Shown here one piece after another: positions 1-41,932 of a DNA stretch of 41,932 nucleotides. The notes under the pieces were generated by a model. That model saw only the letters and a program-made list of their open reading frames with translations. It did not search any database and was not told the origin of the DNA. How positions within the stretch are numbered: position 1 is the first letter of the stretch; each line of letters starts with the position of its first letter. The stretch is from a virus. The stretch lies in the IMG/VR virus record IMGVR_UViG_3300025120_000149, positions 1 to 41,932 of that record. One strand, written 5' to 3'. The position numbers and the translations under genes are program-made.

Positions 1-36
1 GGGTAAATAAAACCGTTGGTGAGGTCCTACATAAAT

Positions 37-92
37 AGGTGTGGATGCGAGTGTGGCATTGTAACTCGACCCAAAAACGTACGAGCACACCT
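37..92 (+). ncRNA. Compact folded RNA element upstream of the tRNA
   Basis: A perfect 7-bp closing stem (37-43 AGGTGTG with 86-92 CACACCT) has the length of a tRNA acceptor stem. Inside it are two mutually exclusive hairpins: 48-52 with 64-68 (CGAGT/ACTCG), and 65-68 with 82-85 (CTCG/CGAG). The 42-base interior is too short for a normal tRNA, and no T-loop sequence or proper anticodon arm is present. It ends 8 bases before the tRNA at 101. It may be a degenerate tRNA, a processing element or a leader structure. The function is unknown; only the base pairing is seen. Confidence 0.4.
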
Positions 93-100
93 AACTTTTT

Positions 101-173
101 AGCGCAGTAGAGCAGTGGTCAGCTCGCAAGGCTCATAACCTTGAGGTCGGAGGTTCGAATCCTCCCTGCGCAA
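101..173 (+). tRNA. tRNA-Met (CAT), initiator-type (tRNA-fMet)
   Basis: This is a 73-base cloverleaf. The acceptor stem is 101-107/166-172, the D stem GAGC/GCTC (110-113/122-125), the anticodon stem CAAGG/CCTTG with loop CTCATAA (anticodon CAT at 134-136), and the T stem GGAGG/CCTCC with loop TTCGAAT. Position 1:72 is an unpaired A-A with A72 and A73, and the D stem has A11:T24. In bacteria a missing 1:72 pair and purine11:pyrimidine24 mark initiator tRNAs. The anticodon stem has G30-C40 and G31-C39, but A29-T41 instead of the third G-C pair. The CCA end is not encoded (CT follows A173). Only a tRNA-Met is seen, not a tRNA array. Confidence 0.93.
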
Positions 174-193
174 CTAACTTTAAATAAATAAAA

Positions 194-529
194 ATGAGTA
201 ATATAAATAAATTAGCAGAGCTATTAAATGTAGCCGAAATCACTGAGGACTGGAAAGGTTCTCCTATTCTAGAAATTGGTCAGTGGAACACAGCCGATGG
301 TTATGATTTACATATTGTAACTAATGACGCAATGCATCTTGATTGGGAAAATGATGTGTACTATTATGAACCATCGTTTGAAACTATTATTGATAGAATC
401 AAAGAAGCAGCTGAAATGGAACCAGGTGAAGCAATTGTACATATAGGTGATATTGACACTTATCTACCTGAATATGAAGTAGATGACTATATTGAACAAT
501 ATAATGAAGATAAAAATAAAGATGAATAA
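194..529 (+). CDS. Hypothetical acidic protein (111 aa)
   Basis: First protein gene after the tRNA. It is not recognised. The protein is strongly acidic and rich in Asp, Glu and Tyr, with an Asp/Glu/Asn-rich tail at about residues 93-111, no membrane segment and no Cys pair. Such small acidic proteins are common among early phage genes, where some bind host enzymes or mimic DNA; that role is only a possibility here. The start at 194 follows an A-rich leader (AAATAAATAAAA) with no Shine-Dalgarno, the usual style in Bacteroidota. Its last 8 bases overlap the next gene. Confidence 0.75.
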   Translation: MSNINKLAELLNVAEITEDWKGSPILEIGQWNTADGYDLHIVTNDAMHLDWENDVYYYEPSFETIIDRIKEAAEMEPGEAIVHIGDIDTYLPEYEVDDYIEQYNEDKNKDE

Positions 530-752
530 AAAAGAAATGAAAAAATATATAAATGAAAGAATACATAATAAAGTGTATTCTAAAAACCATCATGGTGAAT
601 ATGAAGTTAAATATTATTTTAAAAACAGACACACTGGTTTAGCTAATATTGATAATGAACAAGTTGTTGATCTTGTTTATGGAGCAATAAGAAATTTAAG
701 AGTATGGCGTGAAATCGAAATGCTATGCACAACAAATAATTTTATAAAATAA
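522..752 (+). CDS. Hypothetical basic small protein (76 aa)
   Basis: Not recognised. The chosen ATG at 522 overlaps the previous gene by 8 bases, the spacing used repeatedly in this operon; the frame stays open upstream to 483, but that would need a 47-base overlap. The N-terminus is Lys/Arg/His-rich (about residues 1-40), and the C-terminal half looks like a short helix (VDLVYGAIRNLRVWREIEML). No known motif is seen. It is probably soluble. Confidence 0.6.
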   Translation: MNKKEMKKYINERIHNKVYSKNHHGEYEVKYYFKNRHTGLANIDNEQVVDLVYGAIRNLRVWREIEMLCTTNNFIK

Positions 753-754
753 AT

Positions 755-877
755 ATGAAAAATACGTTACAAAACCCATTGTTGAGTGATAATATAAGTG
801 AAGAAATTAATGAAATGTTTAAAGAATTAGAATATGACCCAAGATCAAATGGAGCTATTATCAGATATGATAGCTGA
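755..877 (+). CDS. Hypothetical small protein (40 aa)
   Basis: A 40-residue reading frame begins two bases after the previous stop and overlaps the next gene by 44 bases. It is not recognised. It encodes an acidic helix-like stretch (about residues 15-27, EEINEMFKELEYD). The A-rich leader and position favour translation, but the long overlap makes it less certain than its neighbours. Confidence 0.45.
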   Translation: MKNTLQNPLLSDNISEEINEMFKELEYDPRSNGAIIRYDS

Positions 878-1151
878 TAAAGTATTTGGCCGACTAAAAG
901 ATTATTTAGGCCCAGACAAAACAATAGTATCTTTTGATCCTATGGGTCCTAAAGAGTTCTTTAGCAAAGATGTTGATGCTTTTGGAAATGTAAAATTTGC
1001 TGAAGAATATACTCAAAAAGAATTACTTGCAGAACAAATGATTCAATTAGAAGATACTGCTAAAAAATTATTAAATGAAGAAAAATATGAATTACTACAA
1101 GAATTAAAAGAAATATATGAAAAAATCAAAAAAGAATATGACAGCCTTTAA
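834..1151 (+). CDS. Hypothetical helical protein (105 aa)
   Basis: Not recognised. The C-terminal half (about residues 60-105) is a long charged helix rich in Glu, Lys and Leu with coiled-coil-like spacing. The N-terminal part (about 1-30) also looks helical (MELLSDMIADKVFGRLKDYL). No Cys pair, membrane segment or catalytic motif is visible. The end overlaps the ligase start at 1138 by 14 bases, suggesting translational coupling. It may be a small oligomeric accessory protein; no function can be named. Confidence 0.65.
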   Translation: MTQDQMELLSDMIADKVFGRLKDYLGPDKTIVSFDPMGPKEFFSKDVDAFGNVKFAEEYTQKELLAEQMIQLEDTAKKLLNEEKYELLQELKEIYEKIKKEYDSL

Positions 1152-1974
1152 TGTAATGCTTGCGCATCCTGTGGGCAAAAAAGAATTTGACAAAGATTCT
1201 TTTATTCAACCAAAGCTTGACGGCGTGCGTTGCTACATTACTGAACACGGTGCGTTTTCACGCAACCATAAACAATTTATGAACGCTCAGCATATAACAG
1301 ATGAGCTTAAGCCATTGTTTGCTAAGTATCCTCACGTTGTGCTAGACGGTGAGCTATACAATCACAATTACAAAGATAACTTCAATAAGATTATCTCACT
1401 TGTGCGTAAACAATCACCCTCTGATGCTGAGCGTAACGAAGCTAAAGTAATACAATTTCACAATTACGATATATTTATGCCAATTGACGGTATTGATTCT
1501 ACGTTTCGATACCGAAATGAATGTATTAAAAAGCTTCATAAAGAATTTGCATTGCAATATTGCAAAACAGTTGAAACATATCATGTTCAAAGTGATGTTA
1601 CTGCTAAAATAATGTACGATAACTTTATGAATCAAGGCTATGAAGGCGCAATATTACGTAATAACAAACCATATGAACAAAAACGCAGTTACAATTTACA
1701 AAAATACAAAGAATTCCACGACACAGAAGCGACGATCATCGGCTGGGTGGAAGGCCAAGGCAAACGTACTGGCACAATCGGCAAATTTCTTGCACGAGAC
1801 GCTAACGGTATCGAATTCGGAATGCCAGTAATGAACAAAATGCCTGTGCTTGAAAAAATGTATGATATAGCTGAATGGTATATTGGCAAAACTGCTACAT
1901 TTACTTATTTTCAACGTACACCATCAGGTTCTTATCGTCATCCACTATTTAAAACTATTCGTAATTATGAATAG
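1138..1974 (+). CDS. ATP-dependent DNA ligase
   Basis: Seals nicks in duplex DNA through a lysine-AMP intermediate. Motif I is KLDGVR, with the adenylated Lys at residue 26. Motif III is LDGELY, motif IV is YEGAILRN and motif V is LQKYKEF, followed by a short OB-fold region (TEATIIGWVEGQGKR onward). At 278 residues it is a minimal ligase, smaller than T7 ligase (359), with no zinc finger or BRCT domain. The start at 1138 gives a 14-base overlap with the previous gene, an overlap size that recurs here; an ATG at 1117 in frame would add seven residues. The frame at about 1150-1460 and 1725-1830 is less AT-rich than its surroundings. It would join Okazaki fragments and recombination nicks together with the primase-helicase and SSB. 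Confidence 0.9.
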   Translation: MTAFNVMLAHPVGKKEFDKDSFIQPKLDGVRCYITEHGAFSRNHKQFMNAQHITDELKPLFAKYPHVVLDGELYNHNYKDNFNKIISLVRKQSPSDAERNEAKVIQFHNYDIFMPIDGIDSTFRYRNECIKKLHKEFALQYCKTVETYHVQSDVTAKIMYDNFMNQGYEGAILRNNKPYEQKRSYNLQKYKEFHDTEATIIGWVEGQGKRTGTIGKFLARDANGIEFGMPVMNKMPVLEKMYDIAEWYIGKTATFTYFQRTPSGSYRHPLFKTIRNYE

Positions 1975-2125
1975 TATTGAACAATACCTTGTAGATAAAT
2001 TTATGGGTGGTAGATCAAATACGCCACCTGCTAAAAATATTCAATATGAATTGCAAGATGGATATGAATTTAAAATTTCAACAGTATTTAATAAAGAATG
2101 TTTAACAATTAAAAAGAAAAAATGA
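1967..2125 (+). CDS. Hypothetical small protein (52 aa)
   Basis: Begins inside the ligase stop region (8-base overlap) and ends in a run of lysines (TIKKKK). Not recognised. The N-terminus IEQYLVDKFMGG looks helical, and residues 25-45 alternate in a beta-like pattern. First of five tiny genes lying head to tail between the ligase and the sigma factor. Confidence 0.6.
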   Translation: MNSIEQYLVDKFMGGRSNTPPAKNIQYELQDGYEFKISTVFNKECLTIKKKK

Positions 2126-2289
2126 AAACAAGAAAACTAAGAAGTTTAACAACTGGAAAAGTAATTGAATTTAAACCTTATGCTGTAGGTGAAATACCAC
2201 CAAGCTTTGATAAACATAAAAGTTTATATTTTAATCAAGGGGGTATAACATATATAGAAAAGATTGATTCATTTTGGAATTATGTATAA
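2122..2289 (+). CDS. Hypothetical small protein (55 aa)
   Basis: ATG overlaps the previous stop by 4 bases (ATGA). Not recognised. The N-terminus is basic (MKTRKLRSLTTGK) and the rest is aromatic and beta-like, ending SFWNYV. Overlap spacing and lack of a gap support translation. Confidence 0.55.
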   Translation: MKTRKLRSLTTGKVIEFKPYAVGEIPPSFDKHKSLYFNQGGITYIEKIDSFWNYV

Positions 2290-2292
2290 GTT

Positions 2293-2451
2293 ATGAGTAT
2301 ATTAGAATACATGATTATAAGCGACAGAGGTAAACAATATAAATATATGATTAACACTCAAGTTGCTATACACGTGCAAGAACAAGCTTGCAAACACATT
2401 TTAAAACAATTTCCACCAGATGTGGATATTAACTTTGAAAAAATAATATGA
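2293..2451 (+). CDS. Hypothetical small protein (52 aa)
   Basis: Starts 3 bases after the previous stop and overlaps the next start by 4 bases. It is not recognised. It contains His and Cys residues (HVQEQACKH, about residues 29-37) but no clear zinc motif. Predicted as soluble mixed alpha/beta from composition only. Confidence 0.5.
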   Translation: MSILEYMIISDRGKQYKYMINTQVAIHVQEQACKHILKQFPPDVDINFEKII

Positions 2452-2570
2452 AAGCATATAAGACTTATAAGCACTTATCACAAACAAATGTTTTTGGTAT
2501 AGCTCAAAAAATAAAAGAAATTAGAAAACCTAATAAAAATGCAAATAAGAATAGGCAACATAAAAATTGA
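2448..2570 (+). CDS. Hypothetical basic microprotein (40 aa)
   Basis: ATGA-type start coupled to the previous gene. The product is very basic, with the C-terminal third made largely of Lys, Asn and Arg, so nucleic-acid binding is conceivable. It overlaps the following gene by 32 bases. Not recognised. Confidence 0.45.
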   Translation: MKAYKTYKHLSQTNVFGIAQKIKEIRKPNKNANKNRQHKN

Positions 2571-2754
2571 TACGCGTTCTAGAGTTGAAAGACATAGAGA
2601 GCATTTATTAGATCAAATTTTTTCGCTTAGATCTGAAATAATAGATTTAGTATTAACTGGAGAAGCTAGAAATAGAATATCAGTTAAAGATCTAAAGCAT
2701 AGGGCTAAACTTATTAAAAAGTATAGTAGACGATTAAAATTATTAAGAACATGA
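2539..2754 (+). CDS. Hypothetical basic helical protein (71 aa)
   Basis: Not recognised. The protein is rich in Arg, Lys and Leu and is predicted mainly helical from about residue 15 on (RVERHREHLLDQIFSLRSEI, then KHRAKLIKKYSRRLKLL). It could form a helical hairpin. The gene overlaps the sigma factor start by 4 bases, so the two are probably translated together, and a role beside the sigma factor is worth considering. No motif supports a firmer claim. Confidence 0.6.
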   Translation: MQIRIGNIKIDTRSRVERHREHLLDQIFSLRSEIIDLVLTGEARNRISVKDLKHRAKLIKKYSRRLKLLRT

Positions 2755-3533
2755 AAAACTTTAATAAAAAAATATTTGCATTAAGCAAATCGTCTTTTTT
2801 AAATATAAATAAAGATTGTAATATACCCTTAATGTATTTTCGTATGGCTTCTAATATTGCTAATAGCTTTTCAAAAGAATATTCTGCTATTGGTGTTATG
2901 AATATTAATGATCTTATTCAAGAATCTTATTTTGCTCTTTTAAAATCATGGAGAAATGTAGATTGGAAATTGATAGATTCTTTAAATTCAAAATTAGATA
3001 AAGAAAAAGCTATATCTAAATATCTTAATATAAGTATTAAAGGTTTACTATCTGATGAAATTAAAAAAAATGTAGATGGATCTGCTAGGCCCATAAAAGG
3101 TATATGGAATAATGAAGATAAAAAAAGATATACTAATGGTTTTGGATTTATATCTGTTTTATTTCCACAATGGTTTGATAACGATGTACTTGCCGTTATT
3201 GAAGATGAAATATACGATTATGAATATGAAAAGCTAGGAGATTATTTAAAAGGATGGCTTTTAAAATACATACCTAAATACCATTTAATGATGGAAATGT
3301 TTTTTGGTTTAGATGATATTTATTCTAAACCTAAAAAAATAAAAGATATTGCTAAATTTTTTGGTATGAACCAAGAAAGCGTAAAAAAACAAAAACAAAG
3401 ATTATTAATTAAATTAAAAGGCAACGAAGATGCATTGAATGAGTTAGCTTACTTTGTAGTAACTAATGGAATTAAATCATCGTCTAAAGTTTATGACTGG
3501 GCAGAAAATAAATTAAAAATTTATAAAGATTAA
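2751..3533 (+). CDS. Phage-encoded RNA polymerase sigma factor
   Basis: A 260-residue sigma-70-family-like protein that would redirect host RNA polymerase to phage promoters. At about residues 50-72 it has a region-2-like helix (NDLIQESYFALLKSWRNVDW), matching the DLxQEGxxGLxxAxxxFD pattern of sigma factors. At about 195-225 it has a region-4-like helix-turn-helix (KIKDIAKFFGMNQESVKKQK followed by a basic helix). No region 1 is present. No phage single-subunit RNA polymerase is seen in the window, which fits a strategy that keeps host core enzyme. Which genes it serves is unknown; the opposite-strand late block is an obvious target. Confidence 0.75.
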   Translation: MKNFNKKIFALSKSSFLNINKDCNIPLMYFRMASNIANSFSKEYSAIGVMNINDLIQESYFALLKSWRNVDWKLIDSLNSKLDKEKAISKYLNISIKGLLSDEIKKNVDGSARPIKGIWNNEDKKRYTNGFGFISVLFPQWFDNDVLAVIEDEIYDYEYEKLGDYLKGWLLKYIPKYHLMMEMFFGLDDIYSKPKKIKDIAKFFGMNQESVKKQKQRLLIKLKGNEDALNELAYFVVTNGIKSSSKVYDWAENKLKIYKD

Positions 3534-3566
3534 GGTCCCTTTTAAATAAAATTGCACTATATTATT

Positions 3567-3917
3567 ATGTATAAATTTAAATCTAAATATAAATATTGTC
3601 TATCGACAATAGATGAACTACAATATATAAGACCTGGTGATCAACCACCTAATTCTTATAAAGATAATGCACCTAAACAAAAACAACCTAATTATAATTT
3701 AAGTACTGTTAATGCAATATCAGGTAATAAATATGTATCAATAAATAATCAACAATTAACTGGTAAAGGTATAAATCAAAATGAAAAAATATGGCACGAA
3801 CATTCTTATCACAACAATACTACAGTAGATGGACAAACAGCATTCGGTGCAATAAAAAATTATAATAAAAGAAGACTATTTAAAAAGGGTAATATAATAT
3901 ATGATCTAACTTCTTAA
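3567..3917 (+). CDS. Hypothetical Asn/Gln-rich protein (116 aa)
   Basis: Not recognised. Unusually rich in Asn, Gln, Tyr and Lys, with a low-complexity middle (about residues 25-75), a His/Asn patch near residue 85 (WHEHSYHNN) and a basic stretch near 100-108 (NYNKRRLFKKG). No membrane segment is seen. The ATG at 3567 is preferred; an in-frame TTG lies 15 bases upstream. It sits between the sigma factor and the recombination genes with a 33-base gap before it. Confidence 0.6.
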   Translation: MYKFKSKYKYCLSTIDELQYIRPGDQPPNSYKDNAPKQKQPNYNLSTVNAISGNKYVSINNQQLTGKGINQNEKIWHEHSYHNNTTVDGQTAFGAIKNYNKRRLFKKGNIIYDLTS

Positions 3918-3919
3918 TT

Positions 3920-4045
3920 ATGAAAGGATTTATTAATGATAAAGTTACAGCAGTCACAGGAGATGGCATTGTAACATACTATAAAAATGGAATTTATATT
4001 AACTATAAAATAATTGAATCTAATGAATATAAGAGAAAAGCTTAG
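3920..4045 (+). CDS. Hypothetical small protein (41 aa)
   Basis: A short frame begins 2 bases after the preceding stop and overlaps the ERF gene start by 23 bases. The product looks like a small beta-rich protein (residues 10-32, VTAVTGDGIVTYYKNGIYI). Not recognised. The compact packing supports it; the length makes it uncertain. Confidence 0.5.
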   Translation: MKGFINDKVTAVTGDGIVTYYKNGIYINYKIIESNEYKRKA

Positions 4046-4610
4046 TGCTATACAAGCAAATTTTAAAGCTAAAAAATCTAGAAAAAATAATTTTGGTAAT
4101 TATATGTTTAGATCTGCTGAAGATATATTAGAGGCATTGAAGCCTTATAATAAAGAACATGGAGTTTACTTTACAATAAGAGAAAATTTAACACTAGGGG
4201 ACTTTCCAATACTACATAGTACAGCTACTATTGTTGACACCGAAACAGGCGATCAAATAGAGGGTACGGCTGTAGTTGGTATTGATCTTAACCAAAAAGG
4301 TATGCAAATGCCTCAGAAGTTTGGTTCAGCATCGTCTTATGGCAAAAAATATGCTTTAGGTAATCTATTATTAATAGATGATACAGCTGATTCAGACGCA
4401 ACTAATAGGCACGATAAGCCTACGTCTAGGCAAACGCTTAAAGCACAAGTTAATAATCTTGAAAATAAAATACTTGCAACTAAAAAACCATTAGTTAATA
4501 TGGATAATATAGATCAAGCTAAAAAGTTTCTAGCTAACGGAGGTTTATTAAAAACACTAAAAGAAAAGTATAATATAACGCCTGAGGCACTAACAGAACT
4601 TAATGAGTAA
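4023..4610 (+). CDS. ERF-family single-strand annealing protein
   Basis: ERF proteins anneal complementary single strands and drive phage recombination. Over residues 1-125 the sequence follows the family pattern: KLSAIQANFKAKKSRKNNFG near the N-terminus, YMFRSAEDILEALKPY, HSTATIVDTETGDQIEGTA, and SASSYGKKYALGNLLLIDD, which matches the G-x-A-x-(S/T)-Y-x-(K/R)-(R/K)-Y-x-L signature before an acidic DDTADSDA segment. At 195 residues it is typical. ATG 4023 is chosen; an in-frame TTG lies at 4014. The exonuclease follows with an 8-base overlap and an SSB-like gene comes next, giving a complete two-component recombinase like RecT/RecE. Confidence 0.9.
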   Translation: MNIREKLSAIQANFKAKKSRKNNFGNYMFRSAEDILEALKPYNKEHGVYFTIRENLTLGDFPILHSTATIVDTETGDQIEGTAVVGIDLNQKGMQMPQKFGSASSYGKKYALGNLLLIDDTADSDATNRHDKPTSRQTLKAQVNNLENKILATKKPLVNMDNIDQAKKFLANGGLLKTLKEKYNITPEALTELNE

Positions 4611-5334
4611 TAAAAAAGCAATTGAAAGGTTACGTAATGACGAAGATTATTATGGAGAGTTTGGTAAAACATATTTAAGTAACAGTGATATATCAGCTCT
4701 TCTAAATAATCCTTTAGAATTTAAAAAACCTTCACCACCAAATCCCGCTTTTTTAATCGGAGGATATTTCCACACAACCATATTAGAGCCTCACAAGCTT
4801 AATAAATATAAAATAATAAAATCATCAACACGTAATACAAAAGCTTATAAGGAGATAGCAGGAGAGGATATATGCTTGCTTGAACACGAAGCTGATAATA
4901 TCGAGTTGATGCGAGAAAAAGTATTAGACAATGATTTGTTCAGAGATTTAATACAAGAAGGTGCAGTTGAATATGAGTTACCCGGCATAACTAAATTAGA
5001 AGATATGCAATGGAAAGGTAAAGCAGATATTGTTAATCATAGTAATCAATTAGTTGTTGATCTTAAAACTACAAACAATATAAATTCATTTGCAGCTTCA
5101 GCCTATAAATACAATTATGATAGTCAAGCATATATTTATTCTAAAATGTTTGGTTATGAATTAGTATTTATAGTGATAGATAAAAAAACTTTACAAACTG
5201 GACTATTTGATTGCAGCGATAGATTTTTACAATCTGGACAAAATAAAGTTGCTAAAGCAGTTCAAGCTTATAATGATTTTTTTGTAAATGGCGACGGAGA
5301 TTTCAGCCAATATTATATCTCCAAAACACTTTAA
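4603..5334 (+). CDS. PD-(D/E)XK exonuclease (RecE/YqaJ-like partner of ERF)
   Basis: Likely 5'-3' double-strand DNA exonuclease that makes single-stranded tails for the ERF protein. The catalytic core is visible as GKADIV (Asp142) followed by VVDLKTT (Asp153, Lys155), and then a conserved helix with AYKYNYDSQAYIYSKMFG, where the Tyr/Gln-containing QAYIY matches exodeoxyribonuclease VIII-type (PDDEXK-like) proteins. The N-terminus has YLSNSDISALLNNP, typical of the family. It is 243 residues long and overlaps the ERF gene by 8 bases. Confidence 0.87.
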   Translation: MSNKKAIERLRNDEDYYGEFGKTYLSNSDISALLNNPLEFKKPSPPNPAFLIGGYFHTTILEPHKLNKYKIIKSSTRNTKAYKEIAGEDICLLEHEADNIELMREKVLDNDLFRDLIQEGAVEYELPGITKLEDMQWKGKADIVNHSNQLVVDLKTTNNINSFAASAYKYNYDSQAYIYSKMFGYELVFIVIDKKTLQTGLFDCSDRFLQSGQNKVAKAVQAYNDFFVNGDGDFSQYYISKTL

Positions 5335-5349
5335 TTTAAATTTAATATT

Positions 5350-5517
5350 ATGGCAAGAGTTAAAAAAAGAGTATGTGACGTAACAGGACTTAACACAAGA
5401 GTTGATAATTTCTATACAAATCAATCGCATACAAAAGCGGTAGATAATCTGCGCAGAACAACAGGTGCTACCAAAGATCAAATGAAAAGAATGTTTAATC
5501 AATTAGCTACATATTAA
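5350..5517 (+). CDS. Hypothetical small protein (55 aa)
   Basis: A complete frame opens MARVKKRVCDVTG and ends QLATY, with its stop sharing one base with the next ATG (TAATG). The protein is basic with an Asn/Thr/Arg-rich middle. It is not recognised. It lies between the exonuclease and the SSB-like gene, so a DNA-linked accessory role is plausible. A single Cys is present, so no zinc site. Confidence 0.65.
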   Translation: MARVKKRVCDVTGLNTRVDNFYTNQSHTKAVDNLRRTTGATKDQMKRMFNQLATY

Positions 5518-5846
5518 TGGCAAGTATAGTTTCAGCAAATATAGACTTAACTAAAATTGATAAGTCTAAAATATACGAAGGTAAAAAGGGTAAGTATTAT
5601 CCAATTACTATTGTATTAAATGATGAAGTTGGACAGTATGGTGATTCTGGATATATACAAACAGAACAAACTAAAGAAGAAAGAGATGCTAAAGCACAAA
5701 AAACTTATTTAGGAAATGTTAAAGTTGTATGGACAAATGGATCAAATGTAAATACTGCTCCTCGTGAAGGAGAACCTCAACAAAAGTCTAATGTAGATAT
5801 ACTACAAAGCATGGCAGAAGATAATACGCCTGATCTACCATTTTAA
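5517..5846 (+). CDS. Single-stranded DNA-binding protein (SSB-like)
   Basis: At 109 residues, the body (about 1-85) has alternating beta-strand patterns compatible with an OB fold (GKYYPITIVLND, LGNVKVVWTNG). The C-terminus is disordered and ends in an acidic tip, NTPDLPF. SSBs of bacteria and phages end in acidic DDxPF-type tips that recruit partners, so the tail is the best evidence. The gene lies between exonuclease and primase-helicase, which is the usual setting. The start shares a base with the previous stop (TAATG) and the stop shares a base with the next ATG. Alternative: an unrelated phage acidic-tail protein. Confidence 0.7.
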   Translation: MASIVSANIDLTKIDKSKIYEGKKGKYYPITIVLNDEVGQYGDSGYIQTEQTKEERDAKAQKTYLGNVKVVWTNGSNVNTAPREGEPQQKSNVDILQSMAEDNTPDLPF

Positions 5847-5926
5847 TGTGGTTGAGACCTTCCTCAAAAGATTGGGACGATTGGATTGCTGATGCAGAAG
5901 AAGATAATAATTCAATAGAAGATTAA
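5846..5926 (+). CDS. Hypothetical acidic microprotein (26 aa)
   Basis: TAATG start shared with the SSB stop, and a stop one base before the primase-helicase start. It encodes 26 residues, MWLRPSSKDWDDWIADAEED and a further acidic tail, with three Trp. It may only be a translational bridge between two replication genes, but its exact fit in the gap supports expression. Confidence 0.5.
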   Translation: MWLRPSSKDWDDWIADAEEDNNSIED

Positions 5927-5927
5927 T

Positions 5928-7634
5928 ATGAATACAACAGAGATCAATGGTTTTAAGATTGACCAGTTCAATCAATATGATCTTGAAGTAGGGAAAAAAG
6001 AGGGTGTATGCCCTCTTTGCTCTGCTGATAGAAAACCTGAAAATCGCAAAGCAAAATGTGCTATGTATGATTGGGATCGTGGTCTTGGTACTTGTATGAA
6101 TTGCGATGAAGTATTTCAATTACATACTTTTCAACGCAAAGGTGATTTAAATAAAGTTTATACTAAACCAGAATGGAAAAACAATTTATCATTAAGTGAT
6201 AAGGCTGTTAAATGGTTTGAGTCAAGAGGTATATCACAAAAAACTTTAATTAAAATGAAAATTACAGAGGGTCCAGAATGGATGCCTCAAACATCTAAAG
6301 AAGAGAATACAATTCAATTCAATTATTTTATTAATAATGAACTTATAAATGTAAAATATAGAGATGGTAGAAAAAATTTTAAACTTGTCAAAGGAGCAGA
6401 AAAAGTATTTTATAATATTGATAATACTATTGGTCACGAATATGTGGTTATTGTGGAAGGCGAAATTGATGCTTTATCTTTTATGGAATCTAAGGTCGAC
6501 AGTGTGGTCTCTGTACCAAACGGAGCTACTCTTAATAGGCTTAACCTTGATTACCTTGATAACTGCATTGAATATTTCGAAGATAAGAAAAAAATCATTA
6601 TTGCAGTTGACCAAGATGAAGCCGGTCAAAATTTACAACAAGAACTCATTAGACGTTTTGGAGCAGAAGTATGCTATACACTTAGCTTCGGAGGCCTCAA
6701 GGATGCTAATGAATATCTCATGGCTTATGACAGCGTTATGCTTAAGCGTGTTGTTGATGAAGCTTCTCCTGTTCCTCTTGAAAATGTAGTAACCTTAAAA
6801 GATGTAAATGATGAACTACAAGAATTTATTCACGAAGGCTTTAAACCTGGGTATCAAGTCGGCCTTAATAACTTTGATAGCATATTCTCTACTTACACCG
6901 GTCAATTCATCACCGTTACAGGCGTTCCTAGCAGTGGGAAGTCTGATTTTGTTGATCGAATGGTGGTGGGATACCAAATGAAATACGGTTGGAAGACCGC
7001 ATTTGCTTCACCAGAGAATAAACCTACATTCTTACATACGCATAAGCTAATACGTAAGATAGGAGGTTGGATGCCTAAGAAAGAAGATATAGGCACAGAT
7101 AAATGGAATCAAGTTACAGAACTAGTAGATAATAACTTTTACTTTATAGAAAACGAAAGATATGATCTTGATTCTGTATTAACTAAAGGTGCTGAGCTTG
7201 TTAAACGTAAAGGTATAAAGTGTTTAGTTATAGATCCATATAATAAAGTAAAAATGAATGGAGCTAGCACAATGAGTATACCTGATGCAACGATGGAATA
7301 CTTAACACGAATAGAGGCTTTTGCAAAAAAGCATGATGTACTTGTTATTGTTGTAGCTCACCCAACTAAAATGTATAAGAAAGATGATGGAACAATGGAT
7401 GAACCGACAATGTACTCGATTAAAGGAGGTGGTGAGTGGTATGATGCTAGTTACCATGGGCTTCTTGTTCATAGGAATTATAACGATAAAACAGTTAAAG
7501 TTAAAGTTCTTAAAGTTAAATTCCAAAATCTTGGCGAAAATCAAGCTGAGGCGCACTTTAAATGGGATCATATTAGCGGTGATTATATACCTCATGAACA
7601 AGTAAAAATAGATGCTATGCCATGGGAGCCTTAA
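5928..7634 (+). CDS. Primase-helicase (T7 gp4-like)
   Basis: Bifunctional replication protein that unwinds the fork and makes primers. At the N-terminus a zinc ribbon has Cys28, Cys31, Cys56 and Cys59. The Toprim primase domain follows, with VIVEGEIDALSFMES near residue 173 and AVDQDEAGQ near 227. The C-terminal DnaB/RecA-type helicase has Walker A GVPSSGKS near residue 332, Walker B-like CLVIDPYNK near 428 and VLVIVVAHPTK near 475. Its 568 residues match T7 gp4 (566). Residue order and spacing are complete, so it should be active. It overlaps the next gene by 13 bases. No DNA polymerase for it to work with is visible. About 6440-6990 is less AT-rich than the rest of the gene. Confidence 0.95.
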   Translation: MNTTEINGFKIDQFNQYDLEVGKKEGVCPLCSADRKPENRKAKCAMYDWDRGLGTCMNCDEVFQLHTFQRKGDLNKVYTKPEWKNNLSLSDKAVKWFESRGISQKTLIKMKITEGPEWMPQTSKEENTIQFNYFINNELINVKYRDGRKNFKLVKGAEKVFYNIDNTIGHEYVVIVEGEIDALSFMESKVDSVVSVPNGATLNRLNLDYLDNCIEYFEDKKKIIIAVDQDEAGQNLQQELIRRFGAEVCYTLSFGGLKDANEYLMAYDSVMLKRVVDEASPVPLENVVTLKDVNDELQEFIHEGFKPGYQVGLNNFDSIFSTYTGQFITVTGVPSSGKSDFVDRMVVGYQMKYGWKTAFASPENKPTFLHTHKLIRKIGGWMPKKEDIGTDKWNQVTELVDNNFYFIENERYDLDSVLTKGAELVKRKGIKCLVIDPYNKVKMNGASTMSIPDATMEYLTRIEAFAKKHDVLVIVVAHPTKMYKKDDGTMDEPTMYSIKGGGEWYDASYHGLLVHRNYNDKTVKVKVLKVKFQNLGENQAEAHFKWDHISGDYIPHEQVKIDAMPWEP

Positions 7635-7897
7635 GTAAAAGACAAAAAGAACAAGCTAAATATAGATTACCCGAATGTAATCCAACTAAGGAACAACAAA
7701 AATATTATAATTATTGTGTTAATAAAAACATAATAATAAGTCCTATTGGAATTAATGCAACACCAGGTAAATGGTATATAGGAATTTCTACACCTGATAA
7801 CTATAAAAAAGTTTACAAAAGTAAATTTATTTATGATCAATATCAAATATGGGAAGAAATGTTTAATATGTGTAAATATTATTATGATAAACATTGA
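7622..7897 (+). CDS. Hypothetical basic protein (91 aa)
   Basis: Not recognised. The N-terminus is basic (about residues 1-22) and the remainder is rich in Lys, Tyr, Asn and Ile, with a beta-like GKWYIGISTP stretch and a Tyr-rich C-terminus. It overlaps the primase-helicase by 13 bases and thyA by 14, so all three are likely coupled. Two Cys near residues 32 and 83 do not form a motif. Confidence 0.65.
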   Translation: MGALSKRQKEQAKYRLPECNPTKEQQKYYNYCVNKNIIISPIGINATPGKWYIGISTPDNYKKVYKSKFIYDQYQIWEEMFNMCKYYYDKH

Positions 7898-8729
7898 AGA
7901 AGAATATTTAGGATTACTATCAGGAGTATTATACGGTGGTAATAATAAATCTGATAGAACAGGTACAGGTACAAGATCTGTATTTGGAAGAATGATAAGA
8001 CACGATATGAGTCTTGGATTTCCATTATTAACAACTAAAAAAATATATTGGAAAAATGCATTGGCGGAGATATTATGGATCATCAACGGTAGGACTGATA
8101 TTGCTTATTTGCATAATCACGGCGTTAAGTATTGGGATCCCGACTACAAAAGATCTGGAAGAAAAGATGGTACACTTGGACCTGTATATGGTGCTCAGTG
8201 GCGTAATTTCGGTGGTGTTGATCAGCTTGCAGCCGTTGTACGAGAACTCAAAACAAACCCTACATCTCGTAGACTTATGTTATCTTCTTGGAACCCGGCT
8301 GATCTTGATGATATGGTATTGCCTCCTTGCCATCACGGTTTTCAGTTATATAGTGACGGCACACACCTAGATCTTTTATTGTCACAAAGATCTGCAGATT
8401 TGTTTTTAGGATTACCATATGATATAGCTATGTATGGTTTTTTACTTGAAATGATAGCTAAAGGATCTTTACTTAAACCACGACACTTAACAATAAGTTT
8501 AGGTGATTGTCATATATATAATAATCATTTTGAACAAGTAAAAGAACAATTATCTCGTAAACCTAAAAACCTATCAAATGTTTCATTACATATGGGTATA
8601 TTTTTTGGCACTAGAGAATTGCCAGATCCAACTAGTAATAGGTTGGTAACACCAGAGTTTGATGATTTTATTATTAGAAATTACGAATCACACAAACCAA
8701 TAAAAGCAGAATTATCAGTAGGAACTTAA
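7884..8729 (+). CDS. thyA: Thymidylate synthase (ThyA)
   Basis: Methylates dUMP to dTMP using methylenetetrahydrofolate, supplying thymine for AT-rich phage DNA. Diagnostic stretches are DRTGTGTRSVFG, FPLLTTKK, EILWIINGRTD, GPVYGAQWR, the catalytic LPPCHHGFQ with Cys149, the dUMP-binding LLSQRSADLFLGLPYDI, and GDCHIYNNH. Its 281 residues compare with 264 in E. coli ThyA. ATG 7884 begins INIEEEYLGLLS, the normal start region; the frame stays open upstream to 7833 inside the previous gene. It works with the ribonucleotide reductase and MazG-like genes downstream. The frame is GC-richer at about 8055-8350. Confidence 0.95.
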   Translation: MINIEEEYLGLLSGVLYGGNNKSDRTGTGTRSVFGRMIRHDMSLGFPLLTTKKIYWKNALAEILWIINGRTDIAYLHNHGVKYWDPDYKRSGRKDGTLGPVYGAQWRNFGGVDQLAAVVRELKTNPTSRRLMLSSWNPADLDDMVLPPCHHGFQLYSDGTHLDLLLSQRSADLFLGLPYDIAMYGFLLEMIAKGSLLKPRHLTISLGDCHIYNNHFEQVKEQLSRKPKNLSNVSLHMGIFFGTRELPDPTSNRLVTPEFDDFIIRNYESHKPIKAELSVGT

Positions 8730-8739
8730 AACTAAAATT

Positions 8740-9096
8740 ATGAAAAAATTATTATTATTATTATTACCAATATTTACATTTGCACAATTTGATAATATAT
8801 ATTATTCAGGTATTGAAATAGTGCCTATAGAAGATGATTTATATATTGAGCCAATACAACAAGGAACAGTAATAGCAACATCATTATATTATCCTAGTTT
8901 AAAAAATGATTATAATGTAAATACTATAAGAGGAAAAATTATTGATTCATTTAAATCTGAATCTGATTTTGATGCTGTAATTGAATCTAACTGGAAAAGT
9001 GATTATATTGTACGACCAGGAGAATTTAAAAAAGATGCATTAGTAAGAGGTCAAAATAATAAATATTATATTGTAAGATGGGAGTACAATCAATAA
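8740..9096 (+). CDS. Secreted or periplasmic hypothetical protein with signal peptide
   Basis: The N-terminus is a textbook signal peptide: MKK, then LLLLLLPIF, then TFAQF with likely cleavage after Ala15. The FAQ ending is frequent in flavobacterial secreted proteins. The mature part, about 103 residues, is acidic and aromatic with no Cys and no recognised domain. A secreted protein between thyA and a MazG-like gene is unexpected. It could act on the infected cell's envelope, for instance blocking another phage, but nothing in the sequence proves that. No lipobox Cys is present, so it is not a lipoprotein. It overlaps the next gene by 19 bases. Confidence 0.75.
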   Translation: MKKLLLLLLPIFTFAQFDNIYYSGIEIVPIEDDLYIEPIQQGTVIATSLYYPSLKNDYNVNTIRGKIIDSFKSESDFDAVIESNWKSDYIVRPGEFKKDALVRGQNNKYYIVRWEYNQ

Positions 9097-9872
9097 GCAC
9101 AGGTAAATATAAAGTTTATCACATACTAGGTAAGAAGATAGGCTGCACAACTAATTTACAAAAACGAGTTGTAGAAGAACAGGGTTTTAAACCTGGTGAA
9201 TATGAAATATTATTTGAAACAAATGATATTAAGGAAGCTGCTGATGCAGAAAGACAATTACAAAAAGATTTAGGTTATAAAGTTGATATAAAACCATATG
9301 ATAAATTATTTAAAAAACCTATGAGTAAACAAGTAAACGTAACAGATCAAACAACTACATTTGCTGTATCTAAAGATGAAATTGATGGTAGTTTTTTAGG
9401 TGACTTGCAATGGGAAACACCTTATGGTACTATTGATATAAACGCTACAGATAAAATAGAGTGGATTATAGATAATGCTAAAACTTCTATGTTTAATGCT
9501 AATCGTTGCTATGTGTACAATAAGGCAATGCATGAAGCTAGTCCTTTTCAAAAACATAAAGAAAAATTATATTCTCATCAAGATCAATTTCAATTAATTA
9601 GAGAGTGGGCAAAAGAAAGAGGTTTATATAACAAGGGTAATGCTACTACACAGTATGTTAAGCTTCAAGAAGAAGCTGGTGAGCTTGCTAAAGCTTTGTT
9701 AAAAAATGATCAGCCTGAAGTTATAGATGCTATAGGTGATATGGTTGTTGTATTAACTAACTTAGCTTATATGAGAGGCGTAAATATAGAAAACTGTATA
9801 AGCTCTGCTTATGATGTTATATCTAAACGTAAAGGTAAAATGATTAATGGAACATTTGTAAAAGATGCGTGA
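9078..9872 (+). CDS. GIY-YIG-like / MazG-like NTP pyrophosphohydrolase fusion
   Basis: Two-part protein of 264 residues. The C-terminal part (about 185-255) has the all-alpha MazG metal site: LQEEAGELAKALL (Glu198, Glu199, Glu202) and EVIDAIGD (Glu214, Asp217, Asp221), so it probably hydrolyses nucleoside triphosphates to monophosphates. The N-terminal part (about 10-70) resembles a GIY-YIG nuclease core: KVY (12-14), KIGCTTNL with KIG at 20-22, Arg30, and Glu58 in AADAERQLQ. The family tripeptides are degenerate, so activity is doubtful. A linker of about 100 residues joins them. It lies beside a second MazG-like gene and the thyA and nrd genes, suggesting dNTP pool control. Confidence 0.7.
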   Translation: MGVQSISTGKYKVYHILGKKIGCTTNLQKRVVEEQGFKPGEYEILFETNDIKEAADAERQLQKDLGYKVDIKPYDKLFKKPMSKQVNVTDQTTTFAVSKDEIDGSFLGDLQWETPYGTIDINATDKIEWIIDNAKTSMFNANRCYVYNKAMHEASPFQKHKEKLYSHQDQFQLIREWAKERGLYNKGNATTQYVKLQEEAGELAKALLKNDQPEVIDAIGDMVVVLTNLAYMRGVNIENCISSAYDVISKRKGKMINGTFVKDA

Positions 9873-10149
9873 TAAAATTATAAAAGATGTTATCGATAAG
9901 TTCAAGGAACGAAGCGATGTAGGATATAAAAAGTATGGAGTTACATTGCATGATGATGAACCTAGTTTACATAAATGGTTAAATCATTTGCAAGAAGAAT
10001 TAATGGACGCTGTTAATTATATTCAAAAACTTAAAATGGAAACAAGTGATGCATTAGAAGAAAAAATACTAAAAGACTACGAAGAAAAAGATAGTTTTAG
10101 TAAACATTCTAATCCAGATTACCAATGGACATCTGATAAGACATGGTAA
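9865..10149 (+). CDS. MazG-like small protein (94 aa)
   Basis: The first 55 residues follow a small phage protein family often named MazG-like: KFKERSDVGYKKYGVTLHDD followed by WLNHLQEELMDAVNYIQKL, where HLQEELMDA supplies the conserved acidic helix. These are thought to be single-helical-bundle nucleotide pyrophosphohydrolases, but several have no tested activity. The C-terminal 35 residues are charged and look disordered. It overlaps the preceding MazG fusion by 8 bases and the endonuclease by 7. Confidence 0.65.
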   Translation: MRDKIIKDVIDKFKERSDVGYKKYGVTLHDDEPSLHKWLNHLQEELMDAVNYIQKLKMETSDALEEKILKDYEEKDSFSKHSNPDYQWTSDKTW

Positions 10150-10592
10150 AACGTCGTAGCAAAAAGAAGGGGCCCGTGCAGGCTAAAAAAATATCTTACG
10201 ACGGAATTAATTTTGCGTCAGGTTTAGAACGATATACATATATGGCTCTTAAAAAAAACAAATTATTTGAAGGATATGAAAATGAAGTTTTCCAGCTTAT
10301 CGAAGGATTTAATTTTAACAATGAATCTTTTGAAAAACAAGCAAACGGGAAAGGTGAATATACTAACCGAGGGCAAAAGAAAATACTGGGAATTAAGTAT
10401 ACACCTGACTTTGTTGGAAAAGACTATATAATTGAATGTAAGGGAAGGGCTAATGAGTCTTTCCCTATAAGATGGAAATTATTTAAATTATGGCTTACGA
10501 AAAACAAAATTGGAAAGACGCTTTACAAGCCGCAAAACCAAAAGGAAGTGGAAGCGACAATGATTCTGATCAAAGAGAACAGAAGAAGATAG
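10143..10592 (+). CDS. Endonuclease I-like Holliday junction resolvase (T7 gp3-like)
   Basis: Cuts branched DNA before packaging and may help degrade host DNA. The active-site layout of T7 endonuclease I is visible: Glu29 in ASGLERYTY, Asp89 in YTPDF, and Glu98 and Lys100 in IIECKG. In T7 the residues are Glu20, Asp55, Glu65 and Lys67; D-to-E-to-K spacing is nearly identical. The length of 149 residues equals that of the T7 enzyme. The N-terminus is very basic (KRRSKKKG). The last 34 codons share bases 10490-10592 with the next frame. Confidence 0.85.
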   Translation: MVKRRSKKKGPVQAKKISYDGINFASGLERYTYMALKKNKLFEGYENEVFQLIEGFNFNNESFEKQANGKGEYTNRGQKKILGIKYTPDFVGKDYIIECKGRANESFPIRWKLFKLWLTKNKIGKTLYKPQNQKEVEATMILIKENRRR

Positions 10593-10720
10593 CAAGGTTA
10601 ATGTATTCAAGAAGAGTTCTTGAGAAAAGTATAAAAGAATATATTAAAAAAAATAAAAGTGAAATTAGATATAGAGACATTGAAAAAATCGGAAGACAGT
10701 ATGGATTTTACATTAGCTGA
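10490..10720 (+). CDS. Hypothetical basic protein overlapping the resolvase 3' end (76 aa)
   Basis: An open frame from an ATG at 10490 shares 103 bases with the resolvase. Residues 1-34 are hydrophilic and disordered-looking (ALQAAKPKGSGSDNDSDQRE), and residues 37-76 are a basic helical stretch (RRVLEKSIKEYIKKNKSEIR). A second ATG at 10601, after the resolvase stop, would give a 39-residue protein without dual coding. Either start is possible. Not recognised; a DNA-binding role is only suggested by charge. Confidence 0.5.
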   Translation: MAYEKQNWKDALQAAKPKGSGSDNDSDQREQKKIARLMYSRRVLEKSIKEYIKKNKSEIRYRDIEKIGRQYGFYIS

Positions 10721-10784
10721 ACATTATAAAGAAAGAATAAATTTTCATATGAAAATGCTTATGTACTATTTAAATGAAAAATAA
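10701..10784 (+). CDS. Hypothetical microprotein (27 aa)
   Basis: The 27-residue frame, starting MDFTLAEHYKERINFHMKML, overlaps the previous gene by 20 bases and is immediately followed by the next ATG. It could form one amphipathic helix. It is a weak call that rests on tight packing. Confidence 0.35.
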   Translation: MDFTLAEHYKERINFHMKMLMYYLNEK

Positions 10785-10922
10785 ATGACAGGTTGGGAAG
10801 CTAGTGTTGGATTATATCCTGGAGTTCTTGTAGGTATGAGAAGCTATCCAGAGGAAACATTTGTAGAACATGTTTTTTATTTACCTTTTGTTGAACTGTG
10901 TATAACTTTTTATTATGAATAA
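10785..10922 (+). CDS. Hypothetical microprotein (45 aa)
   Basis: ATG directly follows the previous stop with no gap, and the end overlaps the next start by 8 bases. The product is hydrophobic and aromatic in its C-terminal half (FVEHVFYLPFVELCITFYY), so membrane association is possible though no clean transmembrane helix is seen. Not recognised. Confidence 0.45.
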   Translation: MTGWEASVGLYPGVLVGMRSYPEETFVEHVFYLPFVELCITFYYE

Positions 10923-11073
10923 ATTAAAAGAATATGTATTGCAAAAATACCCTAAAAGATTTAAAAACAAACCTATACTTATTAAAGAATTTGACAGTCA
11001 CTATGAAATTAATCATAACAAAGACGCTAGCCCTTTAATATTAGGTAAAAACTATTTAAATGAAAGAAAATAA
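10915..11073 (+). CDS. Hypothetical basic small protein (52 aa)
   Basis: Overlaps its upstream neighbour by 8 bases and the downstream gene by 14 bases. The protein is Lys-rich and opens MNKLKEYVLQKYPKRFKNK, with no Cys. Not recognised. The overlap pattern is the same as elsewhere in the operon and supports translation. Confidence 0.5.
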   Translation: MNKLKEYVLQKYPKRFKNKPILIKEFDSHYEINHNKDASPLILGKNYLNERK

Positions 11074-11278
11074 GTTAATAGAAATGTCTAATAAAATAGA
11101 CACAATGGGTAATGCTTTAAATAGGATTATTCAAGAATTAAACACGTTAAAAGATATATCGGTTGGTACAACTGAACTTATTAAATTAATGCCTGGTTAT
11201 AAAAAAGGATTAAAAGAATTAACTAAAGTGTTTGAAGAAAGAAAAAAAGAACAAGAAAACAAAAAACTAGAAGTTTAA
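11060..11278 (+). CDS. Hypothetical coiled-coil protein (72 aa)
   Basis: Almost entirely helical by composition, with hydrophobic residues at 3-4 spacing (IEMSNKIDTMGNALNRIIQE, then ELIKLMPGYKKGLKELTKVF) and a Lys/Glu-rich tail. It probably forms a coiled coil. It ends one base before nrdB, so it is likely co-translated with it; no motif links it to ribonucleotide reduction. Confidence 0.6.
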   Translation: MKENKLIEMSNKIDTMGNALNRIIQELNTLKDISVGTTELIKLMPGYKKGLKELTKVFEERKKEQENKKLEV

Positions 11279-11279
11279 A

Positions 11280-12248
11280 ATGGGATTATTTAATGAAAGA
11301 GTTGCATACAAACCGTTTGATTATCCAGAATACTATACTGAGGGATGGCTTAAACAAGCTCAAGCGTTCTGGCTTCATACCGAGATACCGATGTCAGGTG
11401 ATATCAAGGATTGGAACGAAAAGCTTACCAAAGCAGAGAAGAACCTGGTTGGAAATATACTTTTGGGATTTGCGCAAACAGAGTGTGCGGTATCTGATTA
11501 TTGGACGCAAAAAGTTGTATCGTGGTTTCCTAAGCATGAAATAAAACAAATGGCCATGATGTTTGGTAGTCAAGAAACTATACATGCTGTTGCTTATAGT
11601 TATCTTAATGAAACATTAGGCTTAGAAGATTTTGAAGCTTTTTTACAAGATGAAGCTACAATGGAACGTTTTAATAATTTAGTTAGCTATGAAGGAACTA
11701 GTAAAATTGGTATTGCAAAATCGTTGGCTATTTTTAGCGCTTTTGCTGAAGGAGTTAGTTTATATTCTGCTTTTGCTGTGTTATATAGCTTCCAATTAAG
11801 AAACCTTTTAAAAGGTATTGGTCAACAAATGAAATGGTCTGTTCGTGACGAATCATTGCACAGTAAAATGGGTTGTCAGTTGTTTAGACATATGTGCCAA
11901 GAAGATAATAAGTTATTAGAAGATTGTAAAAAAGATGTTATAGATGCAGCAGAAGCAATGCTTAAAGCAGAAGAGCGGTACATTGATAAAATGTTCGAAC
12001 AAGGGGATATTGAAAACCTTAAAGCCAACGATCTTAAACAGTTCATTAGAAAAAGACTTAATGAAAAGCTCGTTGAGCTCGGTTACAAACACCTCGGGAA
12101 ATACTTTAAATATGATGGTACCGGAGCAAGCAGACTCGATTGGTTTTACCATCTCACTGGGGGTCACACTCATACTGACTTTTTTGCTGTACGTCCCACC
12201 GATTATTCCAAAGCAAATGAGGGAGAAGATTTTGAAGATATTTGGTAA
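11280..12248 (+). CDS. nrdB: Class I ribonucleotide reductase small subunit (NrdB)
   Basis: Houses the metal centre and radical that start ribonucleotide reduction by NrdA. By spacing against E. coli NrdB, the ligands are Glu99 and His102 (QETIH), Glu157 (EGVSLY), and Glu191 and His194 (RDESLH), with the radical tyrosine Tyr106 (ETIHAVAY). The first ligand position, Asp in E. coli, falls on Glu68 (QTECAVSDYW). This substitution occurs in some class I subgroups with other metals, so the cofactor is uncertain. Its 322 residues are normal. The C-terminus is acidic (NEGEDFEDIW), as expected for the NrdA-binding tail. Sequence at about 11950-12220 is GC-richer with CTC/CTT leucine codons. Confidence 0.94.
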   Translation: MGLFNERVAYKPFDYPEYYTEGWLKQAQAFWLHTEIPMSGDIKDWNEKLTKAEKNLVGNILLGFAQTECAVSDYWTQKVVSWFPKHEIKQMAMMFGSQETIHAVAYSYLNETLGLEDFEAFLQDEATMERFNNLVSYEGTSKIGIAKSLAIFSAFAEGVSLYSAFAVLYSFQLRNLLKGIGQQMKWSVRDESLHSKMGCQLFRHMCQEDNKLLEDCKKDVIDAAEAMLKAEERYIDKMFEQGDIENLKANDLKQFIRKRLNEKLVELGYKHLGKYFKYDGTGASRLDWFYHLTGGHTHTDFFAVRPTDYSKANEGEDFEDIW

Positions 12249-12400
12249 TGAGGAAAGTATGGAGGATTTGGGCAAAAGCTTTAGGAGAAAAATCTAAAGA
12301 AAATGCTGATGGTGTAGCTTTTGTAAGAACACTTTTAATACTTCAAGCTGTTATAACTAATATATTAATAGCATTAAACATAATACTAAATTGGATATGA
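12248..12400 (+). CDS. Small single-span membrane protein (50 aa)
   Basis: ATG shares one base with the nrdB stop (TAATG). Residues 1-22 are basic and amphipathic; residues about 26-48 form one hydrophobic segment (FVRTLLILQAVITNILIALN). A one-helix membrane protein with a positive N-terminus is likely. It lies next to another small membrane protein inside the nrd cluster. Function unknown. Confidence 0.6.
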   Translation: MRKVWRIWAKALGEKSKENADGVAFVRTLLILQAVITNILIALNIILNWI

Positions 12401-12660
12401 AACATAGTTTTTTAAAATTACTAGTTAAAGACAGGAGAATAAGCGCTAAAGAAAGATTAGCTCATAGGCTAGGATATATGGGAACTGCTTTTATAATGAT
12501 AGGTCCTTACATATTAAGCTCAGGCAACATAGGACCTATAGTTTATATAATAGGTGGTTTTATATCATTGCCTCAAGTCTGGTTAGCTAAACAATGGAAT
12601 TTAGTTGCTGTTAATTTAAATGTTATGATTGGATATACTATATACTTATACAGTGGCTAA
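12397..12660 (+). CDS. Small membrane protein with two to three spans (87 aa)
   Basis: ATGA overlap with the preceding gene. After a basic N-terminus (KLLVKDRRISAKERLAHRLG) come hydrophobic segments at about residues 29-42 (TAFIMIGPYIL), 45-58 (IGPIVYIIGGFISL) and 69-85 (VAVNLNVMIGYTIYLY). It probably sits in the host inner membrane. The placement between nrdB and nrdA with no gaps suggests expression in the middle period, not with the lysis genes. Not recognised. Confidence 0.65.
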   Translation: MKHSFLKLLVKDRRISAKERLAHRLGYMGTAFIMIGPYILSSGNIGPIVYIIGGFISLPQVWLAKQWNLVAVNLNVMIGYTIYLYSG

Positions 12661-12790
12661 AGATATTATAAAATGTAGTCAATGTGATGCCACTTTCCCG
12701 GGTGGTTATGAGTACAGAATGCACTGGGAAAAAATGCATTTACAAGATGCTTTAAAACAAGTTAAAGAAAATAATAATGTGGAACAATGA
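12653..12790 (+). CDS. C2H2 zinc-finger microprotein, GTG start (45 aa)
   Basis: A GTG-initiated frame overlaps the membrane protein by 8 bases and nrdA by 14, exactly the overlap sizes used elsewhere in this operon. Residues 8-11 are CSQC; after 12 residues (DATFPGGYEYRM) comes His, then WEKM, then His. This is C-x2-C-x12-H-x4-H, the classical C2H2 zinc-finger spacing, followed by a helix (LQDALKQVKENN). It may bind DNA or a protein partner. No ATG is available before the CxxC, so a non-ATG start is needed. Confidence 0.65.
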   Translation: MAKDIIKCSQCDATFPGGYEYRMHWEKMHLQDALKQVKENNNVEQ

Positions 12791-14519
12791 GTGGAAAAAG
12801 GGTATAGACTATCCTAATTGGGGTGACACTGACGTATATAGAAAAACTATTGTTGGTGGATATTTATTAATGGGCGAATCGCCTAAAGATGCTTACTTAA
12901 GAGTTTCAAATGCTGTTGCTAGAAGGTTATATAAGCCAGAACTAGCAGAACAGTTTTTTGAATACATATGGAAAGGTTGGTTATGTTTGGCATCCCCTGT
13001 GTTATCTAATACGGGTACAGATAGAGGTTTACCAATCTCTTGTTTTGGTATTGATGTTGCTGATAGCATAAATGATATAGGTAATAAGAATTTAGAAATG
13101 ATGCTACTTGCTAAACACGGCGGCGGAGTAGGTATAGGCATCAATATGATACGTCCTGCCGGAGCTAAAATTACAGGTAATGGAACATCAGATGGAGTTG
13201 TCCCTTTTTGCAAGATCTATGACTCAACTATACTCGCGACCAATCAAGGATCAGTACGTAGAGGAGCTGCATCCGTTAATCTCAATATCGAACACGCTGA
13301 TTTTGATGACTGGTTGGAAATCAGAGAACCTAAAGGCGACGTCAACAGACAATCTCTTAACTTACATCAGTGTGCTGTCGTTGGTGATAAGTTTATGCGA
13401 AAGCTCGAAAGCGGAGATCAAGAAGCAAGGACAAGATGGAGTAAACTCCTCCAAAAACGTAAAGCTACTGGCGAACCGTATATCCTCTTTAAAGGTAATA
13501 CAAACAAAGCTAATCCAGCTGCTTACAAAAGCAATAGCTTAAAAGTACACATGACTAACATTTGTAGTGAAATTACATTACATACAGATGAGAGCCATAG
13601 CTTTGTATGTTGTTTGTCTTCTTTAAATTTAGCTAAATATGATGAGTGGAAAGATACTAATCTTATTTATGATGCTACATGGTTTTTAGATGGTGTAATG
13701 GAAGAGTTTATACAGAAGGCTAAGAATATGAAAGGCTTTGAAAATGCTATACGTAGCGCTGAAAAAGGCCGAGCTATAGGTTTAGGTGTTTTAGGTTGGC
13801 ATACGTTGTTACAAAAGAAAGGAATAGCTTTTGAAGGGCTTTTAGCTCAGTTTAAAACTAGAGAAATATTTAGTAAGATTAAAATAGAAACAGAAAGAGC
13901 GTCACGTAAGCTTGCTGAAATATATGGAGAACCATTATGGTGTGTAGGTACAGGTTTTAGAAATACACATTTAAGATCTGTAGCACCTACAGTTTCAAAT
14001 AGTAAGTTAAGTGGTAATATATCACCAGGTATAGAACCTTGGGCAGCTAATGTTTTTACAGAGCAATCAGCTAAAGGAACATTTATAAGAAAAAATAATG
14101 AACTTAAAAAAGTACTTAAAAAAATTGGTATTGATACTAAGGAAACTTGGGATAAAATTTTGGAAGATGGTGGATCCATTCAAGGAATTAAAGAACTCGA
14201 TGAATGGTTTTACGACCACCTCGGACGATTAACTCAAGAAGAAGGTGAGTCCGTCAAGAATGTTTATAAAACATTTAAAGAAATAAATCAATTAGAATTA
14301 ATTGGGCAAGCTGGTATAAGGCAAGACTACATAGATCAATCAGTATCACTCAATTTAGCTTTCCCTTCAGAAGCAGAACCTAGATGGATTAATCAGGTTC
14401 ATTTTGAAGCGTGGAAAAGAGGTATAAAAACACTTTACTACATGAGAACTGAATCAGTTTTAAGAGGTGATATAGCTGCTAAAGCTATGGATCCAAATTG
14501 TACATCTTGTGATGGGTAA
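12777..14519 (+). CDS. nrdA: Class I ribonucleotide reductase large subunit (NrdA)
   Basis: Reduces ribonucleotides to deoxyribonucleotides with NrdB. Catalytic residues are in place: Cys89 (PISCFG) and Cys278 (VCCLSSLNL) as the redox pair, Cys263 as the thiyl radical in NICSEI with Asn261 and Glu265, and a C-terminal CTSC pair for re-reduction. At 580 residues it is far shorter than E. coli NrdA (761). The N-terminal ATP cone is absent, so overall inhibition by dATP through that cone is not expected. The order nrdB before nrdA, separated by three tiny genes, is unusual. It is the last gene of the block, 8 bases before the terminator stem. A GC-richer island spans about 13120-13500. Confidence 0.94.
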   Translation: MWNNEWKKGIDYPNWGDTDVYRKTIVGGYLLMGESPKDAYLRVSNAVARRLYKPELAEQFFEYIWKGWLCLASPVLSNTGTDRGLPISCFGIDVADSINDIGNKNLEMMLLAKHGGGVGIGINMIRPAGAKITGNGTSDGVVPFCKIYDSTILATNQGSVRRGAASVNLNIEHADFDDWLEIREPKGDVNRQSLNLHQCAVVGDKFMRKLESGDQEARTRWSKLLQKRKATGEPYILFKGNTNKANPAAYKSNSLKVHMTNICSEITLHTDESHSFVCCLSSLNLAKYDEWKDTNLIYDATWFLDGVMEEFIQKAKNMKGFENAIRSAEKGRAIGLGVLGWHTLLQKKGIAFEGLLAQFKTREIFSKIKIETERASRKLAEIYGEPLWCVGTGFRNTHLRSVAPTVSNSKLSGNISPGIEPWAANVFTEQSAKGTFIRKNNELKKVLKKIGIDTKETWDKILEDGGSIQGIKELDEWFYDHLGRLTQEEGESVKNVYKTFKEINQLELIGQAGIRQDYIDQSVSLNLAFPSEAEPRWINQVHFEAWKRGIKTLYYMRTESVLRGDIAAKAMDPNCTSCDG

Positions 14520-14526
14520 AAAAAAT

Positions 14527-14556
14527 AAAGGGGTAGCCGTAATTGGTTACCCCTTT
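14527..14556. terminator. Bidirectional intrinsic terminator between convergent blocks
   Basis: A 12-bp stem (14527-14538 AAAGGGGTAGCC with 14545-14556 GGTTACCCCTTT, one G-T wobble) with a 6-base loop. T-rich sequence follows it on the + strand and A-rich sequence precedes it, so it can end transcripts from both nrdA (+) and the 362-residue gene (-). Confidence 0.88.
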
Positions 14557-14563
14557 TATTTAT

Positions 14564-15652
14564 TTAATATCCTCCTCGCTTTTTGCGATACTCTAATTTC
14601 ATAAAAGTAGAAGGGCTAGAATCTTCACTTTCAAAACTTCCTAAAGATTGAATATTATTAGAAAGTAAATCTGAATTATCATTGCCAATAGAAGCAAAAT
14701 TACCAAGTATATTTTTAGCAAAAGAATCTGTTTCAGCATTTTTTGCAGCAACCTCCTTACTCGCGCCTGCTAAGGTTGCGTCATTCGCAGGGTTTCCATC
14801 ACCTTCACCAAATCCTCTTATTGGTGCGGCCTGTTCACCTCTAGCTAATTGACTAGCAAAATTTCTAAGATACTGTTTTCTAGCAGCTCCTCTTTTTACT
14901 ATTTTATCTCTTTCTGCTTTTAATTGATCAGACGTATAAGTGCCATCGCTACTTTTACGGCCAGCTCTTCTTCTGGCTCTTAATAGTTGTCTTCTTTCTT
15001 TTTTAGTGTTACTAACATTAGTTTCAGGATCTATATCTTTTGATTTACCTGTTAAATCAATATTAGCTTCTGCAACAGCTTTACTCATTTCATCCATAGA
15101 GGAACTACTCCCGCGCAATTTTTTTCTTGCAGCTTCAAAATTAGCTTGATCGGTAGCATTTATTTTATTTTGCATATTAGTAACGCTTTGTTTTTCTTTA
15201 TTAATCTTTTTAATTCTTGCTGGAGTAACAGTTGATTTTTCAGTTGTTTTAGGCTTGTCTGTTTCCAGATTCGCACCACGGTTTGCAGTATCTTTATTTT
15301 TAGGGCTAAAGTCATTAGGTATACCTAACCTAGTGTTTTGACTGCGTAAGGTTTGAGCGTTAGTTTCTGGATCATTTTTTAAAGTTCTACCTGCTTTTTT
15401 ATTAATATCTTTTACCTTAGCAACACTTTTATTATATGCTATTTCTCTATCAGCTTTGTCTCTAGATTGTTTTGCCGACGTATTTTGAATAGAATTTTTT
15501 ATATTACTTAATTTTTCTTTACCTTTAGCTTTAGAAGCTTTCTTTTGAGCTAATTGCTTAGCTAGTATTTTAGCTTGTATTTTTTTAACTTCAGCTTTAT
15601 CTTTAGCTCGTTTTGCTTTTGCTAAAGCTATTCTTTCTTTTTCTGTTGGCAT
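14564..15652 (-). CDS. Hypothetical Lys/Ala-rich protein (362 aa)
   Basis: Last gene of the late block. The protein is extremely rich in Lys, Ala, Asn, Ser and Arg, predicted as long helices with disordered linkers: residues 1-75 are almost pure Lys/Ala/Glu helix (IALAKAKRAKDKAEVKKIQA), residues 210-260 contain KKERRQLLRARRRAGRKSS, and the C-terminus ends YRKKRGGY. No membrane segment, no Cys and no known domain. The charge suits a DNA-associated internal virion protein ejected or packaged with the genome. It starts 3 bases after the giant protein's stop, so it is co-transcribed with virion genes. Not recognised. Confidence 0.7.
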   Translation of the reverse strand: MPTEKERIALAKAKRAKDKAEVKKIQAKILAKQLAQKKASKAKGKEKLSNIKNSIQNTSAKQSRDKADREIAYNKSVAKVKDINKKAGRTLKNDPETNAQTLRSQNTRLGIPNDFSPKNKDTANRGANLETDKPKTTEKSTVTPARIKKINKEKQSVTNMQNKINATDQANFEAARKKLRGSSSSMDEMSKAVAEANIDLTGKSKDIDPETNVSNTKKERRQLLRARRRAGRKSSDGTYTSDQLKAERDKIVKRGAARKQYLRNFASQLARGEQAAPIRGFGEGDGNPANDATLAGASKEVAAKNAETDSFAKNILGNFASIGNDNSDLLSNNIQSLGSFESEDSSPSTFMKLEYRKKRGGY

Positions 15653-15654
15653 AA

Positions 15655-18600
15655 TTAATTAATTTGTTTTTCAGCTTTATTTGCAGCTTTTTCCCAAGGC
15701 AAAGCTGAAGAGCCTTCAATATATAATTTTCCTTTATAATTTATTTTTTTATTAGGAGTTCTTGCATATTTATTACCATCCCAATAAATAAATTTCTTAT
15801 CATAGTTCAACTTACCAGATTTCATATCAGCTATATGCTTTTTTTCATGAGCTATAACTTCTTTTTTCTTTTTATCCGGTAATCCATTAGCAATTTCAAT
15901 AGTACCATCTTTATTAGCTCTACCTAATACACCATTGGGTAATTCTTTTTTAAATAAAGGCAAACCTTTTTGAATTCTTTTTTTAGCGTATTCTTTTCGC
16001 TCTTTTTTATCCATTTTTTGGTAAGCTTGCATTCTTCTAAGCTTAGGACTAATTTTAGGACCATATTTTTTCATAAAAGCTTTTTTAACTTTATCAGCTT
16101 TCTTTTGCTCTTTATCTTTTTTTTGTTGAGCTTGTATCATTCCTAAATCCCATTCACTGTAACCCAATGCTAAACCTATAGATTGCCATGTTTCAGTGTC
16201 TTGATCTACTGCAACTTTTAAGTTATTCATTTTACGTACAGCTCTATCTAAAGGTATATTAGCTAAAGCAGAAACAGTTTGACCCGCAGCCATATAAGCC
16301 GGATTGTCAATATCAAAACCTCTAGTTTTCATTTTTTCAATCTCTTGCTTATAAGTAAATGTTCTACCCACAGATTGTAACTTCCTTATTTTAGAATCTA
16401 TAGGAGGTGATATACTTGTTATTTTAGCTGCTGCTTTAGTATAATCAGGTCTTCCGCTATTGTATTGTTTAATAGCTTCCATAACAATATTTTTAATCAT
16501 TGCTACACCCGCCCCATATACACCAGAACCTCTTAATAAAGTATCAGCAATACCGTTGCCAATTCTACCGATCTTTTCTTTTTCGTTGTTGTCTTCTTCG
16601 TCAGAAAATAACATTGCAAACATTGCAGACTGTAAAGCTGTAAATATAATATTTTGAACAGCTCCATAATAAGCAAGTTTAGAAAGATTAGTCTTCCAAT
16701 CACCTCGACCATTAATAAGATCTAAGGCAGCTTTTTTGGTTAACCTAGTATATTGCATAGGTGTGTTAGCAAAAGCTAATACAACGCGTCCTAATGGGCT
16801 CGCTTGCTGCATTGAAACTCTATCTGGTCTTGACGATTGTTGAGACTCCTCAGTAGTTTCTTTAAAATCTAAAAAAGCTTGCTCTTTTGCTTGTTCTTTA
16901 GTAAGTCCATCTTTCATTAATGACTTAATCCTATTTCTATAAAAAGCAGCACCTCCTATAGAAATTGCAAAACTATCTGCAAGTTGAGTTGGTAAAAATC
17001 CTTTCTTTAAAATAGCAGACAATGCAGCTCTAACTTTATTATCAGAAGTTGAAGCAGCTCTAGCTATTTCATCTGCATTAACATCAGTTTTTAATCCGCC
17101 TCTTCTTTGCTTTAAAAAATCAGAATTAAATATTTCTGAAAAGTCAGACCAGTATTGTTTTTGATTTGCAAACGCAGCAGCAACTCTTAATGGATTATTA
17201 TCCGTAAAATTTAAATAGTTAACCGCTGATATTGTTTGTAACAATGCAGATCTTGTATTAAAGAACATTATAGTACCTACAGAATCATTAACCCAGTTCA
17301 TAAACTGATTAGTCAATTTATTAGCACCGGTTGGTCTATTACGACCCGTTTTCATTCTATAAAGCATGTCACTTAAAGCTTCAGTGTAGTCTTCACCATA
17401 AATAGCCTTAAGTTTATTCATATTGTCTTTGCTATACACAGTATCTACATTATCTTGCCATTGCTTTAAATACTGCTCTCTACTAGCTGTATTAGTATAA
17501 TTAACTAAATCAGTAGTTATTGTGCCTGCTAACCAATCCCCTGTAGGTGCTGGATAACCATCTAAAGTTAAACCCTGTATCTGTTCTGCAAAACTTTTTA
17601 ATTCAGGTTTGCTATCAATATATTTATTTACTGCTTCAATATCTTTTTTAGCAACATTTTCAGGTAGCATGCCTTGCTGATCCCATAAATATAATCTTAT
17701 AGCTTCTTCATTAGTAAAATCTCTTACAGCTTCTTTATTTAATTTAGCAGGAGAATTTTTAATTTGTTTTTTAAGCTCAGTCCATTGTGTCATAGACTGT
17801 TGCTTAGCTATCTCAAAATCACGAATACCTCTTGCATAAACATCAGTAATATTTTCTTTATACCATTTAAGATTTGCATCACCCTCTTTACCTTTACCAA
17901 GCGTAGGGTATACTAATCCCATATAATCTTCAGCTGAATAAGGAACAAAAAACTTAAAAGGATTATTTTTCTTTCCAAGTTTTATAGCTCTAGCTTCAGA
18001 ATATGTAGCATCCGCAGCAACACCTTTAACTCTTTCAAGTATATTATTAAAGTCTTGATTAAGATTTTTACTTGCTAAAATTCTTTCTGTAGCAATTGGT
18101 TGTCCTGCAGCATCAATACCGTATATTTCACTAAACGTGCTATTATTTAAATCAACTAAATTTTCAGGGTTTAATCCTCCATCAAATAAAGCTACTTTAG
18201 CATTAAAATACCTTTCTGTCCAGCTATTTGAAAAAACTTTCCAACCTTCTGGCATTCCAGTACCTAAACCAGCATCACCTAATTTATAATTTAAAGCTTT
18301 GTCTAAAGCTATTACTTTATAGTTGTTTTTAACAGCTTTAAAATCTTGATAAAAATTTCTATTAGAAAGTATACTGTCTAATAAATATAAATAAGCACCT
18401 GTAGCTGGCATTGCGTGTTCAAATTCAAACAATCTTTTACCATCACCTTTTACATTTAATGATCTGCCTATAACCTCAGCACCTAATCTATGGGGATGAT
18501 TCTTTACATTAGCTACTAATTTAAAATAATTACCAAATACGATAGCTGAATTTCTATCTTTTTTAATAGCATCGTGAATTCTTTTCCACATTTCATCAAA

Positions 18601-21600
18601 AACTAATCTATTTTGCTCATTGAATTTAGCAGTTGTACCGTTTTCAAAGTTTTGCTTTTGTTTAGCTTCGGTTTTACCTACAGCTTTACCATTTTCGTAC
18701 AATCTTCTTGTATAATCAGTAACACCAGGGATATCTTTCCCCCATTTTTTAAAATTATTATATGATTTAGTTAATTTAGTTCTATAATAATCATACACTT
18801 CATTTCTTTCCTGTTCACTAAAAGACCTGGTTGTGCCCCCTATAACTCTTTTACTATGAGTAAACATACCAGTTCCTTCCCCTGTAAATAAAAACTTTTT
18901 AGGAAATATAGGAAATACATATTTTTCTAAATCAGATATATATTGATCTATATTTTCTTTTTTTCTTAAATCATATACACCTTTTTTTAAATATTTATTT
19001 AAAAGTTTATTAACATCACCTGTTTCTAACCTAAACTCTCTATCTAAACTAGAATTTGGTTTGTCAAATTTGCTTTTACTAGCTAAAATAACCCCGTGTT
19101 TTCTTTTAAAAGCCTCAGCTGTAGCAGGATCTTTTTTAGCAAAATCAATTCTAGCTTCGTTTGCTATTTGTCTAGCTATAGCATTGTTTAAAGATTTTTT
19201 ACGATCAGCTCTTGTTGACGCTTTTTCATTAGTAGCTTCATAATAATCTATAAACTCTTGCTTTGTTGGTGGATTTGTATTCCAGTCTGCAGATACACCA
19301 CCTCCTTTTTGAAAATCTATGTTATTTAAAGCAGCATCTAATAAACTCTCATAGTTTTTATCTAAATATTTAGAAAAATCATTAGAGTTTTTAGTGTTTT
19401 TACCTAATAAATTTTTTACGTCATCAAATAACTGCTTTGAAAATATATCATTAAAAGCTTTATTCCTAGCAGAAAGTTTTTTAAGATCTGATACTTCTTT
19501 ACCCTCTAACGCTTTATCTGCCTTTATAGAAGCAAGCTCTGCTAATTTATCTTTCTTTTTAACAATATTAGATGCTTCTGGTATATTTAAAGCTTCAATT
19601 ATAGATTTTTTAGTTGAAACTTCATCTGGAGATTTTTCTTCAGTAGTCACAGCTTTTGCTTCTGTAACGTCTGTTGTTATACCAGCACCACCCTTTTCAG
19701 CTATTGATTCAATACCTAAATTTTTAGCTAATCTATTGGATCTTTGAAAAGCTCTAATGCCCACAAACTTGTCTAAATCTTGTTTAGCCGGATCATATTC
19801 TTGATCTACTATGGTTGCTAAGTCAGAGATCATTGCATTTTTGTAGTCAGCTCTGCTAACGCTTTGTTTAGCTTCTGCTGGAATTGGATCATATAATCTT
19901 TTTGTTATAGATTCAACTATAGGTGCAACTTCTTGTCCAAATTCTGATTTTGTAAATTCAAAAGTTTCTTGACCTTGCGGCGTTTTAAGCAAACTTTGTT
20001 GAATTAAAGTTCTTTTATCACCATACTTTTCTAATAAACCTTTTAAATTTGAACGAGATTCTTTTATTACAGACTCAGCTTGTTTTTCTGCATCTTTAAC
20101 TAATTTACCCTCAAATCCTTCTTTAGCTCCTTGTATTATAGATTGCCTTAAACCACCTTTAGATATATCTTTATTATAATCTTTTATAAAATTATATACA
20201 TCTCTACCAGTGTTAAATTTCTTTTTAAGACCTACACCCTCAAGTATTCTTCTAACACCATCACCAAGTTTAGTAAAAATATTTTCATTATATTTTATAT
20301 CACCTGTAGCAACAGCGTCTGAAAATAAAGCAAGCACTTCTTCCCCCTGAACAGCTGTTGATTCATCAGCATATAACTGTAATCTTTTTTTAAAATTAGA
20401 ATCAGCTACTTCTTCAATGTTAATTTTAGATATTTCTTTTCCTAAAGCAATACCTAGATTTTCCGCTGTTTCGGTACTTCCCTTTAAAGTGTTATACAAT
20501 ACACCATGAAGTAATTCATGTGAAGCAACATTTACAGCCTGATTATCAGTGTCCATTGCAACTTCATCATTTATTATTATTTCTTGAGTACCATCAAAGT
20601 TTTGAATAATAAATCCATCATTTGATTCTGCTAATACTTTAGATTTTTTAGTTTTTCTTTTATCTTTAGAAAGTATATAGTCTTCAACTTCTTTCGTAGT
20701 TTTGAATCTTTTAAAATCAATACCTAATTCTTCAGCTTGTTTTTTAGCTGTTTCAGTTGTTTTTTCAAATTTATCTTTTATAGCTGTTTCTAATATATTT
20801 TCATTCAATACATTAAGTTCAGCTATTCTTTCTCTTGTTGAAGTTTCAGCTTCAGGAGTAGTTTGTGTTTCTAATGTTTTTTCTGCAGTTTCAATTTCAG
20901 CTGCATTTTTTGCGTATTCAGATAAATTATTCTTATCAAGAGCAGATAAGCCTAAAGAAACTTGTTTTTTAGTTTTAACTAATTCATTGGTTTGCTCTTG
21001 TATTTTATTAAACAGTATATCTTTTTGGTATTCATCTTCTGTTTCTTCAAGAGCTTTTGCATTTTTTGATATGTCTTCTGTAAGTATTTCTACTTTTCTT
21101 TTTTGTGCTTGAGGAGCAAGTATTTCTTCAGCTCTATTTCTTACAGCAGTATTATTACCTAACTGTCCTACAGTACTTATAGTACCACCCATAAATCCAC
21201 CAATAATTCCAGCATCAATAATATTATTCATATTGTTGCTTACTGTTTTAACTAAATTATCATCGGCTCTTCCTTCAATTTCACCTATACCGGTACCCAA
21301 TAAACCATAAGCATCGTTTATTGTTTGTGTTAATTCTGTTGCAGCCTCTGATCCAGCTTCACCTAAATAACCTAATCCAACTTTTTTAGCAATATTTCCA
21401 GCACTTTGATTTAAAAACTCTTTAGCTGCTTTAGCGCCCATTTGACCGTTTATAAAACCTGCTTTTTTAAGAATACCTCTTGTAACAAGTTCAAAACCAG
21501 CTTCTGTTGCTCCACTTACGACAGCATTAGCAGCTAAATTAGCCGTAGTTGCTTTTGGGTTTTTTTCTAATTCTTCATCAAATTTATTTCCTGCCACACT

Positions 21601-22221
21601 AGCACCAAATAAAGCAATACCCCCATAGCCTGTTAATGCTGCTAATACAGAAGGAACTGATTCTAAAGCTCCCCCCACGGTTAATTCAGCAGCTTCTCCA
21701 ATATTACCATTTTTAATTGCCTCAGTAACACTTTTATTTTCTAATTCATCATCTCTTACGTATTGAGTAAGCCAATCAATACCCTCTTCAAAATTATCTG
21801 TACTAGGTAAAGCTAAACCTGGAACACCTCTTTCTACAGTATCATACAAAGCCTGTCTTTCTTTTGAGGTCATATCAGGATCAAACACATTAGCTGCGCT
21901 AACTATCATAGCATCTTTAGCACTTGACAACCCTTTTGCCGCTGTAAGAAAACCTCTTGCTGTTCTAGCAGCTAATGATTGTAATACATTAGGTTCATCC
22001 TCTTCTTCACTTTGTAATTCCGAAGAACCACTTTCCAACTGCGATCCCATATCGGGTCTTGGCCCTGCTGCAGGTGCAGTTGTCTCCGCAACAGGTGCTT
22101 GCTTTTCCACTTGAACTTCTTGTTCTTGTAAAGTAGCATTAGGAAATTTTTTAAGAAACTCTTCCTCTCTATTAGGAGCTACATTGTATTGTACTCCGTC
22201 TACAATATAAATTTTATTCAT
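15655..22221 (-). CDS. Giant internal virion-type protein with two HExxH motifs (~2188 aa)
   Basis: The largest protein here, of the kind called large polyvalent or ejected internal virion proteins in short-tailed phages. The start is placed at the ATG at 22221; an in-frame TTG at 22236 adds five residues. Residues ~20-80 are Glu/Ala/Pro-rich and disordered. Hydrophobic Gly/Ala-rich stretches near 195-220 and 335-350 could touch membranes. A zinc-protease-like HELLH lies at 568-572 in VASHELLHG, with a Glu/Asp-rich helix downstream that could supply a third ligand. A second HEKKH lies at 2125-2129 in VIAHEKKHIAD near the C-terminus. The middle is helical and charged. It may open the cell wall or membrane at entry; that is inference. 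Confidence 0.8.
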   Translation of the reverse strand: MNKIYIVDGVQYNVAPNREEEFLKKFPNATLQEQEVQVEKQAPVAETTAPAAGPRPDMGSQLESGSSELQSEEEDEPNVLQSLAARTARGFLTAAKGLSSAKDAMIVSAANVFDPDMTSKERQALYDTVERGVPGLALPSTDNFEEGIDWLTQYVRDDELENKSVTEAIKNGNIGEAAELTVGGALESVPSVLAALTGYGGIALFGASVAGNKFDEELEKNPKATTANLAANAVVSGATEAGFELVTRGILKKAGFINGQMGAKAAKEFLNQSAGNIAKKVGLGYLGEAGSEAATELTQTINDAYGLLGTGIGEIEGRADDNLVKTVSNNMNNIIDAGIIGGFMGGTISTVGQLGNNTAVRNRAEEILAPQAQKRKVEILTEDISKNAKALEETEDEYQKDILFNKIQEQTNELVKTKKQVSLGLSALDKNNLSEYAKNAAEIETAEKTLETQTTPEAETSTRERIAELNVLNENILETAIKDKFEKTTETAKKQAEELGIDFKRFKTTKEVEDYILSKDKRKTKKSKVLAESNDGFIIQNFDGTQEIIINDEVAMDTDNQAVNVASHELLHGVLYNTLKGSTETAENLGIALGKEISKINIEEVADSNFKKRLQLYADESTAVQGEEVLALFSDAVATGDIKYNENIFTKLGDGVRRILEGVGLKKKFNTGRDVYNFIKDYNKDISKGGLRQSIIQGAKEGFEGKLVKDAEKQAESVIKESRSNLKGLLEKYGDKRTLIQQSLLKTPQGQETFEFTKSEFGQEVAPIVESITKRLYDPIPAEAKQSVSRADYKNAMISDLATIVDQEYDPAKQDLDKFVGIRAFQRSNRLAKNLGIESIAEKGGAGITTDVTEAKAVTTEEKSPDEVSTKKSIIEALNIPEASNIVKKKDKLAELASIKADKALEGKEVSDLKKLSARNKAFNDIFSKQLFDDVKNLLGKNTKNSNDFSKYLDKNYESLLDAALNNIDFQKGGGVSADWNTNPPTKQEFIDYYEATNEKASTRADRKKSLNNAIARQIANEARIDFAKKDPATAEAFKRKHGVILASKSKFDKPNSSLDREFRLETGDVNKLLNKYLKKGVYDLRKKENIDQYISDLEKYVFPIFPKKFLFTGEGTGMFTHSKRVIGGTTRSFSEQERNEVYDYYRTKLTKSYNNFKKWGKDIPGVTDYTRRLYENGKAVGKTEAKQKQNFENGTTAKFNEQNRLVFDEMWKRIHDAIKKDRNSAIVFGNYFKLVANVKNHPHRLGAEVIGRSLNVKGDGKRLFEFEHAMPATGAYLYLLDSILSNRNFYQDFKAVKNNYKVIALDKALNYKLGDAGLGTGMPEGWKVFSNSWTERYFNAKVALFDGGLNPENLVDLNNSTFSEIYGIDAAGQPIATERILASKNLNQDFNNILERVKGVAADATYSEARAIKLGKKNNPFKFFVPYSAEDYMGLVYPTLGKGKEGDANLKWYKENITDVYARGIRDFEIAKQQSMTQWTELKKQIKNSPAKLNKEAVRDFTNEEAIRLYLWDQQGMLPENVAKKDIEAVNKYIDSKPELKSFAEQIQGLTLDGYPAPTGDWLAGTITTDLVNYTNTASREQYLKQWQDNVDTVYSKDNMNKLKAIYGEDYTEALSDMLYRMKTGRNRPTGANKLTNQFMNWVNDSVGTIMFFNTRSALLQTISAVNYLNFTDNNPLRVAAAFANQKQYWSDFSEIFNSDFLKQRRGGLKTDVNADEIARAASTSDNKVRAALSAILKKGFLPTQLADSFAISIGGAAFYRNRIKSLMKDGLTKEQAKEQAFLDFKETTEESQQSSRPDRVSMQQASPLGRVVLAFANTPMQYTRLTKKAALDLINGRGDWKTNLSKLAYYGAVQNIIFTALQSAMFAMLFSDEEDNNEKEKIGRIGNGIADTLLRGSGVYGAGVAMIKNIVMEAIKQYNSGRPDYTKAAAKITSISPPIDSKIRKLQSVGRTFTYKQEIEKMKTRGFDIDNPAYMAAGQTVSALANIPLDRAVRKMNNLKVAVDQDTETWQSIGLALGYSEWDLGMIQAQQKKDKEQKKADKVKKAFMKKYGPKISPKLRRMQAYQKMDKKERKEYAKKRIQKGLPLFKKELPNGVLGRANKDGTIEIANGLPDKKKKEVIAHEKKHIADMKSGKLNYDKKFIYWDGNKYARTPNKKINYKGKLYIEGSSALPWEKAANKAEKQIN

Positions 22222-22225
22222 ATTA

Positions 22226-23767
22226 TTAATTTGCAAAGTCGTTATTTATTTGAGCTTGTCCTATTCCCTGCATTTCTGTTATAGGGTCATTAGTACCTGT
22301 TTTAGTTCCTGCGGGCATAGGTTTTCTGCTAAATGATTCCATTCCTGTTGCTGCATACATTTTTTTGTACACATTATCTAAATCATTAAAATCATCTATA
22401 TAAACCTGCACAGGAGTTCTTCTATTAGCAGGTAATTTTTCATTAACAATTTCGTAACCTAAAAACCTACCTGGTATTATTTCACCATCAGCACCTATAG
22501 AAGGTTCTGTATAAATAGGTTTAGGATTACTAAAACCTTTTTCTATAAGACTTGTTTTTACATCGCTAATAAACTTACCTGGTTTAGTAGCAAGCTCTTG
22601 CTTAAACATATAGTTTTTTGAAAGAGGATCATTTTCATTATTATTATTAATAGTTGCAGCAGGCATGTTATCTATTGTATTTTTAACATCCCTTCTATTA
22701 TCAATTTTTTCTTTATATTGTTCGTATTGATCTTGTCTTGCTCTACGCTCAGTGCTAACAGCTTTTTGGTTAATACCGTACATAGATTCTGCTTTTTGCA
22801 ACCACTTTTGTTGTAATAATCTATCACCTTCGGTAACAATACCATCTGCTTTTTCTTGAGGCGTTAATTGATCTTCGTCAATAACTGCGGTAAAAAGTTC
22901 TTTAGCTCTTCTTGATGGTATACCAAAATGGTCAACTAGTAAAGCTGCACTCTTTCTTTCCTTATTACCGGGCCCAGCAGTATTTATAAGATCAGTTAAA
23001 GAGTCACTAGCTATATCTGCAGCACTTAAACCTTGACCGCCAATACCTGAAGGACTAGTATTAAAATCTAATATATTGCCCGACGGTCCCGCATTTAAGT
23101 TTACAGATGACTTTAGTATAGTATCTACATCGTCTTTAACTTGAAGTTTTTTAGATAACTCGCTAAATTGACTTGCGGCAACCTGATATGGTTTACCGTC
23201 GACAGTTTCAGATACCCAAGTAGTAACTCCATTAATATTTTCAAATCTACCTTTAGGTGATCCTCTTCGCATATCTTCAGCCATACCTAGTAATTCAGGC
23301 GAATTATAATCTGAAAATGTACCGTTTTCTATAGCTGTATTTACACCGCCTAAAAAAGCCTTAGCTTCCTGATCCATGTTTTTAATACTCCCGACCTCTC
23401 CTTTTAACTTAGCCATAGCTGCAGAATATGATGTCATATCCCCCGTTCTTTTAAGCTCTTTATTTAAATAAGCAGCTTGATCAGCAATAGACCTTCCAGC
23501 AGCAGTCATAATTTCATCCATTCCCTGAACACCAGCTGTAGGCATAATATTTAAATCATCCATATCTTGCGCCATTTTTTGCGCATAGTTATAATTTAAA
23601 ATATTTCTTTTAAGTTGCCTATCTCTTTTGTTTTCAGCTCTGTCAGCCATTAATCGGCGCTCTGCTATAGAATCGTCTATGGCTTGTCCAATCATCCGTT
23701 GGCTTTTAGCGCCACCAGGCTTATATTCAAATTCTTTTGACCAAAAGTCGTAATTGTAATTTGCCAT
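22226..23767 (-). CDS. Putative internal virion or tail protein (513 aa)
   Basis: Not recognised by motif. The sequence is Asp/Asn/Ala/Lys-rich and mostly helical in the first 150 residues, with charged segments (IAERRLMADRAENKRDRQLK) and a Gly/Ser-rich patch near 225-245. The C-terminal part (about 380-513) looks more globular. It lies between the repeat-rich protein and the giant protein, sharing a base with the former (TAATG), so these three probably form one group of virion proteins, perhaps the ejected core. The start at 23767 opens MANYNYDFWSKEFEY. Confidence 0.7.
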   Translation of the reverse strand: MANYNYDFWSKEFEYKPGGAKSQRMIGQAIDDSIAERRLMADRAENKRDRQLKRNILNYNYAQKMAQDMDDLNIMPTAGVQGMDEIMTAAGRSIADQAAYLNKELKRTGDMTSYSAAMAKLKGEVGSIKNMDQEAKAFLGGVNTAIENGTFSDYNSPELLGMAEDMRRGSPKGRFENINGVTTWVSETVDGKPYQVAASQFSELSKKLQVKDDVDTILKSSVNLNAGPSGNILDFNTSPSGIGGQGLSAADIASDSLTDLINTAGPGNKERKSAALLVDHFGIPSRRAKELFTAVIDEDQLTPQEKADGIVTEGDRLLQQKWLQKAESMYGINQKAVSTERRARQDQYEQYKEKIDNRRDVKNTIDNMPAATINNNNENDPLSKNYMFKQELATKPGKFISDVKTSLIEKGFSNPKPIYTEPSIGADGEIIPGRFLGYEIVNEKLPANRRTPVQVYIDDFNDLDNVYKKMYAATGMESFSRKPMPAGTKTGTNDPITEMQGIGQAQINNDFAN

Positions 23768-24963
23768 TAGTTTTCGTTAAATTTTTGCATTGCTTTACCA
23801 ATTTTAGTTCCACCTCCAATTACACCTGCCGAAAGTGCAGCTACACCTGCGTTTGCTATACCAGCAATTCCACCAATAAGATTTGCCTTAGCTTGTGCTC
23901 TTGCTTCATCAGCAGCATTACTTCTTGCCATTGCTCTACTTGTTTGATCTTGTAATCTATCAAAATCAAATTGTTGTACAGCAGCTTCACCCTGTCTTTC
24001 CATAACATCTGTTTGGAACTGATATTTAGCATTAGCCATTTCGCCTTGATTAGAAGCGTTTGCTCCAAACCTAGCAGCTTGATTTTGCGCTTGTTGATTA
24101 GCTAATGCAAATTGATTTTCTGCACCAAACTGTGTTCTTGCAAATTGATTTTGCTGACCAGCATTGAATTGATTCATTTGATTTGCCGCGCCAAACTGAG
24201 CTAGTGAAAATTGATTAGCAGATTGAGCACCAAACCTTGCAGCCTGGTTTTGAGCCTGAGCACCAAACCTTGCGGCTTGATTCTGGGCTTGTGCTCCAAA
24301 CATAGCTGCTTTATTTTGAGCACCAACATTAAATTGACCTTGACCTAAATCAAATTTAGAAGCTAAGTTACCTTGAGCAAGTTGAGCTCTTTGTAATTCA
24401 CCTTCCCCTTGAGCTCTAAGCATTTCATTTCTTTTAACCTGTTGGTCTATAGATGCAGAAACTCCAGCTTTTGATTTTGCAGCGGCTGCCGCGAGTGCTG
24501 TAGCGCCTCCAGCTCCTGTGCCTGCTTGTGCAGCTAAATCTTGTGATGCTGCTAATGCCTGATCAGCCTCTCTAGCTTGCATATCTGCAGCTGCTGTTGA
24601 AACTTGAAGATTAGCCATTGTGTTAGTTAACCCTGTATTAGCTCCTCTAGCTAAACCAGCAACATTTGTACCTTGAGCATCATAACCTTGAGAATCATAT
24701 CCTTGTGCTGTGTAACCTTGCGAAGGTGCTAATTGTGCTAACTGAGCTTGTTGTGCTGGGCCTAATTGTCCTACTTGAGCCTGAGAAGGGTCATACCCGG
24801 ACATTGATATGTTAGGGGTATCCATTCCCGCGTATACATTTTGTAAATTAAATGCATCTTGTCTTCCTCTTGCTTGGTCTAAACCTATATTTGCAGTTTT
24901 TTGTTCTTCTCTTCTTTTTCTACCTCCAAAAAGCGATGCTACACCTTTTACTATATCTCCCAT
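23767..24963 (-). CDS. Ala/Gln/Asn-rich repeat protein, putative internal virion protein (398 aa)
   Basis: The middle (about residues 205-305) is made of imperfect ~11-residue repeats of the form AQNQAARFGAQ, with Phe-Gly-Ala recurring. A Gly-Tyr-Asp/Ala-Gln-Gly repeat lies at about 82-98 (QGYDSQGYDAQG). Residues ~130-190 are Ala-rich helix. The C-terminal 45 residues contain a glycine/alanine-rich hydrophobic segment (IGGIAGIANAGVAALSAGVI) that could enter a membrane. The N-terminus carries a basic GGRKRREEQK. Such a layout suits an ejected protein forming a helical tube or channel through the envelope. TAATG junctions join it to both neighbours. Confidence 0.7.
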   Translation of the reverse strand: MGDIVKGVASLFGGRKRREEQKTANIGLDQARGRQDAFNLQNVYAGMDTPNISMSGYDPSQAQVGQLGPAQQAQLAQLAPSQGYTAQGYDSQGYDAQGTNVAGLARGANTGLTNTMANLQVSTAAADMQAREADQALAASQDLAAQAGTGAGGATALAAAAAKSKAGVSASIDQQVKRNEMLRAQGEGELQRAQLAQGNLASKFDLGQGQFNVGAQNKAAMFGAQAQNQAARFGAQAQNQAARFGAQSANQFSLAQFGAANQMNQFNAGQQNQFARTQFGAENQFALANQQAQNQAARFGANASNQGEMANAKYQFQTDVMERQGEAAVQQFDFDRLQDQTSRAMARSNAADEARAQAKANLIGGIAGIANAGVAALSAGVIGGGTKIGKAMQKFNEN

Positions 24964-25403
24964 TAGTATTTTAGTATTAATTCATAAGATGGAGTTTTAT
25001 CACAATAATACTCCGCCTTTTTATATTTTTCTAATAATCTACCTGGTTTTGCCCATGCAAATGCATATTTATAACCTAAGTCTTCAGCAAAATCAGTTGT
25101 AAAATCTACTAAGAGTTGCAATGCATCACTTCTGTCTGTATCCCGATAAGATATATCACTTACTACAACAGCTGGAATTGCCATCTTACTATTTGTCATC
25201 CATAGCCACATGGCTGCAATAGGATCATCTCCTTTGCATACCATAAAGCCACCTAGTCCTTCTCTTTTGTCTTCTTGTTTATCACCTAGTTGAAATGCAC
25301 CGGGTAAAAAGTCACGAGGGAAGCCTTCAGAACCATAAGCTTCCCACCAACTTGGTATTAAATCCCAATCGGATTCTTGTAATTTTCTTACTTGTAATTG
25401 CAT
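24963..25403 (-). CDS. GNAT-like acetyltransferase-fold virion-cluster protein (146 aa)
   Basis: Length and strand order fit the GNAT fold: an N-terminal QVRKLQESDWDLIPSWW, a beta region with GGFMVCKGDDPIAAMWLWM, then AVVVSDISYRDTDRSDALQL leading into a helix where the acetyl-CoA pyrophosphate loop normally lies, and YKYAFAWAKP. The usual Q/RxxGxG/A loop is not clear (RDTDRSDA instead), so enzyme activity is doubtful. GNAT-like proteins occur beside internal core genes in T7-like and marine short-tailed phages, matching its place here. TAATG overlap with the repeat protein. Confidence 0.65.
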   Translation of the reverse strand: MQLQVRKLQESDWDLIPSWWEAYGSEGFPRDFLPGAFQLGDKQEDKREGLGGFMVCKGDDPIAAMWLWMTNSKMAIPAVVVSDISYRDTDRSDALQLLVDFTTDFAEDLGYKYAFAWAKPGRLLEKYKKAEYYCDKTPSYELILKY

Positions 25404-25408
25404 ATAAT

Positions 25409-25648
25409 TTAATTCGATGAATTTACCGCTTCCGAGTTTACCGCAAACAGCTCTGTTTTATTTATAGCCTTATTAATAGGCAAATTTAATCTTACTTTTG
25501 CAAAAACACCTTTTATTCCTGCAACTAATTTTTTACTATCAACAACTACAGCGCCATTAACAACTTTATATGTAGTTTGCTCAGAAACTATAGGTGCAAA
25601 ATATTTGCCTTCTTTTTCTTCAAAAGGAAAATTTATTATATCGCTCAT
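25409..25648 (-). CDS. Hypothetical small protein of the tail/core cluster (79 aa)
   Basis: Not recognised. Begins MSDIINFPFEEKEGKYFAPI; beta-rich with Val and Lys in the middle (KVVNGAVVVDSKKLVAGIKG), no Cys and no membrane segment. Its ATG overlaps the stop of the large tail protein by 4 bases (ATGA), so it is co-translated with it. Likely a small virion component or chaperone, by position only. Confidence 0.6.
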   Translation of the reverse strand: MSDIINFPFEEKEGKYFAPIVSEQTTYKVVNGAVVVDSKKLVAGIKGVFAKVRLNLPINKAINKTELFAVNSEAVNSSN

Positions 25649-28600
25649 GATTGTGTTATATTAATAGTTGAATTAGAAACACCCGTCACTCTTCCATTGT
25701 TATTACTTATAACAACAGTACCTGTTCTTTGTGAGCCAGTTCCATTATCAGATGCTCCAATTGTAAATTGTCCTAATTTATTTATTGGTTGTGCACCCGT
25801 ACTTCCATTTATTAATATCCATGAATCACTTGGCGTAACCAATATATCTATATTTGCTTGCTCTGTTATTACATCCCCAATAATTAAATTAACAGCGGAG
25901 GTTGTAGTAAAAGTGTGAGCTGATGGATATACTCCTAAAGCAGCATCAACTTCACCGTTACCAGCTAATGTTGATTGTATTAAGTTAGATTGATATACGG
26001 GTAAAATTTGTATTGAAATATCTAAAGTATCTTGCAAACTAGATAATGTTTTACTTGAAGTAAATCCTGAAGCATTCATAGATAGACTATAAGCGTCTTC
26101 TAAAAGAACTTTAGTAGTAGCACTTGCTGTAATTCTTATACTAGCCTGTCTAGTAGCTAAAGAATCATACGGAAAAGTTTTATAAACAACCCCTGTAGTA
26201 ACTCCAGAAGGAGGAGTTAAAGTTCCTACATTAGGTGCTACCCATGTTACATCATACTTAGCTTTAGCGGGCCCACTCACGCCTATAGTGTTATTTGTAG
26301 GATTTGAGGGTACAGTTATTGGAATAGAAAATTGAACATTGTCAAATGCCCTAGAATGTTCAAAAAGCAATATATTAGTAGAACCTCCCATTAAACTATG
26401 ATTACTACAGTAGTAATAAAGATTTGGTGTTGTACTTGTTATCACTATTGATGTATTGGCTCCTGCTTGACCAGGGGTTCCTGTATGAGTAACTCCTGTT
26501 GTATATTCAGAACCTCCTCCGTGAGTTCCATTATCTGTAGTACTAAATCTTATAGGGTGACCAGAATTACTTGAATCGGATTGATCAAATACATAAGTTT
26601 TACCAACTGTAAAAGTTATTATATTTTGTTTTATATCATCTACAGTATATCTATTTCCTTCTGTATAATTTACAACTTTTATAGTTTTATTTATAGATCC
26701 TGATATACTACTATTATTTAATGTAGATAATCCTGATGTATTTATAGATATATTTCCTTCTTCAATATAATAATTATTTTCTGCGTCTATAGTAAAAGAT
26801 GCCGTGTTTAAACCAGCTGTAGTAAAAGTTTGAACAGCAGGGCTAACGCTTGCATTACTAACAGAATCACCTGTGTTAATTGTTAACAATGCTACAGTAA
26901 ACGCTAACGAAGCACCTGCACCACCTACATTAAGATTTTGTATAGAATCAGAAGTGCCAACAATATGTTCGACTAAAAAAGCAAGCTTATTATTAACTAT
27001 AGCCGAAGGATTAGTTACAGTTAAATTATTGTTTCCAGTAAGAGTAACATCATTAACACTATTAAATTTATAGTCTGAGCTTTTAGGCTCAACAAATACA
27101 ACCCACTTAATTAAAGAGCCTGTAATAGCATTTATTGATCTTTCTCCTGATAATATACTATTGTTTGAAACGCCTTGAAGTCTTAATATTGTATTAAACG
27201 CTTGTGTTGTTGTTGGTAAAACCCCAGCGCTAGATATATCTGTGTTAATAAAGCTTATATTCCAGCCTTCTGTTCCTTCGTAACCAATAGTATTAAATTG
27301 TTTAACCAAAGAAGGAGCATCATTAAATATAGTTTCTATATAAGATTCTTGAGTTCCTAAATTATAAAAATTATTTCTATTAACATCTTCAGAATTATGT
27401 TGCCATAATTTACCTTCATAAAAAGTATAATAAGTATTATTTAAACTTACTCCTGATTCTTTTTGAAAAGATTTAAAACTTGTCCAACCTTGTGCATTTT
27501 CATCAAAAGATATTGTAAAATAATTATCGTTAGATGTAGCTACATTAGTGTCAATGTTGCTTGAATAAGATTCTCCTGTAATAGTTAAGTTGTACAACCC
27601 ATGATACTCGTCGTAAGAACCAATAATTTTAGTTGCACTTTTTAAAGAGTCTCTAAAAAAATCACTCATTCCAAAATTTGATATTTCTGTAATACCATTT
27701 TGTGCTAATCTTAAAACGCTTCCTCTGTTTTTATCTGTAAAATATTTAACAAAACCAAATGTTGCAAAAGATTCAGGATTGCTAGAAATACCAAATTCAC
27801 CTGCATACGGTGCTATTGTTCCTAAAAATTGTGTATTACTAGTAACAGGAATAGCTCCTCCTTCTGCAGCATATATAAAGTTTTTATCTATAGGTGATCT
27901 TGAAACCTTATCTTCTTGACAAATAACTATTTGAGTATCATCAGCAAATAGCTTTTGTATAGAACCATCATGGGGATCTAAAGATATTGTTAATCCTCCT
28001 TCAGATTCATTAAATTGATTTATATAGTTTACATTTGTTCTTGAATTAAAAAGACCACTAGAATGTATTAAAGTATTAAATCTTCTTTCTTCTGCAAAAT
28101 TTTCTTGAACAACAAAAGCTCTAACTCCTACATCAAAAGCTGTTTCGTTAAATCCAGCTCTTAATCTGTTTGTTTCAATATGTGTACCTGATTGAAAAGT
28201 TAACAAATAACAATTAAAAAACTCTATATCAATAGCAGTTGTTGTTAATTGAGAAATTTCTCCACCTGTTGATGTTTCAAAGAATATATCTAAATCTGAC
28301 TCTACTGGTTTTGTTTCAAAAACCGCTAATCCAGATGTAGCTGATCCTGTTGAAACTGTTGCATCACCTGTAGGATTTGATATAGATCTTACTTTAGTTA
28401 ACGTTGAAGTTGTTTGATTTGAACCAGAGAGAACTTTTGGAAATACAGAAATATTTGTAGGAGATATTGTAGAAGATGTACTAGGAGGTATAACAGCCGT
28501 TTGATCTCTTGGTATTTTATTAATACTATCACCTAATCTTGCAACGTTATCTTGAGAATTAACAATTGAAATCCAATTATAATATTCTTGTTCTCTTTGT

Positions 28601-29943
28601 TTTACAACAATTCTATAAGAATAAGCCCATCCTAAGTTTTGCAATGTGTTTATAGTAACTTGAGAAAATGCTATACGCAAAGCATTAAAAGCTGTTGTTG
28701 AGTCTGATTCACCTGTTCCTGCATCAACAAAAACAGTATCACCACCAGAATTTGATAATATAACTGGTGATTGTCTTCCGTATTTGTCTGCTAATACAAC
28801 ACCAACTTGATATGTTCTTCTTGATTTAACAGACAAACTGTCTATTTGTGTATATCTTGCTGAATCTTCTCCTGTTCTAGTTACAGTAAAATCTATATCA
28901 GGTATATTATAATTTTGTAAAAAGTTACCATATATAAGTCTTCCACCTGCGAGCTCTTGGGATTTTGCAATTCTAGGAACTGCATCGTAAACCCTAGTTA
29001 GTTGATCTGGCGGTAATGTTTTAAATGGATCTTGTGATTTATAAAAAAAGTTAACACTAGTTTCTGTTGTTATAGATTTATCTTCAACCACATATAATGT
29101 GCTAGATCCTGTTTCTTTATATATTAATTCTGCATTTACTATACCAAAACCTGACGGTGTAGGAATAGATAATTGCACAGATTTTATTGCATTTACAAAA
29201 GTTTCAATTTCTCCAAAATCACTTATTGAAGAAGATACAGTATCAATATTACCCAGTCTTGAAAAGCATATAGGTGTAAATGGAGCTAATGTACTATATT
29301 CTCCATCTTCATATTGCCATCTATATGAAAATCTAACTAATTTATTTTCTAAAAAGTTAGATGTAATTGGGTTTCCAGCTTCATCATTTGCACCCACAGA
29401 TAGTATTTCAGGAGCTTCAAATGGATTATATTTAGCTACAGATATTAAATCATCAACATCAGTTATATTATAGTATCCAGGCTCATTTAAAGCTGTTTGT
29501 ACATTTATTTTTCTAGGTGGATTTCTATCATCTGTCCAAAATAATAAAGTATCAACTATGTTTATACCGGTTATAGGATAGTTCTTATGAAAATTTAAAG
29601 CAGCACAGTTAACTAATATAGTACTTTTTTCAGCTTTTTGATCATATTCTATAATTTGATGTGATCCAGTATTGCTTTCATCAAAAGAATCATTTGATGT
29701 AATGTAATAGTAAATTTTTTCAGCACCTGTATCTTTATAAGATCCAATTACAGTGGCATTATTTACAAGAGTAGTGTTTATAAGTTTATTTCCTAATAAG
29801 TTTTCAACAGCGCCCATATCTGAACCCTCTGATTTACTTACATTTATATTTAAAGCTTCTCGATATTCACCGGCCGGTACTAATCTATCATCTAAATCGC
29901 GATTCATTTTACTCGCGTTAAAGAGTCTTTTAATTTCTGGCAT
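25645..29943 (-). CDS. Large tail protein with cupredoxin-like and BACON-like domains (1432 aa)
   Basis: Probable tail-tip or stabilisation protein that meets the host surface. The N-terminus (RLFNASKMNRDLDDRLVPAG) opens a long beta-rich region (about 1-900) with repeated strand-turn patterns, possibly a propeller. Residues ~1095-1195 form a cupredoxin-like domain: His1129 in SGHPIRFS, Cys1179 in YYYCSNHS, His1182 and Met1185. All four type-1 copper ligands are present, with amicyanin-like C-x2-H-x2-M spacing. Residues ~1350-1432 resemble a BACON domain (SDSWILIN, GQFTIGASDNGTGSQRTGTV, ending NSTINITQS), often linked to carbohydrate or mucin binding in Bacteroidota and their phages. It lies between the neck genes and the internal protein genes. 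Confidence 0.8.
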   Translation of the reverse strand: MPEIKRLFNASKMNRDLDDRLVPAGEYREALNINVSKSEGSDMGAVENLLGNKLINTTLVNNATVIGSYKDTGAEKIYYYITSNDSFDESNTGSHQIIEYDQKAEKSTILVNCAALNFHKNYPITGINIVDTLLFWTDDRNPPRKINVQTALNEPGYYNITDVDDLISVAKYNPFEAPEILSVGANDEAGNPITSNFLENKLVRFSYRWQYEDGEYSTLAPFTPICFSRLGNIDTVSSSISDFGEIETFVNAIKSVQLSIPTPSGFGIVNAELIYKETGSSTLYVVEDKSITTETSVNFFYKSQDPFKTLPPDQLTRVYDAVPRIAKSQELAGGRLIYGNFLQNYNIPDIDFTVTRTGEDSARYTQIDSLSVKSRRTYQVGVVLADKYGRQSPVILSNSGGDTVFVDAGTGESDSTTAFNALRIAFSQVTINTLQNLGWAYSYRIVVKQREQEYYNWISIVNSQDNVARLGDSINKIPRDQTAVIPPSTSSTISPTNISVFPKVLSGSNQTTSTLTKVRSISNPTGDATVSTGSATSGLAVFETKPVESDLDIFFETSTGGEISQLTTTAIDIEFFNCYLLTFQSGTHIETNRLRAGFNETAFDVGVRAFVVQENFAEERRFNTLIHSSGLFNSRTNVNYINQFNESEGGLTISLDPHDGSIQKLFADDTQIVICQEDKVSRSPIDKNFIYAAEGGAIPVTSNTQFLGTIAPYAGEFGISSNPESFATFGFVKYFTDKNRGSVLRLAQNGITEISNFGMSDFFRDSLKSATKIIGSYDEYHGLYNLTITGESYSSNIDTNVATSNDNYFTISFDENAQGWTSFKSFQKESGVSLNNTYYTFYEGKLWQHNSEDVNRNNFYNLGTQESYIETIFNDAPSLVKQFNTIGYEGTEGWNISFINTDISSAGVLPTTTQAFNTILRLQGVSNNSILSGERSINAITGSLIKWVVFVEPKSSDYKFNSVNDVTLTGNNNLTVTNPSAIVNNKLAFLVEHIVGTSDSIQNLNVGGAGASLAFTVALLTINTGDSVSNASVSPAVQTFTTAGLNTASFTIDAENNYYIEEGNISINTSGLSTLNNSSISGSINKTIKVVNYTEGNRYTVDDIKQNIITFTVGKTYVFDQSDSSNSGHPIRFSTTDNGTHGGGSEYTTGVTHTGTPGQAGANTSIVITSTTPNLYYYCSNHSLMGGSTNILLFEHSRAFDNVQFSIPITVPSNPTNNTIGVSGPAKAKYDVTWVAPNVGTLTPPSGVTTGVVYKTFPYDSLATRQASIRITASATTKVLLEDAYSLSMNASGFTSSKTLSSLQDTLDISIQILPVYQSNLIQSTLAGNGEVDAALGVYPSAHTFTTTSAVNLIIGDVITEQANIDILVTPSDSWILINGSTGAQPINKLGQFTIGASDNGTGSQRTGTVVISNNNGRVTGVSNSTINITQS

Positions 29944-29952
29944 AGAATTTTA

Positions 29953-30876
29953 TTAGTGTTTTATCCATTTTGATTTATTACGCAATACTTGGGACATTTC
30001 AGAAACTTTCATATTTGAAAGTCTTATCTTTGCATTTCGCATTTTAGCTGAAGCTTCTTTTTTATACAAACCAGCTGCACCTGCTGCTGAGCTTCTTACT
30101 TTGGAAAGATTATAAAGTATTGATGAATATACAGCATCTTCTGCTAACTTAGGAACTAAAACATTATCAAAGTTACCATTATCACCTAAACCATCAGATA
30201 CATAGGTTAATGTAATAAAGTTATTTTGTTGAAAAGCTGCATCAAGATAAATTTTTCCTGCTTCTAAGTCTAATATAAAACTACCGTTTATATTTTGTAA
30301 TTCAGGTGTTAAACCATATCTTTGTCCATAATATTGAAAATCGTCAGTATCAAAATACCCATTGTAATAATCTTTTGTTCTTTCTATATCAAATGTTTTT
30401 GCAGCAGATTGATATTTTTCTAAAGTTTCTGATGTTTCTTTAAAAGCTATATTACCGGATTGATCATATATATATTTATAGTCTTCATCTTGAGCTACAG
30501 CTTTATTAGCTCTTGTTGTAGAGCTTCTAGGTATAGGTCTCATTATACCATCTGAATCACTATATTCTAAACGTATATAATTTACGTAATCTGAAGGGAG
30601 AGATATTGTTTTAGTTGGGCTTAATTCAATTTCAATAGCTTTTTCAGAATGAAACACATCATAACTAAATTCTTGTACTGCTCTTTGAGCCCAAAAAGCA
30701 ACCTCATATCTAGGTACTTTAGTTAAAACTTTTCCATCTCCAATATAACCAACTATAAAGTTATTTATAATATCGTTTAAATTAGTTCTTCTGTAATATC
30801 CTGGTATAGCTAATCCTGTTCCGCCATCTAATGCCGAATAATTATCTACGTCTAAAGGTTTTCTTGATATTGCCAT
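29953..30876 (-). CDS. Putative neck/tail adaptor protein (307 aa)
   Basis: No catalytic motif. The sequence shows the pattern of short-tail adaptor (gatekeeper/tail-tube A) proteins: an N-terminal helical region with NDIINNFIVGYIGDG and RYEVAFWAQRAVQEFSYDVF, a central beta region (ISLPSDYVNYIRLEYSDSDG), and a C-terminal helix (LAEDAVYSSILYNLSKVRSS) ending in a basic tail. Such proteins sit on the portal ring and connect it to the tail. Position between the ring-type protein and the large tail protein supports this. TAATG-type overlap with its upstream neighbour. Confidence 0.65.
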   Translation of the reverse strand: MAISRKPLDVDNYSALDGGTGLAIPGYYRRTNLNDIINNFIVGYIGDGKVLTKVPRYEVAFWAQRAVQEFSYDVFHSEKAIEIELSPTKTISLPSDYVNYIRLEYSDSDGIMRPIPRSSTTRANKAVAQDEDYKYIYDQSGNIAFKETSETLEKYQSAAKTFDIERTKDYYNGYFDTDDFQYYGQRYGLTPELQNINGSFILDLEAGKIYLDAAFQQNNFITLTYVSDGLGDNGNFDNVLVPKLAEDAVYSSILYNLSKVRSSAAGAAGLYKKEASAKMRNAKIRLSNMKVSEMSQVLRNKSKWIKH

Positions 30877-31619
30877 TATTGTTCAGTTGCTGCTATTTGT
30901 TGTTCTTTACCTTGTGCAAATCCTGCTACATCCGCTTGTTTAATTACAACTCCAGCATATGATAATATTTTAACTACTAAATCATATTCTTCAGAAGAAT
31001 GTAATTCAAAGTTATAAGATTTAGCTGGAGTATCGTAACTATCAGTAGATGGGTCAAAAACTGTAGAATCATATATAGGCTTATTAGGTACACCTGCTGC
31101 AATTTGCGCTGCAGTAGGCATTACATAACCCCATTTAGGCCTATTAGGTTTTTTTAAATATTCTAAAGTAATTCCTGTAGATATTGAATCAGGAAATATT
31201 TTTACACCTCCATTAACTAAAGTATAAACCGGTTGAGTTTTTACAGGAGCAGCTAAAGGAGATAGATTAATATATTTTAAATCTTCATGTGAAACAAAAT
31301 CTGCGGTTACATTATCAACAGATACAACACCTAGTCTATAAAAATCTGCAGGATATGCAAATATACTATTTGCTTTTGCTGGATTATTTGTAGCATAAAA
31401 TTCATTAATTTTTTCAGAAGTATTTAATATAGGATCAGCAAAATCACTTGTTAAATTTGCATTTAGCTCATAAGATGATTGCTTTCTAAAATAACTTTCA
31501 AATATTTCATTTTGTGCTTGATTTGCTAATCTATTAAATTCTTCGGGTGTTATATATCCACGATTGTCTTTATTAGTAATAACTAATACAGTATTGTAAA
31601 CGTTATTTATATTTACCAT
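30876..31619 (-). CDS. Putative head-tail connector / ring protein (247 aa)
   Basis: The N-terminal segment reads VYNTVLVITNKDNRGYITPE followed by EFNRLANQAQNEIFESYF, a pattern I associate from memory with neck (ring) proteins of Bacteroidota phages, including crAss-like phages. The middle is beta-rich (YPADFYRLGVVSVDN, YTLVNGGVKIFPDS) and the C-terminus is helical (EEYDLVVKILSYAGVVIKQA). By order (terminase, portal, scaffold, capsid, unknown, this, adaptor, tail) it fits a ring protein under the portal. The hairpin at 31641-31669 lies in front of it. Exact role is inferred. Confidence 0.6.
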   Translation of the reverse strand: MVNINNVYNTVLVITNKDNRGYITPEEFNRLANQAQNEIFESYFRKQSSYELNANLTSDFADPILNTSEKINEFYATNNPAKANSIFAYPADFYRLGVVSVDNVTADFVSHEDLKYINLSPLAAPVKTQPVYTLVNGGVKIFPDSISTGITLEYLKKPNRPKWGYVMPTAAQIAAGVPNKPIYDSTVFDPSTDSYDTPAKSYNFELHSSEEYDLVVKILSYAGVVIKQADVAGFAQGKEQQIAATEQ

Positions 31620-31640
31620 TGATTCTTGTTTTTATTAGTT

Positions 31641-31669
31641 GGTATAAGGTTAATTTCTTACCTTATACC
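31641..31669. terminator. Perfect 10-bp hairpin between two virion genes
   Basis: GGTATAAGGT (31641-31650) pairs perfectly with ACCTTATACC (31660-31669) around a 9-base loop, in the 56-base gap between the 256-residue and ring genes. On the - strand no strong U-tract follows (AACTAATAAAAAC), so it may be a processing or partial termination site and not a full terminator. Confidence 0.5.
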
Positions 31670-31675
31670 AGGTAT

Positions 31676-32446
31676 TTATGAAAGCTTTTTCATAATAGAT
31701 TTCATTAAATCTACGCCTTCATCAGTTTTAAAATACTGCGCTAATGCAGCATAAGGGTGTTGTTCAAATGGTACTGTTAAAACTTTTTTGCCATTAGCAA
31801 ATTTAAAAACAGTATTATCATCTGTTAATTGTAATATACCAATTTCAACAGCTCTATTAGCTAAATTACGAAGTTTGATATCTTCATCATTAGCTAGCTC
31901 TAAAAATAAAGATGGTTGAGATTTAGCAAACTTATAACCATCTCTTTTTAATTCTTTAGAAGATAACTTAGAAACACCAGATCCCATTTCTGTTCTCATT
32001 ATAGCTTCTAAATGTTCTATATCCATTTCATTAACTAAATTTAAAGCTTCAAGTTCCAATTCAAGAATATCAATTTCTTCTGCAGCTTCTTGAACATCAT
32101 CAATTTCTTGCCATAATTCTTGCTTTTGAGGATGATATAAAGAAAGTAATTTTTGCAAATTTTGATCTTCTTTTGGAACATACATAATACCATCTAAAAA
32201 TACGGCATGAGATAATGTTACAGCCCCATCTTGATCATCTACAAATAATGATCTTTGATTTGTAGCATATCGTATTTCTCTATTTACACCGTCTTTTTCA
32301 TCAAACCATAGTAAAGGTTTTCTAGCGGTATGTTTTGTTTGGATAGTCCACGATATTGGTGATCTGTTATTTGTAAGTATATACGTTCTGTCTTTTATTT
32401 CCCATCCTTTTTCTATAGATGGGGTACTAATTGTTTTTGTTGTCAT
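31676..32446 (-). CDS. Hypothetical virion-cluster protein (256 aa)
   Basis: Not recognised. The N-terminal third is beta-like (RTYILTNNRSPISWTIQTKH, FDEKDGVNREIRYATNQR). Residues 95-140 are an acidic coiled-coil helix (EIDDVQEAAEEIDILELELE). The C-terminal part is mixed (FKFANGKKVLTVPF). Directly downstream of the major capsid gene, so a head-associated role such as decoration or completion is plausible. It is flanked by hairpins on both sides, meaning its transcript may be separately controlled. Confidence 0.65.
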   Translation of the reverse strand: MTTKTISTPSIEKGWEIKDRTYILTNNRSPISWTIQTKHTARKPLLWFDEKDGVNREIRYATNQRSLFVDDQDGAVTLSHAVFLDGIMYVPKEDQNLQKLLSLYHPQKQELWQEIDDVQEAAEEIDILELELEALNLVNEMDIEHLEAIMRTEMGSGVSKLSSKELKRDGYKFAKSQPSLFLELANDEDIKLRNLANRAVEIGILQLTDDNTVFKFANGKKVLTVPFEQHPYAALAQYFKTDEGVDLMKSIMKKLS

Positions 32447-32466
32447 AATTAAATAATATAAAATAA

Positions 32467-32495
32467 GAATACTAGGCCCCGAAGGGCCCGTATCC
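32467..32495 (-). terminator. C(UUCG)G-capped hairpin after the major capsid gene
   Basis: Read on the - strand: GGATAC, G, GGCCC, loop TTCG, GGGCC, TA, GTATTC. The GGCCC/GGGCC stem closed by C-G around TTCG is the very stable cUUCGg tetraloop, and a second 6-bp stem lies below a small internal loop. A T-rich stretch (TTATTTTATATTATTT) follows. It probably terminates or stabilises the 3' end of capsid mRNA. Confidence 0.8.
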
Positions 32496-32512
32496 TATAG
32501 TTAAAAAACTTA

Positions 32513-34045
32513 TTAAGCTTTAAATAATACAAAATTATTTGCTGCTTGAGTAATAAGGCATCTTTCAGTAAGATAATGCATTCTCATTTCGTCAATATCT
32601 GAGCTAGTTGGTCCACCAACAGATCCTGTAATCCAAGATTTCATTTTTCTGTTGTCAGTTTCAGAAGCTCTATATCTTACGTGTAAGAATGGACGCTTAA
32701 TGTTTGTTCCAAGTTGTTGGTCATAAACAGTTGAAGTACCTGCTGGTACTAAAACTCCTTCTATGTCTCCAAAACCTCCACGAGTTGACCAGTCATTTAA
32801 ATATTTCCAGTCAGTTTTGTAAAAGTCATAAGATCCTCTACGATATCCAGTAAATCCTAATGTAAGAGCCATATCTTCGCTGTTATTAAATACTCCATAA
32901 GAAGTACCTCCAGCATAACCTCCATTTTGTTGTGCTAAAATGTCGTCAATTTCTAAAGAAAGATCTCTATCTAAGAAAAGCATGTTTTCTTCAATAGCCC
33001 CTTGCTTATCTAATTGCTTAAGCACAGCATCAAAGTCAGTTAATGCACCACCTCCAGCTGCTTGCGCGCCGAAGCCTGAATATACATTTCCTCTTTCTTC
33101 AATTGCATCAAAGAAACCTTGAGTACCACGTGCGTTTTGTGCAGCTAAGCTACCTCCATAAGTTCCAAGTGCAATGTTAGCACCACCTGCAGTTTTTTCA
33201 ACACCTTCAACCATAGCCATTTCTACGTAGTCTTCCCAACGTAGTCTATTTTCATGCTCTGATTTTAAGTACCATAAATAACCATCAGCTCCATTTTCTG
33301 AAGTAACTTCAATCCATCCAATCTGAGCAGTGTCAGATCCATTGATTGAATAATGCTCTTTCATAATAATAGGAGCATTAGTAAATGTAGCATAGCTAGG
33401 ATCTAGCTTTTCGGTAAAGTTTCCAGTACCTTTAGCAAATTCAGATCCATAAACTAAAGCAGTTACTCTTTGTGCAGCAGTTACACCAGCGTGAGCTTTG
33501 TATGCTTTAATTTGAAAACGCGTGTCTTCAACTAAAGTAACTACACCTTTAATTACTGCAGCAGAACCTCCTACCGCAGAAGTTGCGCTAGTTTGAACTT
33601 GAATCATAGCTGTTTGGCCAACTTTGAAATTACAGTTTCCTGTAGTTGCTGAAGTTAAGCCTACGCTAGTTGGTTGAGCAGGAATGGTGAAATTTAATCT
33701 ACCACCAGCATTAGCATCAGCTGCAATTACTGCAGCCGCACCAACAGCCGGTAAATTCGCAGCAGTCCCCTGAGGGAGTACATTCGCGTAACGAGTGTGT
33801 AAACGTCCTTGTTCTGTCCATATAATTTGATCTGATGTTGAAGGCATCTCTGCAGATACCATTCTTAAAAATGATCCGATTGAACGATTTCCGTATCTTT
33901 CGACTTCTTTTTCGTATACATCGGGTAAAAATTGTTGTGTCCATTGATCATGTGCCGCAGCAGTGAAGTCAATGTAATTCCCAGAATATAATGTTTTAGA
34001 CTGGGTTGGTTGTAATGCGGCAGGAATGCCACTAGTAAAAGCCAT
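32513..34045 (-). CDS. Major capsid protein (HK97-fold candidate)
   Basis: The 510-residue protein has the composition and position of a major capsid protein: between scaffold and neck genes, isolated by its own hairpin, and with a less AT-biased, high-expression-like codon choice. Features include VSAEMPSTSDQIIWTEQGRL near residues 63-82, seen in capsid proteins of Bacteroidota phages as I recall them; a Gly/Ala/Thr-rich region (100-200); the helix-rich EHENRLRWEDYVEMAMVEG near 265-285; a Gly-rich loop GAQAAGGGALTDFDAVLKQL; and a C-terminal EMRMHYLTERCLITQAANNF. No protease gene is visible, so maturation may not need one. The leader is A-rich (AAATCAAACAAAA) with no Shine-Dalgarno. Confidence 0.85.
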   Translation of the reverse strand: MAFTSGIPAALQPTQSKTLYSGNYIDFTAAAHDQWTQQFLPDVYEKEVERYGNRSIGSFLRMVSAEMPSTSDQIIWTEQGRLHTRYANVLPQGTAANLPAVGAAAVIAADANAGGRLNFTIPAQPTSVGLTSATTGNCNFKVGQTAMIQVQTSATSAVGGSAAVIKGVVTLVEDTRFQIKAYKAHAGVTAAQRVTALVYGSEFAKGTGNFTEKLDPSYATFTNAPIIMKEHYSINGSDTAQIGWIEVTSENGADGYLWYLKSEHENRLRWEDYVEMAMVEGVEKTAGGANIALGTYGGSLAAQNARGTQGFFDAIEERGNVYSGFGAQAAGGGALTDFDAVLKQLDKQGAIEENMLFLDRDLSLEIDDILAQQNGGYAGGTSYGVFNNSEDMALTLGFTGYRRGSYDFYKTDWKYLNDWSTRGGFGDIEGVLVPAGTSTVYDQQLGTNIKRPFLHVRYRASETDNRKMKSWITGSVGGPTSSDIDEMRMHYLTERCLITQAANNFVLFKA

Positions 34046-34065
34046 TTTTGTTTGATTTTAAGTTG

Positions 34066-35316
34066 TTAATTATTCCATTTAATGCGCAACTTATCAGATG
34101 AGTTACCAGATACAACTCTAATTTTATCTCCTTGATTGGTTTCTATTGTAGTATTATCTACTCTAGGATCCATATTAATATTTTTAGCTTGCTTAGCAGC
34201 ATTTTTTATAGCGTCGGCACGGCCTTGCTCATAAAAGTGATTTGCAATCTTATCTGCATTTGTAGCTGAAAATAAAGCTTTATGATACCCAGGGGCATCT
34301 GCTACAGCTCCATCTTTTCCTAAAAACTCATTAACAAAATTAGAAATATCTGATTGATATTGTTTAACTTTTTCAGTATTATCTACCTTAAACCTATATT
34401 TGTTTTCTCCGACCTTAAAATCAAAACCTTTGAAATTATCATTAAAAACATTATTTGTTTTTTCAATAAACTGTTTTTGAAGATTATTATATTCTTCTGA
34501 TTGTTGCTGTGAACTTTTATAATACTCCATAGCTTCAATATATTCAGGAGAAATATTTTCTTGCTTTCTTAACTTAAGATCAGCATAATATTTTTCCTTA
34601 GCACTATTAAAATAATTTTGAGCATTATATAATTCTTCTTTAAAAGCTAATTGCTTAGCTTTAACGTCAGACGGTTCATCCGCCTCTTCATCATATGCAA
34701 AATTTTTGTTAAATAAAAAATCAACATCATCTGCATCTAAATGAGGTTTTGTACTTTTATAATATTCACGAAGCAATGTGGTATTGTCCATTTTTGAAAC
34801 ATCTTTGTTCAAATTTACATAGTCTTCAACGGACCCACCGGTTTCATCCATAAACCTTACAAGTTTATCTATGTTTTCAGGAAGTTCTTGTTTTTGTGCT
34901 TCAGGTATATTTTTTTCTTCTATTACTTGTTTAGGCTCCTCTTTAATTATTTCTTTAGGTACCTCTTCTTCATTTACAAGTTCTAAAGGTGATTCACTTA
35001 TTTTTTCTTCTTCTTTTTCTTCTTTTTGCTCGGGCTCTTTTGAATCTTGCTCCCGTACTTCTTTGTCCACTTTTTCGCTATCGCCGGCTCCATCGCCCAC
35101 AGATATGCTCTCTGCTTCTTGCTTTTGAACGGCATCTTCTTTTGGTATTGGTGGTTTATCTAAGTTAATTTTATAAACGCCGTCATCTTGCAAACCATAT
35201 TCTTTATCAACAGTTCCCTCTTCAACGGCTTTTTCTAAAACAGCAGTTTCTTTTTCTTGAGCTGTTTGAGGCTCATTAGAATCTTCTACTGGTTTAACAT
35301 TAATTGTTTCTTCCAT
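34066..35316 (-). CDS. Putative scaffolding protein (416 aa)
   Basis: Lies between portal and major capsid genes, the normal place for a scaffold. The first ~150 residues are strongly acidic and disordered (EQKEEKEEEKISESP, EEVPKEIIKEEPKQVIEEKN). Residues ~195-330 are charged helices (coiled-coil-like). The C-terminal 25 residues carry a basic patch (KLRIKW) that could bind the capsid protein, as in known scaffolds. There is no catalytic triad for a protease. Function is inferred from position and composition. Confidence 0.72.
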   Translation of the reverse strand: MEETINVKPVEDSNEPQTAQEKETAVLEKAVEEGTVDKEYGLQDDGVYKINLDKPPIPKEDAVQKQEAESISVGDGAGDSEKVDKEVREQDSKEPEQKEEKEEEKISESPLELVNEEEVPKEIIKEEPKQVIEEKNIPEAQKQELPENIDKLVRFMDETGGSVEDYVNLNKDVSKMDNTTLLREYYKSTKPHLDADDVDFLFNKNFAYDEEADEPSDVKAKQLAFKEELYNAQNYFNSAKEKYYADLKLRKQENISPEYIEAMEYYKSSQQQSEEYNNLQKQFIEKTNNVFNDNFKGFDFKVGENKYRFKVDNTEKVKQYQSDISNFVNEFLGKDGAVADAPGYHKALFSATNADKIANHFYEQGRADAIKNAAKQAKNINMDPRVDNTTIETNQGDKIRVVSGNSSDKLRIKWNN

Positions 35317-35347
35317 AATTGTATATAATAAAATAGTTTAAATAGTT

Positions 35348-37753
35348 TTATCTAGGTTCAAATCTTGATAAATCAAAACCTCCTAGAACATCATTGCCTT
35401 TTGATTCAAAGGACTTTTTAGGTTTACCAGTGTCAACTGGGCCTGTAACTTTTGAAAGAGATATTTTTTCTTTACTTGTATTTTGAGCATTTACAAGCTC
35501 TTTCTGCGCTTGTAATTCTAATTCTTTTAATTGAACATTTAAATCATATTCAAATTGCATAAGCTCTCTTTTTGTTCTAGCTTCAACTTCCATTTTCTTT
35601 ATTGAAAGTTCATTCTCAGCAGTAGAAACTTGAATTTTAGATTCTGTTTTAATTTGTTCAGCTTGAGCTTTAGCATTTTCAACAACAACCTGTGCTTGGC
35701 CCTGCGCTTCTGCTTGTGCAGTACTTGCAGCTTGAGCCTGTTGCTGGTCAACTTGTTGCTTTTTGATTCTTCTAAACTTTAGTAATTGATTTGCAAGTTT
35801 AGTATTATTTATTTCTCTTATATCAATAGCATCTTCTAAAAATATACTTTTTTGAGCTAAAGCGGTTTGTATATTAGCTTCTAATAATTGTTTTTCTTCT
35901 TGATCAGGTTCAAGTTCTAAGAATATACCAAAGTCATGCATGTGTAATTCTTTTAATTCCTCTAATGAACCTACTGTAAACCTACCTAAAGCTGTAATAA
36001 AAGCTTCTTTTGAAGGATGAAATTCTAATACATCCTTAAACCTAAGGGATATAGCTTCAGCTAAGCTGGTTGTAATAAACATACTACTACTTAAAACATG
36101 CCTTGTAGCTGTATTGCTATTAGCTGCTGCTAATTTTTGAACTCCTACTAATGCTTTTGGATCTGGATCAGAACCATCACGAGCTTCATTAAGGCCCGTA
36201 ACATCACGCATCATTTGAATATATTGATTATATGCGCCTATTAAGATTTGTATTTGATTTCCACCGCCTCCTGGTAATTCTTGAATAGGAACTTTACCTG
36301 GATTCATTTCCCCATCAACAGTTTGAGATCTACCTATAATAGAACCTGTTTGGAAGTACATGTTTAATGCTTCCTGAGGATTGTAACTTGTGCCATTACC
36401 TAAATCAATTTCAGCTAAACCATCTGCATCTAAATAAACTCCAGAGGGAGTCATTCTTTGTATTGCTTGCTGTAATTTTAAATGAGTTAATTGAACTAAA
36501 TCGGCATAAGGAGCCATCTTAGAAACTAAAGAATTTATATTACCTTTATATAATCTAGGAGCGCTTAAAATATAATTCATCATTACCTTATTAGTATTAG
36601 ATAATGGTCTAATCATATTGCTAGCTTTTTCCCATTTTAATAATTCGTAGGTTCCTAATATAAATGCTCCTTCGTATATTACTTCTCTAGCTTGTGCAAC
36701 TTTTTTAAATCTAGTTCTTTTATCACTAGGCGGGTCAAAACTATCGTCTTTTTGTATGGCTTTCTCTGCACCACTGGTAGTTTCTTTTATTTTATAAACA
36801 TTACTTTCCCATGTCTTCCAGTTAAAATATAATACCGTAACAACATTATTGTCATCAATAGCTCCATTACTATCATTACCTATAGTACTATAATCAACAT
36901 AATTAGATCCTTTTTTAGTATATTTTTCAATTGTCTCATCTGTTAAACTAGGAAATTGCTTTTTAAGTTCATTTACTTTTATTTTTTTAACTTCTCCAAA
37001 ATAATAACAATCTTGAAAATTGGGATCTTCTGTATAGGACCATACTAAGTTTGCTGGATCTACATAATCTAATTTTATACCATCTGTATTATTAAAAGAA
37101 TGCTTAGCACAGCCAATTCCTATAACAGCTAAATCATAATCTACACGGCTTTTTATTTCATCATATTTATTTGAAAGAAAAACATTATTAATAGCTTGCT
37201 CTTGAGCTATTTCAATTCCTTGCTTATAATTTAATTGCATAAATAATTCTAGCTCTTCAGTATTAGAAGGTAAATCTTCCTCAGGAACATTTCTAGCATT
37301 AACACCTAATTCAGCTTCAATATCAGCTAATATTTTTTTAGCTGCTAAATCTCTTTGTATATTATTTACAAATTTAGTTCTTTTACCTGTAGATATAGGA
37401 TCTTGAGCAAAAGCTTTTATACTAAACAATCTGTCTTGCATGCCATTAACAACTATATCAACAAATTTAGGAACTATAGGCACTGGCTTCCAGTCTAAAT
37501 TTAAATAAGATAAATCACCATTAATAGCAAATTCATCTTTATATTTTTTTATAGATTGCTCACCTCTTGCATATAATCTTAGTCTATGATACTCATCTCT
37601 TGTTTGATAATATCTACCAGCTCCATTGTCTTTATTAAACCAATCTTGCTCTATAGCTCTAGCAACAGATAATCCGTATTCTTTAGATTGTTTTATTGCA
37701 TCTGAGACAGCTTGACTCGGGAATTGAATTGATTGCCCTTTATTTTTTGCCAT
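35348..37753 (-). CDS. Portal protein
   Basis: At 801 residues it fits large portal proteins of short-tailed phages. It directly follows terL and precedes the scaffold and capsid genes, the standard order. The core has the usual features: an N-terminal helical region with ARGEQSIKKYKDEF, a beta-rich wing (DYVDPANLVWSYTEDPNF and TVLYFNWKTWE), and MRDVTGLNEARDGSDPDPKA in the stem region, which matches the portal VTGIxxxxxG-type motif. The last ~130 residues are a Gln/Ala-rich coiled coil (ELQAQKELVNAQNTS), probably the long barrel seen in some podoviruses. Twelve copies would form the DNA gate. Confidence 0.87.
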   Translation of the reverse strand: MAKNKGQSIQFPSQAVSDAIKQSKEYGLSVARAIEQDWFNKDNGAGRYYQTRDEYHRLRLYARGEQSIKKYKDEFAINGDLSYLNLDWKPVPIVPKFVDIVVNGMQDRLFSIKAFAQDPISTGKRTKFVNNIQRDLAAKKILADIEAELGVNARNVPEEDLPSNTEELELFMQLNYKQGIEIAQEQAINNVFLSNKYDEIKSRVDYDLAVIGIGCAKHSFNNTDGIKLDYVDPANLVWSYTEDPNFQDCYYFGEVKKIKVNELKKQFPSLTDETIEKYTKKGSNYVDYSTIGNDSNGAIDDNNVVTVLYFNWKTWESNVYKIKETTSGAEKAIQKDDSFDPPSDKRTRFKKVAQAREVIYEGAFILGTYELLKWEKASNMIRPLSNTNKVMMNYILSAPRLYKGNINSLVSKMAPYADLVQLTHLKLQQAIQRMTPSGVYLDADGLAEIDLGNGTSYNPQEALNMYFQTGSIIGRSQTVDGEMNPGKVPIQELPGGGGNQIQILIGAYNQYIQMMRDVTGLNEARDGSDPDPKALVGVQKLAAANSNTATRHVLSSSMFITTSLAEAISLRFKDVLEFHPSKEAFITALGRFTVGSLEELKELHMHDFGIFLELEPDQEEKQLLEANIQTALAQKSIFLEDAIDIREINNTKLANQLLKFRRIKKQQVDQQQAQAASTAQAEAQGQAQVVVENAKAQAEQIKTESKIQVSTAENELSIKKMEVEARTKRELMQFEYDLNVQLKELELQAQKELVNAQNTSKEKISLSKVTGPVDTGKPKKSFESKGNDVLGGFDLSRFEPR

Positions 37754-37755
37754 AT

Positions 37756-39987
37756 TTATTTTATTATCTGACTTCTTGATCCTGAATTAGTATATTTTGA
37801 AAAACCAAAATCAACTTTTTTTGTTACTCTTTCCGCCGAAGGGCGGTATAAATGTTTTTGACAAGCCATTATAGCTAAACCACTACTTATAGAAGCATCA
37901 TGAGATGTTCTTTTTGATATATCAAATTTAGCCCAATCTTCTAATGTTCTTTGAAAAAACATATTACCATATGAATTTTCTTTTTTACCAATATGATTTT
38001 CTATATAAGATTCTATAGCAGCAGCATGAGCTTGTTTAATATCTTCTGATGTATTAGGTATACCACCTAATTCTATTTCTGTTTTAGACAATTTTATTTT
38101 AGATTTATCGGGACGGTTCATAGAAAAACCTCTATAACCTCTTCTTTTAAAGTGATATAATAATCTTGGTTTATTATTTTCAGCAAGTATAGGCATTCCA
38201 TAAAATAAACAAGCCATTAATACATCTTCAAAAAATATTTCTGCTGTTTGCGGCCTTGCAATATATTCTAAAAAAAATTTAGTATTAGGTATATCACTAA
38301 TCATACTCCACGTTGTTAATCCGTGAAGAGCACCATTAGACCCACCACCCCCAACAGTACCGCTGATATCATAACTATCGCACCCGAAGGCTCCGAGGCC
38401 ATCATTGCCAGGAAATTTAATACCATTTTTTATAATTATATTATTTTGTAAAGAAACTGGAGGTATCCAGGATAACCTAAATCTTCCATTTTGAGTTGGT
38501 GTCCATATTACTTTAGTATCTTTTATACCATTTTTCCAACTAAAAGAACCTGTTGTTACATATCCTTTTAAAGCCATTTCTTCATTATAATCTATTTGTT
38601 CATAGATTTTAGTTAAATTAAATAAAGAATTAACCGTTTCATCCCTAAAAGCATGCTTTTCTGATCTTGGAAATTGTCTATAATATTCATTTAAAGCATC
38701 GCTATCATGTTTTAATCCTTCCACCTCATTATTCCAGTGGTTAACAACTCCCGAATGTATTTTTTCGCCATCAATTCCTTTAATCGGTTCTGGTGGATTG
38801 TCGAAGACAGGATACCCGAATTTATCAATGAATCCTTCGTATCCCCATTCCATAGGTATGAACAAAGCATATAATCCACTTGTAGTCTGGCCATTGCGGT
38901 TTCTATTTGTGACATCTGAATTGTTATATAATTTTTTAAAATGATCTCCTCCTTTATTTAAAGCATTAGAGGTGGATCCCATCATGCATTTACCAACTAC
39001 TCGTGCTCCAAGCCTGAGGCACGTTTTCGTGACTCTCCAGTTGTTGAGTATATTGTCCGGCCTCTCCCATTTGCCGGATTCGTCATGTACAAGGAGTTGG
39101 AGTTTTTCCCCATCGTACGAGTTGTCGCCGGTGTTCTTCCAATCAATTGTTGTGTCGAGCCCCTGCCCAAATTCCTTCTGATTATAGGTCTCTTTAATGG
39201 CATTTCTGGTAAGTCTTCTTGACGGTATCTTATAGGATAACTCCGTCTTTGGTCTCTCCATCCCATCCTGTATTGGTTTGAAAAAGAATGGATAGTTGAT
39301 GGATATAGGTACAATCTTGTCTGTAAACATCTTCTTTGCATCTGCTCCAGTTTTAGATAATACTCCAAACCTAGAGTCTTTGGAAGTGGTTGCCAAGTTA
39401 ACAGTCTCTGATGATGCCATGAAGCTAAACCCAGACCGTCTATTCTTGAGGTAGCACATTCCATAAGATCTTTTATCTGCCTTGCACGCCTCCCAGAAGT
39501 AATAAAAGATTCTATTCGCCTGTCTAAAGTCTGGTGCTCCCACGTCAATCTTTGTCCAAGTGAGATAGACATAGTGCGATCCTGTAATGTAGTTCGGGGA
39601 ACCATTGCACATGAACCAATAACCATCATTACGATAATTAAATTCATCATCAATATACTTGTAATACTTTTCCTTAATATCTTCTGGATAAGATTGAAAA
39701 TCATATATGCTTTTTATTTTATTTAAAGATTCAGGTTTATTTTTTATTTTAAAATATTGATCTGACTGCTTTAGGTCTTCTCCATCTATTACGTTTGGAG
39801 TTTTAGGTATTGCTACCTTAAGACCTTGTATTTCATATATGTTACCTATTGTACCATCTTTACTTATTATAACACAGTCTAGATCTTCATTATATCCATA
39901 TTCAAACCTCTTATGTTTATTAAGATGTTTAATTTTTTTATCAGATAAATGAGTTGTGTGTATTTTATAAAGTGTTTGTTTGTACAT
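37756..39987 (-). CDS. Terminase large subunit
   Basis: Packaging ATPase and nuclease. The sequence has Walker A-like LKNRRSGFSF (about residues 178-187), where the canonical GK[ST] is replaced by GFS; Walker B LLVHDESGKWE near 300 with catalytic Glu after Asp; the coupling MMGSTSNALNKG near 340; and the nuclease Asp in GAFGCDSYDIS near 535, with another acidic site in KRTSHDASIS near 700. The length of 743 is at the large end. It is read from 39987, sharing bases with the small upstream gene. Within it, about 38750-39650 has much higher GC and CTC/GAC/GGC codons than the AT-rich flanks. Confidence 0.87.
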   Translation of the reverse strand: MYKQTLYKIHTTHLSDKKIKHLNKHKRFEYGYNEDLDCVIISKDGTIGNIYEIQGLKVAIPKTPNVIDGEDLKQSDQYFKIKNKPESLNKIKSIYDFQSYPEDIKEKYYKYIDDEFNYRNDGYWFMCNGSPNYITGSHYVYLTWTKIDVGAPDFRQANRIFYYFWEACKADKRSYGMCYLKNRRSGFSFMASSETVNLATTSKDSRFGVLSKTGADAKKMFTDKIVPISINYPFFFKPIQDGMERPKTELSYKIPSRRLTRNAIKETYNQKEFGQGLDTTIDWKNTGDNSYDGEKLQLLVHDESGKWERPDNILNNWRVTKTCLRLGARVVGKCMMGSTSNALNKGGDHFKKLYNNSDVTNRNRNGQTTSGLYALFIPMEWGYEGFIDKFGYPVFDNPPEPIKGIDGEKIHSGVVNHWNNEVEGLKHDSDALNEYYRQFPRSEKHAFRDETVNSLFNLTKIYEQIDYNEEMALKGYVTTGSFSWKNGIKDTKVIWTPTQNGRFRLSWIPPVSLQNNIIIKNGIKFPGNDGLGAFGCDSYDISGTVGGGGSNGALHGLTTWSMISDIPNTKFFLEYIARPQTAEIFFEDVLMACLFYGMPILAENNKPRLLYHFKRRGYRGFSMNRPDKSKIKLSKTEIELGGIPNTSEDIKQAHAAAIESYIENHIGKKENSYGNMFFQRTLEDWAKFDISKRTSHDASISSGLAIMACQKHLYRPSAERVTKKVDFGFSKYTNSGSRSQIIK

Positions 39988-40232
39988 TATTTGATTCTAT
40001 TTTCAACACCTAAAAAAGTTTTAGATTCTTTATTACTAGATTTTTTATCAGATAGCTCTTCAATTTTTTCTATAATTTTTAACGAATCTTCTATTGCAAC
40101 CCATTTAGCTTGTGCTGCAGTTTTTGCTTTTTCAGGATCTAGTTCAGATAAATCAATATTTTGTTTAATAACTTTTTCAAGTTCAACCAGTGCTTTTTCA
40201 GCGGCTTGTATTATTCTTTTCCTTCGATCCAT
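39987..40232 (-). CDS. Candidate small terminase subunit (81 aa)
   Basis: A wholly helical, charged protein (RIIQAAEKALVELEKVIKQN and KWVAIEDSLKIIEKIEELSD), likely a coiled-coil oligomer. It sits directly before terL and overlaps it by one base (TAATG), where a small terminase is expected. No helix-turn-helix is clear at the N-terminus apart from a basic MDRRKR. At 81 residues it is shorter than usual small terminases (about 100-180), so it could be another accessory protein. Confidence 0.5.
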   Translation of the reverse strand: MDRRKRIIQAAEKALVELEKVIKQNIDLSELDPEKAKTAAQAKWVAIEDSLKIIEKIEELSDKKSSNKESKTFLGVENRIK

Positions 40233-40791
40233 AATTTATTGTAACTTGATTAGATAATATTCTGTATAATTTTTTGCCTTCTATTTCAAACTCATATTCG
40301 GAGTCAGGTGTAAAGCCCACCACATCTCCTAAGGCTATCCCTAATTCTTCCAATTCACTATTGCTATACATAAGCTTACCTTTTAATTTTTCTTCATCCT
40401 CAGCGTGCCATTTTTTATTAGCATATATAGGCTCAACAAAGCAATATTCATTAGGACAATGCCAACTATTGTTTCTATTAAAAGCAAATATCTGATCTGG
40501 TGCAACAAAAAATTCATTTTCTTTTAAAAAATTTGAACTATTTTTTTCTTTGCCACGTATGTCAAACCATCTTCTAAATACATTATGATGAACAATTACA
40601 TCATCTCCTTCACGGGGTGTTTTACTAGTAACTCCATAAGCTGGTTCACTTAATACTTTACCAATTCTATTGACAAATATATAGTCTCTTTCTGTAATTT
40701 CTGTATTTAATATTAATTCTTTTGTATCAACATTTACTTTATTGTTGTACCGTGATTTAGTAGATATAATATAATTGAATAATGATTTCAT
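40198..40791 (-). CDS. GroES-like (Hsp10-type) candidate protein (197 aa)
   Basis: Beta-rich protein. Residues ~42-75 (RIGKVLSEPAYG then REGDDVIVHHNVFR) and ~150-185 (LGDVVGFTPDSEYEFEIEGK, followed by LYRILSNQVTI) resemble the two ends of a GroES barrel: a VGDxV turn and a final strand pair after an E-x-x-x-x-G-x-x-x-x-I pattern. T4 uses a GroES analogue (gp31) to fold its capsid protein. Here it precedes the packaging and capsid genes, which fits. No mobile-loop GroEL-binding tripeptide is obvious. The C-terminus overlaps the next gene by 35 bases. Could be an unrelated beta-barrel. Confidence 0.45.
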   Translation of the reverse strand: MKSLFNYIISTKSRYNNKVNVDTKELILNTEITERDYIFVNRIGKVLSEPAYGVTSKTPREGDDVIVHHNVFRRWFDIRGKEKNSSNFLKENEFFVAPDQIFAFNRNNSWHCPNEYCFVEPIYANKKWHAEDEEKLKGKLMYSNSELEELGIALGDVVGFTPDSEYEFEIEGKKLYRILSNQVTINYGSKEKNNTSR

Positions 40792-41010
40792 TTAGTAGTC
40801 TAGATTGTATTCTATAGACACAGCCATATTGGAATTAAAAAATTTCCAAGGCAATACCTCTTTATTTTTTGTTATATAAATTTTGTAACCTCCGTTGTCT
40901 TCTAGTATATCACATATTTTATGCCCTCCGTATACTTCTTGACCAACAGAATAATGCATAGCTTCATTTTTATAATCAGTACCTACGCTTATTTTTCTAA
41001 TTAATTTCAT
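40792..41010 (-). CDS. Hypothetical small protein (72 aa)
   Basis: Opens MKLIRKISVGTDYKNEAMHY and contains a beta-rich middle (YGGHKICDILEDNGGYKIYI) of the SH3- or barrel-like type. No motif. It lies directly before the GroES-like gene with no gap, so the two are probably co-translated. Not recognised. Confidence 0.6.
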   Translation of the reverse strand: MKLIRKISVGTDYKNEAMHYSVGQEVYGGHKICDILEDNGGYKIYITKNKEVLPWKFFNSNMAVSIEYNLDY

Positions 41011-41019
41011 TTAATTTAT

Positions 41020-41364
41020 TTAATATGTCCATATTGTAATAGGAGGTGCTCCATCATACCCTATTCCCACATGAACAAAGTTATTTTTTCTACTTATACC
41101 TATTCTTTTAAAGCCTACTTCAATCGCAGCTTTAACTAATTTATAAGTAGCTTCACCACCTGAACACGCCATATCTACAGCGGCGCCATAAGCATGCTCG
41201 CCGGGTTTAGACTTACGAGCCTCTATAGGATGTTGAGGTGATCTATATGTTGATGTTAATGTAATTGGATACCCATATGCTTCTCTAAGATCATCTAGCA
41301 TTTCAATAAGCTTGGGGTCCATTTTTTCAAAGTTATTAAATTCAGATTCATTAAAATGTTTCAT
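41020..41364 (-). CDS. Endolysin, M15-type peptidase (L-Ala-D-Glu / D-Ala-D-Ala type)
   Basis: Cleaves peptide cross-links or stems in peptidoglycan at lysis. The M15 zinc ligands are visible: His57 and Asp64 in GEHAYGAAVDMA, and His98 in FVHVG. TSTYRSPQHPIEA near 37-49 matches the family's substrate-side loop with Arg41. At 114 residues it is a single catalytic domain with no cell-wall binding region or signal peptide, so it needs a holin. Two membrane proteins lie immediately upstream, giving a compact lysis cassette. Confidence 0.88.
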   Translation of the reverse strand: MKHFNESEFNNFEKMDPKLIEMLDDLREAYGYPITLTSTYRSPQHPIEARKSKPGEHAYGAAVDMACSGGEATYKLVKAAIEVGFKRIGISRKNNFVHVGIGYDGAPPITIWTY

Positions 41365-41368
41365 TGTA

Positions 41369-41521
41369 TTATTCTTTTGATTTTTTTATTATCATTAATA
41401 TTGTATATCCTATTGATAACAATAAAACTACCGTCTGTAGTATTGTGTTTATTTCAGGTATTACTGAAAATATCATTGCCCCTACGTTTATTCCAAAGAT
41501 CTTAAAATCTTGTTCTATCAT
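41369..41521 (-). CDS. Small lysis-cassette membrane protein (50 aa)
   Basis: Starts MIEQDFKIFGINVGAMIF and has a hydrophobic segment at about residues 28-44 (TVVLLLSIGYTILMII) ending in a basic tail (KKSKE). A second weakly hydrophobic stretch covers residues 8-22. It overlaps the holin-like gene by 4 bases (ATGA), and the endolysin follows after 4 bases. It may be a second holin, an antiholin or a spanin-like piece; the sequence does not decide which. Confidence 0.65.
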   Translation of the reverse strand: MIEQDFKIFGINVGAMIFSVIPEINTILQTVVLLLSIGYTILMIIKKSKE

Positions 41522-41932
41522 TGCTTATGTTTATTATTTCCAAATACTTTTTCCACACCGCGAGAACCAAAATATCCTCCAATTACGATAGTAAGAAGAC
41601 TAGTAATACTATCTAAAGGATAACTCATATACCATCCTGCAACATAACTAACTGTTAAAAATACTAAAACTAAAGGGCGTACATTAGAAGCTAGCCACGA
41701 TCCTGATCTTGCATCCGCAACCCATCTTTTGGTTGTGCCATCAATTTCGGCTCTTTCTATTCTTAACTTTTCTAGTGCCACTTGTTTATCACCTTCTGAA
41801 AGCTGCGAGTTACCACTAATTAGTTCTGATATTACATTTCCCGGCAATATTGCGTCGCCGACCATTCCTAGAATACTTGGTGCCTTTTCGATTAAAAACC
41901 GTCCAACACCTGTATCTTTAAAGGGTTTCTTT
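41518..41932 (-). CDS. Holin-like protein, 3-TM type, 5' end missing
   Basis: The frame is open to the right edge, so the true start lies outside; the internal ATG at 41865 would give only 115 residues. Seen in frame: KKPFKDTGVGRFLIEKAP, then ILGMVGDAILPGN, a charged helix, and two hydrophobic segments (VRPLVLVFLTVSYVAGWYMS and LLTIVIGGYFGSRGVEK). This order, with a NVRPL helix and a YFGSR end, fits 3-TM holins (Holin_3TM family). It would form inner-membrane holes to release the adjacent endolysin. The window ends inside it. Confidence 0.78.
   Translation of the reverse strand, partial: KKPFKDTGVGRFLIEKAPSILGMVGDAILPGNVISELISGNSQLSEGDKQVALEKLRIERAEIDGTTKRWVADARSGSWLASNVRPLVLVFLTVSYVAGWYMSYPLDSITSLLTIVIGGYFGSRGVEKVFGNNKHKQ

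Follow-up and report, generated by a model that had tools for sequence, protein, structure and literature searches.

A conserved single-finger C2H2 gene of 45 codons in uncultured phages, with homologues on flavobacterial chromosomes

Results

A small zinc-finger frame between nrdB and nrdA

The window analysed here is the whole stretch of 41,932 nucleotides that makes up positions 1 to 41,932 of IMG/VR virus record IMGVR_UViG_3300025120_000149. Between the genes for the two chains of ribonucleotide reductase it contains a short frame encoding a single C2H2 zinc finger. The features of this region are the following.

11280-12248, + strand: nrdB, for the small chain of ribonucleotide reductase (listed as a neighbour only)
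12397-12660, + strand: upstream hydrophobic ORF of 87 aa, a membrane protein by eye, its 3' end overlapping the finger gene by 8 bases
12653-12790, + strand: gene for a 45-aa protein with a single C2H2 zinc finger, starting at GTG and ending with TGA at 12788-12790 (supported by frame, relatives, selection and fold)
12674-12739, + strand: the finger itself, Cys8 to His29, with ligands Cys8, Cys11, His24 and His29
12740-12787, + strand: C-terminal tail, varying among relatives, with residues 30-43 predicted to form a second helix
12777-14519, + strand: nrdA, for the large chain of ribonucleotide reductase, sharing 14 bases with the finger gene (likewise only a neighbour)

When translated, 12653-12790 yields VAKDIIKCSQCDATFPGGYEYRMHWEKMHLQDALKQVKENNNVEQ followed by a stop. 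The exact C-x2-C-x12-H-x4-H pattern claimed for this frame by the first-pass annotation is present in the product as C8-x2-C11-x12-H24-x4-H29, and the putative finger presumably binds zinc. Classical fingers follow a fuller consensus, hydrophobic-x-C-x2-C-x3-F-x5-hydrophobic-x2-H. The window finger also fits this consensus, with Tyr21 at the usual Leu position. In dinucleotide shuffles of the whole window, a frame at least 40 aa long between stops that carries C-x2-C-x12-H-x3-5-H arose in 6/300 cases and the fuller consensus in 0/300; the real window has one such C2H2 frame of at least 40 aa, that of 12653-12790. The overlaps of 8 and 14 bases, which had been described as typical of the operon, were found as described, and the same sizes recur upstream at 9865/9872 (8), 10915/10922 (8) and 11060/11073 (14).

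GTG 12653 is likely to be the start, mainly because of the start codons present in relatives. The frame is open upstream as far as a TTG at 12629, which is possible too. Within nine codons upstream of Ile6, the 85 viral contigs described below offered ATG without GTG in 46 cases, both in 18, GTG without ATG in 17 (including the window), TTG only in 3 and none in 1 (L097), and all 12 chromosomal copies have an ATG in this range. No clear ribosome-binding sequence was seen by eye upstream of GTG 12653.

The frame is conserved and under selection

Relatives were gathered in two sets: the best 80 related viral loci obtained with NrdA as bait, and the best 80 of 112 viral stretches confirmed in a family-alignment search. 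The finger frame was found in at least 84 viral contigs besides the window and in 12 Bacteroidota genomes, mostly marine judging by their record names. After removal of repeats, 85 viral contigs were retained, window included, some of which are near copies and therefore not independent lineages. Left out of the counts were L086 (the window again), 11 loci repeating a contig, and cores with N or X.

The first-pass annotation had proposed that stops or loss of the Cys and His residues be sought in relatives. This check did not refute the gene: all four ligands were kept in 108/108 loci as C-x2-C-x12-H-x3-4-H, with x4 in 83 and x3 in 25, and the 12-residue spacer from the second Cys to the first His was present in every one of the 108. 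The 21-residue core also fits 108/108 loci, the core pattern itself requiring R, W and E. The retrieval of loci biases this result in part: the search patterns contained IKCSQC or YRxHWE, which builds in conservation of one or the other. Six further genomes found by profile only kept the four ligands and R/W/E, and one of them has K7 changed to I.

Mean pairwise difference over 65 distinct 21-codon cores was 0.178, 0.143 and 0.441 at codon positions 1, 2 and 3. Of 2080 possible pairs, 544 were kept (0.05<dS<1.5; pairs beyond this range or not computable were left out); their median dN/dS was 0.15, and 541 of them had values below 1. The same held for the 16 sequences from the nrd site, where dN/dS was below 1 in all 56 pairs kept out of 120. 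The window and 86 loci had profile scores of either at least 76.6 bits or at most 10.6 bits and, given this gap, no half-decayed copies of the finger were seen. By these sequence comparisons the frame is a real and strongly conserved gene, in keeping with the original description of a small, GTG-started C2H2 zinc-finger gene of 45 aa.

The gene occupies several sites in phage genomes

The finger frame was seen in 10/80 related nrdA loci (the best 80, several of the fetched stretches being short upstream of nrdA). Finger-less nrdA contigs of at least 35 kb, which may be fragments, were searched throughout; 0/45 carry the finger, while a carrier control was recovered. Automatic site labels, taken from three genes on each side, placed the finger beside GroES/terminase (TerL) in 57 of the 85 viral contigs, in the nrd cluster in 20, at ligase/sigma in 2 and elsewhere in 6, these being counts of contigs and not of independent lineages. 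The gene had been regarded as a member of the nrd cluster; as a functional assignment this is not supported, given its presence at 10/80 nrdA loci, its absence from the 45 long contigs and the 57/85 copies beside GroES/terminase.

In 5 of 14 finger-less loci (L007, L008, L010, L013 and L018, by eye) the upstream ORF directly abuts nrdA, and in the other nine a different sequence lies between the two; in the window this junction is occupied by the finger gene. On the family tree, the branches with good support require the nrd label to change four times or more. One finger copy was found in each of 16/16 chosen carrier records (9 nrd, 4 GroES/TerL, 2 ligase/sigma and 1 other; 20-68 kb, perhaps fragments). 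From the single copy per record and the varied sites we infer that this is a mobile accessory gene, the product of which would act in trans.

Chromosomal copies in flavobacteria

Each of the 12 bacterial genomes carries one finger copy. The finger is present in 14/22 genomes of one flavobacterial genus (completeness not stated) and in 2/4 genomes of another. Wider draws gave 4/397 genomes for the family and 3/149 in a second family draw that shares genomes with the first, L182 being counted in both, and 1/395 for the phylum, the single hit being the centre genome itself. Judged by these draws, the finger family looks rare in cells outside the main genus. A weak match in genome G104 (L182, E 1.3e-4) was dropped, as it has no C2H2 frame under 150 aa.

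At locus L171 the finger lies among genes for a HAD hydrolase, a sodium symporter, an oxidoreductase and a myo-inositol oxygenase, an order that by eye is found again, in full or in part, in L169, L170, L174 and L178; the neighbours differ in L175, L176 and L177. None of the inspected neighbours of chromosomal copies was an nrd gene. A tree addressing the relative age of host and phage copies (48 columns) left 27/61 inner branches open and does not set the direction of transfer.

An ORF of 80-82 aa with a YYxCxEC motif adjoins the chromosomal finger at L171 (6155-6397, - strand) and stands in the same place in L168, L173, L174 and L178. The L171 copy had no Pfam match.

Known families and predicted fold

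The gene had been called hidden, which proved partly right: the window protein falls below every Pfam and NCBIfam cut-off, but two likely viral relatives are already present in a public structure library, one of them named as a C2H2 protein. Pfam zf-C2H2_4 scored 20.2 bits against the window protein, short of its cut-off of 27, and gave matches at E <= 0.1 to 14/14 members, the best with E 1.4e-4 (no comparison to the cut-off); DUF629 matched 5/14 members (best E 5.5e-4). No convincing match was obtained with PHROG (best phrog_5602, of unknown function, E 0.0039; 6/14 members at E <= 1) or NCBIfam (best E 0.019; 3/30 members). Searched against 50,697 phage records, the 45-aa protein gave chance-level matches only (best E 9), as did two relatives used as queries (best E 0.9 and 3). 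In the open-licence literature the family was not reported in any title or abstract opening found.

The two relatives in the structure library (BFVD) are A0A516LWY6 (48 aa, 61% identity over 36 columns, E 0.0042) and A0A7S9SU55, a C2H2-type domain-containing protein of Virus NIOZ-UU157 (47 aa, 56% over 32 columns, E 0.067). Known here from their structure-library rows alone, both have a predicted fold similar to that of the window protein and are probably members of the family. This is an unnamed family of known fold, some probable members of which have already been annotated automatically as C2H2 proteins.

AlphaFold2 (30 members) predicted a finger and a second helix with mean pLDDT 88.4 and pTM 0.59. 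The model is a beta-beta-alpha unit with two 2-residue strands and a helix at 18-28, followed by a helix at 30-43. Single-finger NMR entries 5znf, 1klr and 7znf aligned with Z 3.5-3.9 and rmsd 1.4-1.9 over 30 residues, and the best VIA-align Z was 5.0, which may reflect no more than a shared arrangement. Foldseek returned 0 matches at E <= 0.001 against either the PDB or BFVD; close geometry without significance may be expected for a protein of 45 residues. The Foldseek and VIA-align rows for the model were mostly DNA-binding fingers. A sequence search of solved structures gave nothing significant, the best hit being ribosomal eL43 (E 0.097).

To our knowledge the nearest studied parallels are AFV1p06 and Ros/MucR, and each differs in a defining feature. 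The family resembles classical C2H2 proteins (zf-C2H2_4 / zf-C2H2) in spacing, in aromatic and hydrophobic core and in predicted hairpin-helix fold, and shows the C-x2-4-C-x12-H-x3-5-H pattern with its core residues. It departs from them in that the window protein has one finger only, variable base-reading positions and, in the model, an extra C-terminal helix. AFV1p06, from the archaeal virus AFV1, is likewise viral, small (59 aa; PMC7230728) and single-fingered. PMC3541406 describes it as a classical-type finger with extensions that binds zinc and duplex DNA, with a glutamate as fourth ligand and an added third strand. By that description it differs from the family, where the fourth ligand is His in 108/108 loci, and from the predicted window model, in which the strand after the helix is absent and a helix is added. 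Ros/MucR proteins share a bacterial C2H2 zinc site; Ros, as given in PMC9779718, has a 9-residue spacer, against 12 in 108/108 loci here, and its domain, built from three strands and two helices, is 58 residues long, against 45 aa for the whole window protein.

Interpretation

Protein or nucleic acid as partner

Classical fingers read bases with helix positions -1, 2, 3 and 6. In 50 distinct cores these positions had a mean entropy of 1.89 bits (helix numbering of classical fingers) and held mostly small, aromatic, acidic or aliphatic residues, and positions 5, 8 and 9 (R22, W25 and E26) had zero entropy. Net charge was -1 for the window protein, with group medians of +1 to +2 and an overall range of -4 to +8. 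Because of the variable base-reading positions, the fixed R22/W25/E26 and the low charge, we lean towards a protein partner rather than sequence-specific DNA, with nucleic-acid binding close behind. DNA binding is possible, but the helix does not resemble a base-reading one. In the model, the invariant Arg, Trp and Glu may do no more than contact the second helix as packing residues.

We tentatively favour the following explanation, which we hold to be possible rather than established. A C2H2 finger some 45 residues long and stabilised by zinc would be translated from an accessory gene that rides in any operon that receives it, here between the hydrophobic-protein ORF and nrdA, overlapping both. 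Its product would act in trans within the infected cell, docking onto a host or phage protein, most likely through the invariant Arg22-Trp25-Glu26 side of the helix, and would serve there as a small adaptor or inhibitor. We infer both the action in trans and the preference for protein over DNA. Since the gene is found at several phage sites and on flavobacterial chromosomes, it probably acts on the host and not on neighbouring enzyme genes. A role as host effector is plausible and is the one we would favour. The chromosomal homologues also suggest that the target, or the process concerned, is one that some hosts control with this same finger.

The solved structures resembled by the model, largely DNA-binding fingers, count against this explanation, as do the charge of up to +8 and the Lys/Arg-rich tails of several relatives, which fit nucleic-acid binding. 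An alternative that we regard as doubtful but serious is that finger and charged tail form a weakly specific DNA- or RNA-binding regulator that tunes phage or host transcription. Classical C2H2 spacing and the finger model speak for it, and such a role has been proposed for AFV1p06, itself a single-finger viral protein binding zinc and duplex DNA (PMC3541406). The residues at the base-reading positions and the charge of -1 in the window protein argue the other way. A lone finger is seldom enough for nucleic-acid binding without basic flanks.

Exchange, counter-defence and the nrd cluster

Fingers of the classical type with a 12-residue spacer are typical of eukaryotes. It is conceivable, though rather unlikely, that a finger of eukaryote type has been exchanged between marine flavobacteria and phages, at one copy per genome, with the phage form acting in trans as a mimic of or replacement for a host regulator. 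A narrower idea appears improbable, namely that the protein serves in counter-defence or takeover by mimicking the host's own finger and displacing it from its partner. The gene is indeed accessory and small, with one copy per record, a variable position and a chromosomal homologue in candidate hosts. However, PADLOC anti-phage-defence models gave no convincing match (best E 0.0071, 1/30 members), and the tree leaves the direction of transfer unset.

We think it very unlikely that the protein is specific to nrd, as a small factor co-translated with NrdA that would partner ribonucleotide reductase. Its place in the window, where it is flanked by nrdB and nrdA and overlaps the ORF on either side, and the 20/85 contigs with an nrd-cluster finger would agree with such a role, but the finger was seen at only 10 of 80 related nrdA loci and nowhere on the 45 long finger-less contigs, most viral copies sit beside GroES/terminase, and the inspected chromosomal neighbourhoods were free of nrd genes. 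That the frame is a chance one and untranslated, as its shortness, GTG start and want of a clear ribosome-binding sequence by eye might suggest, can be practically dismissed in view of dN/dS, the third-position excess, the ligands kept in 108/108 loci and the shuffles (6/300 and 0/300).

For uncultured phages, the gene provides a defined candidate for host interaction that is open to testing. As a stand-alone, selected C2H2 family in bacteria and phages, it also offers a minimal system for what one finger can do.

Neighbouring genes

Some observations concern the genes around the finger. A 50-aa ORF (12248-12400, + strand) matching phrog_1679 (unknown function, E 2.7e-15) lies between nrdB and the hydrophobic ORF. 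In L007 (700-1080), L010 (3637-3993), L024, L037, L046, L049 and L068 the hydrophobic ORF starts with a CxxC...CxxC stretch, for example CNICKKKKK...CMRCEFRWK, which the window copy at 12397-12660 is without; the L010 form had no Pfam match.

The window itself has a GroES-like co-chaperonin gene near the terminase (40198-40791, - strand; phrog_13932, E 3.3e-21), and this GroES-like/terminase neighbourhood is where 57 other contigs carry the finger gene. At L163 a 154-aa ORF (2108-2572), by eye 2-oxoglutarate/Fe oxygenase-like, separates the GroES-like gene from the finger gene, and this extra ORF suggests that the GroES-like/finger junction may be an insertion hotspot.
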